Shown here: one piece after another, positions 1 to 64,000 of the stretch
Layout of the letters: each line of letters begins with the position of its first letter
Numbering within the stretch: the first letter of the stretch is position 1
Assembly (NCBI RefSeq): GCF_013185185.1
Contig: NZ_JAAZWE010000001.1
Location: 1,240,001-1,304,000 of the forward strand
Direction: 5' to 3'
DNA length: 64,000 nt
Source of the DNA: Saccharibacillus endophyticus
GTDB lineage: Bacteria; Bacillota; Bacilli; Paenibacillales; Paenibacillaceae
Translations under genes and position numbers: made by a program
Notes under the pieces: generated by a model
Told to the model about the DNA's origin: nothing
Seen by the model: the letters and a program-made list of their open reading frames with translations, nothing else
The model's database searches: none

Positions 1-79
1 GTCTGTCTCATTCAATCACCCCCATAAAGAACCGGATCTATCTTCTGCATACACACTAAGCGAAGATCGAATTTCGGCA

Positions 80-2263
80 ATGCCGATCCCTTTCCTATCC
101 CCGCTCCTACGTGAGTTAAATGAAACGGCCAAGCGCAGAATGGCGCAAGTTCTTGAATTCTCTTTTGCCCGTCGAGGCGCTTATAAGTGGCCCCAAGTGC
201 TATTTGCCAAGTCGATGCTTGATCTATCCGCCCGAGCGCGGGGCAGCCGGGAGATCAGATCCAAGCTGGCGGAGGCTCTGATTGCAGCCGTACGCCCCCT
301 GCTCGATTCGACGGATCCGGCCTTTTCTCCGGAACAATTCGATAAGAATCCTTCAGGTTGGACGCTGCAGCACGGCAAGTGGCATTGTTATTGGGCGTTA
401 TATTTTTCCTCGTCAGCCGATCCGTTCGAAGAAACCGGACGTCTGCGGCTTGAACGATTGGCTGCCGAAACGACCCTTGAAGCGCCCGCTGCGGAACCTC
501 CTGCAGAGGCGACGGTTGCGCTTGATCCTCTGCCCTCCCACCCTCGCAATGAAGCGGCCGAACAGCGTCGCATCGAAAAGCTTAACAAGCGTATCGAAGC
601 ATTGGAGGAGCGAGCGCGCCGGGAAGAAGAGCGGGCACGACGAGCGGAAAAAGAAACTTCGGACGCCAAACGCGAAACGGCCAAGCTGCGCGAGAATTTG
701 AACCGGAGCGAGCTGGAACTGGAGGCCGAACGGCGGCTGACTCATCGATTGACCGAAGAACGGGAGTCTTTTGCAGGACGCCTTGCCGAATCGAAGCGTC
801 AGCACAAGCAGGATCGGAGCCGCCTTGAAGAAGAACTGGCCGAAACGAAACGGATCGCGGAAGCGTTGGAAAGTCGGATTCGAACGATGCAGACTGAAGC
901 TGAACAGGAATCCTTCGCGAATACGGAAATGGAAGATCATGCGGCTGACGATCTTCACGAAGAGCGTTCGTTCTCGAACTCTGACCGATCGCAGGATCAA
1001 GGAACTGTGCATGCAGACCCGGTATCGCCTAATTCCGTAATAAACGCGGACGATACGGAGAGCACGGTCCATCAATTCGATTCCCTTTTGCGACGTGATC
1101 TGCGCGAAACAGGAACCTCGCTGCCAGGCGGGCATGAACCGGGAGACCCTGAGGCTCGAACGCATATGCGTCGCATACTCGACTTGCTGGATGCCGTGGA
1201 TGCTTACGTTGCAGGTCGAAGACTGATGCACGGGGTCGATGTGTTGACGGATAGGCGTCAAGTGCCACGGAATCCCTCGGTCCAACCAAACAACAACCGC
1301 GGGCAAGATGCGCCAGGTCACGAGGAACATCCAAGCCGGCAAGAGCTGCAAGCCGATGCCGGCTTACGCGAAAATCGCGGCATGGCCGAGGCGCTGGAGC
1401 AATTCGAATCGAATGAACGTACAGAGGAAAATGGACAATCCGGCACCTTCTATCGCAGAGACCATGGCGGTTATATCGTGCTCGAAGAAGGGGAGAGCTT
1501 CAATATCACCGAGTCGATGGTGTATAAGCACCAGCTTCAACATGAAGCCGAAGTCTTGTGCATACCGAGACCTGATGGTCATGGCGGAACGCAGTACGAA
1601 ATTTCGCTGCTGTTCCAGGGCGACGATACCTTCTCTCCGGTTCGTCAGTACAACGGGTATGCGGAACAGGATGAATACGGAACCTGGTATGCGGTAGATA
1701 TGAACGATGCGGATCGCCGTTATCCGATCCATGCGCGGGATTTGGATATTCAGCGACCTGTCGATGGTGCGCCTTGCATCTTCAACGTCGGCGAGGAAGA
1801 GACAGTTGCCCGTCTGGCACGCGTCTATCGAGACTTCTCCGCTCCGGATGCGCCGCAAAGAAGGGAATCTTCCGTGCTGCGCTCTGCCTCCTCTTCTTCG
1901 TCTTCGAGCAAATCCAAACGCGAAGGCCGTAAAAGTAAGCCCGAGCCGTTCTTGCAAGGGTGTACGATTGTGGTCATGGGCGGGCAGCGCAAATGGTTTG
2001 AAGACGTGGTCGTGGAAAGCGGCGCCGAATACGTACATGAAAACGGGTTGCGGCCGGACCTTGTCGCTTCGGATTTGCGGCGGGCGCAGGCGCTGTTCCT
2101 TCTGATTACGTCGACGTCGCACCGCGCGTCTTGGGAAAGCGTCGAGCTGGCGAAAGCGGCGGACATCCCCTACTTTATTATTCAAGGATCGAAGTCGAAT
2201 TTGCGGAGTATGTTGTGGGAGAACCGGGACGCGATCATGGAGGCGAACCGAGGCGACTTGTAA
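80..2263 (+). CDS. Large coiled-coil protein with C-terminal DUF2325 domain
   Basis: A 727-residue protein. An N-terminal helical part (about 1-130) is followed by a long, very charged Glu/Arg-rich coiled coil (about 170-275), a hydrophilic linker, a beta-rich middle part (about 455-590), a poly-Ser stretch near 605-615 and a C-terminal domain from about residue 627 (GCTIVVMGGQRKW) that reads as DUF2325. DUF2325 domains are predicted nucleotide- or ligand-binding Rossmann-like folds of unknown role. No signal peptide or membrane segment is seen, so it is probably cytoplasmic. There is no clear ribosome binding site before the ATG, so the start could lie slightly elsewhere. The function is not known. 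An imperfect giant hairpin follows the stop codon directly. Confidence 0.75.
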   Translation: MPIPFLSPLLRELNETAKRRMAQVLEFSFARRGAYKWPQVLFAKSMLDLSARARGSREIRSKLAEALIAAVRPLLDSTDPAFSPEQFDKNPSGWTLQHGKWHCYWALYFSSSADPFEETGRLRLERLAAETTLEAPAAEPPAEATVALDPLPSHPRNEAAEQRRIEKLNKRIEALEERARREEERARRAEKETSDAKRETAKLRENLNRSELELEAERRLTHRLTEERESFAGRLAESKRQHKQDRSRLEEELAETKRIAEALESRIRTMQTEAEQESFANTEMEDHAADDLHEERSFSNSDRSQDQGTVHADPVSPNSVINADDTESTVHQFDSLLRRDLRETGTSLPGGHEPGDPEARTHMRRILDLLDAVDAYVAGRRLMHGVDVLTDRRQVPRNPSVQPNNNRGQDAPGHEEHPSRQELQADAGLRENRGMAEALEQFESNERTEENGQSGTFYRRDHGGYIVLEEGESFNITESMVYKHQLQHEAEVLCIPRPDGHGGTQYEISLLFQGDDTFSPVRQYNGYAEQDEYGTWYAVDMNDADRRYPIHARDLDIQRPVDGAPCIFNVGEEETVARLARVYRDFSAPDAPQRRESSVLRSASSSSSSSKSKREGRKSKPEPFLQGCTIVVMGGQRKWFEDVVVESGAEYVHENGLRPDLVASDLRRAQALFLLITSTSHRASWESVELAKAADIPYFIIQGSKSNLRSMLWENRDAIMEANRGDL

Positions 2264-2274
2264 TTGTCGCTAAG

Positions 2275-2466
2275 GCGGGTAAAGAAGTTCCTATTCGCTG
2301 GGGGAAGCTTGGCGGCTGCGGGTGAAATTCGTTCAAGACGCTGTCTCACCTCGGGAATGAAGATCGGATGGCAGCATCCGATCTTCATTCCCAAGGTTCA
2401 AAGGCGTCTTTCACTGAATTTCCCCCTTCGCCTATCGCTTCGCTGAATAGGAACGGCTTTACCGGA
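2275..2466. repeat. Giant imperfect palindrome, family A copy 1
   Basis: The two halves pair over most of about 190 bp. From outside in, the paired blocks are GGTAAAG/CTTTACC, GTTCCTATTC/GAATAGGAAC, AAATTC/GAATTT, AGACGC/GCGTCT and a terminal stem GGGAATGAAGATCGGAT with its complement. Between them lie unpaired segments GTTCA against TTCACT and TGTCTCAC against GTTCAAAG. These unpaired segments recur in the copy at 62178-62345, while most stem sequences there are different. It sits directly behind the DUF2325 gene. It could be a structured RNA, a mobile palindromic repeat or a transcription end signal. Confidence 0.75.
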
Positions 2467-2519
2467 CGCGGCAAAATTGTGCCGCGTCGGTTAAAAGAGT
2501 AGGAAAAGAAAAAGAGAAA

Positions 2520-2569
2520 AACAACAAAAAGGATCAAGGTTGCTGCGGACCTGATCCTTTTTGTTGTTG
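2520..2569. terminator. Bidirectional terminator-like hairpin
   Basis: AACAACAAAAAGGATCAAG pairs with CTGATCCTTTTTGTTGTTG across an 11-12 nt loop, giving an A-rich 5' arm and a T-rich 3' arm. It lies between the plus-strand DUF2325 gene and the minus-strand NusG-II gene and can serve either. Confidence 0.6.
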
Positions 2570-2619
2570 CCTCAATCTTGCGCATCGGCAATAATCGGTT
2601 CTGGATTGGGGATTATCCT

Positions 2620-2651
2620 GTTTCATTGTTGCGTATACGCAACAATGAAAC
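2620..2651. repeat. 32-bp perfect palindrome
   Basis: The half site GTTTCATTGTTGCGTA is followed immediately by its exact reverse complement with no loop bases. It lies in the convergent gap between the DUF2325 and NusG-II genes. There is no T-run at the end, so it is not an ordinary intrinsic terminator. A protein-binding operator or a cruciform-forming site is equally possible. Confidence 0.8.
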
Positions 2652-2747
2652 CCACTCTTAAGCAGCATGAACAGTGATTGATCCAAAAACCGTCCATTAT
2701 TCGGTGAAAAGCATGTTGGAGTTCGGCGAGATTCGGGCGGTTATTGA

Positions 2748-3236
2748 TCAAGGTCCCAGCATGCCCACTACGGCGTCCAGGCCGTCGTCTTGGCCTTCGG
2801 GCGGGAGGACTTCGACGCGAACGCGGGTGGGGACGCAGACGATTTGTTGGTACGGGCGGGAAATGAAGCCCATGTCGAGCGCGATGCGCTTGGGTGCGTC
2901 CGAGTAGGTCATTCGGATGCCTTTGTCGTAGGCTTTTAGCGTATTGCGGCCGAATTCGGTTCGGATGTCGATCTCTCGTTCTTCTCCCGTTAGCGGTACG
3001 CGTTCGTATTCTTCGCCGTTGACGGTGATGACGGCGACCAGGGTATCGGCGGAAGCAGCGGCGTCGGCTTCTCGCCATTTTTGCCAGGCCAATACGGCGC
3101 CGGCCAGGATTAAAATGGCGGCGATCAGCATAAGATCGCCGCGTTTGATTTTTAGCTTGGGCTCGGTTGATCGGGATCGGGGCCGGGACTCGTCTGTAGG
3201 TTTACCGGGTTCGGGAAATCGTTCTCCGTTGTCCAT
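2748..3236 (-). CDS. NusG domain II-containing membrane-anchored protein
   Basis: A 162-residue protein. After a polar N-terminus (1-32) comes one membrane segment (about 34-52, LMLIAAILILAGAVLAW), then an extracytoplasmic beta-rich domain. That domain has VITVNGEEYERVPL, a pattern typical of NusG_II-domain proteins of Firmicutes, which occur outside NusG itself. The ATG has a good AGGAG site about 8 nt upstream. Members of this group are uncharacterised; a surface role is inferred from topology only. The C-terminal end (about 135-162) is variable. The AAA ATPase gene lies upstream on the same strand about 100 bp away, so co-transcription is possible. Confidence 0.7.
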   Translation of the reverse strand: MDNGERFPEPGKPTDESRPRSRSTEPKLKIKRGDLMLIAAILILAGAVLAWQKWREADAAASADTLVAVITVNGEEYERVPLTGEEREIDIRTEFGRNTLKAYDKGIRMTYSDAPKRIALDMGFISRPYQQIVCVPTRVRVEVLPPEGQDDGLDAVVGMLGP

Positions 3237-3335
3237 CTTTGTTCTCCTTCAAGCTTTCTGATTACATGTTTTCGATCTTGGCTATGCGCCGACCGCTTAT
3301 TGCTTGATTTCTATGACTTCCGGCTTCTCATGCCT

Positions 3336-4160
3336 TTAAGAACGCGCTCCCGCAGCTACCGGTGCCGGGGCATATTCTTCGTAGGACAGGCCGATATGCG
3401 AGCCGTCCATCGGTTGCCGTTCGATGATCGCTTTGCGTTTGGCTTTGAGGACGATCTGCTCGATGTCGGCGAAACTGCAACCGCCGAGCAGACGGCATGC
3501 TTCGGCTTCCGCGCCTTCTTCGCAGCCGAATCCGCCGATCAGCAGGCGAATATAGTCGCGGCGATCTTTTTCATCCGGCAGTTGGTAGGTCATTCGCGTA
3601 TCGAAACGGCGCCAGATGGCCGGGTCCAATTCCGTCTCCAAATTCGTGGCGGCCATAAAAATGCTGCTGTCGCCGAATTCGTCCAGACATTGCAGCAGCG
3701 TATTGACGGCACGCGCCATCTCTTTCACTTCATCGCCGCTTTCGCGCGTACGGGCTACGGCATCGAATTCATCCAGAAACAACACGCACGGAACGACGGA
3801 CGCATAATCGAAAATTTTGCGGATATTGCTGCCTGTCTCGCCCAGATGGCTGTGGATCAACGCATCCAATCGCACGACGATCAAAGGTAATCCGAGTGAA
3901 GCCGCGACGTGAAAAGCCGTCAGCGTTTTCCCCGTTCCCGGCGGTCCGTACATCACCACTTTGTTGGGAATCGGTACGCCATGCTCGTTGAATTCCTCTC
4001 TCCGTCCCAAAATGGTCATAAACTCTTGCACGATACGTCGATTTCGCTCCGGCAAAACCAAATATTTCACTTTGCGTACGCAGTCTTTTGCTTCATATAT
4101 CGTAGCCATATCCGTGCCTTTGGATCTTGGCAGGCGTGCGGCTGTAGATGATTTGCCCAT
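3336..4160 (-). CDS. AAA-family ATPase
   Basis: A 274-residue single-domain AAA ATPase. Walker A is GPPGTGKT (72-79), Walker B is VLFLDEFDA (126-134), sensor 1 is in AATN (170-173) and the arginine-finger-like WRRFD is at about 183-187, followed by a C-terminal helical lid. This is the SpoVK/FtsH-like classical AAA arrangement without a protease domain, so it likely remodels proteins as a ring. The ATG at 4160 has GAGAGGAG upstream; a second ATG at 4109 (MATIYEAKD) is a plausible alternative. No substrate can be named. Confidence 0.8.
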   Translation of the reverse strand: MGKSSTAARLPRSKGTDMATIYEAKDCVRKVKYLVLPERNRRIVQEFMTILGRREEFNEHGVPIPNKVVMYGPPGTGKTLTAFHVAASLGLPLIVVRLDALIHSHLGETGSNIRKIFDYASVVPCVLFLDEFDAVARTRESGDEVKEMARAVNTLLQCLDEFGDSSIFMAATNLETELDPAIWRRFDTRMTYQLPDEKDRRDYIRLLIGGFGCEEGAEAEACRLLGGCSFADIEQIVLKAKRKAIIERQPMDGSHIGLSYEEYAPAPVAAGARS

Positions 4161-4289
4161 TCTTTCGCTTACTCCTCTCGACGCCTCTCAATCTGAAGCT
4201 CATATCTGCATTTTTAATTAATAGTAATCATTACTATTTAACTACGGAATACTCAAGATGTCAAACGATCTGTATCAAAAAAGCGCCTT

Positions 4290-4520
4290 TTAGACGGATT
4301 CAAAATCCGACCAAAAAGCGCTTAGCATGAGAATGCCGACGCTTCGCATGCTGCGTCCGTACAGACCGTAGATCAGCTCATCGAGAATGAGAGCATCCGG
4401 TTGTCCCATCATTCCGGCGGCAAAAGCCAGTCGCTGCTTTTGCCCGCCCGAGAGTGCAGCCGGATGGCGATCGCGCACTTCCCAAAGTTCCAGCTCACGC
4501 AGAAAGCTTTCCGCGTTCAA
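4290..4520 (-). pseudogene. ABC transporter ATPase fragment (decayed)
   Basis: The 76-codon reading frame contains the ABC signature ALSGGQKQR, then a Walker B-like segment that reads LILDELIYGLYGRSM where a working protein would have DEPTxGLDGRSM. The conserved Pro and the D-loop Asp are lost. The Walker A half is missing: the frame opens at a TTG exactly where half a family A palindrome (4512-4545) begins. It is a remnant of an ECF or cobalt-type ATPase gene, probably broken when or after the palindrome inserted. Confidence 0.8.
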
Positions 4521-4545
4521 AGGCGTCTCTCGCTGAATTTCTCCC
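4512..4545. repeat. Half copy of family A giant palindrome
   Basis: GTTCAAAGGCGTCT, then CTCGCTGAATTTCTCCCT, matches the right arm of the copy at 2275-2466 (GTTCAAAGGCGTCTTTCACT and GAATTTCCCCCT). The left arm is absent and is replaced by the ABC ATPase remnant, so this copy marks a deletion or recombination junction. Confidence 0.7.
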
Positions 4546-5745
4546 TCAGCTTGGCTTCGGCCCAGTAATTTTTGGGTGCATCTTTTTTCCGTTTAGAGCC
4601 GCGACGATAAAAGCGATTAGGGCCAGGAGTGTGCAGCATGTGAAAACTGTCGGGTATGAGCTGATTTGGGCGATCCAGCCGAAAACGAGGCCGCCGAGTG
4701 CGAAGCCCAAGTCGTAGGACGACATGAACAGGCCCATTAAGGTATAGCGGGCTTGGTTCGGCAGAGCGAAAGATAAATAAGTAGTCAAGGTCGGGTACAG
4801 GAATGCGAGCGCCAGACCGTTGAAGACGGCGGACAGGTACACGAGGCTTCCAAGCATCTGCGGCACTGCAAGCATCTGTGTGCCGACGGCGGATGCTAGA
4901 AGGAGGCCCAGGATCAAGGCTGCGCTCCAGCGGCCGTCGGACGGGATTTTTTTGCGGAAAACGAAACGGCAGACCACTACGGTCGCGCCTTGCAGAGCCA
5001 GATATATGCCGACGTTTCCGCTGTTTGTAGAGATGAGGTACAGCGGTAAAAAGGTCGCGATCGCGCCGAATATACATGAGGTTAACAGCATGATGAAGGT
5101 GCTGACGCCGAGCGGGCGGCTGCGGCCGATTTCGCCGAACGAGTCTATCAATCCGCGCAGCGTGTAAGATTGCTTATGCGCGGACGCTTTGGGCAAAGGC
5201 AGCGAAAGTCCCGCAGCAATCGCCGCAAAAGCCAACAGCAGCATCGCTCCGCCGAAAGCAAAGCTTCCTCCGCGTTCCCATAATTCGACGGCAAGAAGCG
5301 GACCGACGAGCGAAGGCAGCATGGTCGACAGCGTGTAGAGCGACAATCCCTGGCCGCGGTCTTTGTCATCCAATCGCTCCATGATTCCGGCCTGCATCGT
5401 CATGGAAAAGAATGCCGTCGCCGCGCCTTGCAGCGCTCGGAGCCAGATGTAGCCTTCGATGCCGGACACGGCATATAGCAGCAGCGTGATCGCATGAACG
5501 ACAAGCAAACCGCGCATGACCGCAAGCGGTCCGAATCGACCGATCCATTGGCCGGCGAGCGGACGCAGCAGCATGCAAGTCAGCATATAAGCGCCCATCA
5601 TCAAGCCGATGCCGCCTTGTCCGAGACCGGCATCGGCACTTCGCAAAGGCAGAGCTACGGTCAATACGGAATTAGCGAAAAAGAATAAAAAGGCAAGCGT
5701 ATAGAGACGTATAAATCCCGCGGATGCGGGGCTGGCGCGATTCAA
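4546..5745 (-). CDS. MFS transporter
   Basis: A 399-residue, very hydrophobic protein with about 12 membrane segments and the usual central loop after TM6 (around 190-205). The A-like loop GQWIGRFGPLAVMRG lies after TM2. Family members of this size export drugs or metabolites by proton antiport; the substrate cannot be told from sequence. Translation most likely starts at TTG (5745), because GGAGG lies 7-8 nt before it and no in-frame ATG is near. The 3' end overlaps the region of the palindrome half copy, so the last residues may be abnormal. It is followed upstream by the divergently placed terminator-free gap to the amidohydrolase gene. Confidence 0.85.
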   Translation of the reverse strand: MNRASPASAGFIRLYTLAFLFFFANSVLTVALPLRSADAGLGQGGIGLMMGAYMLTCMLLRPLAGQWIGRFGPLAVMRGLLVVHAITLLLYAVSGIEGYIWLRALQGAATAFFSMTMQAGIMERLDDKDRGQGLSLYTLSTMLPSLVGPLLAVELWERGGSFAFGGAMLLLAFAAIAAGLSLPLPKASAHKQSYTLRGLIDSFGEIGRSRPLGVSTFIMLLTSCIFGAIATFLPLYLISTNSGNVGIYLALQGATVVVCRFVFRKKIPSDGRWSAALILGLLLASAVGTQMLAVPQMLGSLVYLSAVFNGLALAFLYPTLTTYLSFALPNQARYTLMGLFMSSYDLGFALGGLVFGWIAQISSYPTVFTCCTLLALIAFIVAALNGKKMHPKITGPKPS

Positions 5746-5816
5746 TCCATATCCTCCTTCAAACGGGGAGCATGCTGCAGTCTGCGCACGCTCCCTTTTT
5801 CCCGATCATTCGACGG

Positions 5817-7439
5817 CTATGCCTGATAAGCCACTTGACCGTTCACGACGGTCATGAGCGCTTTGGCTTGCAGCAGCGATTGTTCGCCTTCCGCAATATC
5901 CCGGTCCAAAACGGTAAAGTCGGCGGCAAAACCTTCACGCAGCTGACCCCGTTCCGCCTCCTCGGCCGCGGCCAACGCGCTGCCTTCGGTGAACAGCCAA
6001 AGCGATTGCTCCAGGCTCAAGCGCTCCTTCGGCAGATAGCCTTCGGCAGGTTCGGCCCTATCCGGACGACGACGCGTCATCGCCGCATGGAAGCCGAGCA
6101 GCGGATTCAGCGGCTCGATCGGCGCGTCGCTTCCGCCTGCGCAGATCACGCCCGCGTCGATGATCTTTTTCCACGCATACAGATAATCCGTCCGCTCCGG
6201 CCCTACCCGATCCAGCACCCACGGGAAATCGCTGGCGACGAAACGCGGCTGGATATCGGCGATCAATTGCAGCTTTGTCATGCGGTGCAGCAGCTCGGCA
6301 TCCAGCACCTGCGCGTGGATAAAGCGGTCGGGTAAATTCGTGATGCCTGAACCTGCGAGCGGAAACTTTTCCATCGCGGCAAGCGTCAGATCCGCCGCTC
6401 CGTCTCCGATCGCATGCACGGCAATCGGGAAGCCGAGCGAACGGGCGCGAGCAGTAAGCCGATGCAGCCGTTCCGCCGAATGAATCGCCATGCCGCTTGT
6501 GTGCGGAGCATCATGATAAGGTGCGTTCAGCAGCGCGGTTCGCCCTCCGATCGCGCCGTCGGAGAAAATCTTGACCGCGCCGATCCGCAGCCATTCGTCG
6601 CCGTCGCCCGCCGTCAACCCCAAACGCTCGGCCTCGTCCAGATAATCATGGAAAATAAGCTGATGCGAGCGGAACAAAACGCCTTCCTCGCGCAGCTCGC
6701 GGTGGATGCGGCGCATGATATCGATCCCGCCCAGATACCGAAGATCCTCGGTATGCGCGGCAGTCAATCCGAGGCTCAGCGCATATTCGCAGGCGGCGCG
6801 GATCGTGGATTTTTTGGCGGCGTAATCCGGTTCGGGCTGCACGGCGATCAGCAATTTGCAGGCTTCTTCATAGATCCAGCCGTTTAGTCCGCCCGACTCG
6901 TCCCGACCGAAAGCGCCGGACAGCGGATCGGGTGTCTCGCCAGTCACGCCTGCCCGGCGGAAGGCTTCGGTATTGGCGAGAAACGCATGGAAACACGTAC
7001 GCGTGAGATAAAGCGGATGCTGCCCTGCCGCTTCGTCCAACTCGGCAAGAGTCGGAGCGAGCGCGGGCGAAAACGCATTTTCATTCCAATTCAATCCGAA
7101 AATCCACTCGCCGTCCGGCGTCTGCCGCGCACGTTCGCGAATTTGCCGGAGCATCCGGTCTTTGGACGACGTATCGGAAAAATCGAGCGCCGACAACTTC
7201 ATGCCCTGCATCGACAAGTGCATATGCGAATCCGTCAGGCCCGGCAGCACGTAAGCGCCGTTCCAGTCGACCGTCTTGTAATCGCGTCCCGACAATTGCA
7301 GCTCTAATTCGCGCGCCATGCCGACGGCTCGGATAAGGCCGTTTTCCGCATATGCCGCGTCCGGCCCATTCGGCGCCGCATGAAGGCCGATTCGGCCGTT
7401 TTTGAATAAGGTTCCCTGGGTTATGGTCACAAGGTTCAT
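5817..7439 (-). CDS. YtcJ-type metal-dependent amidohydrolase
   Basis: About 540 residues. The metal-binding motif of amidohydrolases (DSHMHL) is near residue 70. Later motifs are KIFSDGAIGGRTALL, HAIGD, HAQVL and GGSDAPIEPLNPLLG, the set found in the YtcJ/LAF3-like family of metal-dependent hydrolases. The N- and C-terminal strands (GTLFKNGRIG and VNGQVAYQA) form the composite sandwich typical of the superfamily. Substrates of YtcJ-type enzymes are not settled; N-acyl or amide compounds are likely. The reading frame is open further upstream, but alignment to family architecture favours the ATG at 7439, preceded by GAGAAGGGA. Confidence 0.85.
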   Translation of the reverse strand: MNLVTITQGTLFKNGRIGLHAAPNGPDAAYAENGLIRAVGMARELELQLSGRDYKTVDWNGAYVLPGLTDSHMHLSMQGMKLSALDFSDTSSKDRMLRQIRERARQTPDGEWIFGLNWNENAFSPALAPTLAELDEAAGQHPLYLTRTCFHAFLANTEAFRRAGVTGETPDPLSGAFGRDESGGLNGWIYEEACKLLIAVQPEPDYAAKKSTIRAACEYALSLGLTAAHTEDLRYLGGIDIMRRIHRELREEGVLFRSHQLIFHDYLDEAERLGLTAGDGDEWLRIGAVKIFSDGAIGGRTALLNAPYHDAPHTSGMAIHSAERLHRLTARARSLGFPIAVHAIGDGAADLTLAAMEKFPLAGSGITNLPDRFIHAQVLDAELLHRMTKLQLIADIQPRFVASDFPWVLDRVGPERTDYLYAWKKIIDAGVICAGGSDAPIEPLNPLLGFHAAMTRRRPDRAEPAEGYLPKERLSLEQSLWLFTEGSALAAAEEAERGQLREGFAADFTVLDRDIAEGEQSLLQAKALMTVVNGQVAYQA

Positions 7440-7618
7440 TCCCTTCTCGGTTCGATTCAGACCTATCGTTGAGTGTACCATAAGCATGTACGGCAAGGGA
7501 GCTTTACACATTCCGGCTTTGCGTTTGACACGGCATTGATATTTACTCCTTACACTGGCAGAAGCCTGTAATGAATGCGGGTACATATCCTATGCCGACA
7601 AAGGAGCACGACTTACTT

Positions 7619-9214
7619 ATGAAGCTGAGCACTTACCCGAAATTCCGTCGTTTGTTAACCGCAGGAACCGCAGCGCTGGCCGTCGGGGTTGTGTCCTTGA
7701 ATGCCAACATCGGAACGCTGAATGCCGAAGCAGCGGCTCCGCAAATTCCGCTTCGCGCAGCCGCCGAAAATTTGTTGAGCAAGGTCACGTGGAACGCTTC
7801 CTCGGATAGCGTAACCGTAGAAGGCGAAGGGTTGAGCGGAACGTTTACGCTAGGCTCGACCTCGGCTGCGCTGAATGGAAAAGCAATGACGCTCGACGCT
7901 GCTCCTTATGCACAAAACGGACGCGTTTACGTATCCGAGATGGGCCTGACCGCGCTTCGGGATGCTTCTGCCGTTGCGCAAAACCGGACGGGCTTCGAGC
8001 TTGTGTCTTCGTTCGACGTTCCTTCGGGCAAAGCGGAGATCGCTTCGTCCACACCGGACGGACAACGTTTGATTGTAACCGAAGCAGATGCCGGAAGTAT
8101 CGCCGTGCTGGATATTGCCGATCCGATGCAGCCGTCTCTTTTAAAAAATGTCAGCTTTAAGTCCTTGTCCGACAAAGCCGAAGTGACCAGCGTCGCAGTA
8201 ATGCCGGACGGCAATTACGCGCTCGCGGTGATTCGGACAGGAGATACGATGCAGCTTGCGAATCCCGGCATTCTCGCGGTCGTCGACTTGCGCACGTACG
8301 AAATCGCCAAAACGTATCCGCTTGGCATCGGTCCCGATTCGATCGCCGTATCCAAAGACGGGCGTTATGCCGTAATCGCGATCGAAGACGAGGAGCTTGA
8401 TCCGGCAACGGACGAATACGATTATCCGAACGCCAAGCGTCCGGGCAGCATCAGTGTCATCGAATTTACAGACGGGGATGCGTTAAGCGGCACGCTCACA
8501 GATCTGCCGGTCGATTTATCGGGAACGGAAGGCGCGATTTATCCACACGAGCCGCAGCCCGAGTATGTCGCGATCAATGAAGCGGGAACGACAGCGGCTG
8601 TCACTTTGCAGGAAAACAACGCGATAGCGCTTGTCGATTTGGCTACGAAAAAAGTGACCAAAATCTTCGCTCTCGGCACAACGACGCATGCGGCGGATGT
8701 TGAGGAAGACGGCCTGGTTTCTTTCACAAGTACGATGCAGGGGCGGTTCGAGCCTGACGGCATCGTCTTTTCGCCGGATGGCAAACATCTGATCACCGCC
8801 AATGAAGGCGACTTGGGCAAAAATGAGTTCGAAGACAGCGTGCGCGCGGGCGGACGCAATATCGCGGTGTGGGATCTGGACGGTAACCTGGTGTATGACA
8901 GCCTGAACTTGATCGACGAGGCGACCGCCCGGGCCGGTGTGTATCCCGACGACCGTAGCCCTAACAAAGGCAGCGAGGTAGAAAACCTGGCCGTGTCCAC
9001 AATAGACGGACAACCGATCTTGGCTGTCGCGGCGGAACGCGCAGATGCGATCTTGTTCTTCGACCTGACGGATGCCGCGAAACCAACGTATCTCGGATTG
9101 ATCCGCACAGCAGGCGAATCTCCGGAAGGCATTCACCGCGTGAGCGGACGCGATTTGTTTATCAGTGCCGATGAAGGCACGGGTACGATCAGCTTTTACG
9201 CCAAATCCAAGTGA
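7619..9214 (+). CDS. Secreted beta-propeller protein (choice-of-anchor I / YVTN-like)
   Basis: About 531 residues. A signal peptide (Lys/Arg start, hydrophobic 12-26, cleavage probably after AEAAA) precedes repeated blades such as SIAVLDIADP, SIAVSKDGRYAVIAIEDEE, YVAINEAGTTAAVTLQE and GIVFSPDGKHLITANEGD. The segment PDDRSPNKGSEVEN near residue 440 is typical of choice-of-anchor I/LVIVD-type propeller proteins. The ATG at 7619 is preceded by AAAGGAG and opens the signal peptide; in-frame ATGs upstream would place it internally. It is exported; no catalytic residues can be assigned. A strong hairpin terminator follows at 9239. Confidence 0.75.
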   Translation: MKLSTYPKFRRLLTAGTAALAVGVVSLNANIGTLNAEAAAPQIPLRAAAENLLSKVTWNASSDSVTVEGEGLSGTFTLGSTSAALNGKAMTLDAAPYAQNGRVYVSEMGLTALRDASAVAQNRTGFELVSSFDVPSGKAEIASSTPDGQRLIVTEADAGSIAVLDIADPMQPSLLKNVSFKSLSDKAEVTSVAVMPDGNYALAVIRTGDTMQLANPGILAVVDLRTYEIAKTYPLGIGPDSIAVSKDGRYAVIAIEDEELDPATDEYDYPNAKRPGSISVIEFTDGDALSGTLTDLPVDLSGTEGAIYPHEPQPEYVAINEAGTTAAVTLQENNAIALVDLATKKVTKIFALGTTTHAADVEEDGLVSFTSTMQGRFEPDGIVFSPDGKHLITANEGDLGKNEFEDSVRAGGRNIAVWDLDGNLVYDSLNLIDEATARAGVYPDDRSPNKGSEVENLAVSTIDGQPILAVAAERADAILFFDLTDAAKPTYLGLIRTAGESPEGIHRVSGRDLFISADEGTGTISFYAKSK

Positions 9215-9238
9215 ATATGCGATAAATTCGACACGTTT

Positions 9239-9280
9239 AAAAGCCGAACAACCGTTGATCGCGGTTGTTCGGCTTTTTTT
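9239..9280 (+). terminator. Intrinsic terminator
   Basis: AAAAGCCGAACAACC and GGTTGTTCGGCTTTTTTT form a long stem with a T-run, just after the beta-propeller gene. The converging gene at 9292 also ends here. Confidence 0.9.
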
Positions 9281-9291
9281 GGCGCTGCATG

Positions 9292-11175
9292 TTATAGATC
9301 AACCAGGCCGTAGATTTGTTTCTCCAGTTTCTTTTTGTCTTGCTCCAGCGCTTTGCTCGTCTGCTCCGAACGCTTCAGCTCTTCCCGGTATTCGGCTTGA
9401 AGCTTGCCCAACCGCGAAATTTCGGTATCCAGGAAACCGATCCGTTCCCGTTCCGCGGCTACGACGTAGCGCTCGCCTTGTCCCCATTCCCCGTCGCTGT
9501 GCAGCGCTTCGTCCGCCATCCGCTCCAAAATGCGATCCTGCTTGCGGCGAAGATCCATCAGCGTCACGCTGGATGCCGCATAGTTCAACGTGTATTTGAC
9601 CAACCCCGCAAAGCCCTGTCCGCGCTCCTGCCGGGATGACTCGGTATCGCTCATACGACGGCGATTGTCCGCGTACTCTTCCAACAGCTGATCGAAGGAG
9701 GCCGAGATATGCGGGAGCTGCATGCTGCTGACGCGAAGCTTATCGACCAGCGAAGAACGAATTTCCGTAATTCGCTGCTCGGAACCCGCACGCTCGGTCC
9801 GAGCCGCTTCCAATTGCTCGGCGCAGCTGGCGGATTCGCGCGTGTAATAATCGATTCGTCCGTTCTCTTCGTCCAACTCGGCTTTTAACGCGCCGTGTTC
9901 TTCGGCGTGGGAACGCCACAACGCCAGCAGCGGCTCGTAATCGGCTTCCAACTCGTCTTCCGAGACCAATTCCGGCAGGAACAACTGAGTCAACAGCAAC
10001 GGCAGGCGTCTGCGCTGCGGATTCAGATTGCGGTACATCGAAAGCGACGCGCCTTTGGTTCCGCCCGGAATCACTTGCAAAAACGCGGGGCTTGCGGATA
10101 CCGTCAAAAAGTCGATCCGACGCCCGTACAATTCCTCGGTTTGGCCGAGTCCCAGCAGCCCTTTTGCCGAACCCAGCAGCGTCATGGCCGTCTCGTAATA
10201 GGCGAAACCCTGCTGCTGTTCGAGCGCGGCGAGCAGGATTTTCACGCTGCTCGGACGCGGGGGCGGAGTCGGCTCGGGCTGTTCATGTTCATCGAAATCC
10301 GAATCGGATGCAGCGGAACGGATCGAGGAATGAATTTGAGCATCGGATGCTTCTTTGTCCAGCCGCACGCTTCCGATCGGCGCCTCCGTATCCAACGGCA
10401 AAACCGCCTCGATATCCGGCTTGAAGCTTGGATCGAATCCGGGTACGTCCGATTGTTCCGAAGCCTGCTTAGGATCGACCGACTTGGGCGCGAAATTCGC
10501 AAGGTCCCGATCCCGATTCGCCGCTTCCGGCGATTCGGAAATCCCCTGCGCGTTCGATCCGATCCAATCCTCCAAATCAAAGTCCGGTTCGGATGGCGAT
10601 ACTCCCGCTTCCGCCGATGTCTGAAGGTCGGGATCGACTTCCGCCTTAGGCGTCTCCCACAGTTCCGGAAGATCCGGCAGCAGCGAATCGACGCGCCGCA
10701 TATAGAGATCCCAATCCTCTTGAGACGCAGCATCCAACAACCGACCCAAAACCTGAATCAACTGGACGATCTGGTAATCGATCAGCGCTTCAAGCTCGCT
10801 CGCTTCAGGGCGATCCTCCCGAAACGCCAGGTAAGCCCGGTCTTCTTCGGCTGCGCCGATCTCGATCTGCTCGACGATTCCTCCGGCGAATTCTTCCAAC
10901 TCCGCGGCCGTCGTCAGCGGCATGCCGACCAGCTTGGCACGCTTCGCAAGCTCCAGCAAAATGCCAAGTCGCAGATCGTCGTCGCTCCATTCGCGGTAAG
11001 CCAGCGCTTTTTCCTCTAATTTTCTGGCAAAACGTTCCGGTTCGCGCTTGATCCAATCGCGGATTTTGGACACGAGCAGCTCTTGCACCGCCGTATCGCA
11101 GCAAAGCACGTACATCAGTCTTAATTCGTCGCCCCCCAGCTTGCAGAGTGCCTGCGCAAATGTATGTCCGTACAT
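9292..11175 (-). CDS. Large cytoplasmic coiled-coil protein, function unknown
   Basis: About 627 residues with no signal or membrane segment. An alpha-helical N-terminal third (1-190) is followed by a low-complexity acidic/Ser-Pro linker (about 195-320), then a globular middle and coiled coils at about 450-510 and 590-625 rich in Glu, Lys and Gln. I do not recognise a named domain. ATG at 11175 fits best because AGGGG lies about 9 nt upstream; GTG at 11184 overlaps that site. Its domain style (helical head, disordered linker, coil) resembles the DUF2325 protein at the window start, but no sequence relation is visible. Confidence 0.7.
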   Translation of the reverse strand: MYGHTFAQALCKLGGDELRLMYVLCCDTAVQELLVSKIRDWIKREPERFARKLEEKALAYREWSDDDLRLGILLELAKRAKLVGMPLTTAAELEEFAGGIVEQIEIGAAEEDRAYLAFREDRPEASELEALIDYQIVQLIQVLGRLLDAASQEDWDLYMRRVDSLLPDLPELWETPKAEVDPDLQTSAEAGVSPSEPDFDLEDWIGSNAQGISESPEAANRDRDLANFAPKSVDPKQASEQSDVPGFDPSFKPDIEAVLPLDTEAPIGSVRLDKEASDAQIHSSIRSAASDSDFDEHEQPEPTPPPRPSSVKILLAALEQQQGFAYYETAMTLLGSAKGLLGLGQTEELYGRRIDFLTVSASPAFLQVIPGGTKGASLSMYRNLNPQRRRLPLLLTQLFLPELVSEDELEADYEPLLALWRSHAEEHGALKAELDEENGRIDYYTRESASCAEQLEAARTERAGSEQRITEIRSSLVDKLRVSSMQLPHISASFDQLLEEYADNRRRMSDTESSRQERGQGFAGLVKYTLNYAASSVTLMDLRRKQDRILERMADEALHSDGEWGQGERYVVAAERERIGFLDTEISRLGKLQAEYREELKRSEQTSKALEQDKKKLEKQIYGLVDL

Positions 11176-11289
11176 GGTCCACACCCCTTTTAGGCGAATA
11201 TCTTCGTAGCTTCATTCTAACCGCTGTCAGGGGGTTCGTTCAAATTTTCTCCTTGACCTTTCCCGAATCGCCCTCTATAATCCAGTATC

Positions 11290-11612
11290 AACGAAACATT
11301 CGGCTTTGACCGGAGACAATATTCCCCGAGCGCACCGTCCAGAGAAAGAAGCGATTGCTGAGAGCTTCTCCGGAAAGCGGCCCGGAATTACCCCTTCGCA
11401 GCCGCGAGAGCGAACGCCATGTCCGCTGCCGATCCTGAGTGGATCCGCACGGTGGCCGGTAGCTTCCGCCGATTGATCCCCGTTACCGGATTCCAAGTAA
11501 GGGTCGTGACTTGCCTATCGGAGCATCCGCTGCGAAAGTCATGGCTGAATGAGGGTGGAACCACGAGCCGAGCGCACTCGTCCCTTTCCGGGAGAGTGTG
11601 CTTTTTGCGTTT
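11290..11612 (+). promoter_or_regulatory. T-box riboswitch, threonine type
   Basis: The T-box core AGGGTGGAACCACG is at about 11548-11561. Upstream are a stem I with AG-bulge-like AGAGA (11341-11345) and a specifier-loop candidate GGAATTACC, in which ACC (11390-11392) is a threonine codon. Downstream, GCGCACTCGTCCC and GGGAGAGTGTGCTTTTT form the terminator. In this class uncharged tRNA pairs with the specifier and T-box bulge and stabilises the antiterminator, so thrS is read through under threonine starvation. Confidence 0.92.
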
Positions 11613-11663
11613 TCCGGAAGATCGTCTGCGCTCGCCATCCCACTATACTTGGAGGAATGCAGC

Positions 11664-13628
11664 ATGTCCCAATTATCCAATGTTAACGTCAATTCCGGTT
11701 CGAACGATCGCGAACGGGTTGACATCACTTTCCCTAACGGCGACGTACGCCAAGTCTTGTCCGGCACTTCGATCCTCGAAATCGCCCGGTCCGCAGGAAC
11801 TTCGCTCGGCAAAAACGCCGTAGCCGCCCGTTTGAACGGTCGCTTGGTCGATCTGTGCGAATGCGTGCAGGAGAACGCTTCGCTGGAAATTCTGCTTCCG
11901 GCAGATGAGGACAGTCTCCCGATTTACCGCCGAAGCGCCGCGAATCTGCTCGCCCGGGCCGTGAAACGATTATACGGCGGCAACGCCGCGGTTCGGCTGG
12001 GGAATAGTCAGGTTGCCAAAGACGGCTTTTACTACGAATTCGAACTTCCTTCCGCCCTCTCCGCCGACGATCTGCATGCGATCGAACGCGAAATGCGGAA
12101 GATCGCCGAAGAGAATCTGCCCATTCGCGGCCGCAAGGTTAGTCGCGCAGAAGCGTTAGTTCTGTTCCGGGAGCGTAACGAGCCGTACAAGGTCGAAGCG
12201 ATCGAGCAAGCTCCTGAAGGAGCGGAATTGCGAATCTACGAGCAAGACGAGTGGGCAGATCTTTATAGCGAACCGCTGCTTCCTTCGGCCGGACGGCTCA
12301 AAGCATTCAAGCTGCTGAGCGTCGCCGGCGCTTACTGGAACGGCGACTCGGAGCGTCCGGTGCTTCAGCGGATTCAAGGTTCGGCTTTCCCGCGCAAAGA
12401 ACAGCTCGACGAGCACCTGCTGCTGTTGGAAGAAGCCAAAAAGCGCGATCACCGCAAACTGGGGCGCGAGCTGAAGCTGTTCATGTTTTCGGACGAAGCG
12501 CCGGGGATGCCTTTTTACTTGCCGAACGGGATGTCGCTTCGCACAGAGCTGGAGAACTTCTCGCGGGACGTGCAGCTTCGCAGCGGCTACGACGAAGTGC
12601 GGTCGCCTTTCATGATGAACCGTCGTCTGTGGGAAGAATCGGGCCACTGGGATCATTATAAAGACAATATGTATTTTTCCGAAGTGGACGACGAAGCGTT
12701 CGCGCTCAAGCCGATGAACTGTCCGGGGCATATGCTGATGTACAAAAACGAACTGCGTTCCTACCGCGATCTGCCGATCCGCATGATGGAGTTCGGTCAG
12801 GTGCATCGTCACGAATACTCCGGCGCGCTGAACGGGCTGATGCGGGTGCGGACTTTTTGCCAGGATGATGCGCATTTGTTCGTGCTGCCGAATCAGATCG
12901 AAGACGAGATCGGAAAAGTCATGGATCTGATCGACCGGATGTACCGCGTGTTCGGCTTCGACTATCGGATCGAGTTGTCCACTCGTCCGGAGGATTCCAT
13001 GGGCTCCGAAGAACTGTGGGACGAGGCGGAAAACGCGCTGCGGCGCGTGCTTGAGGACCGCGGCGTCGACTATGTGCTGAACGAGGGCGACGGTGCCTTT
13101 TACGGGCCGAAGATCGATTATCACGTGCTGGACGCGCTCGGACGCAGCTGGCAGTGCGGCACGATCCAGCTCGATTTCCAAATGCCGGAGAAGTTCGATC
13201 TGTGGTATATCGGCGAAGACGGCGGCAAGCATCGGCCGGTCGTGATCCATCGCGCGATTTACGGATCGATCGACCGCTTTATCGGCATTCTGATCGAGCA
13301 TTACGCCGGAGCGTTCCCGCTGTGGCTGGCTCCGGTGCAGGTCCGCGTGCTGCCGGTATCCGCTCATTATGACGACTACGCGTTCGAAGTACGGAAAATG
13401 CTGCGGGACGCCGGAATTCGGGTCGAAGCGGAAGTCAGCGGCAATAAGCTCGGCTACAAGATGCGTGCGGCGCAGCAGGAAAAAGTGCCTTACGTATTCG
13501 TCGTCGGCGAAAAGGAACGGGAATCCGGCAGCGTGAACGTGCGGCGGTATAACGGCGATGAGCAGGTGCTGATGTCGCTGGATGAAGCGGTTGGGGCATT
13601 ATTGCAAGAAAATTGCGAGCGGCAATGA
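11664..13628 (+). CDS. thrS: Threonyl-tRNA synthetase
   Basis: A 654-residue class II synthetase that charges tRNA-Thr in the cytoplasm. It begins with a TGS domain (ITFPNGDVRQVLSGTSILEIA), then the SAD/editing domain, the catalytic core with motif 2 and zinc-ligand region (MNCPGHMLMYK, RVRTFCQDDAHLF), motif 3 (HRAIYGSIDRFIGILIEHY) and the C-terminal anticodon-binding domain. The ATG at 11664 has GGAGG 8 nt upstream. In the usual editing-domain HxxxH position the sequence reads RKNHRKLGRE-like (KKRDHRKLGREL at the domain border), and the classical HGP/HHH editing residues are not obvious. This could mean a weaker editing copy of the thrZ type. Control is by the T-box. Confidence 0.95.
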   Translation: MSQLSNVNVNSGSNDRERVDITFPNGDVRQVLSGTSILEIARSAGTSLGKNAVAARLNGRLVDLCECVQENASLEILLPADEDSLPIYRRSAANLLARAVKRLYGGNAAVRLGNSQVAKDGFYYEFELPSALSADDLHAIEREMRKIAEENLPIRGRKVSRAEALVLFRERNEPYKVEAIEQAPEGAELRIYEQDEWADLYSEPLLPSAGRLKAFKLLSVAGAYWNGDSERPVLQRIQGSAFPRKEQLDEHLLLLEEAKKRDHRKLGRELKLFMFSDEAPGMPFYLPNGMSLRTELENFSRDVQLRSGYDEVRSPFMMNRRLWEESGHWDHYKDNMYFSEVDDEAFALKPMNCPGHMLMYKNELRSYRDLPIRMMEFGQVHRHEYSGALNGLMRVRTFCQDDAHLFVLPNQIEDEIGKVMDLIDRMYRVFGFDYRIELSTRPEDSMGSEELWDEAENALRRVLEDRGVDYVLNEGDGAFYGPKIDYHVLDALGRSWQCGTIQLDFQMPEKFDLWYIGEDGGKHRPVVIHRAIYGSIDRFIGILIEHYAGAFPLWLAPVQVRVLPVSAHYDDYAFEVRKMLRDAGIRVEAEVSGNKLGYKMRAAQQEKVPYVFVVGEKERESGSVNVRRYNGDEQVLMSLDEAVGALLQENCERQ

Positions 13629-13695
13629 CGATCAGACGTCTATCTATTACCTTCTACAACGCTAAAGGTACTATTCGGTAAATCATCGGTAAATA

Positions 13696-13735
13696 AAAGG
13701 AAACGTTCGGGCCGATGCCCGAGCGTTTCCTTTTT
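13696..13735. terminator. Bidirectional terminator
   Basis: AAAGGAAACGTTCGGGC pairs with GCCCGAGCGTTTCCTTTTT between the convergent thrS gene and the exported protein gene at 13779. Confidence 0.85.
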
Positions 13736-13778
13736 CGATGTCCAAGTTATGCTTTTGAACGCCCGGGCAATCCGGCCG

Positions 13779-14882
13779 TTAAGCACCCGGCTTTCTGCGC
13801 ATCAGGAAGTCCGTCTGCGCGTCCGCCAATTCGGAATTGGCCTGTTTCAATTGCTCCAACGTGGTCGCCGTTTCCAAAACCCGTTCCGCTTTGCGCAGCG
13901 CGCGGCGAAGGTCGCCGAATGCCGACTGCGGATACTGGCCAGGCCCGATTCCTTTCGGCGCGTCCATTGTTTTCCATACGATTGCGATGCCGTTCTTCAA
14001 TTTTAAATATTCTTCGCTATTTTCGATCGGGCTGTCGCGTTTCAATTCGTCGACCAATGTCGCGTATCTGACGTCCAGATTGCCCTGAGCCATCTTCACT
14101 TGGTTGGAATCGGCATTGCTGTTGACCAACTGTTCCAATAAGGATGCGGCTTGCTCGAACGCTTGGACGGAATTCGCGTGATTGCCCGGATTTCCGCTGA
14201 TCGCGTTAAGCCTGGCTTGAATATCCGCACGGTATTTCGACGCGGATTGCAAATAAGGAGCCGGATCGTACACATAAAGTTTTTTCGCTTGAACGACTTT
14301 CGGGAGATAAACTTCCTTGAAGGCTTGGATATAACTGCCTTTCTCCTGCCAGCCCAAATCTTCGGCGTATTTTTGCGCGTCCCATACGGCATGCAGCACA
14401 GCGCGGTCGGAAACCGACAGCTTGCTTTCATCCTCGCCGATATTGCTATGGTAGTATAATACGTACTCGGATGTTGCAAACATTTTGGAAATTTGACCGT
14501 CCAAGATGTAGAAATCGATAAAATCGTTCAGTGCTTTTTCGTAATCTTGCCGGATGGCCGATAATTCAGCCTGTGAAGCTGCCGGATCAAGCGCCGCGAC
14601 ATACGCTTTATTTTGAAGGGCGATCAGATCGTTGTAGCGGTAAGAATCGGAATCGAAATTATACGTTTGCGTGATATAGAAGGTCTGTTCTCTTTTCAAA
14701 TTCAATGCGATCAGCTCGGCACGGATCGAGTCGTTCAAATAATCAAGCGGGACCGCGGCCTGCGAAGAAACAGCCGGTTGGTCTGCTTGCACGGCTGAAG
14801 GCTGGATGCCGAACCCTCCCAAGCCGACGGCAACCGCGAGCGTTACAGCGGACGTGCGTGCGAAACGTTTGTTGATTTTCAT
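13779..14882 (-). CDS. Exported helical protein with C-terminal repeat module (paralogue 1)
   Basis: A 367-residue protein with a Sec signal peptide (basic start, hydrophobic 13-27, likely cleavage at VQA-DQ). The mature part is all helical. The last 55 residues contain GQYPQSAFGDLRRALRKAE followed by RVLE, a pattern shared with the genes at 15073 and 41536 and resembling FIVAR-type modules of surface proteins. The ATG follows AAGGAGGAG by about 11 nt. It is probably secreted or wall-associated; no enzymatic motif is seen. It lies beside its closest relative in the same orientation, which suggests a local duplication. Confidence 0.75.
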   Translation of the reverse strand: MKINKRFARTSAVTLAVAVGLGGFGIQPSAVQADQPAVSSQAAVPLDYLNDSIRAELIALNLKREQTFYITQTYNFDSDSYRYNDLIALQNKAYVAALDPAASQAELSAIRQDYEKALNDFIDFYILDGQISKMFATSEYVLYYHSNIGEDESKLSVSDRAVLHAVWDAQKYAEDLGWQEKGSYIQAFKEVYLPKVVQAKKLYVYDPAPYLQSASKYRADIQARLNAISGNPGNHANSVQAFEQAASLLEQLVNSNADSNQVKMAQGNLDVRYATLVDELKRDSPIENSEEYLKLKNGIAIVWKTMDAPKGIGPGQYPQSAFGDLRRALRKAERVLETATTLEQLKQANSELADAQTDFLMRRKPGA

Positions 14883-15006
14883 ATAAAATATTCTCCTCCT
14901 TATTTATGTAATGGAATTACTTTCCTATATAAACTTGATACTGGATTTTAGACGCAAAAATTTCTGCTTATTTTTCCGAAACGAAGCAACGGAAGTCAGC
15001 CGCGCG

Positions 15007-15044
15007 AAAAGCCCGTTATTTCGCAATACGAAAGAACGGGCTTG
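15007..15044 (-). terminator. Intrinsic terminator
   Basis: AAGCCCGTTNTTTCG pairs with CGAAAGAACGGGCTT around a 5-nt loop downstream of the minus-strand gene at 15073. Confidence 0.7.
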
Positions 15045-15072
15045 ATTTCCTTACAACGGAAACCGATACGGA

Positions 15073-16251
15073 TTACGTGTTACGTTTACTTTTGAACTCG
15101 GAGACTGCCGAAGACAGATCCGAGCTTGCTTCTTTGACCTGCTCCGCCGTCGTGGATTTCTCCAACGCGCGCTCGGCTTTGCCGATTGCCCGTTTTAACG
15201 TGCCGACTGCGGAAGCGGCGTATTGGCCTTTTTCTTTGCCGGTCGGCGAGTCGAGCAAAGGTTCAGCCGATTTGATATCCGCTGCCAGCGACAGACCTTC
15301 GTTCAACGCGGCATACGTAGTCTCGACGCCCGACTGCGCGGCGTCCAGCTCGTTTTTACCGGACGTCCGGTCAAGAATCGCTTCGAGAGCGGCTGCGGAC
15401 GTATCGAAAGAGTCGCGCAGGTCTTCTACCAGATCCTCGTCGACGTTTTCCGTGCGCGCCTTGATGTTTGCTTCGTACTGCTTCAACACCGACGTATAAT
15501 CGGATGCACGGAACGCCGTAATATCGTTCGCTTCCGATTCGCGCAGCAGGAACTGCTTATACGCGGACAGCGCGCCATCCTTGGTGGAGTCTGCCGACAG
15601 CTTGTTTTGCGCTTCGGCTACGCCTTGCAGGACGAGCGCTCCGGCTGCGTTATTGCCGCTTTTGCTTTTAGCGTCGGCCAGCACTTTTTTCACCGCGTTC
15701 GCGTTGCTGATCGCTTCGCCGTTGTAACGGTCAAGCGATTCTTCCAGCTTACGGGACGTGGAGTAAATCCGATCTATCGGCGCATTCGGATCGGACAATA
15801 CTTCGACGGCCCGATTGCGGGTTTCCGTCAAGGTCGCATATGCTTTTTCCGATGTATCCAACGGGAAATGCTCGACCGCCCGCAGCGTCATGACTTCAAG
15901 ATCGATTAACGCGGCACGGGTCGCGGTAACCGAAGATTTTTTGGGATCGATAGAGATGACCGGCAGATATACTTCCGCATTGCCGATTTTGGTAACGGAT
16001 GCCGATGCCGTGCGAACCGCAGTCGATGTGCTCGAAGCACTAACCGACGTGGTTACGGATGCTGCTGCATTGGGTACGGGACTAGCCTTGGTGCTTGCCG
16101 TCTTATCGGCCGAAGCCGCGACTTTAGCCTCCGATTCCGGTGAACCGTCTGCAAAAATATGAGGCACCGCATACACGCCGCCCGCCAATACCGCAGTCGC
16201 CACGACCGCCGCTGACCATTTTCTTGCGTGACTTGATGGTTTCTTTTCCAT
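15073..16251 (-). CDS. Exported helical protein with C-terminal repeat module (paralogue 2)
   Basis: A 392-residue protein. A signal peptide or anchor (about 12-31, AAVVATAVLAGGVYAVP) is followed by an Ala/Ser/Thr-rich low-complexity linker (about 40-95), a helical body, and a C-terminal module with GQYAASAVGTLKRAIGKAE and RALEKST. The module matches those of the proteins at 13779 and 41536. AGGAGG lies 8 nt before the ATG. A surface or exported structural role is inferred. Confidence 0.75.
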   Translation of the reverse strand: MEKKPSSHARKWSAAVVATAVLAGGVYAVPHIFADGSPESEAKVAASADKTASTKASPVPNAAASVTTSVSASSTSTAVRTASASVTKIGNAEVYLPVISIDPKKSSVTATRAALIDLEVMTLRAVEHFPLDTSEKAYATLTETRNRAVEVLSDPNAPIDRIYSTSRKLEESLDRYNGEAISNANAVKKVLADAKSKSGNNAAGALVLQGVAEAQNKLSADSTKDGALSAYKQFLLRESEANDITAFRASDYTSVLKQYEANIKARTENVDEDLVEDLRDSFDTSAAALEAILDRTSGKNELDAAQSGVETTYAALNEGLSLAADIKSAEPLLDSPTGKEKGQYAASAVGTLKRAIGKAERALEKSTTAEQVKEASSDLSSAVSEFKSKRNT

Positions 16252-16481
16252 GTGAACGCCTCCTATGTACAGCAGTATGGTTCTACCTACTTTAAACCAT
16301 TGAAGCGTTAACGAATCGAAAAAAAGCCCCTCTTTTAAAAAGAAGATTCGGCGAGATATAGTTAGTTAGGTTTGGAATTTTTCGAAGAATTGAGGCTAAT
16401 CCGTTTTTTTATGACAGATAAAAAAGTTGAAGCAATAGAGCGTATCTTCGTTATCCATATGTAATCAAGTGACGTGAAGCA
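16252..16481. other. AT-rich gap without a recognised gene
   Basis: About 230 bp upstream of the exported protein gene. Its base composition is clearly more AT-rich than the neighbours to the left and it marks the start of the AT-rich segment that carries the regulator-peptide pair. No supported reading frame or structured element is seen. Confidence 0.5.
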
Positions 16482-16530
16482 AATAAAAAAAGATTCTTTC
16501 CCTAAAATCAATGGGAAGAACCTTAGTTTA
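16482..16530 (-). terminator. Terminator of the regulator-peptide operon
   Basis: Read on the minus strand, AAGGTTCTTCCCAT pairs with GGGAAAGAATCTTTTTTT, ending in a T-run. It lies about 50 bp after the stop of the short peptide gene. Confidence 0.75.
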
Positions 16531-16571
16531 AAAATTTGAAGTTATATATTACTCATCTTTGCCCTTAGTAG

Positions 16572-16745
16572 TCACCAAGTTCCAAGTCCGCCGCCACTAC
16601 CGCCACTCATCATCTTATATTCAATAGCGGTACCAAGGTTACCTTTATCAATACTTTTATCAGTATTGACTTCAAGCGTTAACGTAGTCGTAAAAACAGT
16701 AAGCAAAGCAAGGGAAATAAAGAATTTCGAAAACCCTTTTTTCAT
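16572..16745 (-). CDS. Short exported peptide, candidate pheromone precursor
   Basis: A 57-residue peptide too short for usual gene calling. It has a Lys-rich start (MKKGFSKF), a hydrophobic stretch (about 8-24) fitting a Sec signal, a polar linker, and a Gly-rich C-terminus ending SGGSGGGLGTW. Its ATG overlaps the stop codon of the upstream regulator (ATGA), and AAGGAGATG lies just before it, so the two are translationally coupled. This is the layout of RRNPP receptor-pheromone pairs (PlcR-PapR, AimR-AimP, and the Alo pairs of Paenibacillus), where the mature signal is the last 5-10 residues. The function is inferred from layout only. Confidence 0.8.
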   Translation of the reverse strand: MKKGFSKFFISLALLTVFTTTLTLEVNTDKSIDKGNLGTAIEYKMMSGGSGGGLGTW

Positions 16746-18106
16746 AAAATCATCTCCTTCATAATTTTTTTATACTTCAAATGTTGATCTTCTGAAGTAT
16801 CGATCCTGTATTTCTCAAAAAGAGGTACATATTTCATAAACATTTCTTTATTGTTTATTTTAACGACAATCTCTAAACCATTCAATAAATAATCAAAGGC
16901 TTCATCAAATATTCTTTTTTTGAAATAATATTGAGCTGCCTCATAGCAAATATCTATGTATCGATTCATTTGATACATTTTATTATAATGAGAATTCTCA
17001 AATTTTGAAGACTCCACTTTCCCATAAAAATCTTTTAGAATTTCTGTAATTTCAAAATCATTTCGATTTGCTGCTGTTAACAAAATCGAAATTGTTGCGG
17101 ATACTTCTTCCGGGTGCTCATCCATAAAAGCTATGCACTTTTCCAAAGACTGCAAGTCTCCAGACAATAAATCGATATAAATACTATTTTGCTTTGAAAA
17201 AAATCGAAATTTTTCGACTTCTTTACGCCCCTGTTCATCCAAACCAGCGAAGTAACTTAAATCTTCATAAAGTTTCGTATACGCACGAGCCTCCTTAAAG
17301 TTTTCTTGGCGAAACATAATAGTTTCCATGCTTAGAAAACCATATCCATAATAAACAACTAGCGGATGATCTGTTTGAATTGGAATATAAGCATTTGGAT
17401 TATTCATGCTTTGCTTTTCTAAAGCATACACTGTTGAAGAAAACTGAATCAATTCTCTTGAATACTGTTCCGCTTCTTCTAATTTTCCAAGAGTAAAATA
17501 TACGTCAAACAACCTCATCAACCCATCCAAACGATGATGATCCGGCAGCTTGTCGCAAAACGGTTCGAACTCGATCGCCGCTCTTAAGTTGCGCTCGTTG
17601 TCTTCCCCCAGAGCCGCGCGGAACAATCGATAATGGCTGACTGCCAAACGCTCCGACTGGTGGTACTTCTCGTTCTGCACGATACACTGGTAAAACACGG
17701 TCGATTCTTTGATCTTCCCGCTCGTATACAGGGCTTCTCCGATCTCGAAAATCATTTCCAACTGCTTAAGGTCTTCCAGCAATCTGGACAATACTTTTTC
17801 GATGCAATCGATTCGGTCCAGCTCGGCGGAGCGGATCAGGAAAGGTTCTACGCGACGGCGATTCGGCCTTCCGTCGTAGAAACACTCGTCAATGTACAAG
17901 TCGAACATCCAGCCTTCCTCATGTCCGAGCGCTTTTGCGATCCGTTCCAACTGGTTGAGCGAAATGGGTTTGGGAGGATTGCTGTTCAATATTGCGCTGA
18001 AAATGCCACGATTGATTCCCGACCATTCGCCGAATTCTGAAAAATTCATTCCCATTTCTGCGATTCCTCTTTCAATTTCGGAACGCAGCGTCATTGTCAT
18101 TTCCAT
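16742..18106 (-). CDS. RRNPP-type regulator: XRE HTH plus TPR repeats
   Basis: A 454-residue protein. The N-terminal helix-turn-helix (about 8-65, with FSEFGEWSGINRGIFSAIL) is followed by about 380 residues of helical TPR-like repeats (LFDVYFTLGKLEEAEQYSRE; AAQYYFKKRIFDEAFDYLL). This is the arrangement of peptide-sensing regulators of the RRNPP group, especially AimR and Paenibacillus Alo-type receptors. AAAGAGG lies ahead of the ATG. The first third has the GC content of the chromosome, but the C-terminal two thirds are markedly AT-rich, suggesting a mosaic gene in which the peptide-binding part and the peptide gene were exchanged together. A good sigma-A promoter lies at 18216-18244. Confidence 0.85.
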   Translation of the reverse strand: MEMTMTLRSEIERGIAEMGMNFSEFGEWSGINRGIFSAILNSNPPKPISLNQLERIAKALGHEEGWMFDLYIDECFYDGRPNRRRVEPFLIRSAELDRIDCIEKVLSRLLEDLKQLEMIFEIGEALYTSGKIKESTVFYQCIVQNEKYHQSERLAVSHYRLFRAALGEDNERNLRAAIEFEPFCDKLPDHHRLDGLMRLFDVYFTLGKLEEAEQYSRELIQFSSTVYALEKQSMNNPNAYIPIQTDHPLVVYYGYGFLSMETIMFRQENFKEARAYTKLYEDLSYFAGLDEQGRKEVEKFRFFSKQNSIYIDLLSGDLQSLEKCIAFMDEHPEEVSATISILLTAANRNDFEITEILKDFYGKVESSKFENSHYNKMYQMNRYIDICYEAAQYYFKKRIFDEAFDYLLNGLEIVVKINNKEMFMKYVPLFEKYRIDTSEDQHLKYKKIMKEMIL

Positions 18107-18491
18107 CTCCGCACCTCTTTCGCTTCAAAAACGTTTCCTGTATATACCAGTTGACCGTTGTATTTTTCTCAAAATGAAAGATAAACACTAAATCCTTCCC
18201 TTACAATTAATTTACAATATACAGAATAAATAAACATCGGTCAATTTCTTTTTGCATCCATTTTTGAACAATACTTGAATGATTTAAACCAAGCAGCAAC
18301 AAGGATTTTAAAATGGAAATCTACTTACCGTAATGACCCGACAGTCATGTATTTAAATTCATGATTTTGATAATTATATTCAGCTAGTAATAATGAAAAA
18401 CAAGATGTTTGGTAGTTTTGACGAGGGTTTAGCAGCGCTTTACTCATAACGTAACTTTTCTGGAATAAATTCCGTCAAATAGATAATGGGA
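18107..18491. other. AT-rich divergent intergenic region
   Basis: About 385 bp between the minus-strand regulator and the plus-strand lipoprotein. It holds the regulator promoter (18216-18244). GGAATAAATTCC (near 18461) is a short palindrome ahead of the lipoprotein. Nothing else is recognised. Confidence 0.5.
18216..18244 (-). promoter_or_regulatory. Sigma-A promoter of the regulator-peptide operon
   Basis: On the minus strand TTGACC (18244-18239) and TATATT (18221-18216) are separated by 17 nt. A direct repeat TTACAAT lies just downstream of the -10 and might be an operator. Confidence 0.7.
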
Positions 18492-18505
18492 GAGGAGGAG
18501 AATGT

Positions 18506-18937
18506 CTGAATACATCTATTCTTTTTCGAAGCAAAAATTTGTGGATCATTGTGATGCTCGCTTTTTCAATGACGTTAACGGGATGTAAAGAAGTAAATTA
18601 TTCGCAATCCAACGGCGGAGTTTCGATCTCTTCGACCACAGTTGCCGTACCTAATGATGAACAAAACGAGGACGCGAAAATCCGCCAGATTGCCTGGGAC
18701 AGCTTAAGCGATCGACAAAAAGACTCCGTACAAGGAAACTGGAAAACGGCTAAAGTTGAACGGCCCAAAGGAAGTTCGATCTGGTATGGAATCGCGATGG
18801 ATAAGCAAAGCACGCCAATGCCGGATCAAGTTATTCTGGTGACCTTTAATACGCTTCAAGATCAGCTGCTGGGTCCGTTGGTTATTTATATCGATGCCGA
18901 GAGCGAGCAGCGTATCGGAGTAGGCATTCGCGAGTAA
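18506..18937 (+). CDS. Small lipoprotein, apparent CTG start
   Basis: About 143 residues. Reading from CTG at 18506 gives a complete lipoprotein signal: a basic n-region (LFRSKN), a hydrophobic core (LWIIVMLAFSM) and a lipobox (LTGC). GGAGG (18494-18498) is 7 nt before the CTG. The alternative TTG at 18539 lacks a ribosome binding site and removes the basic n-region. An ATG at 18502 is better placed for the ribosome but is out of frame and stops after 28 codons. The mature domain (about 70-143) has no recognised family. It faces the regulator-peptide pair across a shared AT-rich promoter region and may be a target of it. Confidence 0.65.
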   Translation: MNTSILFRSKNLWIIVMLAFSMTLTGCKEVNYSQSNGGVSISSTTVAVPNDEQNEDAKIRQIAWDSLSDRQKDSVQGNWKTAKVERPKGSSIWYGIAMDKQSTPMPDQVILVTFNTLQDQLLGPLVIYIDAESEQRIGVGIRE

Positions 18938-18945
18938 AACGACGA

Positions 18946-18977
18946 AAGCCCTCATTCCGCCAAGGAATCGAGGGCTT
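18946..18977 (+). terminator. Intrinsic terminator-like hairpin
   Basis: AAGCCCTCATTCC pairs with GGAATCGAGGGCTT after the lipoprotein gene and before the converging small gene at 18996. The T-run is weak. Confidence 0.6.
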
Positions 18978-18995
18978 ATCCGGTATTGAACACGT

Positions 18996-19172
18996 TCAGT
19001 TCTTTTTTGAATCGGCATCTTGTTCGTCATGATGAGACTCCGCTTGCGACAGTACCGATCCTGCAAGCGATTTGGTATTTTTTTCGGCCTCTTTATCGTG
19101 AAGCACTTTGGAAGCCAGCGCCGTCATTTTTTTCGAGGAATGCTTGCCGTCATGGTCATTGGAATTGGGCAT
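18996..19172 (-). CDS. Small conserved hydrophilic protein
   Basis: A 58-residue protein with the pattern KMTALASKVLHD followed by KSLAGSVLSQ, seen in short uncharacterised proteins found in many bacteria. The ATG at 19172 is chosen because an almost perfect GGAGGTGAT lies 5-8 nt upstream; the frame is open further but without a better site. It is highly charged, has no membrane segment and no known function. Confidence 0.7.
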   Translation of the reverse strand: MPNSNDHDGKHSSKKMTALASKVLHDKEAEKNTKSLAGSVLSQAESHHDEQDADSKKN

Positions 19173-19252
19173 CCGTATCACCTCCATAGTGTGGAAGTAA
19201 CCGGAATGGCGGGAGAGGAAACAGGCGGACATAAAGTTCGGTTCCGCATGCG

Positions 19253-19912
19253 CTATCCGATTTTTGTCCGGCTGCGGCTTATCATATAAACGTTCCCTTT
19301 CAATGCTTCGCCACGATACTTCTCCCCCAGATCCAGATCCTTGCCTCTCACCAACAGCACGACCTCGCGCCGAAGCTCTCGGTCCTCTGCTTCCTCTTCC
19401 CGACTATGCGCAGAAATGGTCCCTTTGAACACCCGATAGCCGGATACGAAAAACAGCGGGCAGGTCGCGATCGTGTCCGTTTTCACGAACACCGCGATAA
19501 TGAACACGATCATCAGCAGCGAAACGGCAAAATTGGTGATCGACGAGTAATCCAGCGCAAGCCGCGGCAGCAGCAGGGTCATGAGGAAAAAGGTATAGTC
19601 GCTGGCGGGCAGCTTTTCGAACCGCCGAACCGCGTAGTTCTGTCCGCCGCTTCCCGAATGCACCTTTTTCCCGATATCGCGCAGCAGCCAGACGATCACC
19701 AGACGGTACAAAAGCAGCGAACCTCCGAGCACGGCCAGCAGGAAACCTGATTCCGCAATCCAAAGGCGCCCTCCGAGCATCTGCGACAACCGCTCTTCCC
19801 GAATCGCCTGCGGCAGCAGATCGTTGCGATACAAAAAACCGCCGAGCATCAGCATCAACAACGGCGCATAGGCGGTCGTCCAGAGGATGATCGGTTCTTT
19901 TTTACTCCACAT
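19253..19912 (-). CDS. Four-TM membrane protein, candidate KwaA-like partner
   Basis: About 219 residues. It has four membrane segments (about 9-28, 48-75, and two in 105-150), then a cytoplasmic tail with TCPLFFVSGYRVFKG and VYMISR. The order (4 TM, then a conserved Pro-Gly-Tyr segment and a short beta-rich tail) resembles KwaA of Kiwa anti-phage systems. The gene follows the DUF4868-like gene by 16 bp in the same operon, although in described Kiwa loci kwaA precedes kwaB. AGGAGGAG lies upstream of the ATG at 19912. The assignment rests on topology, size and partner, not on a computed alignment. Confidence 0.55.
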   Translation of the reverse strand: MWSKKEPIILWTTAYAPLLMLMLGGFLYRNDLLPQAIREERLSQMLGGRLWIAESGFLLAVLGGSLLLYRLVIVWLLRDIGKKVHSGSGGQNYAVRRFEKLPASDYTFFLMTLLLPRLALDYSSITNFAVSLLMIVFIIAVFVKTDTIATCPLFFVSGYRVFKGTISAHSREEEAEDRELRREVVLLVRGKDLDLGEKYRGEALKGNVYMISRSRTKIG

Positions 19913-19928
19913 TCCCCAAGCTCCTCCT

Positions 19929-20999
19929 CTATACGTCCATATCCGTCTGTTGCTCGGCATTCTCGATCGAGTCGGTCAGGCCGAATTCTTTCGTTAAAAA
20001 GGACTGGACGATTTTATTCCCGAAAAAGCGCAGCAGCACCGTGGGACGGCTTCCTTCCGGATAGATCACCAGCTCTTTTTCCAAGTCGAGAAAATCGTAC
20101 AGTTCCCATAACGGGGCATAAGCTTGACGGTATTCTTGCTCGCGGTCCGAACTGGCGGGAATGTTGTTTCGGATCATACGCAGTTCGCTGCACCGGTCTT
20201 TGAAGTTCTGCTCCAGCGCGTCCATTTGTTTCTCGCCCATTTGCGCTACTGTTCTTGTATGGAAAAAGGCTGTGCAGTCATGCTTAAAGCGCTCTTTATC
20301 CGCTTCGCCGATCGCAAAAAAAGGCATATCCGTAAGCGTATCGAGATTGCGATCCCGGGCTTGGACGATATGATCGCGGTAATCGAACACATATTCAAAA
20401 GATTGAAGCCTGGAGATGTACAGCTCGTTTTCGATCATGATGAATTCAATCTTCCCGCCCAATTCGATCAATTCCTCGGAAGTCTCCGTCAGTTCATTCG
20501 AGCTGCCAAACGCCCACTTTTTTCGAGATGCGCTTTGTTTGGGTTTGCGGTAGAAAAAGAAATACAATCGATGGCCGTCAAATTCGAGTTGAACGATCTG
20601 GAACTCCGTATCGGTCGTTTCCAGCAAACTGTCCGGATGGGCCAACGCTTGGAGAAGACGTTTTTTGCGTTCATACGGAATTCCGATCGTTTCGTCCAAC
20701 GTTAATCGGGCCAACCGTTCATGCTTTTGGACTTCCAGATGGTATTCACCGACCGCGAAGCGCCGCGTTCCGTCCGATTCTGTAATCTGTAACGCACGCG
20801 TCTCGCGAAGGATCTGCTGCTTAAGCCATGTGCCCAGACTTTCCGATAAGGAGAGCGATTTGGCACGGTAATAACGATCTGCTTCCTTTTGCTTGCGTAC
20901 AAGGGAAAAAACCACGTTGATTTCGCGCAGCTCTTCCGGGGTGGCGAGGCGGCTTAGCTTAGTCAGCGGATGATTCGGCTTGTTGATCGCTAAAGTCAT
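19929..20999 (-). CDS. DUF4868-like protein, candidate KwaB of a Kiwa-type defence system
   Basis: A 356-residue soluble protein. The central segment (about 115-230), with VQLEFDGHRLYFFFYRKPKQ, FIMIENELYISRLQSFEYVF and an acidic/aromatic C-terminal half, follows the pattern of DUF4868 proteins. There a short beta strand hairpin reads 'exposed phrase, ELYISxxxxFExxF'. KwaB, the cytoplasmic component of Kiwa, carries DUF4868 and is about 315 residues long. The adjoining gene encodes a 4-TM protein, as KwaA does. AAGGAG lies before the ATG. It could instead be a DUF4868 relative with another role. Confidence 0.55.
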   Translation of the reverse strand: MTLAINKPNHPLTKLSRLATPEELREINVVFSLVRKQKEADRYYRAKSLSLSESLGTWLKQQILRETRALQITESDGTRRFAVGEYHLEVQKHERLARLTLDETIGIPYERKKRLLQALAHPDSLLETTDTEFQIVQLEFDGHRLYFFFYRKPKQSASRKKWAFGSSNELTETSEELIELGGKIEFIMIENELYISRLQSFEYVFDYRDHIVQARDRNLDTLTDMPFFAIGEADKERFKHDCTAFFHTRTVAQMGEKQMDALEQNFKDRCSELRMIRNNIPASSDREQEYRQAYAPLWELYDFLDLEKELVIYPEGSRPTVLLRFFGNKIVQSFLTKEFGLTDSIENAEQQTDMDV

Positions 21000-21026
21000 G
21001 GATTGGCTGGCTCCTTTTTGTAAAGG

Positions 21027-21437
21027 TTAGGCAAACATCCCGCTGAGCGTGGCGCCGATCGCGACGAATACGATACCGACGCTGACGGGAATGACGGATA
21101 GCAGAATGCTTGTCGTCGACTTTAATTTAAAACGCGCCGGATTGTCCCGCAGATAGTACACGTCGACGGGAAGACCGATCTTGTGGCTTCTCCATGAGGT
21201 GCCGACCTTGGATCGTTCTTCCAATAGACCCTCCGGGGTATTAAAGCGTACAATCGGAAAATAGTAACGCATCGTGCGATTGGAGCTGCGCCGAACTTCT
21301 TCGGCATACTCCACAACTTCGCCTGTCGAAACTTCGGCGTGCCGCATGAAGCTTCGGTGTCGCAGCCATACGAACACGCCGATCCCCGCAACGATAACCC
21401 CGATCGCGAGAAAAAGCAGTCCCATCCATTGAATCAA
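21027..21437 (-). CDS. DUF3592 membrane protein
   Basis: A 136-residue protein. TM segments lie at about 5-26 and 108-132 and enclose a soluble beta domain with TGEVVEYAEEVRR, YYFPIVRFNT and GLPVDVYYLRDNP, the typical DUF3592 signature. Translation starts at TTG (21437), with AGGGA upstream. It precedes the DUF4868-like gene by 27 bp and is likely the first gene of that operon. DUF3592 proteins have no agreed function; here it may be an accessory of the candidate defence operon or unrelated. Confidence 0.8.
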   Translation of the reverse strand: MIQWMGLLFLAIGVIVAGIGVFVWLRHRSFMRHAEVSTGEVVEYAEEVRRSSNRTMRYYFPIVRFNTPEGLLEERSKVGTSWRSHKIGLPVDVYYLRDNPARFKLKSTTSILLSVIPVSVGIVFVAIGATLSGMFA

Positions 21438-21540
21438 GGGAATCCCTCGCTTTCTTTGGCTTATTTACGTTTCTGCCTGCTTCCTCTCCTGCTTATTACC
21501 CTTTTTCAGGCAGATTGAGTTGAGCCAAACCAGGGAAAAA

Positions 21541-21592
21541 GTGCGAACCTGAAGCTCCCAACAAATCCCCGGGAGGTTCGCACTTTTTGACC
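21541..21592. repeat. Dispersed hairpin repeat, family B copy 1
   Basis: GTGCGAACCT and AGGTTCGCAC form the stem; the inner part is GAAGCTCCCAACAAATCCCCGG. The same arrangement with conserved GAAGCT, CA, AAAT and CCCGGGAGGTTCGCA occurs at 45070-45111. T-rich flanks would let it act as a terminator. Confidence 0.75.
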
Positions 21593-21630
21593 CGGGAAGC
21601 CTTACCGGGCTTGGGGTTAGAGTGGGTGCA

Positions 21631-21662
21631 ATCGCACTCCGTGCGGGTGCGCGGATTGAAAC
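21631..21662 (+). CRISPR. Solitary CRISPR-repeat-like sequence (type I-C style)
   Basis: A 32-nt stretch begins ATCGCACTCCGTGCGGGTGC and ends GCGGATTGAAAC. It has the I-C hallmarks: a CGCACTC/GGGTGCG stem and a 3' GGATTGAAA handle. Only one unit is present and no cas gene is in the window, so it is at best the relic of an array or a lone repeat. Confidence 0.5.
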
Positions 21663-21750
21663 TTTGCATTCCAAGCCACCTATATACCTAAATACAAAAA
21701 AAGGCTTTCTCTTATTCGAGAAAACCTTTATCTACACACCTTTTAAATAA

Positions 21751-21945
21751 CTACTTTTCCTCCTGCTCATCCTGCTTGGAATCGCCGAATGCCGCGCCCA
21801 ACGCTATGCCTACCGCCATTCCGATCGGAAGTCCCAACGTAATATTGTCCATCATCAATCCGAACAAAAGACCGAACGAAGTACCAAGCGCGATCCCGAT
21901 GCTTATCGACTGCTCCTTCGTTTTCGACTGCTCTTTCGTTTTCAT
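21751..21945 (-). CDS. Small glycine-zipper membrane protein
   Basis: A 64-residue protein: a charged start (KTKEQSKTKEQS), two hydrophobic Gly-rich segments (IGIALGTSFGLLFGLMM and LGLPIGMAVGIALGAAFG) and an acidic tail. It resembles the 81-residue protein at 43750, with the same GMPLGIALG pattern, so the two are paralogues. AGGAG precedes the ATG. A small integral membrane protein of unknown role. Confidence 0.7.
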   Translation of the reverse strand: MKTKEQSKTKEQSISIGIALGTSFGLLFGLMMDNITLGLPIGMAVGIALGAAFGDSKQDEQEEK

Positions 21946-21990
21946 CGCTGCACTCTCCTTTGTCCAATTTCTTCCTACTACGCGCCCCGC

Positions 21991-22431
21991 TCAATTCCGT
22001 TTCGCGAAATATATCCACATCGCATAAAACAAAATGACCATAAACAGCAGCGCACCCAACAAGGCAAAGAACACCGCCGCATTCAAAAACCCCGCAATCA
22101 CCGTAGCAACGCCGAGCGCCGCAAACATCACCAAGCATGTCATCGAAGCCGTTTTTTGAATAATGAGGCTGAACCGTTCGTCATTTTCTTCGATCTGCAT
22201 TTTTTTGAGCGCGGCTTCGCTTCTTGAGCCTTTGATATTTTGCGCAAGGAATCCGAGAATTACCAACTCCAATCCGAAAAAGATGCCTTGGTGAAATCCT
22301 TTCGTGAAGCTGTTCAGGATCGGCAGTTCCGAGCGGTACAGCATAAAGCCCGTATAGATCAACGCAACGGCCATCGCCAACACCGTCAACACAATAATGC
22401 GGGTCCGTACCTTTTGCCGAAATGTGTGCAT
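21991..22431 (-). CDS. Membrane protein paired with XRE regulator
   Basis: A 146-residue protein with four predicted membrane segments (about 12-32, 43-62, 90-110 and 115-140) and a cytoplasmic loop KKMQIEENDERF. The loop is typical of membrane partners of small YozG/YvaO-like XRE regulators, where the ENDER motif is conserved. It begins 3 bp after the regulator stop codon, so they form one operon. Its role is probably sensing or modulating the regulator; this is inference. Confidence 0.7.
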   Translation of the reverse strand: MHTFRQKVRTRIIVLTVLAMAVALIYTGFMLYRSELPILNSFTKGFHQGIFFGLELVILGFLAQNIKGSRSEAALKKMQIEENDERFSLIIQKTASMTCLVMFAALGVATVIAGFLNAAVFFALLGALLFMVILFYAMWIYFAKRN

Positions 22432-22434
22432 GGT

Positions 22435-22638
22435 CTATTCCTCCACTTCGCTGAAATCAAATACTTCTTCGATCGTCAGTCCGAAAAAGCGAGCGATCTT
22501 GTAAGCCAACACCAGAGAAGCCGTATACTTGCCGACTTCGAGCGACGTGATCGTTTGGCGGGTTACGCCGACGGCCAGTCCCAATTCCTCTTGCGACAGC
22601 TTGCGCTGCTTCCGCAATTCCGGGATTCGTGTTTTCAA
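22435..22638 (-). CDS. XRE-family small transcriptional regulator
   Basis: A 67-residue protein that is nearly all helix-turn-helix: LRKQRKLSQEELGLAVGVTR, then QTITSLEVGKY, and a C-terminal LTIEEVFDF. It starts at TTG (22638) with GGGAGGAG 5 nt upstream. It is co-transcribed with the membrane protein at 21991. The promoter at 22683-22711 is covered by TTTGCA repeats, which are likely its own operators. Confidence 0.88.
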   Translation of the reverse strand: MKTRIPELRKQRKLSQEELGLAVGVTRQTITSLEVGKYTASLVLAYKIARFFGLTIEEVFDFSEVEE

Positions 22639-22657
22639 TAGGACTCCTCCCTCACCA

Positions 22658-22723
22658 TTTGCAATGTCTGCTTTGCAATTTTAGTATAGTTAACTTTGCA
22701 TAAAGTGTCAAGTCAGCTTTGCA
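22658..22723 (-). promoter_or_regulatory. Sigma-A promoter with TTTGCA operator repeats
   Basis: On the minus strand TTGACA (22711-22706) and TATACT (22688-22683) are 17 nt apart. TTTGCA (plus-strand sense) occurs at 22658, 22672, 22695 and 22718, two of them flanking or inside the promoter. Spacing is 14, 23 and 23 bp, about two helical turns for the latter. Autoregulation by the XRE protein is the simplest reading. Confidence 0.75.
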
Positions 22724-22830
22724 AAAGCACTCGAGACTTTTAAAAGCTAGAGTAATCTTGCAATTTTGCGTACCCTTGTGTAAGATACGTTTAAACGATC
22801 AAACATTTCGACATTAAAGGATGAAGCATA

Positions 22831-23232
22831 ATGAAGGATGAAAAACATTCCAAATCCGGCGAAGAAAACGAACATTCAAATCCGAAATTGCTCGCCAAAA
22901 AGCAGACGGTATTGGAGGAATTGCGATCGGCAACGGACATTTTAAAAGCGCTCGCGGAACCTGTAAGACAGGATATTCTGATGATGTTCATGCTGCACAA
23001 GCGGCTCAACGTTTCCCAGGTCGTCGAACGTTCGGAGCTGTCCCGCCCCGCTATTTCGCATCATTTGAAAGTTCTTAAACAAGCCGGTATCGTCACTTCG
23101 CGCAAAGAAGCTACTGAAGTCTATTACAGCTTGGCGGAGCAGGATTCGGTCGTATCGAAACTCCGACGATTGCTTGCTGCCGTCATGGAATTGGAACAAG
23201 ATCCGGATAAAACGCACGAGCCCAAAGCTTGA
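22831..23232 (+). CDS. ArsR-family transcriptional regulator
   Basis: A 133-residue winged-helix protein. The DNA-binding part reads ILKALAEPVRQDILMMFML, then VSQVVERSELSRPAISHHLK and VLKQAGIVTSRKEATEVYYS, typical of ArsR/SmtB repressors. No Cys metal site of the ELCVCDL type is seen, so it is probably not an arsenic sensor. The N-terminal 30 residues are a charged extension. AAAGGATG lies before the ATG. An AAACATTT (22802-22809) in its leader is the reverse of the AAATGTTT repeats before the downstream dehydrogenase gene. Confidence 0.88.
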   Translation: MKDEKHSKSGEENEHSNPKLLAKKQTVLEELRSATDILKALAEPVRQDILMMFMLHKRLNVSQVVERSELSRPAISHHLKVLKQAGIVTSRKEATEVYYSLAEQDSVVSKLRRLLAAVMELEQDPDKTHEPKA

Positions 23233-23255
23233 ACAACAGATCGCAAAGCCATCCT

Positions 23256-23283
23256 AAAAAGTATCCCTTCAAAGATGCTTTTT
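23256..23283 (+). terminator. Intrinsic terminator
   Basis: AAAAAGTATC and GATGCTTTTT flank a short loop after the ArsR gene. Confidence 0.65.
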
Positions 23284-23300
23284 ATTTATCCTTTTAGTCC

Positions 23301-23324
23301 AAATGTTTAAATGTTTAAATGTTT
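23301..23324 (+). promoter_or_regulatory. Three tandem AAATGTTT repeats
   Basis: The 8-mer AAATGTTT is repeated three times without gap, about 50 bp before the dehydrogenase start. The inverse, AAACATTT, lies in the arsR leader. A likely operator of the ArsR protein. Confidence 0.6.
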
Positions 23325-23375
23325 AATCATTTAGATTTATCGACTTATATATTCTACCAATCGGGAGGAATAATC

Positions 23376-24170
23376 ATGATTGATCGGTACACCGGAAAAA
23401 CGGTTTTGATCACAGGAGCTTCGTCGGGAATCGGAGAATGTTTCTCGGAAGAGCTTGCCGCAAAAGGCGCACATCTGATCCTTGTTGCTCGTTCCTCAGA
23501 AAAGCTGAATGCTTTGGCCGAGAGATTATCCGGTCGATACGGGATTCAGGCTGTCGCGATTTCTTTGGACCTGTCCGTAAGCGGCGCGGCAGAACGGTTA
23601 ACGAAGAATATGCAAGATTGCGGTTTGCAACCCGATATGTTGATCAACAACGCCGGCATCGGCACGATGGCCCGGTTTGAAGAAATTGACGCGGCACGAA
23701 TCGAACGCGAAGTTACGCTTAATATCATGACACTGACCGAATTGACCCGCTATTTGCTGCCGAACATGCTGAAGCGAGGTTCCGGTCTTGTGATCAATGT
23801 TGCTTCGATGACCGCGTTTCAACCTTCTCCCTACATGGCTGTGTACGGCGCGACGAAAGCTTATGTGTTGAGTTTTACCGAAGCATTGTGGGCGGAAAAT
23901 CAAAATCGAGGCGTACAATTTCTGGCTTTATGCCCCGGCGAAACGCAAAGCTCTTTTCACGGCTCTTCCGGCGCAGATTCGCTCAATGGAAAACGCATGC
24001 AGCCGATCGAAGTCGTGAACGCGGCTTTTCAAGCGGTCGAGCAGCAAAAAAATTATCGGATCGCCGGACGCGGCAATTACTGGATGGGGCAGCTGCCGCG
24101 TTTTTTCTCACGACGTTCGGTACTCCGGATCGTCGAGCGAATGCTGCGTTCGGGATTAAAGCACACTTGA
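23376..24170 (+). CDS. Short-chain dehydrogenase/reductase
   Basis: A 264-residue classical SDR. The cofactor motif is TGASSGIGE (about 12-20), then NNAGIG (about 88-93), catalytic Ser in NVASMTAF and YxxxK in YGATKAY. It is an NADP(H)-preferring type judged by the Arg after the first beta-alpha unit; the substrate is unknown. The ATG at 23376 follows GGGAGG. The AAATGTTT repeats upstream suggest control by the neighbouring ArsR protein. Confidence 0.92.
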   Translation: MIDRYTGKTVLITGASSGIGECFSEELAAKGAHLILVARSSEKLNALAERLSGRYGIQAVAISLDLSVSGAAERLTKNMQDCGLQPDMLINNAGIGTMARFEEIDAARIEREVTLNIMTLTELTRYLLPNMLKRGSGLVINVASMTAFQPSPYMAVYGATKAYVLSFTEALWAENQNRGVQFLALCPGETQSSFHGSSGADSLNGKRMQPIEVVNAAFQAVEQQKNYRIAGRGNYWMGQLPRFFSRRSVLRIVERMLRSGLKHT

Positions 24171-24185
24171 TCCCGATCGAACACA

Positions 24186-24217
24186 AAAACCGGACGATGC
24201 AAGATCGTCCGGTTTTC
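24186..24217. terminator. Bidirectional terminator
   Basis: AAAACCGGACGAT pairs with ATCGTCCGGTTTT across 5 nt between converging genes. Confidence 0.85.
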
Positions 24218-24227
24218 TTAAGGAATG

Positions 24228-24455
24228 CTACAACTGGATCAGTCCGTTCACCAACAAAATCAATCCAAAGCCCGCACACAATACGCCGCCGACCGTTTTT
24301 GCGCGGCTGCGACGGCGATCGTAGTATTTCGGCCAGATCACGTACACGCCGAAAGCGATCAGCAAAATGCCCATGCCCAGGCTAAAATAGTGCATGATTC
24401 CGGTTATTGCTTCGGCACCCTGCCGGACGGCTTGGTCGCGGGGCGATTCTTCCAT
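24228..24455 (-). CDS. Small membrane protein
   Basis: A 75-residue protein with two hydrophobic segments (about 22-41 and 54-74) and a basic loop YYDRRRSRAK between them. AGGAGAG lies upstream of the ATG. It follows the yesN-like gene's stop-side region in the opposite sense of reading order (24470 is upstream on the same strand), so it could be the last gene of that transcript. No known function. Confidence 0.65.
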   Translation of the reverse strand: MEESPRDQAVRQGAEAITGIMHYFSLGMGILLIAFGVYVIWPKYYDRRRSRAKTVGGVLCAGFGLILLVNGLIQL

Positions 24456-24469
24456 GAACGATCTCTCCT

Positions 24470-26023
24470 CTAAGCCAATTTGTCTTTATACTCCGTCGGG
24501 CTGCAGCCTGCATACTCCTTGAATACTTTGGAAAAATAATGCGGATCGCCGAAGCCCAGCGCGTCCGAGACGTGTTTGACCTTCATATCCGGCTCCGAGG
24601 CCAGCAAACGGCGCGCTTCATCGATCTTCAGCTCCATATAGTGATGCACGAACGTGCTGCCCGTATACCGCTTGATGATGCGACTGATATACGAAGGACT
24701 CACGTGGAACTGCTGCGCGGCTTCGGCAATCGAGATCTGAACGTAAAGGTTTTGCCTCAGATACCGGTCGATTTGCTCGAATAATTCTTCTCCCCCGCGC
24801 TTGCCCGGTTCTTGCAGCCGATCGAACTTTGCCGCGCACCACGCATAGAGCGATTCCGCAAAAGCTTCAGGACTTGCGGCAGCGAACAAAGCCCGAAGCT
24901 CGTGTTCCGAATTCGCGACGTCCGGCACTTTTTCACCGCTTGCCTCAATCACCGGGTCTTGCCCGCCCGCCCCAAGTTCGTCCGCCAAAAAGCTCACCAA
25001 GCGCTCCAGACTCATCATCCGCGCGGAGTCGTGCAGCCAATAAGACAAACTTTGCCGAAGCAGCAGCAGGAAACGTTCCTTTTGGCGCTGAACGATCAAC
25101 TCCGCAAGCTGAACCTGAATCGCCAGTTTCGTCGCTTCGCCGGCTCCAACCTCCTGCTCTCCCGCCAGCGACGAAGCCAGGCAGCCGGATACCGTCAAAC
25201 GATCGCGCACGGTACGCTCGAGTTTGCCGTATGCCGCAGACAATGCACGTAATTCAACCGGCTCAGCGGCGGCCAGCGCGATAGCGGATAGTCCGGCATT
25301 CTTCAACGCTTCGACAACCGCAACTTCGTCGAATCGAAGACGCTCGGCAGAGCTTTCGGTTATGATTTCCGCGGTAGCACTCTCTATGAATACGCCTTCA
25401 TCTTTCAGTATAACAAACTGGCCCGCTTGCTGCGAAGGCAGCACCCTGAACGCTTCGGTTTTGAAAAAGTCTTTTAACGCAGCGTCGATGCTTTCGATGT
25501 CCCAAGCCTTCGCTTCGGCCGCAAAAGGACGCTGACGCACCAACACCAACCGTTTCTCTCCCGCCAACAACTCCGTATCCAACGTCATTTTCGCCAAATA
25601 GTCCGCTTCTACCACACCTTCCAGCAAACGCCGCTCGTTCTCCTGCTGCTCGCGAAGCTGCTCCAGCAATCGGCCGAGCACGTCCGCCAACTGCCCTTGA
25701 TCCACAGGCTTGAGCAGATAGTCGAACGCCTGCAAATTCAGCGCGCGGCGCGCATATTCGAAGTCGCTGTAGCCGCTGATCAGCACCGTTTGCAGCCGGG
25801 GATTCAGCTTTTTCGCCTGCTCGATCAGTCCCAGTCCGTCCAGCTTCGGCATCCGAATATCGGTGAGCAAAATATCGACGGGCCGGGACTTCAACTGCTC
25901 CAGCGCTTCCAATCCGTTCGAAGCGGTCGCCGTCACCTGAACGGGCAGGCCGGCCGACCGGATCAGCATTTGAAGGTTGCGCAAGATCGGTTTGCTGTCT
26001 TCCGCGATGATCGCGTTATACAT
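24470..26023 (-). CDS. YesN-type response regulator with AraC DNA-binding domain
   Basis: About 517 residues. The receiver domain has Asp in LLTDIRMPKLDGLGL (about 51-65), the central region is uncharacterised, and a C-terminal AraC-type double HTH (about 415-517) ends with FGDPHYFSKVFKEYAGCSP. It partners the sensor kinase at 26041 and most likely activates the divergent sugar transporter genes from 28532. ATG at 26023 is favoured by AAAGGAG 8 nt upstream; GTG at 26032 lies inside that site. Confidence 0.92.
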   Translation of the reverse strand: MYNAIIAEDSKPILRNLQMLIRSAGLPVQVTATASNGLEALEQLKSRPVDILLTDIRMPKLDGLGLIEQAKKLNPRLQTVLISGYSDFEYARRALNLQAFDYLLKPVDQGQLADVLGRLLEQLREQQENERRLLEGVVEADYLAKMTLDTELLAGEKRLVLVRQRPFAAEAKAWDIESIDAALKDFFKTEAFRVLPSQQAGQFVILKDEGVFIESATAEIITESSAERLRFDEVAVVEALKNAGLSAIALAAAEPVELRALSAAYGKLERTVRDRLTVSGCLASSLAGEQEVGAGEATKLAIQVQLAELIVQRQKERFLLLLRQSLSYWLHDSARMMSLERLVSFLADELGAGGQDPVIEASGEKVPDVANSEHELRALFAAASPEAFAESLYAWCAAKFDRLQEPGKRGGEELFEQIDRYLRQNLYVQISIAEAAQQFHVSPSYISRIIKRYTGSTFVHHYMELKIDEARRLLASEPDMKVKHVSDALGFGDPHYFSKVFKEYAGCSPTEYKDKLA

Positions 26024-26040
26024 TTCTGCCACTCCTTTCT

Positions 26041-27813
26041 TTAATAAAAATCTTCCGTAAGCGACGCAATGATCTGGATCGCCGCTCCTCCTCCGTTATC
26101 GGAATGATTGTACATATTGAAAAACAACCGGTTTTTGTACATGAGCTGCAAACGGTGCGCCGTATTGACGATACCCATGCCGCCGATGCCCGTTTCCCGA
26201 GGAGCGTCTTCGCCGAAGGTTTCCGTCGATCGAATCAGGTCCAGCGTGCGCGCAATGATCTCCTGCGAGAAACCTTCCCCGTTATCCCGTACCTCCAGCG
26301 CCCACAATCCGTTGTACAGCTTCACCCGAATCTCGATCCGCCACGGCGCGTCCGCATTTCCGAAAGCGTGTTCGATACAGTTCTCGACAAAAGGCTGGAT
26401 CACCAATCTCGGCAGGCGGATCTCGTCGAATGCCGGATCTTCATCGATGTTCCATTCCAAATCATCTTCGTAATTGTGCCGCAGCAGCGCCAGATAATCT
26501 TTCGTATGCTCCAGTTCCTGCGTCAGGCTCACATGCTCGTACGGCGAAGAAACGATATAACGCAGGCTGTCCGACAGGTTTTTGCACATTTCCGAGACGA
26601 CTTCGTTCTTCCCTTCCTGCGCGGCGATGCTGATCAGGTACAGCGTATTATGGATAAAATGCGGCGCGATTTGCGCTTGCAGCGCCGAGTTGCGGGCAAT
26701 CGCTTCTTCGTGCACGGCCAGCTTTTCCCGCTCGATCGAGACCTGCAGCCGATCCAGCAGCCCCTGGAACGACTCGCTCAATTGCAGCAGCTCGTTGTTC
26801 GACGAAGGGGTCTCCACTTTGGTATCGATATTGCTGTAATTGATGCGCCGCATCTGATTGCGCAGCTTGCGGATCGGCAGCAGGAAGCTGCGGGCGGAGA
26901 AATACATATAAGCGGCGGAAAAAAGAAACAACGAAGCGATCAGCAGCATGGAGATGGTCGCGACCGAATTGACGGGACCGAGCACCACCTTTTTCGGCGT
27001 CACGGTGTACGTGGTCCAGCCTGTCTCTTCGGATCGATAATACGCGACGTAATCGCCGGTATCGTTGATCGTTACGCCGTTTAAATCCGAGGTCGGAAGC
27101 CGGAAGTCGGGCGTTTCCGCTTCGGACGGATTCGATTCGTAAATGGTTCGCCCGGCGTAATCGATCACGTACACCTCGCTGCCGGGGCTTCCCGCAGCGA
27201 CAGAGCGCCGGAGCATTTCCTGCTGAAGCTGAATCGCCATGTAACCGAATACTTTGCCGTTCTGATTGATGATCGCCCGGATAAAAAACACGCGATTCGC
27301 GGTTGGGCGATACAGGGAGTAACCGTTTTCAACCCAGTTGACGTCATTGCCGCTGCTTTCCAAAAACGGCAGCAAGGACGAAGGATTGCCCGGCGCGCCG
27401 ATGAAAGTGGTCAGCAGGCCGCCGCGCAGATCGTAAATCGCGACGTCCTCGATGTTCATGCTGGGCCCGATGGATTGGAACATGATTTCTCTTAATTTTC
27501 GATTGAGCGACAATCCTTCCACGGATAATCGCGAAGAATCGCCGGTCGGCATCAATGCGAAAATATCTTTACTCGACAAAATCCGCTGCGAAAGTTGGTT
27601 CTGGCTGTCGACGTAGAGATCGAGCTGATCCCCGATTTTGGCTGCGGAGAGCCGCATCTCGTTCTCCGTCGTTTCCCGCAGCGGATGCACCACGATTGTA
27701 TTCACATAAATGGCGAAGCTGCCCATGACGATCAGGAGAAGAACGGCGAATGCCAGAAAGAACTTGGTTTGCAGGCTGGCTCGGCCGCCGAGTTTGAATG
27801 TTCGGAAAAGCAC
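26041..27813 (-). CDS. YesM-type sensor histidine kinase
   Basis: About 590 residues. TM1 (about 20-40), an extracytoplasmic sensor domain (to about 280), TM2 (about 288-310), HAMP, then a His_kinase domain with the phospho-acceptor in APHFIHNTLYLIS (the usual form is NPHFLYNTL) and an HATPase with FVENCIEHAF and DNGEGF. GTG at 27813 is preferred since AAGGAGGT lies 6 nt upstream; earlier in-frame codons overlap it. The gene ends 17 bp before the response regulator start. It senses carbohydrate-related signals in related systems; the ligand here is unknown. Confidence 0.92.
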   Translation of the reverse strand: MLFRTFKLGGRASLQTKFFLAFAVLLLIVMGSFAIYVNTIVVHPLRETTENEMRLSAAKIGDQLDLYVDSQNQLSQRILSSKDIFALMPTGDSSRLSVEGLSLNRKLREIMFQSIGPSMNIEDVAIYDLRGGLLTTFIGAPGNPSSLLPFLESSGNDVNWVENGYSLYRPTANRVFFIRAIINQNGKVFGYMAIQLQQEMLRRSVAAGSPGSEVYVIDYAGRTIYESNPSEAETPDFRLPTSDLNGVTINDTGDYVAYYRSEETGWTTYTVTPKKVVLGPVNSVATISMLLIASLFLFSAAYMYFSARSFLLPIRKLRNQMRRINYSNIDTKVETPSSNNELLQLSESFQGLLDRLQVSIEREKLAVHEEAIARNSALQAQIAPHFIHNTLYLISIAAQEGKNEVVSEMCKNLSDSLRYIVSSPYEHVSLTQELEHTKDYLALLRHNYEDDLEWNIDEDPAFDEIRLPRLVIQPFVENCIEHAFGNADAPWRIEIRVKLYNGLWALEVRDNGEGFSQEIIARTLDLIRSTETFGEDAPRETGIGGMGIVNTAHRLQLMYKNRLFFNMYNHSDNGGGAAIQIIASLTEDFY

Positions 27814-27888
27814 CGTGCGACCTCCTTCTGGCTTGTTGATGTTCATACTGTACAACCAAAACGAAAAATCGACAAGGGTCGGGGATTA

Positions 27889-28048
27889 GGGCGTGTCTTC
27901 AAACCTCAATGGCAGCAGATTTGGTCGAATTTTCGTTCTCAGCAAGGAACTTTTTCGCAGTCGTGCCGGGGCACGTCAAGAGAAAGTGACGCGGCGGAGG
28001 ACGAAAAGGCGGCAAAAGATGCACATTGGCAGGTTTGAAGACACGCCC
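27889..28048. mobile_element. 160-bp MITE with 18-bp perfect terminal inverted repeats and TA duplication
   Basis: The ends GGGCGTGTCTTCAAACCT and AGGTTTGAAGACACGCCC are exact complements and are flanked by TA on both sides (27887-27888, 28049-28050). No transposase is encoded. TA target duplication suggests mobilisation by an IS630/Tc1 or IS427-type transposase elsewhere. It lies in the divergent control region of the YesM/YesN and sugar transporter genes. A partial relative is at 57357-57405. Confidence 0.85.
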
Positions 28049-28335
28049 TAGGCTGCCCCAGATGAAAACCGGTTAATTCTTCTTGTTTTTTCGAGCTTTT
28101 TTTCGAAGGTTGGACTTTTTTTCGTTTAGAGGCTGAGGATGGGGTAGAAATGGTGGAGCGGAGGACTGGAAAGGCTTGCTTCGAGGATGAGAAGCAAGTA
28201 AGGTCGTGCTGCGAACGAGAGTTTCGGCGTGAAAGGCGAAGGCTTCGCGGCTTCTTTTTCCTTTCACGCTACCTCATTGTTTGCTGGAGGGCGCTCGTAT
28301 TTATGAGCGTTTTTTTAAAACCTTTAAGACCTTTT

Positions 28336-28399
28336 CGCTCGAACTACGCAGATTAAGAATACCGGATTGTATCAATCCGGTATTCTTAACCTTCGAGCG
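28336..28399. repeat. Nested inverted repeat in the leader region
   Basis: The inner arms TTAAGAATACCGGATTG and CAATCCGGTATTCTTAA are perfect with a 3-nt loop (28353-28389). The outer arms CGCTCGAA and TTCGAGCG enclose them. There is no preceding plus-strand gene to terminate, so a protein site or mRNA/antisense structure is possible. Confidence 0.8.
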
Positions 28400-28474
28400 T
28401 TGTTCAGGATATTACCCCTAAAGAGTAAATCACAGCCATGTACCCTCTCCGCCCCACCCTCTATAATCTAAACA

Positions 28475-28488
28475 TGAAAGCGGATTCA
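28475..28488 (+). promoter_or_regulatory. Candidate catabolite-responsive element (cre)
   Basis: TGAAAGCGGATTCA matches the cre consensus TGWAARCGYTWNCW with about one deviation. It lies just downstream of TATAAT (28462-28467), a position where CcpA would repress. Confidence 0.5.
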
Positions 28489-28531
28489 AGACGAGGACAG
28501 TTCAGGTTCAACATTCACAGGGGGCGATAAC

Positions 28532-29869
28532 ATGAAGCAAAAGACAAGAAAGATTGCGGCAGGATTGCTGGGCGGGTTGGTAGCGGTATCGTTGGCGGCT
28601 TGCGGCGGAGGCAACGCTTCGCCAGGCGCTTCTACGGCAGCAGGCGGTGGCGGAGGCGATACGGGCAGCAGCAGCGGAGGAAGCGGAACGACGATCGAGC
28701 TTGCGATCTCGAAAAGTTCGCAGGATTCGGCGTTCGTGCAGCAGGATCTGCTCGACGCGTTCGAAAAAGAAACCGGAATCAAGGTCAACTTGCAGCTCCT
28801 TCCGGCCGAGCAAACGGCGACGGTACTGCAAACGAAGCTGGCGGTCGACGAGACGCCGGATATCATTCAGTACAACCTCGCGAGCGCGACGACGGACCTG
28901 AATCTGGAGCGCAACTTCGAGATTCTCGACGATGAGCCTTGGGTGAGCCGTTTGGAGAACAAGGAAGTATTGTCCGCTTACGGACACGTCTACAGTTTCC
29001 ACGTCAGCCAAGACACCGGGATGCAGGGCGTCGTGTACAACAAAGACATTTTCGACGAGCTGGGCCTGAGCATTCCGAACAACTTCGAAGAGTTCCTCGC
29101 GGTGTGCGAGAAGATCAAGGCCGCGGGCATCACGCCCGTATTCATGCCTTACAAAGATAACTGGGCGGCGAACGTGTGGCCGGCGGCGGCTTTCGCGGAT
29201 TACGCGGACAAGAACGAGCCGGACTTGTTCGAGAAAATCAATTCCAACCAGAAAAAATGGTCGGATGTACCGGCTTTCGCGGACATTCTGCAGCAGCAAT
29301 ACGAAGTGTACGAAAAAGGCTACACCAACGGCGATCTGCTGAGCGACAGCTACGATATGGCCGTGGGCAAATTCCTGAACAAAGAAGTCGCGATGATGTT
29401 CATGGGCGACTGGCTGATCCAGAACGTGGCGGAAAACGATCCGAACATGCGCCTCGGCCTGTTCCCGATTCCGTACACGCAGGATGCCAAGCTTGGTGCC
29501 AGCCCGCTGGGCGGACAATTGTTCATTCCGAAAAAAGCCAAACATATGGCCGAAGCGAAGAAATTCCTCGACTACGTAGCACGCAAAGACGTGGCGCAGC
29601 CGATCGTCGACAAGCAAAAATACGTCTCGATCTTCAGCGACGTGACCACGCCGGAGCTGCCGGAGTACAAGCAGGAGATCGTCGACAACTACATCACGCC
29701 GAAGAAAACGGTGCTGACGGTAGATGCGCATATGCTGGTCGACCGCAGCGAACTGTACCGTTTGCTTCAAGACGAATTCGCGGGCGGCCTTGACGCTCAA
29801 GGCGTGCTGACGGCTTGGGACGAGAAATTCGCGCAGTTGATGAAAGACAAAGAGGTCGAAGGCTTCTAA
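28532..29869 (+). CDS. Sugar ABC transporter solute-binding lipoprotein
   Basis: A 445-residue protein. A signal with lipobox (VSLAACGGG, Cys near 26), a Gly/Ser-rich linker, then a family 1 extracellular solute-binding fold (LLDAFEKETGIKVNLQLLP; VYNKDIFDELGLSIPNNFEE; GDWLIQNV). It delivers an oligosaccharide or sugar to the two permeases encoded next. No ATPase gene is present in this operon, so a shared MsmX-type ATPase is expected. GGGGCGA lies upstream of the ATG. Control is probably by the divergent YesN. Confidence 0.93.
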   Translation: MKQKTRKIAAGLLGGLVAVSLAACGGGNASPGASTAAGGGGGDTGSSSGGSGTTIELAISKSSQDSAFVQQDLLDAFEKETGIKVNLQLLPAEQTATVLQTKLAVDETPDIIQYNLASATTDLNLERNFEILDDEPWVSRLENKEVLSAYGHVYSFHVSQDTGMQGVVYNKDIFDELGLSIPNNFEEFLAVCEKIKAAGITPVFMPYKDNWAANVWPAAAFADYADKNEPDLFEKINSNQKKWSDVPAFADILQQQYEVYEKGYTNGDLLSDSYDMAVGKFLNKEVAMMFMGDWLIQNVAENDPNMRLGLFPIPYTQDAKLGASPLGGQLFIPKKAKHMAEAKKFLDYVARKDVAQPIVDKQKYVSIFSDVTTPELPEYKQEIVDNYITPKKTVLTVDAHMLVDRSELYRLLQDEFAGGLDAQGVLTAWDEKFAQLMKDKEVEGF

Positions 29870-29991
29870 GCCCAATCATCGCAAGCAGCAAATCCATCAA
29901 ACCCGGACTTTCTGAATAAAGGCGTCCGCCGGGACGGGGGTCGACTCTGATCGTACCCCTGTTCCGCCGCGCGCATATGGAGTGTGAAAAG

Positions 29992-30864
29992 ATGAAAATA
30001 TCGAGAAAACTATACTCGTACTACCTGATTTGGCCGGCTTTGCTGGTCTACTCCGTCTTCTTCGTCGTTCCCGCCATCATCGGCCTGTTCTATTCTTTCA
30101 CGGACTGGCGGTTGGACCGGGTGGGGCTTAACTTTATCGGTTGGGACAACTTCGAACGCATTTTCACGGATAAAACGCTGCTTCTTGCGATTAAAAACAC
30201 GCTGATCTTCGCGGTCGTGACCGTTATCGGCAAAAACCTGATCGGGCTGGCTCTGGCGGTCGGCTTGAATATGCGATTGAAATCGCGCAATATTCTTCGG
30301 GCCATTTTCTATTCCCCTTCTATTCTGAGCGTGCTGGTAATCAGTATCGTGTTCACGCCGATGCTGCGCTCCGAAGGCACGATCAACCGCATTTTCGAAT
30401 CGGTCGGGCTGGACTTTCTCGCGCAGCGATGGCTGACCGATCCGCAGATCGTTATTTTCACCGTGGCCGCGATCTCGATCTGGCAGCATGCGGGCTTCCA
30501 AATGGCGATCTATCTGGCAGGTTTGCAATCGATCTCGAAAGATTATTATGAAGCCGCCACGATCGACGGCGCCGGCGCTTGGAGAAGCTTCCGCAGCATC
30601 ACGCTCCCTCTTCTGCTCCCTGCGCTCAACATCAATCTGATGCTGACGCTGATCGGCGGGCTCAAAGTCTTCTCCGAAGTGTTCGTGCTTACCGGCGGCG
30701 GACCGGGCAACGCTTCGCAGGTCGTCGGCACGATCATCCTGCGTTCGTTCGGCGAAGGCAGTTGGGGCCTCGGTACGGCGGTCAACACGCTGCTGTTCGC
30801 GGCCGTTACGGTCATCGCGATTCCGCTGCTCATCTTCATGCGCCGCAAGGAGGTATCCGAATAA
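29992..30864 (+). CDS. Sugar ABC transporter permease (MalF/LacF type)
   Basis: About 290 residues with six membrane segments and the EAA loop near the C-terminus (YYEAATIDGAGAWRSFRSIT). ATG at 29992 has GGAG 9 nt upstream; the in-frame ATG at 29977 would overlap that site. Its stop overlaps the next permease start (TAATG). Confidence 0.93.
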   Translation: MKISRKLYSYYLIWPALLVYSVFFVVPAIIGLFYSFTDWRLDRVGLNFIGWDNFERIFTDKTLLLAIKNTLIFAVVTVIGKNLIGLALAVGLNMRLKSRNILRAIFYSPSILSVLVISIVFTPMLRSEGTINRIFESVGLDFLAQRWLTDPQIVIFTVAAISIWQHAGFQMAIYLAGLQSISKDYYEAATIDGAGAWRSFRSITLPLLLPALNINLMLTLIGGLKVFSEVFVLTGGGPGNASQVVGTIILRSFGEGSWGLGTAVNTLLFAAVTVIAIPLLIFMRRKEVSE

Positions 30865-31694
30865 TGAACTATACGCGTAAAATGGCCTGGAGGAATTACC
30901 TCGTCGAAGGCTTTCTGATTCTCATGTCGCTGATTATCATTTTGCCGATGCTGGTCATGATCTTCGGCAGTTTCATGAACAATATCGAAGTCATGAAGTT
31001 CTCGCTTCGTTTACCGACCGAATGGCATTTTTCCAACTATGTCACGGTATTCAAAGAAGGCGGATTGGCCCGCGCGTTCTGGAACGGCATCCTGATCACG
31101 GGCGTGTCGTGTATCGTCAACATCTTCACGTCGTCCGCCGCCGCTTTCATTCTGACCCGGCGCGATACGAAGCTGTCGAATATCCTGTACATGTTCTTCT
31201 TCATGGGCCTGATCGCGCCGATGTCGACGATTACCACGATTCGCGTCGTGCAATGGTTCGGCTTCTACGGCAGCATCACGAGCGTTATTCTGATCTACGC
31301 GTCGCTTAACACCGCATTCAGCGTCTTCCTGTACAGCGGCTTTATCCGCTCGATTCCGAAAGCGCTGGATGAAGTGGCCTTCCTCGAAGGCGCGGGCACG
31401 CTCAGCGTCTTTTTCAAAATCGTCACGCCGCTGATTCTTCCGGTTAACGCGACGGTGGCGATCATGGTGTTCATGTCGGTATGGAACGATATCACCATTC
31501 CGCTGTACTTCCTGACGGACAGCTCGGACTGGACGATGCCGCTCTCGGTCTACAACTTCTACGGAAAATTCAGCCGCGACTGGAACCTGATCTTCGCCGA
31601 TCTGGTGCTCACCTCGCTGCCGGTATTCATCCTGTATCTGTTCTGCCAAAAGTACATCGTAAGCGGTCTGACGGCCGGCGCCGTGAAAGGCTGA
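30864..31694 (+). CDS. Sugar ABC transporter permease (MalG/LacG type)
   Basis: A 276-residue protein with six membrane segments and an EAA-like motif (ALDEVAFLEGAGTLSVFFKI). The ATG overlaps the stop of the preceding permease by one base, and AAGGAGGT lies upstream. It ends with the conserved ISGLTAGAVKG-type tail (VSGLTAGAVKG). The transcript ends at the terminator 31710-31746. Confidence 0.93.
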   Translation: MNYTRKMAWRNYLVEGFLILMSLIIILPMLVMIFGSFMNNIEVMKFSLRLPTEWHFSNYVTVFKEGGLARAFWNGILITGVSCIVNIFTSSAAAFILTRRDTKLSNILYMFFFMGLIAPMSTITTIRVVQWFGFYGSITSVILIYASLNTAFSVFLYSGFIRSIPKALDEVAFLEGAGTLSVFFKIVTPLILPVNATVAIMVFMSVWNDITIPLYFLTDSSDWTMPLSVYNFYGKFSRDWNLIFADLVLTSLPVFILYLFCQKYIVSGLTAGAVKG

Positions 31695-31709
31695 TCGCGT
31701 TGTGATCGA

Positions 31710-31746
31710 AAAAAGGATTCCGGGTTTTCCCGGAATCCTTTTTTTT
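31710..31746 (+). terminator. Intrinsic terminator of the sugar transporter operon
   Basis: AAAAGGATTCCGGG pairs with CCCGGAATCCTTTTTTT. Confidence 0.9.
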
Positions 31747-32033
31747 GCTTCATTATATTCTTCATATGTCTGTAGATACCTATGATCGCGCTTCGAATCG
31801 CGCAAACCTCGCGCTTCGAAAAAAATAAATGAATTTTTTTATGTACCGCGCCGCTTTCTTTCCATGAACAAACTCTACATATTAGCATCCTCTTCACCTC
31901 CGCAAAAGTACGCGAACAGAAAGTGACCAAACCTTGAAAACGGACCGAGCACCCAAAAACCGGGCTTACTTTTGGTTATAGAAATAAAGAAAGCATCGGA
32001 CAAATATTCGCAACCGGAAGGAAGGTGATCGGA
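31747..32033. other. Intergenic region before the P-type ATPase
   Basis: About 290 bp. It contains CGCGCTTCGAA twice (near 31790 and 31814) around ATCGCGCAAACC, a short local repeat. No gene or convincing promoter is seen. Confidence 0.45.
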
Positions 32034-34814
32034 TTGGCCAAAGCCAATCAACAACAAAAACCGCCTCAACCCTATCACATGATGGGAAGCGAAGATACGC
32101 TCGATCATTTGGATAGCGGCGAACGCGGTTTGAGCCCGGAAGAAGCTTCCGGCCGTCTGGAAAAGCACGGCCCGAACATGCTGGAAGAAGGTCAAAAAAC
32201 AGGTTTTTGGGGAAAGCTGCTCGAGCAGTTGAAAAGCGTCATGATCATCGTGTTGATCGCGGCGGCAGGCATTTCGATCGCGCTCGGCGAGTACATCGAC
32301 GGCATCGTGATTCTGGTCGTGGTCGGAGTCATCGTCGCGCTCGGTTTGATCCAGGAAAGCAAAGCCGAAGCCGCGCTTGAAGCGCTTCAGGAGATGTCTT
32401 CCCCGCATGCCAACGTGCGGCGCGGCGGCGAAACGAAAAACATCGAAAGCGCGGATCTGGTTCCCGGCGATATCGTGCTGCTGGAATCCGGCGATGTGGT
32501 TCCTGCCGACCTGAGGCTGATCAAAGCCAGTTCCTTGCAGATCGACGAATCGGCGCTGACCGGCGAGTCTCTGCCCGTAGACAAACAGACGGAGCCGCTC
32601 GACGAAGAAGATCTGGTCGTCGGCGATCGCGTCAATCTCGGGTATATGAGCAGCATCGTGTCGGGCGGCCGCGGGGAAGGCGTCGTAATCGCGACCGGCA
32701 TGAATACGGAAGTCGGCGGCATCGCGGGTCATCTCAACGAAGACAGCCGCGAAAAAACGCCTTTGCAAAAACGGTTGGATCAAATGGGCAAATACCTGAC
32801 CGTGCTCGCGATCGGGGCGGCTGCCGCGTTATTCGTAATCGGATGGCTGCAAGGACGGGATTTGCTCGAAATGTTCATGACGACCATATCCGTCGCCGTT
32901 TCCGCGATTCCCGAAGGGCTCCCCGCCGTCGTAACCATCATTCTCGCCGTGGGCGTCAAACGCATGGCGGGACGCAAAGCGATCATCCGCAAACTGCCGG
33001 CAATCGAGACGCTGGGCAGTACCCAAGTGATCTGTTCCGACAAAACGGGGACTTTGACCCAAAACCGCATGACCGTCCAGCGTTACTTCGTGAACGGGCA
33101 GTCCGTCGACGTTTCCGGCGATTCGGATCATCCCGACAAACAGGACGAACAATCGGAAGACGGCCTGCAGGCGGACACCGGCAATGAAAACGCGAAATCC
33201 GTGTTTACCCAAGTGTTGTCCTTGTGCAACGATGCCGAGCTGAATTCGGCAGACGACGACAACGACGAACAAGACGGCGAAAACAAGGAAAACCGCGATA
33301 TCGGCGATCCGACCGATATCGGACTGGCCCGCTTCGCCGCGGAGCTCGGTTCTCCGCGAAAAGAATTGGAACAGCAATATCCGCGCGAAGGCGAAATTCC
33401 TTTCGATTCCACGCGCAAGCTGATGACGACCGCGCATAAGATCCATGACGACGGCTACCGTCTGATGGTCAAAGGCGCGCCGGACGTTTTGCTCGAGCGA
33501 TGCACGAAGATCCATGGCGATGCCGTGGAAGAGATGACCGACGAACACCGGGAACAAATACGCGAAGCCAACAAAGAAATGGCGGACGACGCGCTGCGGG
33601 TGCTCGCTTTCGCTTATCGCGAAAGCGGTGAACTTCCCGACGAATCCGATCCGGAAAAGTTCGAATCGGAATTGATCTTCCTCGGACTTGTCGGCATGAT
33701 CGACCCGCCGCGCGAAAACGCGGTCGAAGCCGTTCGGGTCGCCCGCGAAGCGGGAATCCGGCCGATCATGATCACCGGCGACCATGGCAGCACGGCCGCC
33801 GCGATCGCCAGGCAATTGGATATTTTGCAAGGCGACGACGAAGTGCTGACCGGCGCGGAGCTCGATAAAATTTCCGACGAGGAATTCGAGCAGAACGTCG
33901 ATCATTACTCCGTGTATGCCCGCGTATCGCCGGAGCATAAAGTCCGGATCGTCAAAGCCTGGAAAAAGAAAGGCAAAGTCGTCGCCATGACGGGAGACGG
34001 CGTCAACGACGCGCCTGCGCTCAAAGCGTCGGATATCGGCGTCGGCATGGGCATATCGGGCACGGACGCCGCCAAAAACGCGTCGAAGATGGTGCTGACC
34101 GACGACAACTTCGGCACGATCGTGGTTGCCGTCGAAGAAGGACGGAAAGTGTTCAGCAATATCCGCAAATCCATCCAGTTCCTGCTGTCGGCCAATTTCA
34201 GTCAGGTCACGACGATCTTCGTCGCGACCAGCATCGGCTGGAGCATCCTGACCCCGATTCAGATTCTGTGGATCAACCTGGTCGACACGCTTCCGGGTCT
34301 TGCCCTCGGCATGGAAAAATCCGAAGGCGACGAGATGAAAAAGAAACCCCGCAAGCCCGATCAGAGCGTGTTTGCCGACGGGTTGGGTATCCGGATTCTG
34401 TACCAAGGCGCTTTGCAAGCCCTATTAGTACTGGCAGTGTTCGCTTGGGGAATCTATCAGTATTCTTCGGAAGAAGCGATCAGCATGGCCTTTATCGCAC
34501 TCGGCGCGATTCAGCTGACGCACGCGTACAATGCGCGTTCGGCTACCGGCTCGGTGTTCAAGCTGGGCTTCTTCTCGAATAAGTACCTGAATTGGGCCGT
34601 ACTGGTCTCCGGCGCGCTGCTGCTGGGCATCTCGATTCCCGAATTCATGCATCCGTTCTTCGGCCTCGTGCCTCTCGGCCTGAGCCAGTGGGCTATTGCT
34701 CTTGCAGCGGCGATCGCGATTATTCCGCTGGTTGAATTCATCAAGTTCTTTATCCGCGCAAGCGATAAAAAAGCGGCAAGAGAAAACGAGCAGGAAGAAA
34801 AGCAGGCTGCGTGA
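32034..34814 (+). CDS. P-type Ca2+-transporting ATPase (PMCA/SERCA-like)
   Basis: About 926 residues. TGES in the actuator domain, phosphorylation Asp in DKTGTLT (about residue 336), [11 protein letters not shown] in the nucleotide domain, [11 protein letters not shown] at the hinge, and AIPEGLPAV in TM4. PEGLP and [12 protein letters not shown] in TM6 are those of Ca2+ pumps (type 2A). An unusually acidic insert (about 360-430, [15 protein letters not shown]) extends the N domain. TTG at 32034 is preferred because GGAAGGTGATC sits just before it; GTG at 32025 lies inside this site. It probably exports Ca2+ or Mn2+. Confidence 0.92.
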
Positions 34815-34951
34815 TCATAGGGTAAAATTTGAGCATTAGAGTCGCTTCGCGACATATGTAGATGCGTCATTAATCGTATTTGAATGATGGATGTGTACGG
34901 TGAATTTTGTACGGCGCATGCGATAATTTGCGATACATGCGATAATTAACG

Positions 34952-34993
34952 AAGAAAGAACCCTTTCGACGTCGAAAGGGCTCTTTCTTTTCT
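34952..34993. terminator. Bidirectional terminator
   Basis: AGAAAGAACCCTTTCGAC pairs with GTCGAAAGGGCTCTTTCT between the ATPase gene and the converging GH30 gene. Confidence 0.88.
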
Positions 34994-35007
34994 TGTGTTA
35001 GTTTGCC

Positions 35008-36516
35008 TTATTTCGCCGCGTATAGCAACGATACCGCGCTTTTGGCTTCAACCTTGAAGCTGATCTCGCGGCCTTCGCCATGCTGGGTAGATAGAGATGC
35101 CGGCTCGGATTCTTTTTCCCCGGTCGGCATCATTCCGCTCCATTCCAGCGAAATCTGCCGACTCCCTTCCCCGTCGTTGAACAAAACGACGGCGATCGAA
35201 CCGTCACGGTTCTCGAACGCGACGGAGCGAATTTCTTCCGCCGTGCAGGATGAGCTGATCCGCACGGCCCCGGGGCGAATGACTTTGCTGAAATGCGCCA
35301 ACGCGTAATAATCGAGCGTATACGTCAGTTCCCCGGTCGCTTGGTTCACCTGCACGATGCCTCGGCAGGTGCTTTTGCCGAAGCCCGGCACCGTCGGGCC
35401 GTTGTGCTCGTCGAGCGCCATGTTCCACAGCACCAACGATTGGCTGTTATGCCGCAAAATATCGATGCCCGTGCGCAGCGCGTTCGAAAAAGCCTGCTCG
35501 AACGGAGGAATCCATTCGCCGCCGGAGCCTTCGGTGAAATGGACTTCTTTTCCGGGTGCTGCTTTCAATACGTCGGATTGCGCCGAAGCATGGCCTCCGT
35601 ACCAATGCCAAGCCACGCCGTCTACCGCATCTCCCGCCCCTTCCAGCACTTCGAGCGGATAATCGGGTCGGTCCCAGTTATGGTCGTAGCATAAAATTTT
35701 CGTACGGATTCCCGCGCGCTCGAATGCAGGCTTGAGATGGTCTCGAATCCATACCGTCTGCTCGTCGGCCGGCATCAGCATGCTCGGATAATGCAGCGGC
35801 TCGTACAATGCTTCGTTCTGCGGCGTCACCGCGTAGACCGGCAGACCATGCGCGGCATACGCCTGAATGTAGCGGACGAAATAGTTGGCGAACGCTTCGC
35901 GATATTCCGGCTTCAGCCGACCGCCCAGCATCGAACCGCTTGTTTTCATCCAGCCCGGCGCGCTCCACGGCGAGGCCATCAATATAAGCTCCGGATTCAG
36001 TTCCAGCGCTTTTTGCGTCAGCGGAATCACGTCCGCTTCGTCGTGCGCGATCGAAAATCGCTCAAGCTGCGGGTCGCTGTCGCCTTCCGGCAGATCGTCG
36101 TAACTGTAGATGCTGCGCGCGTAATCCGAAGCGCCCATCGGATTGCGCAGTACCGACAAGCCGATGCCTTTTTCCGCGTCGAACAGTTTGACCATCAAAT
36201 CTTCGCGTATCTTTTCGTCCAATACTTGATGGATCAAATACGCCGCCGAATCGGTAAAAGAAGCGCCGAATCCCTTCATTTGCTGTCCGCGTTCGGAGAA
36301 ATCCAGCGTGACGGCGATTTCGGCTTGAGACGGCGCACCTTGCGCGTTTGCTGTCGCCGCCGGAACATCTGCACGTTCGTCATTCGGCGGTTGTCCGTCG
36401 CTGACGGCTGCCGTTTTGTTCGTTACCTCCTGTTCGCTGCCGCGAAGTTCGTCCAAGTTCAGCTCGCGGAATAATTCATGCTCGCCCCGCGAACGGTAAA
36501 TCGTCCATTCGGACAT
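35008..36516 (-). CDS. GH30-family glycoside hydrolase
   Basis: A 502-residue GH30 enzyme. KGFGASFTDSAAYLI begins the barrel (about 81-95), with SVLRNPMGASDY and MASPWSAPGWMK. The acid/base Glu is E235 in TPQNEALYEP and the nucleophile is E329 in HFTEGSGGEW. A C-terminal beta domain follows. Family activities include glucosylceramidase, beta-1,6-glucanase and beta-xylosidase/xylanase. There is no signal peptide, so it acts inside the cell on an imported oligosaccharide, consistent with the transporter genes directly upstream. A polar insert of about 35 residues (37-70) precedes the catalytic domain. GGAGG lies 7 nt before the ATG. Confidence 0.93.
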   Translation of the reverse strand: MSEWTIYRSRGEHELFRELNLDELRGSEQEVTNKTAAVSDGQPPNDERADVPAATANAQGAPSQAEIAVTLDFSERGQQMKGFGASFTDSAAYLIHQVLDEKIREDLMVKLFDAEKGIGLSVLRNPMGASDYARSIYSYDDLPEGDSDPQLERFSIAHDEADVIPLTQKALELNPELILMASPWSAPGWMKTSGSMLGGRLKPEYREAFANYFVRYIQAYAAHGLPVYAVTPQNEALYEPLHYPSMLMPADEQTVWIRDHLKPAFERAGIRTKILCYDHNWDRPDYPLEVLEGAGDAVDGVAWHWYGGHASAQSDVLKAAPGKEVHFTEGSGGEWIPPFEQAFSNALRTGIDILRHNSQSLVLWNMALDEHNGPTVPGFGKSTCRGIVQVNQATGELTYTLDYYALAHFSKVIRPGAVRISSSCTAEEIRSVAFENRDGSIAVVLFNDGEGSRQISLEWSGMMPTGEKESEPASLSTQHGEGREISFKVEAKSAVSLLYAAK

Positions 36517-36545
36517 CTCGATTCCTCCAGTCTCGGTGTCGATTT

Positions 36546-38186
36546 TTATTCAAGACCCAGCTTTTCTTTGTTCGCCGCCATCTTTTCGCTGCGAATCTTC
36601 ACGATGTCGGCCCAGCGGTTTTGCTCCAGGAAAGACCGGTATTCGTTCAATACGGCGTCGAATGTCGCATCGTCTTTCGCGCGGATCATGCTGACCAGCG
36701 TGGTGTTCCATTTGGTATTGATCGCCGTCAACGCGCGCGCTTCGGCGGTACCTTGATCCGGGTTGATGTTTTCGAGCAGGAAGTGCGGAACCAGCTTGCC
36801 TTCGCCCCACTCTTGCATTTGCTTGACGGATTCCGGGAACGCGTCATCGCTCAATGCTTTGTGCTTGTCGTGGCCGAAGAACATGAACTCGCCCATCCGG
36901 TAGTCTTTTTTATAGCGGTCGGCATCGTCTTTTTGCAGCTTTTTGATTTCCGGCAGCAGTTCGATTTTGCCGTCGGCCGTTTTCTCGTACGTTTCGCCTT
37001 CGATCCCGTAGTTCATCAGCATTTGCCCTTCTTCGCTCAGCAGATACGTATAGATTTGGATCGCTTTGGCCGGGTCCTGTGCTTTTTTGGTCACGTAGGT
37101 CGCCATCCAGCCGGTAATGCCGGATTGGTTCAGCGTCGGTTCGTTGCCTTTGGTGCTTTGCGGTCCGTCGATCGCCATGTACGCTTTGTCGGGATTCGCC
37201 GTCATGAAGATTTGCAGATTGCCGCTTTGCTGAGGCGTTCCGTCGAGCAGCATCGCCGCGTATTTGCCGACTTTCACTTTTTCTTCGAACGCCGTCCCGT
37301 CGTCCGCGAAGCTATCGTCGCTCAAGTCTCCGGCACGATAAGCTTCGTTCAACGTTTTGATCCAAGTCAGATAATCCTCGTCCAGGTTGCGGTCGTAAAA
37401 TTGTCCGTCTTCCGTTTGCAGCGGCACGCCGAGGAAATCCTGAAGCGTGTCGCCGAGCGAACCCGTGCCTTCTCCGATCGAGTTGAACCCGAACGGAATC
37501 AGATCCGGGAATTGCTGCTTGATCTCTCCCATCACTTGAACGAACTGCTCCGGCGTACCGATCTCCGGGCTGCCGAGCGCTTCGTATACGTCTTTGCGGA
37601 TCACGAATGCCGTTTTCGCCGGAATCTCTCCGCTGTCGTAATCGGCCTGCGTATTGGAATAGTTCGGGTACCCGTACGTTTTGCCGTCTTTGAGCTGGAA
37701 CCAATTCAACGTGTCGGCAGCGGCCACTTTGTTGAAATACGGATCGTACTGCTCCGCCAGATCGTTCAGCGGAAGCGCCCAGGTCGCGGCTTTTTGCGCT
37801 ACCGCGGAGTTGGAGTCGAACACCGTGATCAGATCGGGCATGTCGCCGCCGGCGAAAAAGGTATTCAGCTTCGTATCGTCGCCCGTGATGAACTTGATAT
37901 CGATGTTGAGGTCTTCCTTGATCTTTTTCGTGACCAAGTCTTTGCCGAAGTCCGTGTTCCACCAATCCGCGTTGACGTACCAAGTGAGCGTCGTGGATTC
38001 GGCTTTTTTGTCCGACTGCCAGGCCGGCGTCTCGGGATCAAGTTCGTAACGGCCTTCCAGCGATACCGGAGCCGCGGCTTCGTTGTCCGAACCGCCACCG
38101 CATCCGGTCAGCATCAGCGCCGTCGCCAGCACGCCCGCGCCCCATTTCCAAGCCGATTTTCTTAAAACGTTTTTATTCCCTTGCAT
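36546..38186 (-). CDS. Solute-binding lipoprotein (LplA-like)
   Basis: A 546-residue lipoprotein. A basic start and lipobox (MLTGCGGGS) are followed by a large extracellular solute-binding domain typical of LplA/YtcQ-like proteins (TWYVNADWWNTDFG, DLITVFDSNS, INTKWNTTLV). It binds an oligosaccharide outside the cell and passes it to the permeases encoded upstream. A LacI operator-like palindrome (38164-38173) lies inside codons 5-8. The GH30 gene follows 29 bp later. Confidence 0.92.
   Translation of the reverse strand: MQGNKNVLRKSAWKWGAGVLATALMLTGCGGGSDNEAAAPVSLEGRYELDPETPAWQSDKKAESTTLTWYVNADWWNTDFGKDLVTKKIKEDLNIDIKFITGDDTKLNTFFAGGDMPDLITVFDSNSAVAQKAATWALPLNDLAEQYDPYFNKVAAADTLNWFQLKDGKTYGYPNYSNTQADYDSGEIPAKTAFVIRKDVYEALGSPEIGTPEQFVQVMGEIKQQFPDLIPFGFNSIGEGTGSLGDTLQDFLGVPLQTEDGQFYDRNLDEDYLTWIKTLNEAYRAGDLSDDSFADDGTAFEEKVKVGKYAAMLLDGTPQQSGNLQIFMTANPDKAYMAIDGPQSTKGNEPTLNQSGITGWMATYVTKKAQDPAKAIQIYTYLLSEEGQMLMNYGIEGETYEKTADGKIELLPEIKKLQKDDADRYKKDYRMGEFMFFGHDKHKALSDDAFPESVKQMQEWGEGKLVPHFLLENINPDQGTAEARALTAINTKWNTTLVSMIRAKDDATFDAVLNEYRSFLEQNRWADIVKIRSEKMAANKEKLGLE
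38164..38173. promoter_or_regulatory. LacI-type operator core inside the binding-protein gene
   Basis: AAAACGTTTT spans codons 5-8 of the solute-binding protein gene (Lys-Asn-Val-Leu). It matches the two intergenic sites and may be a second control point within the operon, or a chance match. Confidence 0.5.
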
Positions 38187-38258
38187 ATTTAACCCCTCCG
38201 ATTCGTATGAATGATCTTACCCGTAAATATGGTTTTGACCGATCGATCATGCCGCTGC

Positions 38259-39173
38259 TTACTCTTTGACCGCGCCCAGCATCATGCCGGAAATAAAGTA
38301 CCGTTGCAGCAGCGGATAAATCGCCAAGATCGGCAGCGTGGTGATCACGATCGTCGCAAGCTGAACCCCTTTGGTCGTCGTCTCGATGACTACCGAACCG
38401 CCGATGTTCTGCATGGACTGCGTTTGCGACTGCACGATGATCTCGTACAGCATCATTTGCAGCGGGTATAACGATTGATCGGTGATATACAGCTTGGTCG
38501 TCATGAAATCGTTCCATTGGCCGACCCCGTTAAACAGCGCGATCGTCGCCAGCGCCGGCATCGAAAGCGGGATGAACAAACTGAGGAATACGCGCCAATC
38601 GCCCGCTCCGTCGATCTTCGCCGATTCTTCCAGCGCGTCGGGCACGTTGCGGAAAAAGTTCATCAGAATCACGACATCGTAATAGCTGAACAGCGCCGGA
38701 ATGATGTATACCCAGAAGCTGTTCAGCAGTCCGAGCGATTTGATGAGCAGGTACGTGGGGATCATGCCGCCGGAAAAGAACATCGTGATGACGCCCATCG
38801 CCACGTACAATCTGCGACCTCTTAAGTATTTTTTACTCAGACCGTAAGCGACCATCGCGCAGAAAAAGACGTGCGTGGAGACGCCGACGACCGTTTTGGA
38901 TACGGAGATGAAGAACGCCTGCCAGATGCCCGCGTCCCGGAATACCGCGCGGTAATTTTCCAGCGAAAATTCCGTCGGCCAAAACACGAATCCGCCTTGC
39001 GCGAGCGACTGCCCGGAGCTGAACGACGATACGAGCACGTTCCACAGCGGAACGACGATCGCGACCGTGAACAGCAAAAGCAGCGTCATATTGACCGTGT
39101 CGAAGACCCGGTTGTCCAGCCCTCCTTTGATCCGGGTCGGCTTGATGCCGCTCGGTTTGGTTAACAAGCCCAT
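38259..39173 (-). CDS. Carbohydrate ABC permease (LplC-like)
   Basis: A 304-residue protein with six membrane segments and EAA motif DALEESAKIDGAGDWRVF. It ends with the family's FISGMMLGAVKE. The gene starts 13 bp after the stop of the LplB-like gene. Confidence 0.93.
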   Translation of the reverse strand: MGLLTKPSGIKPTRIKGGLDNRVFDTVNMTLLLLFTVAIVVPLWNVLVSSFSSGQSLAQGGFVFWPTEFSLENYRAVFRDAGIWQAFFISVSKTVVGVSTHVFFCAMVAYGLSKKYLRGRRLYVAMGVITMFFSGGMIPTYLLIKSLGLLNSFWVYIIPALFSYYDVVILMNFFRNVPDALEESAKIDGAGDWRVFLSLFIPLSMPALATIALFNGVGQWNDFMTTKLYITDQSLYPLQMMLYEIIVQSQTQSMQNIGGSVVIETTTKGVQLATIVITTLPILAIYPLLQRYFISGMMLGAVKE

Positions 39174-39186
39174 ACGTTCGTCCTCC

Positions 39187-40164
39187 CTACAGCACAGATT
39201 GGTTATCGTTCATTTTGCTCGTCACTTTGTTCGCGGTCAGCAGCAAAATGACGGATACGATCGAGACGCCGAGCCCGACGGCCGTCGCGTACGAGAAATC
39301 GCCTTGCGCCAAGCCCATGCGGTACACGTACGAGTTGATGACTTCGGCTTTTTCCCGGTTTTGCGAATTCATCAATACCAGCGTCTGGTCGAGGTTCGAA
39401 CCGAGCAGGCCGCTGATCGTCAAGATCAAGTTCAGGCTGATGATCATCTTCATGTTCGGCAGCGTGATATTCCAGATCTGCCGGAGCCGGCCCGCCCCGT
39501 CGATCTTCGCCGCTTCGTAATACGTCGGGTCGATCTTGGCCATGATGGCGAGATACAAAATCGTGCCCCAGCCCGATTCTTTCCAGATATCCGACAGGGT
39601 GGCGATCCACCAATATTTATTCGCGTCGAGCAAAATGTTCTGCGCGTTGGAGATCAGCCCGAGGTCGAGCAGCAGCTGGTTGAACAGCCCCGTCGTGGAA
39701 AACCAGGTGATCATCATCCCGCCGAGCACGATCCAAGACAGGAAGTGCGGCAGGTAGGAGACGGTCTGGACGAACTTCTTGAACCGGTTATAACGGACTT
39801 CGTAGATCATGATCGCCAATACGATCGGCAGAATGAATCCGATGCCGAGCTTGAGGAAGCTGATTGCGAGCGTGTTGACGACGGAATCCCAGAAGTAGCG
39901 ATCCGACAGGATAATGCGGAAGTTTTCCAGTCCTACCCACGGCGCGCTGTCCAGCGTATCGATCACGGTATAGCTTTTAAAAGCAATGGTCAGACCGTAG
40001 ATCGGCACGAAGCAAAAAACGATCATGAACAGGATGCCGGGAATGACCATCGTCTGAAGTTGCCATTGTCGGAAGTAATCGATCGCGAAGCTTTTGACCC
40101 GCTGTCCGATCGACGGCTTGTCGTTCGTGGGTTGATCAGGTGAGGTCAGCGCGGATTTGGCCAT
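39187..40164 (-). CDS. ABC permease (LplB-like)
   Basis: A 325-residue protein with a cytoplasmic N-tail, six membrane segments and EAA motif YYEAAKIDGAGRLRQIWNI. First gene of the operon lplB-lplC-binding protein-GH30. AAGGAG lies upstream of the ATG. The promoter region carries a LacI operator-like palindrome (40201-40210). Confidence 0.93.
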   Translation of the reverse strand: MAKSALTSPDQPTNDKPSIGQRVKSFAIDYFRQWQLQTMVIPGILFMIVFCFVPIYGLTIAFKSYTVIDTLDSAPWVGLENFRIILSDRYFWDSVVNTLAISFLKLGIGFILPIVLAIMIYEVRYNRFKKFVQTVSYLPHFLSWIVLGGMMITWFSTTGLFNQLLLDLGLISNAQNILLDANKYWWIATLSDIWKESGWGTILYLAIMAKIDPTYYEAAKIDGAGRLRQIWNITLPNMKMIISLNLILTISGLLGSNLDQTLVLMNSQNREKAEVINSYVYRMGLAQGDFSYATAVGLGVSIVSVILLLTANKVTSKMNDNQSVL

Positions 40165-40200
40165 CTGAGTGGCTCCTTTCGTTTGCTTGTCAATTTAATT

Positions 40201-40210
40201 AAAACGTTTT
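40201..40210. promoter_or_regulatory. LacI-type operator before the lplB-like gene
   Basis: AAAACGTTTT in the context TTAAAACGTTTTTA, 37 bp before the start codon. Identical cores occur at 38164 and 41404. Confidence 0.65.
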
Positions 40211-40378
40211 TATTAGTTTGCAAAAAAATCCTTTCGAGAAATCATCTCCTTTTCGAACCTGTTCGATAGAGCGCTTACTTTTTCGAATGCGAACGGTTAC
40301 ATTTTCGTGTTAAAAGAACCGTCGGAACGACAGCGGCGAATTGCGCTTTGTCCCGACCGAAAACCGTCCTTTCGCCTT

Positions 40379-41383
40379 TCAATCGACCGGAACATGGCTG
40401 GAAGCACGGACGATCAGCTCGCCGGTCAACGTCTGGCTCTGCCCTTCTTCTTTGCCCTGAATCATGCGCACCAGATGGTCGACGGTCAGAATCGCCTGGC
40501 GGGCGATGGGATTTCGGACGGTCGTCAGCGGCGGCGAGAAATACTGCGCGATGTCGATATCGTCGAAACCGACCACGCTGACGTCTCCCGGAACTTCGTA
40601 ACCGTGCGCTTTTAACGCTTGAATACAGCCCATGGCGCTCAGATCGTTGCCCGCGAGGAATGCAGTCGGCAGCTTGCTCGCATGCATTCGGATAAAAGCT
40701 TTGATCGCGTTAAACGTACTGTCTTCTTCGAAGTATCCTTGGATCACGTAATCGCCGTCGAACGGCAAACCGTACTCCTTCAGCGCCGCCAGATAACCGT
40801 CTCTTCGCCGCACGCTGTCGAACATGGTGTCCACGCCGGAGATGTACGCGATCCGCTTGTGTCCCAGTCCGATCAGGTATTTGGCCGCTTCATACCCCGC
40901 CGCGTAGGAATCGAACGTGACGCTGCCCATTGTGTCGTTGCTGAATGCCCGATCCAGAAACACCGCTTTGATCTTGTCTTTTTGCATAATCTCGATGTCG
41001 TGTTCGTCGATCTTCAGTTCTTCGTAAATGATCACCCCGTCGACGCGCCGACCGAGGATGTTGCTCATGATGACTTGTTTGTCTTTGGTTACGAAAACGT
41101 TCAGCCCGTAGCCGTGCCGTTCGCACTGCCTCGACATCGTCTCGATCAGCTTGTAGAAATAAGGACCCGATACGCTTGTCGTGAAAAAACCGAGCATCAT
41201 CGTCTTGCCTGATTTCAGCATCTTGCCATTGAGATTCGGTACGTAATTGAGCCGTTCCGCCACCTCGAGCACATGCTGCTTCGTCGCCGGATTGAGGACG
41301 TCCACGTCGTTGAGCGCGTTCGACACGGTGGAAATCGACACTCCGGCTTCTCTTGCGACATCCCGAATCGTAATTTTAGCCAT
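40379..41383 (-). CDS. LacI-family transcriptional regulator
   Basis: A 334-residue protein. The N-terminal HTH and hinge read ITIRDVAREAGVSISTVSNA with RLNYVPN (about 3-50); a periplasmic-binding-like effector domain follows, with VVGFDDIDIAQYFSPPLTTV near the C-terminus. It lies upstream of the lplB operon on the same strand and probably represses it and itself via AAAACGTTTT sites. AAGGA is 9 nt before the ATG. Confidence 0.94.
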   Translation of the reverse strand: MAKITIRDVAREAGVSISTVSNALNDVDVLNPATKQHVLEVAERLNYVPNLNGKMLKSGKTMMLGFFTTSVSGPYFYKLIETMSRQCERHGYGLNVFVTKDKQVIMSNILGRRVDGVIIYEELKIDEHDIEIMQKDKIKAVFLDRAFSNDTMGSVTFDSYAAGYEAAKYLIGLGHKRIAYISGVDTMFDSVRRRDGYLAALKEYGLPFDGDYVIQGYFEEDSTFNAIKAFIRMHASKLPTAFLAGNDLSAMGCIQALKAHGYEVPGDVSVVGFDDIDIAQYFSPPLTTVRNPIARQAILTVDHLVRMIQGKEEGQSQTLTGELIVRASSHVPVD

Positions 41384-41400
41384 AATTTTTGTTCCTTTTT

Positions 41401-41416
41401 ATAAAAACGTTTTTAT
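41401..41416. promoter_or_regulatory. LacI-type operator upstream of the lacI-like gene
   Basis: ATAAAAACGTTTTTAT is a perfect 16-bp palindrome, 17 bp before the regulator start codon. It suggests autoregulation. Confidence 0.7.
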
Positions 41417-41468
41417 GAATTTAAAAATAGCATATGGATACCGTCGGGGCAAGCACAAATTTCAAACG

Positions 41469-41505
41469 CCGAAAAAAGAAGCTTTGCCGAATGGCAGAGC
41501 TTCTC
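41469..41505 (-). terminator. Terminator-like hairpin
   Basis: GAAGCT and AGCTTC with GCC/GGC inner pairs downstream of the gene at 41536 (minus strand), followed by T-rich sequence in that direction. Confidence 0.6.
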
Positions 41506-41535
41506 GGTTTCAGGCCGGAAAATTCGGGTCCGGGC

Positions 41536-42546
41536 TTAAGGTTTGACGCTTTGTTCGAACTTTTCGGTCGCTACGAAATTAAGTTCGTACGATTCATTCT
41601 TGATCTCTTCCGCGGAGGCAGCCGTTTCCAACACCCTCTGGGCATGATTGATCGCCCGGTTCAAGGCCCCGAAGGCGGAAGCCGGATATTCGCCGGAACG
41701 GATGCCGCGAGGCGACGTATCCACCATGTTCTGCGCGCGCTTGATCGCGCGAGCCAGCTCTTCGGAATTCACGATAGTACTTGCGTACAGATTCACGTCA
41801 TGCATCGCTGCCGTATACACCGCATCGTTATACGGACCGTTGTTCAGCAGAGCCTGCATAAAGGCGGACGCGCGGTCGAAATCGTTCACCCTCGCATCCA
41901 TGTTCACGCCGTATTGCCCGAGTTGAGCCAGCGGAGCGGCGATGCGGGCCTGCGCGGAAGCCAGTGAAGACGCGTATCGGTTGATGTCCGGCGTCTCCAA
42001 ATCAGACAAGGCGGACAATTTGAAATTGAAATATTGGTAGGCCTTCACCGCTTCGCTCCGGCTGTTTCCGAGTCCCGCCATATACGCGTACGTTTCGTCG
42101 ATCAAATCGACGACGCCTTTTTCCCATGGAGTCAAGTACGAAGGATCGGAAGACGGATAAGACGAATAAATCCAATTCCCCAACCGTCCCATCACGATTC
42201 GGGTCTCGTTTAGGTCGCGCACGTAACGGTAATCGTAATCCCATAGAGCGTTCTGCAGCTGCTGCCGGGCCGAGAACAGATCCGAGGCAGGAGACGAAGG
42301 ATCGGACAGCGCTTTAAGCGCTTTGTTCTGGGCGGCGGCAAGTGCCCAATATGGCGGGCTATCCGACGATTGGGCAAATCTTTGTTGGGAGCTGATCGAC
42401 GCATCGAGCAGATAAACCAGTTCCATTTTGGCCGGATCGTTGAAATTCGGAACCGAAGCCGCGTAGGCTTCTGCGGATACGGATGGCGCGAAAGACAGGG
42501 ATGATGCCCCGGCTGCCGCCGAGGCTGTTCGATTCCTTGTATGCAC
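41536..42546 (-). CDS. Exported helical protein with C-terminal repeat module (paralogue 3)
   Basis: A 336-residue helical protein. The C-terminal 60 residues carry GEYPASAFGALNRAINHAQ followed by RVLE, the same module as in the proteins at 13779 and 15073. The N-terminus from GTG (42546) has weak signal-peptide character (TASAAAGASSLSFAPSVSAEA), without the strong hydrophobic core of its paralogues. The signal may be shortened or the start misplaced. The gene begins 7 bp after the beta-lactamase-like gene stop and is probably translated with it. Confidence 0.7.
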   Translation of the reverse strand: MHTRNRTASAAAGASSLSFAPSVSAEAYAASVPNFNDPAKMELVYLLDASISSQQRFAQSSDSPPYWALAAAQNKALKALSDPSSPASDLFSARQQLQNALWDYDYRYVRDLNETRIVMGRLGNWIYSSYPSSDPSYLTPWEKGVVDLIDETYAYMAGLGNSRSEAVKAYQYFNFKLSALSDLETPDINRYASSLASAQARIAAPLAQLGQYGVNMDARVNDFDRASAFMQALLNNGPYNDAVYTAAMHDVNLYASTIVNSEELARAIKRAQNMVDTSPRGIRSGEYPASAFGALNRAINHAQRVLETAASAEEIKNESYELNFVATEKFEQSVKP

Positions 42547-42553
42547 GATTCTT

Positions 42554-43729
42554 TTAAGCCTTGAACAGCGCTTCTCCCACCAGCTTTGCCGCCTGATCCG
42601 TACCCAACTCGCCGAAGCCGAACATCTGCTTCAGTTGGCCCGCAAAGCTGACTCCGCGGTTGGATAACACGACGAAGCCGGATTGCAAATCCCGGTTAAA
42701 CGCCGCGTAGCTGCTGAACCCGTACGTGCCTCCGTTATGCCAATGGGTCACGGTTCCGTCCTGACGCATGGAACGCATCCACGCGTAGCCGATTCCGACG
42801 CCTTTGGACAACGCGACGGAGGCTTGTTCATGCTGGCAATCGAGCAGCGCCGGTTCCAGTTCTGCCGCATTCGGATGCTGTCCGAGCTGCGCTTCCAGAT
42901 AAGTCAGCATATCCGGAAGCGTCGAGCGCACGGCCCCGGCTCCGGCCATTGCGGAGGTGAAGTCCCAATGCGGCATTTGTCGGCCGCCGGGAGCATAACC
43001 TGCAAGCATCGTCGCATCGGAAGAGGAAGCCGGGGACGTTTTTTTATGGGTATGCCGCGTCTTGGACGAACGCACTGCCGCTCCCCCGCCCGCAACGGCC
43101 TCGACAGATTCCGCAACCGGTTCCGCTTCTTTTCGCTCGCTCGCCTCTTCGCCGAGAATCGCCATGACGCTGTCGTTCATGCCGAGAACATCGAAGAAAT
43201 CCTGCTGAAAAGCCTGAGATGCAGGTACGCCGGAAGCGCGGCTTAATGCCCATCCCAGCAGGCCGTAACCGTAGTTGGAGTACTCGTGCTTGCCTTGCGT
43301 GCGCAGTTTTTCCGCCCGCACCGCCTCAAGCAAATGTTCTTCCGAATAGGCCGCGTAGGGATTGGATTTATCCTGCTTCATCGAGAGCGTTACATGATTC
43401 TTCGCGAGCCTCGTCAAGCCGGATGTATGGGTGGCCAACTGCCGCAGCGTGACCGTTCGCGCAAACTCGCTGTCCGCAAGTTCGGGAACCAGCTTTGCCA
43501 GCGGATCGGAGGCCTGCCATAATCCGTCCTGTTCTCCTTTTGCCAGACGCAGTGCAGTCATCGTTTTGGTAACGGAACCGATCTCGTACTGGTCTTGAGC
43601 CGTCTTCCGATTCGGCGTCCAATAAAATTTCTCTCCGCGCACGATCCAACCGATTGCCGGCGCATGCTCGGGCAGCGATGCCCAGCGGATGATTTTCTTG
43701 TTGTTTTCGAGCATATGCTTCACGGCATC
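42554..43729 (-). CDS. Serine beta-lactamase-like hydrolase
   Basis: About 391 residues, class C beta-lactamase/DD-peptidase fold. Catalytic SxxK is SVTK (about 49-52 from this start), YxN is YSN, and the third motif is HNGGTYG. A low-complexity insert (about 195-235, with GGGAAVRSSK and HTHKKTSPASSS) interrupts the domain. There is no signal peptide, so it is cytoplasmic or uses another route. It is more likely an esterase or peptidase than an antibiotic-resistance enzyme. ATG at 43729 has AGGAGG 8 nt upstream. Confidence 0.85.
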   Translation of the reverse strand, partial: DAVKHMLENNKKIIRWASLPEHAPAIGWIVRGEKFYWTPNRKTAQDQYEIGSVTKTMTALRLAKGEQDGLWQASDPLAKLVPELADSEFARTVTLRQLATHTSGLTRLAKNHVTLSMKQDKSNPYAAYSEEHLLEAVRAEKLRTQGKHEYSNYGYGLLGWALSRASGVPASQAFQQDFFDVLGMNDSVMAILGEEASERKEAEPVAESVEAVAGGGAAVRSSKTRHTHKKTSPASSSDATMLAGYAPGGRQMPHWDFTSAMAGAGAVRSTLPDMLTYLEAQLGQHPNAAELEPALLDCQHEQASVALSKGVGIGYAWMRSMRQDGTVTHWHNGGTYGFSSYAAFNRDLQSGFVVLSNRGVSFAGQLKQMFGFGELGTDQAAKLVGEALFKA

Positions 43730-43749
43730 CATAAAGAAAGTCCTCCTGT

Positions 43750-43995
43750 TCAAATAGTCTTGCGTTCACTCTTATGTTTTTTATCTGTGCGCTTTTGGGC
43801 AGCGGTTCCGTAAATCAAGCCCAATGCGATGCCGAGCGGCATCCCAATCGCCATATTTTTGATCAGGATGCTGAGTATCATGCCAAACGCCGCACCGATT
43901 GCCATACCGATGCCAAGCGCCTTTTTGCCGGCTGCCGTCGGTTTTTCATTCGGCTCGTCCGCATTGGGTCGTTCATCGCGGTCAGGGTTCATCAT
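43750..43995 (-). CDS. Small glycine-zipper membrane protein
   Basis: An 81-residue protein: acidic/polar N-terminus, then hydrophobic Gly-rich segments (LGIGMAIGAAFGMILSILI and MAIGMPLGIALGLIYG) and a basic tail. Paralogue of the 64-residue protein at 21751. The ATG overlaps the stop of the ATP-grasp gene (ATGA-type overlap), so translation is coupled. Confidence 0.75.
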   Translation of the reverse strand: MMNPDRDERPNADEPNEKPTAAGKKALGIGMAIGAAFGMILSILIKNMAIGMPLGIALGLIYGTAAQKRTDKKHKSERKTI

Positions 43996-44930
43996 CCGAC
44001 CCCTTTCTCCAAAGACTTTTTCAACTCCGTATAGAAACGTTCCGCGTTCGTATCATCGGGCAGTCCCGCTACTTGACCGTCGCCCAACTCCAGCACGATC
44101 CACGGACCTTTATTCGTTTTTGCGAAATCGATCGTGAAGAACCGGCTTTCAATCGATCGGATGATCTCTTGAAACTCGCCTAACACGGCGTTAAAAGCTG
44201 CATCTTCGCCCGCTTCCCAATAGGTGGATACGAAGATCGGATTGCCGTCCAGTACGAAAACTCGGATTTCCCGCGATAAGGGCATGCCGCTGAGCGGATG
44301 ACGAGATAGCGCTTCAAGTTCGGTAAAAGCGCGGAATACCAATCCTTCGTTCAATTGGCTGCCTTGCAGTTCCAGAAAGCGCCGCACCGTCTGCCGGACT
44401 TTGCTTTCGTCGGACGCATCCGGGATATAACAGGCTTCGTCCCATTCGTGCTTGCGCGATTTGACGTAGTCCTTGACGATGATCGGATGATTGTCGAAAA
44501 CGCGAACCGCTTCCGCCGCAAGGTTCTCTGCCGCGTCGATCGATACCGGCGTCGGCAGCGGGAACCACATCGACTTCGGCGTGACGTCTTCGATCTTGGG
44601 ATAAGATTCCGGCAAATAGTGGACATGACGATATTGCCCGGGTGTATGGATCAGACGCAGATTGCGGGTGAGCAAGGCTGCGTATAGGTTCTCGTATTCG
44701 TCAGGTCGCAGCATCCAGCCCCGGTACAGCGCAGATTGAGGTTCGGGACCGGGATGCAGGGCGACTCGTTTGAGCGCTTTTTGCGGATCGTTGTTCATTA
44801 AGAGTTCTTCCAGGTCGATGAGTCCGACGGCGAACCCTGCCTTTTCGGCGGAACGGTACTCTTCCATGTAGCTTTCGTCCGCTTCACGCAGATTCATCGG
44901 AGAAGAGGCGAATAGGACAGTAAAAGTCAT
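43992..44930 (-). CDS. ATP-grasp protein (DUF4343-like)
   Basis: About 312 residues. A Rossmann-like N-terminal region is followed by an ATP-grasp fold with PIIVKDYVKSRKHEWDEA, GLVFRAFTEL, EIRVFVLDGNPIF and WIVLELGDGQVAG (metal-ligand E and substrate region), the pattern of DUF4343 ATP-grasp proteins. It presumably ligates a carboxylate to an amine or thiol; the substrates are unknown. ATG at 44930 follows AAAGGAG by 8 nt. First gene of a chain with the glycine-zipper, beta-lactamase-like and helical proteins. Confidence 0.8.
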   Translation of the reverse strand: MTFTVLFASSPMNLREADESYMEEYRSAEKAGFAVGLIDLEELLMNNDPQKALKRVALHPGPEPQSALYRGWMLRPDEYENLYAALLTRNLRLIHTPGQYRHVHYLPESYPKIEDVTPKSMWFPLPTPVSIDAAENLAAEAVRVFDNHPIIVKDYVKSRKHEWDEACYIPDASDESKVRQTVRRFLELQGSQLNEGLVFRAFTELEALSRHPLSGMPLSREIRVFVLDGNPIFVSTYWEAGEDAAFNAVLGEFQEIIRSIESRFFTIDFAKTNKGPWIVLELGDGQVAGLPDDTNAERFYTELKKSLEKGVG

Positions 44931-45026
44931 ATCAGGTACTCCTTTCGAATATCGAATACCGGACACTCCCCGTCCGTCTTCTTTTGTTAATGGTAAAGTA
45001 ACGCGGGGCGGTTTGCAATTTTGCAC

Positions 45027-45356
45027 GGGGTTTGTCGGAGTCGGAGTTAGGTAGATCGGGAAGGAAAAGGTGCGAACGGGAAGCTTGCATAAAATTCCCG
45101 GGAGGTTCGCATTCTGCGCTGCGTAAAGGATTGAGGGGTTGGAATGCGTAATGTAACGTCTTGTTTTTCGTAAAGCGCCGGATGCAATCCGCGATAAACG
45201 TTAGAATCCATTCAGTCGTCAAAGAACGCGCAAAAAAGCGGACAACCTCTCCAGAAGGAAAATTTGTCCGCTCGCTTCGCGAATCATATGAGTCATTTTT
45301 TCGATTACGTAGACGAGTACTCAAAAAGCAAGCACGTTCAAAAACCTTCGCTTTAT
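45027..45356. other. Intergenic region with a family B repeat
   Basis: Holds the hairpin repeat at 45070-45111. The rest has no supported gene. Confidence 0.5.
45070..45111. repeat. Dispersed hairpin repeat, family B copy 2
   Basis: GTGCGAACGGGAAGCTTGCA, then TAAAATTCCCGGGAGGTTCG and CA. It matches the copy at 21541 in the stem and in the inner GAAGCT...CA..AAAT.CCCGGGAGG. Confidence 0.75.
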
Positions 45357-45689
45357 TCACGTCTTCTCAGTCCCCACATACACCTTTACGCTTTCCGCCC
45401 GGTCGCCTTTCAACGTCTTGAACGTCACCGAGACCGCAAAGCCCAGTACCTTATCGCCCCACCTGACTTCTCCGTTGGCCGCCCCCGCTTTTCCGTGGCT
45501 GATCGCCTGAAACACGACGATTTCGTCCGGCCTGGCATCAAACGATTCGCCGTAGATCCGGACCGGATAATCTTCGTCGGAAACCGAGGCGCCGGATTTA
45601 CCAAGCGCTGCCGCGACTTGGATTGCCAACTCTTCCACGAACGCGTTTTTCGGCGAATTGCCGCAGGTTCCGCTTCGAACAATCTTCAT
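45357..45689 (-). CDS. Small protein of unknown function
   Basis: 110 residues, predicted alpha/beta, starting MKIVRSGTCGNSPKNAF and ending SVKVYVGTEKT. ATG at 45689 has GAGGAGG 8 nt upstream. It follows the DUF4261 gene closely and may be co-transcribed. I do not recognise the family. The pattern 'IVVFQAISHGK..NGEVRWGDKVLGFAV' suggests a compact beta domain. Confidence 0.65.
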   Translation of the reverse strand: MKIVRSGTCGNSPKNAFVEELAIQVAAALGKSGASVSDEDYPVRIYGESFDARPDEIVVFQAISHGKAGAANGEVRWGDKVLGFAVSVTFKTLKGDRAESVKVYVGTEKT

Positions 45690-45718
45690 GCCGATTTCCT
45701 CCTCAAGTAGAAACGATC

Positions 45719-46594
45719 TCAAAATCCTTCGATCTTCACGGTCATCCCTTCAAGCGCCACGCCCGCCGACCGCACCAGCTTCAACTCCCGGCCCGCTCCA
45801 AAAGCTACCTCTTCCCCGCCCTGGAACCGGATATTCCGCGAGATCGCATAGTGCACCACCGAGAACGTCAGCTCGAAAATCTCGTTGCCCGAGCGCGGCG
45901 AATCCACCAGTTCGAACTCCTCCGAACCGAAGTCCGCCATGCCGTGCGTATACGCCGCTCCTCCGTGCGATCCGCCGTACAAGCCGACAAACACCCATAG
46001 ATTCACCGGCAGCTCCTGCTCTTTTAACAACTCCGCACTCGCCAAGTAATCTGCCCGGCTCACAAGCAGCGGCGCGGAGTAGACGGCAAGCGCATTCATT
46101 TCGCCGTCCAGCAAAGCCGCGATCGCCTGAGTCAGGAAGCGGTGTCCGCTCAGACCGTTCGGCGTGTTGCGCAGCGTCACGAGCAGCTGCGCGGCATAGC
46201 CCGTAATCTCCTGCTCCGCCTGCGGCCACAGTTGATTGTACTTCGCGTTCTCTTCGGCCTCGCTATTCGGCAGGGGTGCGGGTATGTACTCGGCCGTAAC
46301 CGTCATGCCCCGATAATGCGCGATCAGCTGTCCGTCATGCAAGCCGCCTTCCGCTTCCGCGCCTTGAATCCGCAGTTTCTGAATCACGCCTTCGAGCTGC
46401 GGCGGCTGCAACGTTTTCAGCAAAACATGACGATTTAACGTAACCGTGTCCGGTCGATGTTCCGGAATCACGCTCCAAGCGGCATTTTCCCTGCTCGAAC
46501 GCGGCTCCCGATCCGAAACTCTCGAAGTCTCTTGTCCCGTGGTGTCCTCGTCTTCTTCCGTCAACTTTTTAAACCATTTCGTGAAAAAACTCAT
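45719..46594 (-). CDS. DUF4261 domain-containing protein
   Basis: A 291-residue protein. After a polar N-terminal 50 residues comes a domain with YAAQLLVTLRN, an NLWVFVGLYG segment, YTHGMADFGSEEFELVDSPR and VVHYAI. This is characteristic of DUF4261. Such proteins are widespread and uncharacterised; some sit in immunity or polymorphic-toxin contexts. AAGGAG precedes the ATG. Confidence 0.8.
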   Translation of the reverse strand: MSFFTKWFKKLTEEDEDTTGQETSRVSDREPRSSRENAAWSVIPEHRPDTVTLNRHVLLKTLQPPQLEGVIQKLRIQGAEAEGGLHDGQLIAHYRGMTVTAEYIPAPLPNSEAEENAKYNQLWPQAEQEITGYAAQLLVTLRNTPNGLSGHRFLTQAIAALLDGEMNALAVYSAPLLVSRADYLASAELLKEQELPVNLWVFVGLYGGSHGGAAYTHGMADFGSEEFELVDSPRSGNEIFELTFSVVHYAISRNIRFQGGEEVAFGAGRELKLVRSAGVALEGMTVKIEGF

Positions 46595-46619
46595 CGTTGT
46601 TCTGGCTCCTTCCGTTTTC

Positions 46620-46665
46620 CGATGAACAACGGACGTCCGGGCAATCCGGACATCCGCGCCGTTTT
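46620..46665 (-). terminator. Terminator-like hairpin after the esterase gene
   Basis: GGATGTCCGG and CCGGACGTCC pair across ATTGC on the minus strand, just after the esterase stop codon. Confidence 0.6.
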
Positions 46666-46678
46666 TCCGGAATTCGTT

Positions 46679-47431
46679 TTACAATAAATCCTGCATATAA
46701 TATCGAATTTGCTTTCTCCACCAGTGCCAATCGTGATGCACGTCGTAGCCCCAAAAATCGAGCCGCGCCGGAATCGCTTTATTGTACAGCACTTCGCCGA
46801 GCCGCGCCGTCTCTTCCCGCATTTCGTCTTCCCATTCTCCCTGCCCGCAGCAGATCACGATCCGGCTATGACGATACTGCTCCAATCTCCATTCGTCCGT
46901 CATCCCCGGCAAATAGTCGAGCGGCGAGTTGTAGTAGACCGCGCCTTCCCGATATCCCCCGAAAAAGTGATTGACGGAGTATACCCCGCTAAGCGCAAGC
47001 AGCGTATCGAAGAACTGAGGATGCCGGAAAAAGAAATTCGCGCTGTAGTAAGCCCCCATCGAACAGCCGCTGATCAGGATCTTTTGCTCGTCGCCGCCGT
47101 TGTTTTGCCGGCTTTCCCGCAAAATGCCCGGAATCAGCTCATGCACGATATACGCGTCGTACTGCTCGTGCCGGCCGATCCGGTCCTGAATATTCCAATG
47201 CGGCGAGAAGAACGTCTCTTCATCCAGCGTATCGCACGCCCATACTTGCAATTTCCCCGCGTCGATCCATTCGGCCAGTTCGTCGATCATGCCCGAATCT
47301 TCATATTGATAAAAGCGTCCGAGCGACGTGGGGAACACCAGCATCGGTTTGCCCCGGTCGCCGTACACTTTATATTCCATGTCGCGGCCGAGCGCCGGAC
47401 TGTATTCTTTTCGATATTGCACGTTAACCAT
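46679..47431 (-). CDS. Alpha/beta-hydrolase esterase
   Basis: A 250-residue esterase of the EstA/antigen-85-like superfamily. The nucleophile elbow is SGCSMGAYYS (Ser near 125) and the catalytic His is probably in the C-terminal YDVHHDWHWWRKQ. It is predicted cytoplasmic. The gene follows the ATP-grasp ligase gene by about 50 bp on the same strand, so the two may act in one pathway. Confidence 0.88.
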   Translation of the reverse strand: MVNVQYRKEYSPALGRDMEYKVYGDRGKPMLVFPTSLGRFYQYEDSGMIDELAEWIDAGKLQVWACDTLDEETFFSPHWNIQDRIGRHEQYDAYIVHELIPGILRESRQNNGGDEQKILISGCSMGAYYSANFFFRHPQFFDTLLALSGVYSVNHFFGGYREGAVYYNSPLDYLPGMTDEWRLEQYRHSRIVICCGQGEWEDEMREETARLGEVLYNKAIPARLDFWGYDVHHDWHWWRKQIRYYMQDLL

Positions 47432-47480
47432 AGTCCACCGCCCCGACCTTTCTTTTCACCTCATATTAAAGTGAGACAAA

Positions 47481-48644
47481 CTATTCGGCTTGAATATAAT
47501 CCGCGATCTCTCGCACCCGGTCCAGCGAATCCGCCCGGAACTGATACGCCCGATTGCCGCTGGCCCGGCTGAAGATCGCGTCGATCTCGTCGTAACGGAC
47601 TACGGCATCGCCCAGCTCGCGCAAAATCTCTTCGTGGCTATGCACGTAATGCTTGCGGTCTTTGCGGCTCGCATATCCGGTAAAGTAACGGCCTTCCGGC
47701 GGCGCGCCGCTTCCTCCGTGCACGACCGTTCTCGCCCACAGCGAATACACGTCCGTCTCGTACGAATAGTTGATCGCATCCGTCATCCACGCGCCCGGAG
47801 GCCGCATGTTGACTTCAAGCGCGATCAGGCGGCCGTTTTTGTTGGATTTGAACAGCTCGATATGGAAGAAGCGTTCCCGAATTCCGAAAGCCTCCAAAAT
47901 GCTCCGTCCCGCCTTCTCCACTTCGGGATCGACGTTTTTCAAACAAAAATAACGCAAATGATCATCGTCGCTGACCACTTTCATGATGCTCTGCTCGAAC
48001 CGGTGGCTGGCCTGGAAACGCACGATGCCTTCATGGTCGATAATCCCGTCGTACGTCAAAATGATCCCGTCGATGAACTCTTCCATAATAAACGCCGTAT
48101 CGTCGGGCCGCGTATGCAGGAAATAATCCAGCTCCTCCTGATCGCTCAGCTTGTACGTATGGCTCGCGCCCGATCCCAGATCCGGCTTGACCACGACGGG
48201 AAATCCGTTTTCCGCGATAAAAGCCGCCGCGCTGATCCGATCTGGATTTTTCAAAAAACGAACCGTGTCCACGCCGCTTTTGCGGAAAAAGTCTTTCATC
48301 TTCGATTTCTGTTTTAAGTTATCGACAAAGTCGGCTTTGGTGCCGTCGATATTGAAGTCCGTGCGCATCTGCGCGTCGCTCTCCAGCCAGTATTCGTTCA
48401 TGGACTCGAAGCGGTCGATTTTGCCGTATTTATGGGTAAAGTAGCCTACCGCACGCAGCGTCTCGTCCTGATTTTCCATATTGTCGACGCGGTAATATTC
48501 CTTAAGCGCGCCGCGCAGCCGTTCAGGCAGGTCGTCATAAGCGGCGTCGCCGATGCCCAGCACCGTCGCGCCCTCCTCGTGCAGCCGAATCGCGAACTCG
48601 CCGCTGCTGCCGGGAAAGTGGGGAGAGAAAAACACAAAGTTCAT
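47481..48644 (-). CDS. ATP-grasp ligase, carbamoyl-phosphate-synthase-like
   Basis: A 387-residue protein. Rossmann N-terminal domain (NFVFFSPHFPGSSGEFA), then an ATP-grasp core: FPVVVKPDLGSGASHTYKL (P-loop-like glycine-rich loop), FIMEEFIDGIILTYDG and IALEVNMRPPGAWM with Mg2+-binding E and N. Related enzymes join a carboxylic acid to an amine (BtrJ or L-amino-acid ligase type). The substrate is unknown. A terminator for the upstream region lies at 48731. Confidence 0.88.
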   Translation of the reverse strand: MNFVFFSPHFPGSSGEFAIRLHEEGATVLGIGDAAYDDLPERLRGALKEYYRVDNMENQDETLRAVGYFTHKYGKIDRFESMNEYWLESDAQMRTDFNIDGTKADFVDNLKQKSKMKDFFRKSGVDTVRFLKNPDRISAAAFIAENGFPVVVKPDLGSGASHTYKLSDQEELDYFLHTRPDDTAFIMEEFIDGIILTYDGIIDHEGIVRFQASHRFEQSIMKVVSDDDHLRYFCLKNVDPEVEKAGRSILEAFGIRERFFHIELFKSNKNGRLIALEVNMRPPGAWMTDAINYSYETDVYSLWARTVVHGGSGAPPEGRYFTGYASRKDRKHYVHSHEEILRELGDAVVRYDEIDAIFSRASGNRAYQFRADSLDRVREIADYIQAE

Positions 48645-48730
48645 GATCGGACCGCCTCCATCGCAAGATTGTACCTAATTTATCAGTCTACGGGGTTTTC
48701 GTCAATTTACCGAGATTCTTTCGCTTATGT

Positions 48731-48760
48731 AAAAACGCCGCCGGACACCTGCCCGGCGGC
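48731..48760. terminator. Terminator-like hairpin
   Basis: CGCCGCCGG pairs with CCGGCGGCG around ACACCTG, between the GNAT gene and the ATP-grasp gene. Confidence 0.6.
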
Positions 48761-48843
48761 GAATTCGTTGCCTTGTAGGGCAACCTGAACGGGGATGCAC
48801 GGTTGCGTCGGCTTTTGCGCCTCCGCCCCCGATCAAGCCCGCT

Positions 48844-49704
48844 TTATAATCTTTTTTCCAAACGGATGATCGATTTGATCTTCGCCGCATGCGGCGCAAA
48901 CTTTCGCTCGGCCAATCGCAGCATCGTCTGGTTGTCTCCGGAGATGCTCATCATATGATAAGCGAAACGGTCCAGCAGCCGATGCTTGCGGTTCAGCTCG
49001 GCGAACAAAGCCATGCCGTTTCCCCGAATCCGGAACTCGGTTTCGACATGCATGGAGCGAAGCAGCAGCAGGTTCGAAGCCAACTGCTGGACTCCGAGCC
49101 ACCCGGCAACCCTGCCGTCGATCTTCAGCATCGTGCTGAATTCCGGGTGCAGCATCCGCTCTTCTTCGAACGGATGCAGATCCGGCGGAAGCGAAGCGGC
49201 GATCCGCTGCAGTTCTTCGCGTTCTTCCGGAGCAGCCGACAACAGCGGCTTCAATTCGCAGCCTGCCGGCAGTCGGAACCGCTCCAGCCAAGATTCTTCC
49301 TGCGCGCTGGCCGAACGGAACGTATAGCTCCTGACTTGAAGCTTTTCCGACGCGTAGCCGCGTTTGATCAGAAAATCTCTTTCCGGGCAGGGTTCTCCTT
49401 TGCGCATCGTCAGCGTAACGCGGACCGTGCGGCAGCCTGCTTCGATCAGTTGACGTTCGGCTTCCAGCAGTAAACGGCTTCCGATTCCCAAATTGCGAAA
49501 AATTTCGGGAACATCAAGCACGCTGATACTGCCCGTTCCGGAACGCGGATGTGCAATGGCGAGCGCCGTGCCCGCAAACACCCCGTCCACTTCCGCCGTC
49601 AATCCGATCGAACCCGGAGGAAGCGGATCGGGCAAACCTGGCAAATAGGCTTTGAAATTTTCGGCTTTGGCCGGTCTTACTCGGATCGAAACGATTGCCC
49701 TCAC
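48844..49704 (-). CDS. Tandem GNAT acetyltransferase
   Basis: 286 residues with two GNAT-like halves. The first has IFRNLGIGSRLLLEAERQL (acetyl-CoA loop R/Q-x-x-G-x-G/A) near 70-90; the second has ETEFRIRGNGMALFAELNRK near 215-235. The GNAT superfamily transfers acetyl groups from acetyl-CoA to amines. The start is uncertain: GTG at 49704 lies inside the only GGAAGG-like site. Confidence 0.8.
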   Translation of the reverse strand: MRAIVSIRVRPAKAENFKAYLPGLPDPLPPGSIGLTAEVDGVFAGTALAIAHPRSGTGSISVLDVPEIFRNLGIGSRLLLEAERQLIEAGCRTVRVTLTMRKGEPCPERDFLIKRGYASEKLQVRSYTFRSASAQEESWLERFRLPAGCELKPLLSAAPEEREELQRIAASLPPDLHPFEEERMLHPEFSTMLKIDGRVAGWLGVQQLASNLLLLRSMHVETEFRIRGNGMALFAELNRKHRLLDRFAYHMMSISGDNQTMLRLAERKFAPHAAKIKSIIRLEKRL

Positions 49705-50364
49705 CTTCCGTTCTGACGCGGACCTTGTATCGGATCCACGTGCTTATGTGATTCTTGATGTCGGCTTATGCATTTGGGCACTGTCGCCAAGCGTTAAAAT
49801 GAAAAGAAATCCGTTCCTTATTCAGCATTTACAGGTTCTTCCGGGTTGGAAGCGTTCCACTCATGGCTGTTCGTTAATTGTGCAGCTTGAGCAGAGAGGA
49901 CTAGCAATGGCACTAACCGCGATTGCCGAAGCGGCAGCACTTTGGGAAGGGAAGAAATTCGAGGCAAACTTTTTTATCGATGGCTTTTTACAACCGTGCC
50001 TTTTGCAGGCAAATGTGCTAATGTTGGTGCCTTAATAATAATTTAAATTCAAACAAAATCAATAGCATTTATCTAGGAATTGAAAATTTAAAATTCCTGC
50101 AGAAAATGCAAAGTAATCGAAACGTTTAAATCTCCATTCGTATCCTCATAAACCCTTTATTATCCAGCTTTTTTACGCATGCGCGTTTAAACGACTTCTT
50201 TGAATTTTCCGTCTATTTTTTCGCTATATTCTCAAGAAAAAAGCAGGCGCTCCGCCCTTCGAAATCGTCTAATTATTCCATAAAATATTGAATTAGGTAA
50301 AATCACTTTCAACTTGTTCAAGATGTTGGTTTGAATTCGCCGCTTTGATCTTTGCTTTTCGATC
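49705..50364. other. AT-rich intergenic region
   Basis: About 660 bp, clearly AT-richer than the flanks. A 42-codon plus-strand frame (49906-50034) is preceded by an AGAGG-like site but has no recognisable features. No RNA gene or repeat was identified. The composition suggests decayed or transferred sequence next to the broken gene at 50365. Confidence 0.5.
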
Positions 50365-50851
50365 TTAACGGCTCGTGTACCCCGTATCCGCATGCAGCGT
50401 CATCCCGTCACGTACGAAGACATATCCAAAGCCAACCATAGATTTGCCTGCGCCACTTCCTCCGGCTGCTTCGATCTCCGCTACGGCGACATGTCCTTTT
50501 TCCTCGCTCATGCCCGCAACGACGACTTTGGCCTTTGCCTTCGCAGGCTTTCCAAAAACGCGTATACCAAAGCGCATCCTTGATCGCTTCTCCTCCGACG
50601 ACCGTTATATCGGCTCTCGTAACCGTTACCGCGGCGTTTTCGGCGAACTTAATCTGCTGATCGAGGAATTCGATACGCTCCATCTTCAGCCCTGATCGGT
50701 AGGCTCCGATATCCATTTCTTTCGTCACGATTCTTCCCGGATGCGACAGAAAAACCAAATCGTCCGCGACCAGCGCATCCAGCGACTCCACGTCGCCCGT
50801 CAGCATGGCTTCTCTCAGTCCGGACTCCCGTTCTTCGATCACCGTTTGCAA
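50365..50851 (-). pseudogene. NTF2-like/DUF4440 gene broken by a frameshift
   Basis: From 50851 the frame reads as the start of a DUF4440 protein (SGLREAMLTGDVESLDALVA, FLSHPGRIVTKEMDIGAYRS, VTVTRADITVVGG, ALWYTRFWK). It then shifts near 50550-50575 and continues in another frame (GKPAKAKAKVVVAGMSEE). Normal family members end in a VAGHVS-like segment, so the shift damaged the gene and the tail has drifted. Confidence 0.7.
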
Positions 50852-50975
50852 AATTTCTCTTCCATTTTAACCCTTCGAACTCTTCTCCCGCAAAACGTCC
50901 TCCGGCCGAACAAAGCGGTAACGGAGAAGAGGGCAAGTCGCGTCATTCATGCTCCCCGCCCTCTTTGAGCCTGCC

Positions 50976-52589
50976 TCAAACCAACGGCAGCACCAGCGTA
51001 AACGTGCTGCCTCCGCCCGGAACGCTGCAAAGCTCCAGCGTTCCTTCATGCGCTTCCGCGATCGCCAGCGAGATCGCAAGCCCTAACCCCGCACCGCCGC
51101 TTCGTCGCGAACGCGACTCGTCTCCGCGATAAAACCGTTCAAACACTTTCCGCTGCAATTCGGGCGGAATCCCCGGTCCGTTATCGCTCACATCGATCAG
51201 CACCTGCTCCCCGCGCAAACGAATCGCAAGCGAAATTTCTCCCTGTTTCGAATCGGTATGCTGCACGGCATTGCCGAACAAGTTCAATACGACCTGCTTC
51301 AGCTTATCCGGATCGCCGGATACGCTGATATCCGGTCCTGCTTGCATATCCAGCAGAACATGCCGCTCTCCGGCCAACATGCGCAAATGAGACTCCAGCT
51401 CACGAAGCAGCTTCTCCGGCGAAACGGCCGCAAGCCGTAATTCCGGCCTGCGATCCAGCTTCACCAACACCAGCAAATCTTCGACCAGCTTGGTCATCCG
51501 CTCCGATTCTCCATGCATGCTGCGAAGCGCGGAGCGCAATTGCTCCTCGCTGATCCGGCTTCCCCGCAGCAGCACTTCCAAAAAACCGCGAATCGAGGTC
51601 AACGGCGTCCGCAGTTCATGCGACGCGTCCGCAATGAATTGCCGCATCCGTTCCTGCGATTCCTTTTCCGCGGCGAACGCTTCTTCCAAACGTTCCAACA
51701 TCCCGTTGAAAGACAACGCCAACCGATCAATCTCCGCTTGTCCCTGTTCGACGGGAAATCGTTCGTCAAGCCGTCCCGCATCGATGACTTTAACCGTCTC
51801 TACCATACGGGATAACGGCGAAAGCGATCTGCGCAGCACCGGACGGTACAGCGTAAATCCGCCGGCCAGCGCCAGCATGGACAACCCCGCGAAGATCGCC
51901 AATTGACGCCACAGTATCGCAGTCAGCGGTCCGGTCGGAATCCCGATCTGAAGCATGGGCATTCCGCCGCTGCCAAAACCGCCTGCCGGGCGAAGCACGA
52001 CAAGCTGCTCCGTTCCGTCCATATCGGACGCCAGCACATAATTCACTTTACGCCCGGGCTGCAAAAGCTTTTCGCGCAGCAAGTTATAGTCCTCTTCGCT
52101 TAATAAAGGAGCCGGAACCCCATATTTCGCGTTCAGATCATCGACCTCGCCTGTCGGATTGATCGCGGCCAGCGACAGCCCGCCCAGCAAAAACTCCCGC
52201 CGATCGGGCGTCGGTTCATCCGAAGCTTCGTCGGGTTCGTAGCCGCTTCCGTCCTCCGCATTTCCGCTCTCGTAAAAATCTCCTTCTCTGGACTGCAACG
52301 GAGCCGAACGCTGCGGAAGCGCGTGCGCCGCATCCGACTCGTTCGCTGCCGGTTCACGGCCTTTCTGCACGTCCGAGCGCCATTCTTCGATCAGGAACGG
52401 AGGAATCGAACGAAACTGGGCTTCGAGCGTCTCTGCCTGATTTTGATACAAAAAGCCGCGCATCAGAAAATATTGAAACCCTCCGATCAACAGCAGCAGC
52501 ACCGCCAACACAAATAACGAACGCGCCAAGAGTTGGGCATAGAGCGTTTTTTGCGCGGGCTTTTTTTGCGCTTTTCCATCCGCGTTCAT
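50976..52589 (-). CDS. Sensor histidine kinase of an OmpR-type two-component system
   Basis: A 537-residue protein. TM1 (about 20-42), an extracytoplasmic segment with an acidic/Glu-rich insert (about 95-130), TM2 (about 233-255), HAMP, DHp with phospho-His in DASHELRTPLTSIRG (about 320) and an HATPase with NLFGNAVQH, DNGPGIPP and GGAGLGLAIS. The start codon overlaps the stop of the response regulator gene (ATGA), so the two are coupled. Neighbouring targets are likely the divergent glycosyltransferase genes. Confidence 0.93.
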   Translation of the reverse strand: MNADGKAQKKPAQKTLYAQLLARSLFVLAVLLLLIGGFQYFLMRGFLYQNQAETLEAQFRSIPPFLIEEWRSDVQKGREPAANESDAAHALPQRSAPLQSREGDFYESGNAEDGSGYEPDEASDEPTPDRREFLLGGLSLAAINPTGEVDDLNAKYGVPAPLLSEEDYNLLREKLLQPGRKVNYVLASDMDGTEQLVVLRPAGGFGSGGMPMLQIGIPTGPLTAILWRQLAIFAGLSMLALAGGFTLYRPVLRRSLSPLSRMVETVKVIDAGRLDERFPVEQGQAEIDRLALSFNGMLERLEEAFAAEKESQERMRQFIADASHELRTPLTSIRGFLEVLLRGSRISEEQLRSALRSMHGESERMTKLVEDLLVLVKLDRRPELRLAAVSPEKLLRELESHLRMLAGERHVLLDMQAGPDISVSGDPDKLKQVVLNLFGNAVQHTDSKQGEISLAIRLRGEQVLIDVSDNGPGIPPELQRKVFERFYRGDESRSRRSGGAGLGLAISLAIAEAHEGTLELCSVPGGGSTFTLVLPLV

Positions 52590-53272
52590 GACAGATCCAT
52601 CCGGTAACCGGCGCCGCGCAGCGTACGGATTAGCCGATGTTCTTTGTCCCCCAACTTATCGCGCAGGGAGCGGATATATACCTCCACGATGTTCTCCTCG
52701 CCGCCGAACTGATAACCCCAGACGCTGTCGAGAATCTTGGTTTTGCTGAGTACGATGCCGTGATTGAGCACCAGGAATTTCAGCAGTCCGTACTCGGTCG
52801 GCGACAATGCCAGAGCCTCGGTCCGATACAAAATCTCTCCGCGCCGCTCGTCGATCCGAAACGGCCCGATTTCTACTCCTCCGAGCAGATTCGGAAACTG
52901 ATTGCGCAGTCTGGCCTGAATCCGCGCAAGCAATTCCTCGAAGCTGAACGGCTTCACCACGTAATCGTCAGCGCCGAGCGTAAGTCCCGTCACCCGATCG
53001 TCCACAGCATCTTTGGCGCTGAGCATGATGACCGCCACGTTTTCCCCGCCTTTTTTCAACTTTCGACAAACATCGAATCCGTTCATTTCCGGCATCATGA
53101 TATCCAAAATGACGATATGCGGCCGAAACTCTTCGGCTTTGCGAAGCGCCTCTGCTCCGTTTTCCGCCGTGCATACTTCATAACCTTCTCCTGCCAGCCC
53201 CAGCTCCAGAAACTGCAAAATATTCGGCTCGTCGTCGGCCAATAGAATTTTGACGCCTTTTTCGCCCGTCAA
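52586..53272 (-). CDS. OmpR-family response regulator
   Basis: About 228 residues. Receiver with phospho-Asp in VILDIMMPEMNGFDVC, Lys in the KPFSFEELLARIQA segment, and a C-terminal winged helix ending VWGYQFGGEENIVEVYIRSLR. TTG at 53272 has GGAGGAGAT about 6 nt upstream and lies just before the receiver, so it is preferred over the ATG at 53326. Four TTTCAG-like repeats with 11-bp spacing lie in the divergent promoter region at 53346-53384. Confidence 0.92.
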   Translation of the reverse strand: MTGEKGVKILLADDEPNILQFLELGLAGEGYEVCTAENGAEALRKAEEFRPHIVILDIMMPEMNGFDVCRKLKKGGENVAVIMLSAKDAVDDRVTGLTLGADDYVVKPFSFEELLARIQARLRNQFPNLLGGVEIGPFRIDERRGEILYRTEALALSPTEYGLLKFLVLNHGIVLSKTKILDSVWGYQFGGEENIVEVYIRSLRDKLGDKEHRLIRTLRGAGYRMDLS

Positions 53273-53345
53273 AAGATCTCCTCCGTTTCGGTCCGGGCCG
53301 TTGCCCGGATCATTTCTATCGCCCATTATGCCTTATGCCACCGGC

Positions 53346-53384
53346 TTTCAGCAAACATTCAGTTGGTTCTCAGGATGATTTCAG
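53346..53384. promoter_or_regulatory. Four direct repeats at 11-bp spacing (response-regulator box)
   Basis: TTTCAG, ATTCAG, TCTCAG and TTTCAG start at 53346, 53357, 53368 and 53379, exactly 11 bp apart. This is how OmpR/PhoB-type regulators bind as tandem dimers. The site lies between the regulator gene and the divergent ykcB-like gene. Confidence 0.75.
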
Positions 53385-53496
53385 GTAGAGCCGTCACAAT
53401 GGGAAGCAACAAGGCCCGCAGCCGGAGACTCCGCGCAGACGATGCGTTTTTTCGCATCCTGCGGCTTTAACCCCATCTAAGGAGTGACCTGACTCA

Positions 53497-55572
53497 ATGA
53501 AATCCCAAGCGAAATTCCGCCCGGACTTCTGGCTGCTCGCCGCGGCGCTGATCGCCCTGTTTTTGAACGGTTGGAACATCTGGGAAGAGACTTACGCCAA
53601 CACGTACTACACCGTAGCCGTCGCGAGCATGATGGAAAATTTCCACAACTTCTTCTATGCTTCGCTCGACTCCGCCGGATCGGTAACGGTCGACAAGCCG
53701 CCGGTCGCGTTCTGGATTCAGACGATCAGCGCTTTGATTTTCGGCCTGCACGGCTGGAGCGTCATCCTGCCGCAAGCGTTGGCAGGCGTCGGCTCCGTCA
53801 TTCTTATCTATCTGCTCGTCAAGCCTTCCTTCGGCACTTGGTCCGCACGCATCGCCGCCTTCGGCATGACGTTCACCCCGGTTGCCGTCGCGGTCAGCCG
53901 CACGAACAACATCGATTGCCTGCTGGTTTTCACGCTGCTGCTCGCGAGCTGGCTGTTGTTCCGGGCCGTGCGAAAAGGCGGAATCTGGAGCCTGCTCGGC
54001 GCATTCGCGATGATCGGCATCGGATTTAACATGAAGATGCTGCAAGCCTACATGGTACTGCCGGCCTTCTATCTCTTCTATCTGTTGGCGGCCAAGCATG
54101 GTTGGAAAAAGAAGGCGACGTCCCTGATTGCAGCTACCGCAGTCGTCGCCGTCGTCTCGGTCTCTTGGGCAGTCGTCGTCGATTCGGTGCCCGCGAGCGA
54201 ACGGCCGTTCATCGGCAGCAGCGGAACCGACTCCGTGATCAATCTCGCGTTCGGCTACAACGGCGTTTCCCGCCTGACGGGCGACCGAAGCACCGGAGCG
54301 GCAGGCGGTTCCGCTCAAGACTTCGGCGGCGGAGGGCGCGGCGGCGAAGGCGGAATGCCGGGCGGACAAGACGGCGGCTTCGGCGGGGCGAACGGCAGAG
54401 GCGCGCCAGGCGGGAACGGCGGCGGCGGAATGTTCAATACGGGCGAAGCCGGTCCGCTGCGCCTTTTCCAATCCGAGCTGTCCGGGCAAGCAAGCTGGTT
54501 GATTCCGCTCGGCCTGATCGGAGCCTTCGCCATATTGGCAAGCTGGCGCAGACGGAACTTCACGGACAAGCATAGGGAAATCATTTTTTGGCTGGCGTGG
54601 CTTGTTCCGGTCGCAGGATTCTTTAGTATCGCGGGCTTTTTCCATCAATATTATCTGATCATGTTGGCGCCTCCGGTCTCGGCATTAGCGGGGGCTTCTA
54701 TTACGGAAATGTGGGACGCTTACCGGAATCGGGAAGGATTGTCTTCCTGGCTGCTGCCTGTATCGGTGCTCGCAACGACCGTGTTCTCCTGGTTCATCCT
54801 TCACCCGTACGACGAGACCATCGGCGGCTTCTGGTCGATCGGCGTGTTGGTTCTCGGTCTCATCGCCGCTGTGCTGCTCGCTTTGTTCAAACGCGGCGAT
54901 CATAACCGTCTACAGCAAGCTTCTCTGATAGGAGCGCTGGCAGCGATGTTTATCGGGCCGATCTACTGGTCGCTCACGCCGATCGTTTACGGACAAAATT
55001 CGCAATTGCCGGCAGCCGGTCCCGACGGCAGCAGTTCAGCATTCGGAGGCGGCGGCCGAAACTTCTCCGGCGCAGATGATCCGGCGAATGCCGGGGCAAT
55101 GCCTGGCAGCCCGGGCCGAAACGGCGGCGGCTTCGGCGGCATGGACGATTCGGAATCCGCCGATCAGGAGCTGCTCGTTTATCTGCGCGAACATAACACG
55201 GGCGAACCCTACCTCATGGCGGTCACCAACTATACGACCGCCGCTCCTTACATGATCGACGAAGACGAAAGCCTCGTCATTTTGAACGGCTTTAACGCTT
55301 CCGACGAAGTTTATACGCCGGAGACGCTCGAAGCGCTCGTACGCGGCGGCAAAGTCAAATACTTCCTGCTCGGCGGCGGCATGGGCGGAGGCGGCCGTGA
55401 CGGCAATTCGGAGGTCACAGACTGGATCACGGAAAACGGCACCGAAATTCCGTCTTCCGAATGGCAAAGTACAACGGACGCAGATGCGGACGCCTCTACT
55501 GCCGATACGCAGAACGCTTTCGGTTTCAACGACAACCTGACGCTATATGAAGTGACACTGACGGAATCCTGA
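53497..55572 (+). CDS. Family 39 glycosyltransferase membrane protein (YkcB-like)
   Basis: A 691-residue integral membrane protein with about 12 membrane segments, related to ArnT/PMT-type GT39 enzymes that use a polyprenyl-phosphate sugar. The acidic start of the first outer loop has the NTYYTVAVASMMEN and SVTVDKPPVAFWIQ patterns. Gly-rich low-complexity inserts (GGGGRGGEGGMPGGQDGG near 270-315 and GGGGRNFSGADD with AMPGSPGRNGGGFGG near 515-555) lie on the outer face. It is followed by the YkcC-like gene, which would make the lipid-linked donor. Regulated probably by the divergent two-component system. Confidence 0.9.
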   Translation: MKSQAKFRPDFWLLAAALIALFLNGWNIWEETYANTYYTVAVASMMENFHNFFYASLDSAGSVTVDKPPVAFWIQTISALIFGLHGWSVILPQALAGVGSVILIYLLVKPSFGTWSARIAAFGMTFTPVAVAVSRTNNIDCLLVFTLLLASWLLFRAVRKGGIWSLLGAFAMIGIGFNMKMLQAYMVLPAFYLFYLLAAKHGWKKKATSLIAATAVVAVVSVSWAVVVDSVPASERPFIGSSGTDSVINLAFGYNGVSRLTGDRSTGAAGGSAQDFGGGGRGGEGGMPGGQDGGFGGANGRGAPGGNGGGGMFNTGEAGPLRLFQSELSGQASWLIPLGLIGAFAILASWRRRNFTDKHREIIFWLAWLVPVAGFFSIAGFFHQYYLIMLAPPVSALAGASITEMWDAYRNREGLSSWLLPVSVLATTVFSWFILHPYDETIGGFWSIGVLVLGLIAAVLLALFKRGDHNRLQQASLIGALAAMFIGPIYWSLTPIVYGQNSQLPAAGPDGSSSAFGGGGRNFSGADDPANAGAMPGSPGRNGGGFGGMDDSESADQELLVYLREHNTGEPYLMAVTNYTTAAPYMIDEDESLVILNGFNASDEVYTPETLEALVRGGKVKYFLLGGGMGGGGRDGNSEVTDWITENGTEIPSSEWQSTTDADADASTADTQNAFGFNDNLTLYEVTLTES

Positions 55573-55609
55573 TTCCGACAAGTCTTTACCTTTCAAGGAG
55601 GCGAATACG

Positions 55610-56884
55610 ATGAATAACCAAGCGCGAATTTCCGTCATCATCCCTATGTACAACGAAGAAGCGGTTATCGCCGAGACGTACCGCCGTTTGTCGGACGTCA
55701 TGCGCCGAACCGGAGAAAGTTATGAACTGTTATTTGTCAATGACGGAGGCACGGATCGCTCGCCGGATATCATCCGCGAGCTGTCGCGTCGGGACGAATC
55801 GGTCAAGCTGATCGGCTTCTCCCGGAACTTCGGTCATCAGATTGCCGTCACGGCAGGCATGGATCATGCGTCCGGCGACGCCGTGGTCATCATCGATGCG
55901 GATCTGCAAGACCCGCCGGAGCTGATTCTCGATATGCTGGACAAATGGCAGGAAGGTTACGAAGTCGTCTATGCCAAGCGCTCCAAGCGCAAAGGCGAAT
56001 CGCTGTTCAAAAAATGGTCCGCCTCCCTCTTTTATCGCGTTCTTCATGCTTCGACCGAAGTGCCGATCCCGGTCGATACCGGCGACTTCCGCCTGATCGA
56101 CCGCAAGGTGTGCGACGAGATGAACCGCCTCGGCGAACGGAATCCGTTCGTGCGCGGGCTGGTGAGCTGGACGGGCTTCCGCCAGGTCGCGATCGAATAC
56201 GAACGGGATGAACGCCTGGCCGGCGAGACCAAATATCCGTTGAAAAAGATGATCAAGCTTTCTTTGGACGGCATCACTTCCTTTTCCCATAAACCGCTCA
56301 AATTGGCCGGTTACGCCGGAGCGTTCATGTCGGCAGCGGGTTTCGTATACATGCTGTACGTCATCGCGATGGCGCTATTTACCGACAGCACGATGCGCGG
56401 CTGGGCTTCCACGATCTGCCTCATGCTGATCTTCAACGGCGTAACGTTGATTATGCTCGGCGTGATCGGCGAATATATCGGACGCATCTATGACGAAGTC
56501 AAAGGCCGCCCGCTCTATATCGTTCGCGAAACGCACAATATGCAGCGTACGCCTTCACGGGAAGCCGATATGCGCAATCGTTCCGTATCTGGCGTATATG
56601 CCCAAGAATCCGTTTATGCTTCCGCTGCCAATCAGCGTGATACCGAATCGGCTGCTCATATCTCCCGCCCTACTGAACGGGTTGACGCTCCTTTGCAGCC
56701 GAGTGCCCGTTCAACCGAGACCGATACGGCTCCGACCGATGGAGGCATCGCGGCTATACCGGTGCATCATGTGGACGCAGACGAACAATCTCTTTTCCGG
56801 AATCACGCCCGCTATCCGACTGGACATGGAACGGCATCCGGCCATGTTGTTCACCATAGCGCGAGAAGGAGCGATCGCCGATGA
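55610..56884 (+). CDS. Family 2 glycosyltransferase (YkcC/GtrB-like) with C-terminal extension
   Basis: A 424-residue protein. A GT2 domain with [25 protein letters not shown] and the DXD-type [11 protein letters not shown], then two C-terminal TM segments (about 235-290). This is the GtrB/DPM1 arrangement that forms polyprenyl-phosphate sugar. Typical members stop near 325 residues; here about 100 hydrophilic residues follow (320-424), Ser/Thr/Asp-rich. AAGGAGG precedes the ATG, and its end overlaps galU by 4 bp. Confidence 0.92.
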
Positions 56885-57141
56885 CGATGAGACTCCGCAA
56901 AGCCGTCATTCCCGCCGCAGGCCTGGGAACCCGATTCTTTCCTGCGACCAAAGCCCAACCGAAAGAAATGCTTCCGATCGTCGACAAGCCCGCGATTCAA
57001 TATATTGTCGAGGAAGCTGTCGCATCCGGGATCGAAAGCCTTATTATCGTGACGGGTCGAAACAAGAAGTCGATCGAAGACCACTTCGACAAATCGGCAG
57101 AGCTGGAGCAGCAGCCTGAAGCGAAAAGCAAGTTCGATTGA
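56881..57141 (+). pseudogene. galU: Truncated UTP-glucose-1-phosphate uridylyltransferase
   Basis: The 86 residues match the N-terminal third of GalU: nucleotide-binding loop [35 protein letters not shown] and [14 protein letters not shown]. The normal length is about 290. The frame meets TGA after KSKFD. The following bases still read like degraded GalU (VENVRWI) and then diverge. The sugar-binding and catalytic remainder is missing, so the gene is almost certainly inactive. ATGA overlap with the upstream GT2 gene shows that it once formed an operon with ykcB-ykcC. Confidence 0.85.
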
Positions 57142-57286
57142 GTGGAAAATGTCCGCTGGATTAGATTGCCTGCATGAATTGGTTTCACGACCGGAGTATG
57201 CTCGGGAATCGGCTTCCGGACTAAGCGCGATGCGACAGTCCGGGGATTGAAGCGGAGGATAGCGGAATAGAGTGCACGAGACGGAA

Positions 57287-57331
57287 ATAAAGGCTTCGGT
57301 CCCCATATAGGAACCAAAGCCTTTATTTTAT
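57287..57331 (+). terminator. Intrinsic terminator after the galU remnant
   Basis: AAATAAAGGCTTCGGT and ACCAAAGCCTTTATTT form a stem with T-rich 3' side. Confidence 0.75.
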
Positions 57332-57356
57332 AGAAGAAAAAATTTTCGTTCTAAGC

Positions 57357-57405
57357 TAGGGCATGTACGCAAACTCAACGACGTGCATCTTTTGCTGCCT
57401 TTTCG
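57357..57405. mobile_element. Partial MITE copy forming the 3' end of a gene
   Basis: TAGGGCATGT, CAAAC and GTGCATCTTTTGCTGCCTTT match the right end of the MITE at 27889-28048 (as reverse complement), including the TA flank. The other end is not found. It encodes the last residues of the gene at 57375. Confidence 0.75.
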
Positions 57406-57987
57406 CCCAGCCATAATTCCAGATCCCCGTCATAACTGAAATTTACCGAATCCGAAGGCAGCATCTCCGCCAACTCATCGCGAGTCGTCGCCTCACAAGA
57501 TATTTCGGCTTGTCCTTGTTCGTCCGAGGCGGAATCGGTCAACCAATACCCGCCGATTTCCGTATTGTACGTCCACTCATTCCCCCGCTCGTCCCGATAA
57601 AGGTCCGCTGCTCCTCGGCTTTTGGTCGGAATCGAGAGAAAATCTTGCTCCGCCTGTGCTTCATAATCGGGATTGTTCCGCTTCCGAATCAGGCGTCTGA
57701 ATCCGAACCTCTCCGGCTCTGCCGCCAGCACCCGACCGTCGTCCGCCGATAACACGATTTTTTCTCCTTCCATGAATACAGCTTTGACGGTAAAAGATAA
57801 CGGGATGTCGATCAGACTGTCCATCCCGCCTCCGCTTTCGCGTTGCTCGGACAAAATGCCTTGTTGACGGACGCCGGGCAAACAAAACATTCCTGCCGCG
57901 AAGCTCTTCCAACGCGCTTTCCTCTCCCGACGCCGCATTTCGCATCAGTTCGAGATCTGCCGGATTTTTTTCAAGATCGATTGCCAT
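57375..57987 (-). pseudogene. Small protein gene with internal frameshift; 3' end from a MITE
   Basis: An ATG at 57987 with GGGAGATG upstream starts MAIDLEKNPADLELMRNAAS, but that frame leads into a low-quality Arg-rich stretch. The frame one step away carries the continuation from about 57890 (QQGILSEQRESGG) to 57375: MDSLIDIPLSFTVKAVF, EWTYNTEIGGYWLTD. Either one gene has suffered an indel between about 57840 and 57900, or the protein starts internally (ATG at 57824 after GGAGG). The C-terminus LGEKAAKDARR is encoded by MITE sequence. The family is unknown. Confidence 0.55.
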
Positions 57988-58153
57988 GCTTCATCTCCCT
58001 TTCGCGAATCAGAACAGATCTGCTGAAAAGTGTTGAATTCTTTTGCATCCGTTTGCCCAAAATACGGATATGGGATACGATGCAAACAGACTCTTCCGCG
58101 GCTAAGAAAACGTGTTCCGTCTAAGCCGGACCGGAAACGAAAAGGAGAACGTC

Positions 58154-59353
58154 ATGACGCATAAACGCTATTATGATTCTGCCTATTCCCAAGATTGGAC
58201 AGCGATCATTCAAGAGATTATTCCAAGCGAAAACGGGATTTATGTCCGACTGGACGAGACTTTGTTCTATCCGGAAGGCGGCGGGCAGCCGGGAGACTCC
58301 GGGTGGATCGGCGAAGTCCGTGTACGGGATACATGCAGCAAAAACGGCGAAGTCCTGCATCTCGTTGAAGCTTCGCCCGGCGAGCCGGGGAGCGAAGTCT
58401 CCTGCCGACTGGACTGGGAGCGCCGCTTCGACCATATGCAGCAGCACAGCGGTCAGCATCTGTTATCCGCCACGGTGCTGGAACTGCTCGGCGCTGCCAC
58501 TTTGAGCTTTCACCTGGGCGAGGACTATGCCACCGTCGACGTGGAACGGACAGAATGGACGCAGCACGAATTGGATCAGGTCGAACGGGAAGTCAATGTC
58601 CGCATCATGCGCAATCTGCCGATCAAAAGTTATTTCGTCAGCAGCGAAGAAGCCGCTAATTTGCCGCTCGTCAAAGCCCCTTCCGTTGAAGGAGAGGTTC
58701 GCATCGTCGAGATCGAAGGCATTGAATACAACGCTTGCGGCGGCACGCATGTGAGCGCTACGGGCGAACTCGGCCTGCTCAAGCTGCTGCGCGCCGAGAA
58801 GCAAAAAGGACATCTTCGCTTAACGTTCAAAACTGGACTACGCGCACTCGACGAATTCGTAACGCAAACCAAGGTACTGGCTGCCCTCTCCTCCAAGCTC
58901 AGCACGCCGAAAGAAGAACTTGTCGAACGATTGGAAAAGTGGACCGAGGAGGATCGGCGCAAGCAGACCGAACTCAACGCGCTGCGGCAGCAATTGGACG
59001 ACTATATCGCTCAAGAATTGCTTCATGAAGCCGTGCGTACGGGAGGCCCTATATCAAAACTATTCGGTGATCGGACCGTAAAAGAGCTGCAAAGTCTCGC
59101 GACGGCTCTGACCGCCCGCAACGCCCGGCTTCCTATCCTGCTTGGATCGTTAACGGAATTCAAACTGCTTCTCGCTCACGGCGGCGAAGCCGGTTTCTCT
59201 TGCGGTGTTCTTTTCAAAGAAGTATTGCCTGCTTTCGGTGGCCGCGGCGGAGGTAATGATCGATTGGCGCAGGCAGGATTCGCAGCAGAGTCCGATCTCG
59301 CCGCTTGTTACGACATCCTGAAGCAGCGGCTGAACAATCACGAAATCAAGTAA
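58154..59353 (+). CDS. Alanyl-tRNA editing protein (AlaX-type, with DHHA1)
   Basis: A 399-residue protein. Editing domain: RFDHMQQHSGQHLLS gives the HxxxH zinc pair (H94, H98), and NACGGTH gives the second pair (C195, H199). A helical linker (about 225-290) leads to a C-terminal DHHA1 domain with the Gly-rich GGRGGGNDRLAQAG. It hydrolyses mischarged Ser-tRNA-Ala or Gly-tRNA-Ala in trans. AlaX-type proteins with the C-terminal DHHA1 domain are common in Firmicutes. ATG at 58154 has AAAGGAG 6 nt upstream. Confidence 0.93.
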   Translation: MTHKRYYDSAYSQDWTAIIQEIIPSENGIYVRLDETLFYPEGGGQPGDSGWIGEVRVRDTCSKNGEVLHLVEASPGEPGSEVSCRLDWERRFDHMQQHSGQHLLSATVLELLGAATLSFHLGEDYATVDVERTEWTQHELDQVEREVNVRIMRNLPIKSYFVSSEEAANLPLVKAPSVEGEVRIVEIEGIEYNACGGTHVSATGELGLLKLLRAEKQKGHLRLTFKTGLRALDEFVTQTKVLAALSSKLSTPKEELVERLEKWTEEDRRKQTELNALRQQLDDYIAQELLHEAVRTGGPISKLFGDRTVKELQSLATALTARNARLPILLGSLTEFKLLLAHGGEAGFSCGVLFKEVLPAFGGRGGGNDRLAQAGFAAESDLAACYDILKQRLNNHEIK

Positions 59354-59359
59354 AATAAG

Positions 59360-59395
59360 CGACTCGCAAACAAAATGCTTGTTCGCCTTTTTTTG
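59360..59395 (+). terminator. Weak terminator-like hairpin
   Basis: GCGACTCGCAAACA and TTGTTCGCC pair imperfectly, followed by TTTTTTT, after the alanyl-tRNA editing gene. Confidence 0.55.
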
Positions 59396-59405
59396 TATTT
59401 TTATC

Positions 59406-59449
59406 TTGCCGTTTTGCTCGCATACAAGCTATGATAGAGAATGATTCTC
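59406..59449 (+). promoter_or_regulatory. Promoter with overlapping Fur-type box
   Basis: TTGCCG (59406-59411) and TATGAT (59430-59435) are 18 nt apart. GAGAATGATTCTC (59437-59449) is a perfect palindrome around a central G, the core of a Fur box, just after the -10. It would repress the ABC exporter gene when iron is plentiful. Confidence 0.75.
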
Positions 59450-59542
59450 AATAGACTCTGTTCCGACGGGCCGGCCAAACGCTTCGGATCGGAGATTGAG
59501 GAGTACAGATTAAGAGAGAAAAGAGGGATTGGCATCAACATT

Positions 59543-61255
59543 TTGAAACGTTTCTTCGCCTTTTACCGGCCTTACAAAGGGCTGTTCGTGCTCGACTTCT
59601 GCTGTGCCGTATTTGCCGGCCTGCTCGAACTCGCGTTTCCCATCGCGGTCAACACGTTCATCGACGACCTGCTTCCGGGCGGCAACTGGACCTTGATTCT
59701 GGCAGCGTGTATCGGACTGCTTGCCATCTATGCGCTGAATACGGGCATGCAGTATGTCGTGACGTACTGGGGACATATGCTCGGGATCAACATCGAGACC
59801 GACATGCGCAAAAGCCTTTTCGGAAAACTGCAAAAGCTGTCGTTCCGATTCTACGATAACCATAAGACCGGTCATTTGATCGGCCGGATCACGAACGACT
59901 TGAACGATATCGGCGAACTGGCCCATCACGGACCGGAAGACGTATTTATCGCCGTCATGACTCTCGTCGGTTCGTTTATCCTGATGTACAACATCAGTCC
60001 GGAACTTGCGATCATCACTTTCATTATCATTCCGGTCATGGCTTGGATGATTATCTTCTTCGGTCGCCGCATGACGCGCACGTACAGCCGACTTTTCGGT
60101 AACGTGGGCAACTTCAATTCCCGCATCGAAGACAACATCGGCGGTATCCGCGTGGTGCAATCGTTCGCAAACGAGAAGCACGAGAGCGAACTGTTCGAAG
60201 TCGAGAATCAGGATTTCCGCAAAACCAAGCTGATGGCTTATAAGACAATGGCAGGCAGCATGTCCGTCAACTATATGATGATGCGGCTGATCAGCGTTTT
60301 GGTTCTGGTCTTCGGCGCGTGGTACTTCATTCGCGGCGAGATCCAAATCGGGGAATTCGTAGCCTTCCAATTGCTCGCGAACGTATTCTTCCGACCGATC
60401 GAAAAGATCAATGCCGTTATCGAGAGTTATCCGAAAGGAATCGCCGGTTTCCGCCGTTACCTGGAAATCATGGACACCGATCCGGACATCCAGGACGCTC
60501 CGAATGCCAAAGCCGTCGATTCGTTGAAAGGCGAAATTCACTTCAACAACGTCTCGTTCGGCTATGAACAAGAACGTCCGATTCTTAACGACATCAGTCT
60601 TCAGGTTCACCCGGGCGAGACCGTAGCCTTTGTCGGACCTTCCGGTGCGGGCAAAACGACGATCTGCAGCCTCCTGCCCCGCTTCTATGAAGTTCAAGCC
60701 GGTTCGATCACCGTGGACGGTATGGATATTCGGGACATGACGCTGGAATCGCTGCGCAAACAGATCGGTATCGTTCAGCAGGACGTATTCTTGTTCTCCG
60801 GCACCATCCGCGAGAATATCTCCTACGGCAAACTCGACGCTTCGCTTGAAGAGATCTGGGTTGCCGCCGAACGCGCGCATATGGCCGACGTCATTCGCGC
60901 CATGCCGGAAGGCATGGACACCGTCATCGGCGAACGCGGCGTGAAGCTGTCGGGCGGACAGAAGCAGCGGATGGCGATCGCTCGGATGTTCCTCAAAAAT
61001 CCGCCGATCCTTATCCTCGACGAAGCGACTTCGGCACTCGATACCGAGACGGAGTTGGCGATCCAAAAGTCGCTGTCGGAACTTGCGGTCGGACGCACGA
61101 CGCTCGTCATCGCGCACCGTCTGGCCACGATCAAAAACGCGGACCGCATCATCGTCGTCAGCAAAGACGGCATCGCCGAAGAAGGCAAGCATGAAGAATT
61201 GATCGAAACCGGCGGGATTTACAGCCGTCTGCACCAAGCACAGTTTGGCAGTTGA
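59543..61255 (+). CDS. ABC exporter half-transporter (fused TMD-NBD)
   Basis: About 570 residues (604 if read from 59441). Six TM segments in the first 320 residues, then an NBD: Walker A GPSGAGKTT, Q-loop VQQDVFLFSG, signature LSGGQKQRMA, Walker B ILILDEATSALD and H-loop IAHRLAT. It is a type IV (MsbA/BmrA-like) homodimeric or heterodimeric exporter. The ATG at 59441 lies inside the Fur box at the expected transcription start and has no ribosome binding site, so a downstream start (TTG at 59543 or nearby ATT/ATC after AAAGAGGG) is favoured. Iron control suggests siderophore, haem or metal stress export. Confidence 0.9.
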   Translation: MKRFFAFYRPYKGLFVLDFCCAVFAGLLELAFPIAVNTFIDDLLPGGNWTLILAACIGLLAIYALNTGMQYVVTYWGHMLGINIETDMRKSLFGKLQKLSFRFYDNHKTGHLIGRITNDLNDIGELAHHGPEDVFIAVMTLVGSFILMYNISPELAIITFIIIPVMAWMIIFFGRRMTRTYSRLFGNVGNFNSRIEDNIGGIRVVQSFANEKHESELFEVENQDFRKTKLMAYKTMAGSMSVNYMMMRLISVLVLVFGAWYFIRGEIQIGEFVAFQLLANVFFRPIEKINAVIESYPKGIAGFRRYLEIMDTDPDIQDAPNAKAVDSLKGEIHFNNVSFGYEQERPILNDISLQVHPGETVAFVGPSGAGKTTICSLLPRFYEVQAGSITVDGMDIRDMTLESLRKQIGIVQQDVFLFSGTIRENISYGKLDASLEEIWVAAERAHMADVIRAMPEGMDTVIGERGVKLSGGQKQRMAIARMFLKNPPILILDEATSALDTETELAIQKSLSELAVGRTTLVIAHRLATIKNADRIIVVSKDGIAEEGKHEELIETGGIYSRLHQAQFGS

Positions 61256-61318
61256 TCAAAGAGGGTTAATGTAGGGAAGAAGTTCAATCGCTGAAGTCGA
61301 TAAGGAGATGAAAATCCG

Positions 61319-61651
61319 ATGGACGAAACAACGAAACGGCGCCTGGCCCGAATCGTGATGGGCACGCTGGCCGGAGCCGGCGCAGCCTGGTTTCTCACTT
61401 CCAACAAAAGCGCCGGTACCCGGCAACAGATCCGCAAATTCGCGATTCAAACCAAGGAAAAAGGGTTGGAGTTGGGCCACGAGACTGCCGAGAAAACACG
61501 CGATCTGATCGCGCTCGGACGCGAAGTGTCCAGCGACGAAGATTGGAAAGAAGCCATCGAGACTCTGGAGATCAAGCCTTCGGCGGAAACGGACGACTCC
61601 TCTGCTGATCCTTCTGAAGCTGCATCGCATTTGCAAGTTGTGAAGGATTAA
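61319..61651 (+). CDS. YtxH-like small protein
   Basis: A 110-residue protein: basic start, hydrophobic segment (about 12-26, GTLAGAGAAWFLTSN), then a charged helix rich in Lys/Glu and an acidic tail. YtxH-type proteins are stress-associated membrane-proximal helices of unknown function. A second, larger YtxH-like gene lies about 770 bp away. AAGGAGATG precedes the ATG. Confidence 0.75.
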   Translation: MDETTKRRLARIVMGTLAGAGAAWFLTSNKSAGTRQQIRKFAIQTKEKGLELGHETAEKTRDLIALGREVSSDEDWKEAIETLEIKPSAETDDSSADPSEAASHLQVVKD

Positions 61652-61705
61652 ACGGAAAAACGTCCCTTTTGCGGGCGTCAAATTGCTCTCGAAAGTTACG
61701 TTGGC

Positions 61706-61897
61706 GCGAGAATCGAGAAGACTCCGAGAGAAATTCGTTAGCGTATGCTTACGATGTGCCTTTCTTCGAAAGCCTTCAGGTCGCGTGTTGAAATCGGGAA
61801 AAAGGATTAAATTTTTATTTGTATTTTCCCGATTTCAAAGGCGAACGCTAACGCTCCTGCACTGAATTTCTCTCTCCGTCTTCTCGCTTCCAGCTAC
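61706..61897. repeat. Giant imperfect palindrome, family A copy 3
   Basis: Outer arms CGAGAAGAC and GTCTTCTCG, then GAGAGAAATTC with GAATTTCTCTC, and an inner stem TTGAAATCGGGAAAA with TTTTCCCGATTTCAA. The shared single-stranded pieces are AAATTCGTT on the left and TTTCAAAGGCG...CACTGAATTT on the right. The paired sequences differ from the other copies. Confidence 0.65.
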
Positions 61898-61918
61898 GTT
61901 GGACTTTCTCGACACATT

Positions 61919-61941
61919 GACGCCCTTCGGGGCGTTTTTTG
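61919..61941 (+). terminator. Terminator-like hairpin
   Basis: GACGCCC and GGGGCG around TTC, with a TTTTTTG tail. Confidence 0.6.
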
Positions 61942-62177
61942 TTTGTGTGGGTAGATAAGGTAAAGACAGAAGACATCGAAGATTTGATACTTATGAAAAC
62001 TGCGGCTGAAGCAACTCCTTTATTTTTCATAAATGCACCCCATTTAACACGTCGACCCTAGTACCAAAATTCAGTCTTGTTCAAATCCATTCCTTTACGC
62101 ACTTATATCCTTTTCATTCTCTCTTGTAACTTGATTCTTCTATGGATCTTTTTCTTTTGCTTTTTCTCTTCTCCCCT

Positions 62178-62345
62178 CCAATCGAGAAATCCGATTCCGG
62201 CTCAATCCCAGCGGAGGGGGAAATTCAGTGAAAGACGCCTTTGAACTTATAAAGCCGTAGGCTTTATAAGTGAGACAGCGTCTTGAACGAATTTACCCCG
62301 CAGCGCCTCGATTGAGCCACCCCCGTCGAATTTTCTCGATTTCCC
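62178..62345. repeat. Giant imperfect palindrome, family A copy 2
   Basis: In the orientation opposite to copy 1. Outer arms AATCGAGAAA with TTTCTCGATT, then GGCTCAATC with GATTGAGCC, AAATTC/GAATTT, AGACGC/GCGTCT and a terminal stem CTTATAAAG/CTTTATAAG. Internal unpaired pieces TGTCTCAC, GTTCA and GTTCAAAG are identical to those of copy 1, while outer and terminal stems are different. Confidence 0.75.
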
Positions 62346-62418
62346 CCTGCTAACTCTGTTCAGAAACGTAACTATGGGTAATACTAAAGAAGAAGACTTT
62401 TAGACAGGAGGCTTACAT

Positions 62419-63054
62419 ATGTCGAATTCATCCTTGAAATTTATTGCCGGAATTGCAGCCGGAGCCGCCATCGGCGGGATTACTGCTCTATTGTTCGCTC
62501 CGCAGCGCGGTTCGGAGACTCGCCGCGTCCTCGCTGACGGTGCGATCGACTTGAAGGACAAAGGCTTGGAACTGAAAGACCGCGGCGTCGTCGCGGCGAT
62601 CGATCTGAAAGACAGAGGCGTCATCGCGGCCAACGATTTGAAAGACAAAGGTCTGGAACTGAAAGATCGCGGCGTTACCGCAGCGATCGACCTCAAAGAC
62701 CGCAGCGTCGACACGGCTATTGCCCTTCGCGACAAAGGCCAAGCTTCGCTGGAAACCGCCAAAGACAAAGGTCAAAACGCGATCGCGGTTCTGCGTGCCA
62801 AAGGTCAAGCCGCAGCGGAAACCAGCCGCGAGCTGATTGCTTTCGGCAAAGAAGTCGGCGAAGTCGCGATGGAATGGAAAGTCGAGATCGAAGCCGCCGT
62901 TCGCGACCTGAAAGTCGAGCTGGAAAAATTCCAGAGCGAGCAGGAGAACGACACGAAGCTTCAAGACGATATCGCCAAGCTCAAAAAGCAAACCGAAGAA
63001 ACGGCGGCTGTCGTCAAAAACGCGCAGCAGCGCATCACCAACGCCGGTTCTTGA
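62419..63054 (+). CDS. YtxH-like protein with internal repeats
   Basis: A 211-residue protein. A hydrophobic Gly/Ala segment (about 8-24, AGIAAGAAIGGITALLF) and APQRG start, as in YtxH proteins, then tandem degenerate repeats of about 11 residues (DLKDKGLELKDRGV; AAIDLKDRGV; RSVDTAIALRDKG) over about 45-115, and a charged coiled coil to the end. It is probably a stress- or envelope-associated helical protein. AGGAGG lies 9 nt before the ATG. A terminator follows at 63069. Confidence 0.8.
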   Translation: MSNSSLKFIAGIAAGAAIGGITALLFAPQRGSETRRVLADGAIDLKDKGLELKDRGVVAAIDLKDRGVIAANDLKDKGLELKDRGVTAAIDLKDRSVDTAIALRDKGQASLETAKDKGQNAIAVLRAKGQAAAETSRELIAFGKEVGEVAMEWKVEIEAAVRDLKVELEKFQSEQENDTKLQDDIAKLKKQTEETAAVVKNAQQRITNAGS

Positions 63055-63068
63055 GACCATGACTGAAC

Positions 63069-63100
63069 AAAAGCGTCCCTGAATATCAGGGACGTTTTTG
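63069..63100 (+). terminator. Intrinsic terminator
   Basis: AAAAGCGTCCCTGA pairs with TCAGGGACGTTTTT after the YtxH-like gene. Confidence 0.88.
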
Positions 63101-63170
63101 TTTGCTTGTTCGTTGCAAACCTTGCCCCTTGATCGGTTTGCGTCCTGGCGCCGTTTGCACATTTCGGATT

Positions 63171-64000
63171 CTACCGTTCAAACGGCTTTTCCCTTTCGGT
63201 CATCCTCCCTTCCCGAAATTCAAGCACGCGGTCCGCGTATCGGGTTTCTTCCCGTAAATGCGTAACGACAATAACGATTGCGTTTTTGTCGAGCTTTGAG
63301 ATCCGCTGCCAAAACAAATCGGCATTGCGCTTATCCAAACCTGCCGTCGGTTCATCAAAAACGTAGACGTCGCTTTCGGCAAGCAGTGCCCGGATCAACG
63401 CGGCGCGCTTCTTTTGTCCGCCCGATAAACTGTCCCCGCCTTCCGTCAATACCGTATCGTAAGCGAGAGGCAGCTGTTCGAATACCGTGTCCATATTAAA
63501 AATCGGCATTATGCGTTCGGCGCTGCGGCCTCCCCCTATTATTCGTCCTTCGCTCGGTTCATAAAACCCCGATATCAGCTTGACGAACGTCGACTTTCCA
63601 GACCCGCTCGCCCCGACAACGACGATTCGATCTCCTTTTTTCAAGATGCAATCCACGGAATGAACCGCATTCGTCGAAGCCCCCGGATATCGGAAAGAAA
63701 GACCTTGCAGAATCAGATCGCCTTGTTCGGGAGTCGCGGATTTGGCTTCGGGAATCGCCAGGAAAAGCAAAACGCGTGACGCGGAAGCCCAAGCTGCCTG
63801 CACTTCGCCCGCCAAGTCGACGGCATGCCTGGCCGGAAAAAAGATGATTTCGATCAAGGCCAAAAATCCGATCAGCTCGCCGATGCCCAGTTCTCCGTTC
63901 AGTACGCTTTGCCCTCCGACAGCCAGAACCAGTATATAAGCAGCGATCTCCGAAGCACCGCCGCAAATTTGCATGATGCCGTAGGTTGTGGCTCTTTTGA
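63171..64000 (-). CDS. ABC exporter, C-terminal part (gene runs off the right edge)
   Basis: The 5' end is beyond the window; the frame is open through base 64000. Visible are the last TM segments (AAYILVLAVGG, IGELIGFLALIEIIFF) and an NBD with Walker A GASGSGKST, signature LSGGQKKR, Walker B VYVFDEPTAGLD and H-loop VTHLREE. Only about 55 residues separate Walker A from the signature, against about 90-100 normally. The Q-loop and helical region is replaced by RIMPIFNMDTVFEQLPLAYD, which looks like an in-frame internal deletion. The protein may be defective or a divergent subtype. The last residues (MTEREKPFER) are ordinary. Confidence 0.8.
   Translation of the reverse strand, partial: KRATTYGIMQICGGASEIAAYILVLAVGGQSVLNGELGIGELIGFLALIEIIFFPARHAVDLAGEVQAAWASASRVLLFLAIPEAKSATPEQGDLILQGLSFRYPGASTNAVHSVDCILKKGDRIVVVGASGSGKSTFVKLISGFYEPSEGRIIGGGRSAERIMPIFNMDTVFEQLPLAYDTVLTEGGDSLSGGQKKRAALIRALLAESDVYVFDEPTAGLDKRNADLFWQRISKLDKNAIVIVVTHLREETRYADRVLEFREGRMTEREKPFER

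Follow-up and report, generated by a model that had tools for sequence, protein, structure and literature searches.

Palindromic repeats of Saccharibacillus endophyticus are very probably decayed MITEs of an IS1182-type transposase that duplicates whole terminator hairpins

DDE transposases usually give a short target duplication of fixed length. For the IS1182 family, catalogues of insertion sequences (IS) give direct repeats of 0-60 bp, so that part of what we describe here may already be known to specialists. The closest described system is IS1272, a member of the IS1182 family. IS1272 targets hairpins, and the hairpin is lost without any target duplication in the parts of the two reports drawn on here (PMC5678879, PMC4923244). 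In the corresponding part of the IS1272 model, duplication of the whole stem-loop figures solely as one alternative route (Fig 13, pathway b; PMC5678879).

We analysed a 64,000-nucleotide stretch of the Saccharibacillus endophyticus genome (the window). An original prediction, made from the letters alone, had placed a family of palindromes at 2275-2466, 61706-61897 and 62178-62345, with a half copy at 4512-4545, and all four are present at these places (Table 1). Folding of the three full copies is much stronger than that of shuffled DNA, with z values of -9.70, -9.04 and -7.53 for copies 1, 2 and 3, respectively. The prediction also held that the copies share a common set of unpaired segments, which stands in part. 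GTTCAAAGGCG and GAATTT are shared by copies 1 and 3 and the half copy. TGTCTCAC is limited to copies 1 and 3, and copy 2 has a different core (GTCGCGTGTT...AAAGGCGAACGCTAACGCTCCTG), so "shared by all" was too strong. Common to copies 1, 2 and 3 are AAATTCGTT, either TTCAAAGGCG or GTTCAAAGGCG, and CACTGAATTT. Core 1, found in copies 1 and 3, is composed of GTTCAAGACGC, TGTCTCAC, a stem, GTTCAAAG and GCGTCTTTCACT, while core 2, found in copy 2, is composed of GGTCGCGTGTT, a stem and AAAGGCGAACGCTAACGCTCCTGCACT, plus an additional 5′ hairpin module. The blocks of the half copy lie at 4515-4540, with CGCT where the others have CACT. In the window, Rfam returned nothing at the gathering threshold, and no tRNA or tmRNA was found.

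Table 1. Copies of the palindromic family and adjoining hairpins in the S. endophyticus window.
Feature	Position	Strand	Description
Copy 1	2274..2472	+	Decayed MITE, core 1, type-B arms; strongly decayed, ends are estimates taken from the 204-bp MITE
Copy 1 blocks			AAATTC 2325-2330; TGTCTCAC 2342-2349; GTTCAAAGGCG 2396-2406; GAATTT 2416-2421
Half copy	4513..4562	+	Right half of a core-1 element; repeat D10
Hairpin left of copy 2	61660..61678	.	Terminator-type ACGTCCCTTTTGCGGGCGT; counterpart of the 61920-61935 hairpin
Copy 2	61684..61914	+	MITE, core 2, 5′ hairpin module, type-A arms
Copy 2 ends			Right end GACTTTCTCGACA 61902-61914; left end decayed
Hairpin right of copy 2	61920..61935	.	Terminator-type ACGCCCTTCGGGGCGT, then T-run
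Copy 3	62178..62341	-	Decayed MITE, core 1; terminal stem unlike that of the S. sacchari orthologue

A second repeat was noticed in the window at 27887-28050. It is 164 bp long, and its 20-bp inverted ends are perfect (TAGGGCGTGTCTTCAAACCT). Elsewhere in the window lies a related, diverged inverted copy (27999-28051 / 57356-57408), and a similar stretch adjoins a palindrome copy in L027, near 890. This 164-bp element probably represents a second MITE family.

Searching the S. endophyticus genome with the pattern AAAGGCGN{3,33}CNCTGAATTT, we obtained 166 matches, and the reversed control gave 0. A stricter pattern (CACTGAATTT) gave 155 matches in this genome and 8 to 151 in each of nine other genomes of the genus, all of these counts being dependent on the pattern and missing the copies without those blocks. 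The family was thus found in 10 of 16 Saccharibacillus genomes, and the stricter pattern was absent from the other 6. A lack of further copies in the genus would have refuted the prediction; the genus holds many. Outside the genus, 20 of 378 genomes of the family gave 1-2 matches, which we took as chance, judging by the matched strings; one genome also gave 1 reversed-control match. In viral contigs, 105 stretches matched the pattern and were likewise assumed to be chance because the pattern is short.

We also checked the gene context of 89 S. endophyticus copies. Twenty-eight lie between convergent genes, 32 between co-directional genes and 5 between divergent genes, and the other 24, under a crude ORF rule, run into an ORF of 100 aa or more. 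Between co-directional genes, the element is on the same strand in 11 of the 32 cases and on the opposite strand in 21. This placement fits terminator targeting and gives no hint of a stranded RNA.

In relatives, TGTCGAGAAAGTC...GACTTTCTCGACA delimits the copies, and both ends were matched within 3 mismatches in 33 of the 122 unique copies gathered. The eight copies inspected in G378 hardly differ from one another; they run TCAGGCTGTCGAGAAAGTC...GACTTTCTCGACACGTTGA and measure 204 bp, except for a single copy of 207 bp. The 204-bp copies have imperfect 19-bp end repeats and no room for a transposase gene, as in a MITE. G378 also contains one IS-sized end pair of 1570 bp, which carries an IS1182-family transposase in two frames, with matches to Pfam DUF772 and DDE_Tnp_1_6 and to NF033551. 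TCAGGCTGTCGAGAAA is exact at one end of the MITE and of this 1.57-kb IS. The end consensus common to the intact MITEs (mostly 204 bp) and the IS is TCA(GG/GA/AC)(C/G)TGTCGAGAAA, and ~16 end bases are all that the two were seen to have in common. The same two-frame split, with an A-rich run at the overlap, was seen in G385 and in two G386 copies, and this recurrence suggests a programmed frameshift.

At E 0.001, transposase matches were obtained in 7 of the 16 genus genomes, 4 of these over the cut-off. Seven of the 10 MITE-bearing genomes gave a match, compared to none of the 6 without MITEs, and the three MITE-bearing genomes lacking one were G376, G387 and G388. In the S. endophyticus genome, the search gave a 45-position fragment only; the family therefore appears extinct there. 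On this sequence evidence, the palindromes are best read as MITEs of an IS1182-family IS, which apparently mobilised them in trans.

Each of the eight inspected G378 copies has a terminator hairpin on both sides, and the hairpin is different at each locus. Scanning the gathered loci for pairs of end repeats, we obtained 50 pairs. Of these, 30 carry a direct duplication of 14 bp or longer, the lengths ranging from 15 to 29 bp. By a rule that asks for six or more Watson-Crick pairs in the arm, with at most 2 nt trimmed per end, all 30 duplications are hairpins, compared to 0.245% of length-matched random windows handled in the same way. In 29 of the 30, an A-run precedes the hairpin or a T-run follows it, as in rho-independent terminators. 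The 30 hairpins differ in sequence, and there is no fixed target sequence. The 20 pairs in which an ungapped duplication of at least 14 bp is missing include some chance pairs and some decayed ones. Performing a gapped comparison, we find that in 37 of the 50 pairs the flanks resemble each other more closely than do 99.5% of between-locus pairs; the 13 that fell short include decayed hairpins (L172, L060) and chance pairs (125, 150 and 1517 bp).

Three unoccupied orthologous sites each contain a single hairpin. One such site is present in S. sacchari, for the S. endophyticus copy near C10:934,400. Others are present in G387 and S. endophyticus (versus L385) and in G376 and S. endophyticus (versus L380), these being read by eye, with orthology assigned via the upstream gene and with diverged hairpin sequences. 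As the MITE and the IS both lie between two whole hairpins and the empty sites have one, the target duplication is the hairpin itself.

A similar pattern was seen for the full IS copies in the genus, four of five of which have a whole-hairpin duplication (24, 29, 19 and 18 bp). The 24-bp duplication belongs to L446, a 1550-bp relative of the IS with somewhat different ends. A related IS in G102 (same family, other genus) showed hairpin duplication in 6 of 6 copies (20-32 bp; five called by the rule and the sixth by eye), and in G445 (other family) it was seen in 1 of 2 copies. The exceptions are the IS1182 copies L448 (G378) and L520 (G445), in each of which the hairpin at one end differs from that at the other; recombination between copies or an alternative insertion outcome could have given such mismatched hairpins.

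We then have the wider IS1182 family. Among 36 IS1182 loci (29 from the order search and 7 from the genus), 9 show a direct repeat of 8 bp or longer and 7 are hairpin-like by rule; four of these 7 are genus copies, and L494 is doubtful. Twenty additional IS1182 stretches, among which L504 and L519 duplicate L482 and L480, gave a direct repeat in 9 and a hairpin-like one in 6. The common end type GGGGCTGTCCCAAAAG showed no duplication by rule in the 36-locus set, and IS1182 elements with other ends showed no hairpin duplication by rule at the loci of both sets. As duplication goes only with certain IS1182 ends, hairpin duplication is the property of a subgroup. At L512, L516 and L518 (IS1182, ends TCAGACTGTTGA), the flanks appear by eye to be two halves of a palindrome, inverted and not direct, as though the IS had been placed within a hairpin loop.

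Within the window, the two hairpins that flank copy 2 look like a diverged pair, as an old hairpin duplication predicts. For copies 1 and 3, the ends are decayed and a hairpin pair is not clear; their membership of the family therefore rests on the common arms and core. A perfect hairpin (GACGCGGCAAAATTGTGCCGCGTC, 2465-2488) adjoins the right end of copy 1, and its left partner was not seen. This hairpin may be the remaining half of an old duplication.

The original prediction had noted that the stems differ between copies yet remain complementary, and this is borne out across the family, where pairing exceeds shuffles and the covariation is statistically real. In 91 core-1 copies, the middle stem showed 83.5% Watson-Crick pairs versus 75.0% with shuffled partners (maximum 77.9% in 1000 shuffles), and the inner stem showed 85.8% versus 68.1% (maximum 71.5%). 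The outer arms scored 15.8 with their own partner versus 12.0 with permuted partners in class A (32 S. endophyticus copies; maximum 13.8) and 9.5 versus 5.4 in class B (57 S. endophyticus copies; maximum 6.6), although partner shuffles leave the kinship among copies in place. A comparison of orthologues removes this kinship effect.

Such a comparison was made between S. endophyticus and S. sacchari, whose syntenic segments are mostly 88-95% identical. Fourteen of the 33 S. sacchari element matches could be paired with S. endophyticus loci. Three of the 14 have a different core class in the same arms, one differs by a hairpin module, four are reduced or missing in S. endophyticus, and six are of the same class. 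In the six same-class pairs, 14 Watson-Crick pairs no longer pair and another 8 are now G-U, while 6 G-U pairs became Watson-Crick. Nine times, both partners changed and pairing was kept, with a single locus accounting for 7 of these cases, and double compensatory changes are present at two orthologous loci in total. Changes affected ~6.5% of paired bases and 7.2% of unpaired bases (percentages from counts). In the stems of the core-1 copies of the family, G-U cells, 37 in number, were not above A-C cells (59, of which 22 are at one inner position). Two readings of single loci were dropped. The core of A207280 is not simply inverted in place; the whole element is in the opposite orientation and has a different core, and an independent insertion is equally possible as the explanation. 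The absence at B125487 was at first taken as an insertion in S. sacchari, and a deletion in S. endophyticus fits it equally.

The S. sacchari orthologue of window copy 1 has lost its core, apparently between TTCG repeats. That of copy 3 has a wholly different terminal stem and consists of seven tandem core-1 copies with a period of 124 bp (G386:C1 about 4581300-4582150). All four combinations of arm and core occur (13, 9, 37 and 9 of 89 copies, with 21 unclassified). When intact copies were compared between species, 33 of the 36 comparisons showed greater similarity in the core than in the outer 60 bases (identity 85-97% overall for cores versus 70-93% for the outer 60 bases). Such good conservation of intact cores makes a constraint on the core possible in active lineages. 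In L110, L135 and L181 (S. qingshengii), an extra perfect hairpin (GGTGCAAGTTCATATCC...GGATGAACTTGCACC) is located between the inner stem and AAAGGCG.

From the changing stems, the prediction had argued for selection on a folded nucleic acid instead of duplication, and this argument is not supported. Orthologous copies lose pairs freely, with paired and unpaired bases changing at like rates; G-U is no commoner than A-C; and orthologues have had their cores exchanged. The pattern of purifying or compensatory change in orthologous stems and the tolerance of G-U over A-C that mark a structured RNA were not found. The best account is that stems are exchanged as units between copies, with template switching in the palindromes as a likely helper, and that the elements are dispensable.

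What else could produce such repeats? The main idea of the prediction was a structured non-coding RNA, or an element of mRNA 3′ ends, whose fold is kept by selection. The strong folds, the pairing in excess of shuffles, the nine pairing-keeping double changes in orthologues and the conserved cores of intact copies across species would all agree with it. Nevertheless, we judge it very improbable: orthologues break pairs freely at equal rates of change, whole copies are reduced or missing between sister species, G-U stays no higher than A-C, and the strand relative to the genes is inconsistent (11 same and 21 opposite, n = 32). Moreover, Rfam has nothing for it at the gathering threshold, and fresh copies come with transposon ends and target duplications. 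The covariation might instead reflect selection favouring a hairpin or cruciform of the DNA that transposition requires, and not cassette exchange. We consider this unlikely but worth keeping in mind, as pairing is strand-symmetrical (both G-U and A-C occur) and intact cores exceed the outer ends in similarity in 33 of the 36 species comparisons; against it, orthologues change by replacement of a whole core or a whole stem, and pairs decay in old copies. Such selection could also act jointly with cassette exchange.

The presence of a hairpin on both sides of nearly all intact copies raised another question, whether the flanking hairpins are the element's own terminators and not a duplicated target. 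This is contradicted by the unoccupied orthologous sites with one hairpin. In addition, the hairpins differ at each locus while the 204-bp interior is nearly constant, and the IS shows the same pattern with other hairpins; we give this explanation almost no credence. Being palindromic, mostly intergenic and present in many copies, the elements also resemble a chromosome-organising site or repeats of the REP/BIME type, which a RAYT (Y1) transposase mobilises. REP/BIME repeats consist of a 20-40 bp palindrome and are associated with a RAYT gene. GTAG and CGTC ends are super-family tags of such repeats (PMC3733652). The ends of our elements are those of an IS1182 IS and hairpin duplications lie beside both, 6 of 16 genus genomes have no match, and the copies differ in sister species. 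An origin as a REP/BIME or an organising site is thus scarcely believable.

We are therefore largely confident that the palindromes are decayed MITEs, moved by an IS1182-type transposase that inserts at terminators and duplicates the whole hairpin, and that their stems are swapped as cassettes. Of the three options offered by the prediction, the palindromic mobile repeat was the correct one. In the proposed mechanism, the transposase would recognise its target as a structure, an extruded hairpin or cruciform. On either strand, joining of the element's 3′ ends would take place at the hairpin's 5′ foot, and gap filling would then copy the entire hairpin, so that the duplication length equals the hairpin length. 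As a terminator would be retained on either side, insertion would be little harmful, which would help explain the copy number. In the genome of the window the copies are old, and of the transposase gene a fragment is left. Long palindromes with many dispersed relatives would swap cores, modules and terminal hairpins as units, presumably via gene conversion over the constant blocks, and one arm may occasionally be copied from the other by template switching. Cassette exchange and arm copying together would mimic covariation.

We lean, with some reserve, towards a broader statement: a DDE transposase whose duplication is set by structure copies any terminator hairpin exactly, and the MITE is a terminator-duplicating commensal of >150 copies whose palindrome evolves by stem-cassette swaps. 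If this is true, a hairpin of whatever sequence or length would be duplicated, and both the IS and the MITE would keep the target terminator on both sides. It becomes testable whether terminator hairpins extrude in living cells and serve a transposase as its target, and whether duplication or replacement depends on which hairpin foot is joined. The results also mean that when copies of a palindromic repeat swap cassettes with one another, the outcome can resemble the covariation of a structured RNA.

How does this family compare with the known systems? IS1272 and TnSha1 of staphylococci likewise have an IS1182-family transposase and hairpin targets without sequence consensus, several of which are terminators; however, as far as the cited portions go, IS1272 replaces or partly deletes the hairpin without duplication, whereas the Saccharibacillus element has the whole hairpin twice (PMC5678879, PMC4923244). 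A hairpin target without fixed sequence is thus seen in Saccharibacillus, while hairpin deletion is not. MITEPye1 of Paracoccus yeei is alike in its IS1182-like ends, long-hairpin fold and intergenic location, but it has 4-bp direct repeats and 1-3 copies per chromosome, and the relevant passages of its description do not mention hairpin duplication (PMC11578231). The ISMac2-related MITEs (IS1182) of Methanosarcina acetivorans are also non-autonomous and short (160-169 bp); they differ in that the direct repeats are at most a few bp, and terminators are not mentioned in the passages cited (PMC3852290). BOX elements of Streptococcus pneumoniae are likewise folded, intergenic and MITE-like; they are built from modules, of which internal ones are optional, and an IS has been proposed as their partner. 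They differ in their boxA-boxB(n)-boxC layout, and terminator duplication is not mentioned in the cited part of that work (PMC3049150). A literature search, with most subscription papers outside its scope, found no whole-hairpin duplication by an IS1182 element and no description of a Saccharibacillus repeat. Hairpin targeting (IS1272) and MITEs with IS1182-like ends were thus known, and the duplication of a whole hairpin as the target appears to be new, as judged from this search. In the Saccharibacillus MITE and IS and in the IS of the other genus, the duplication is 15 to 32 bp long and coincides with the terminator hairpin. Such a variable, hairpin-matched duplication is the expected trace of a structure-reading transposase, along the pathway that is hypothetical in the cited part of the IS1272 model (PMC5678879).
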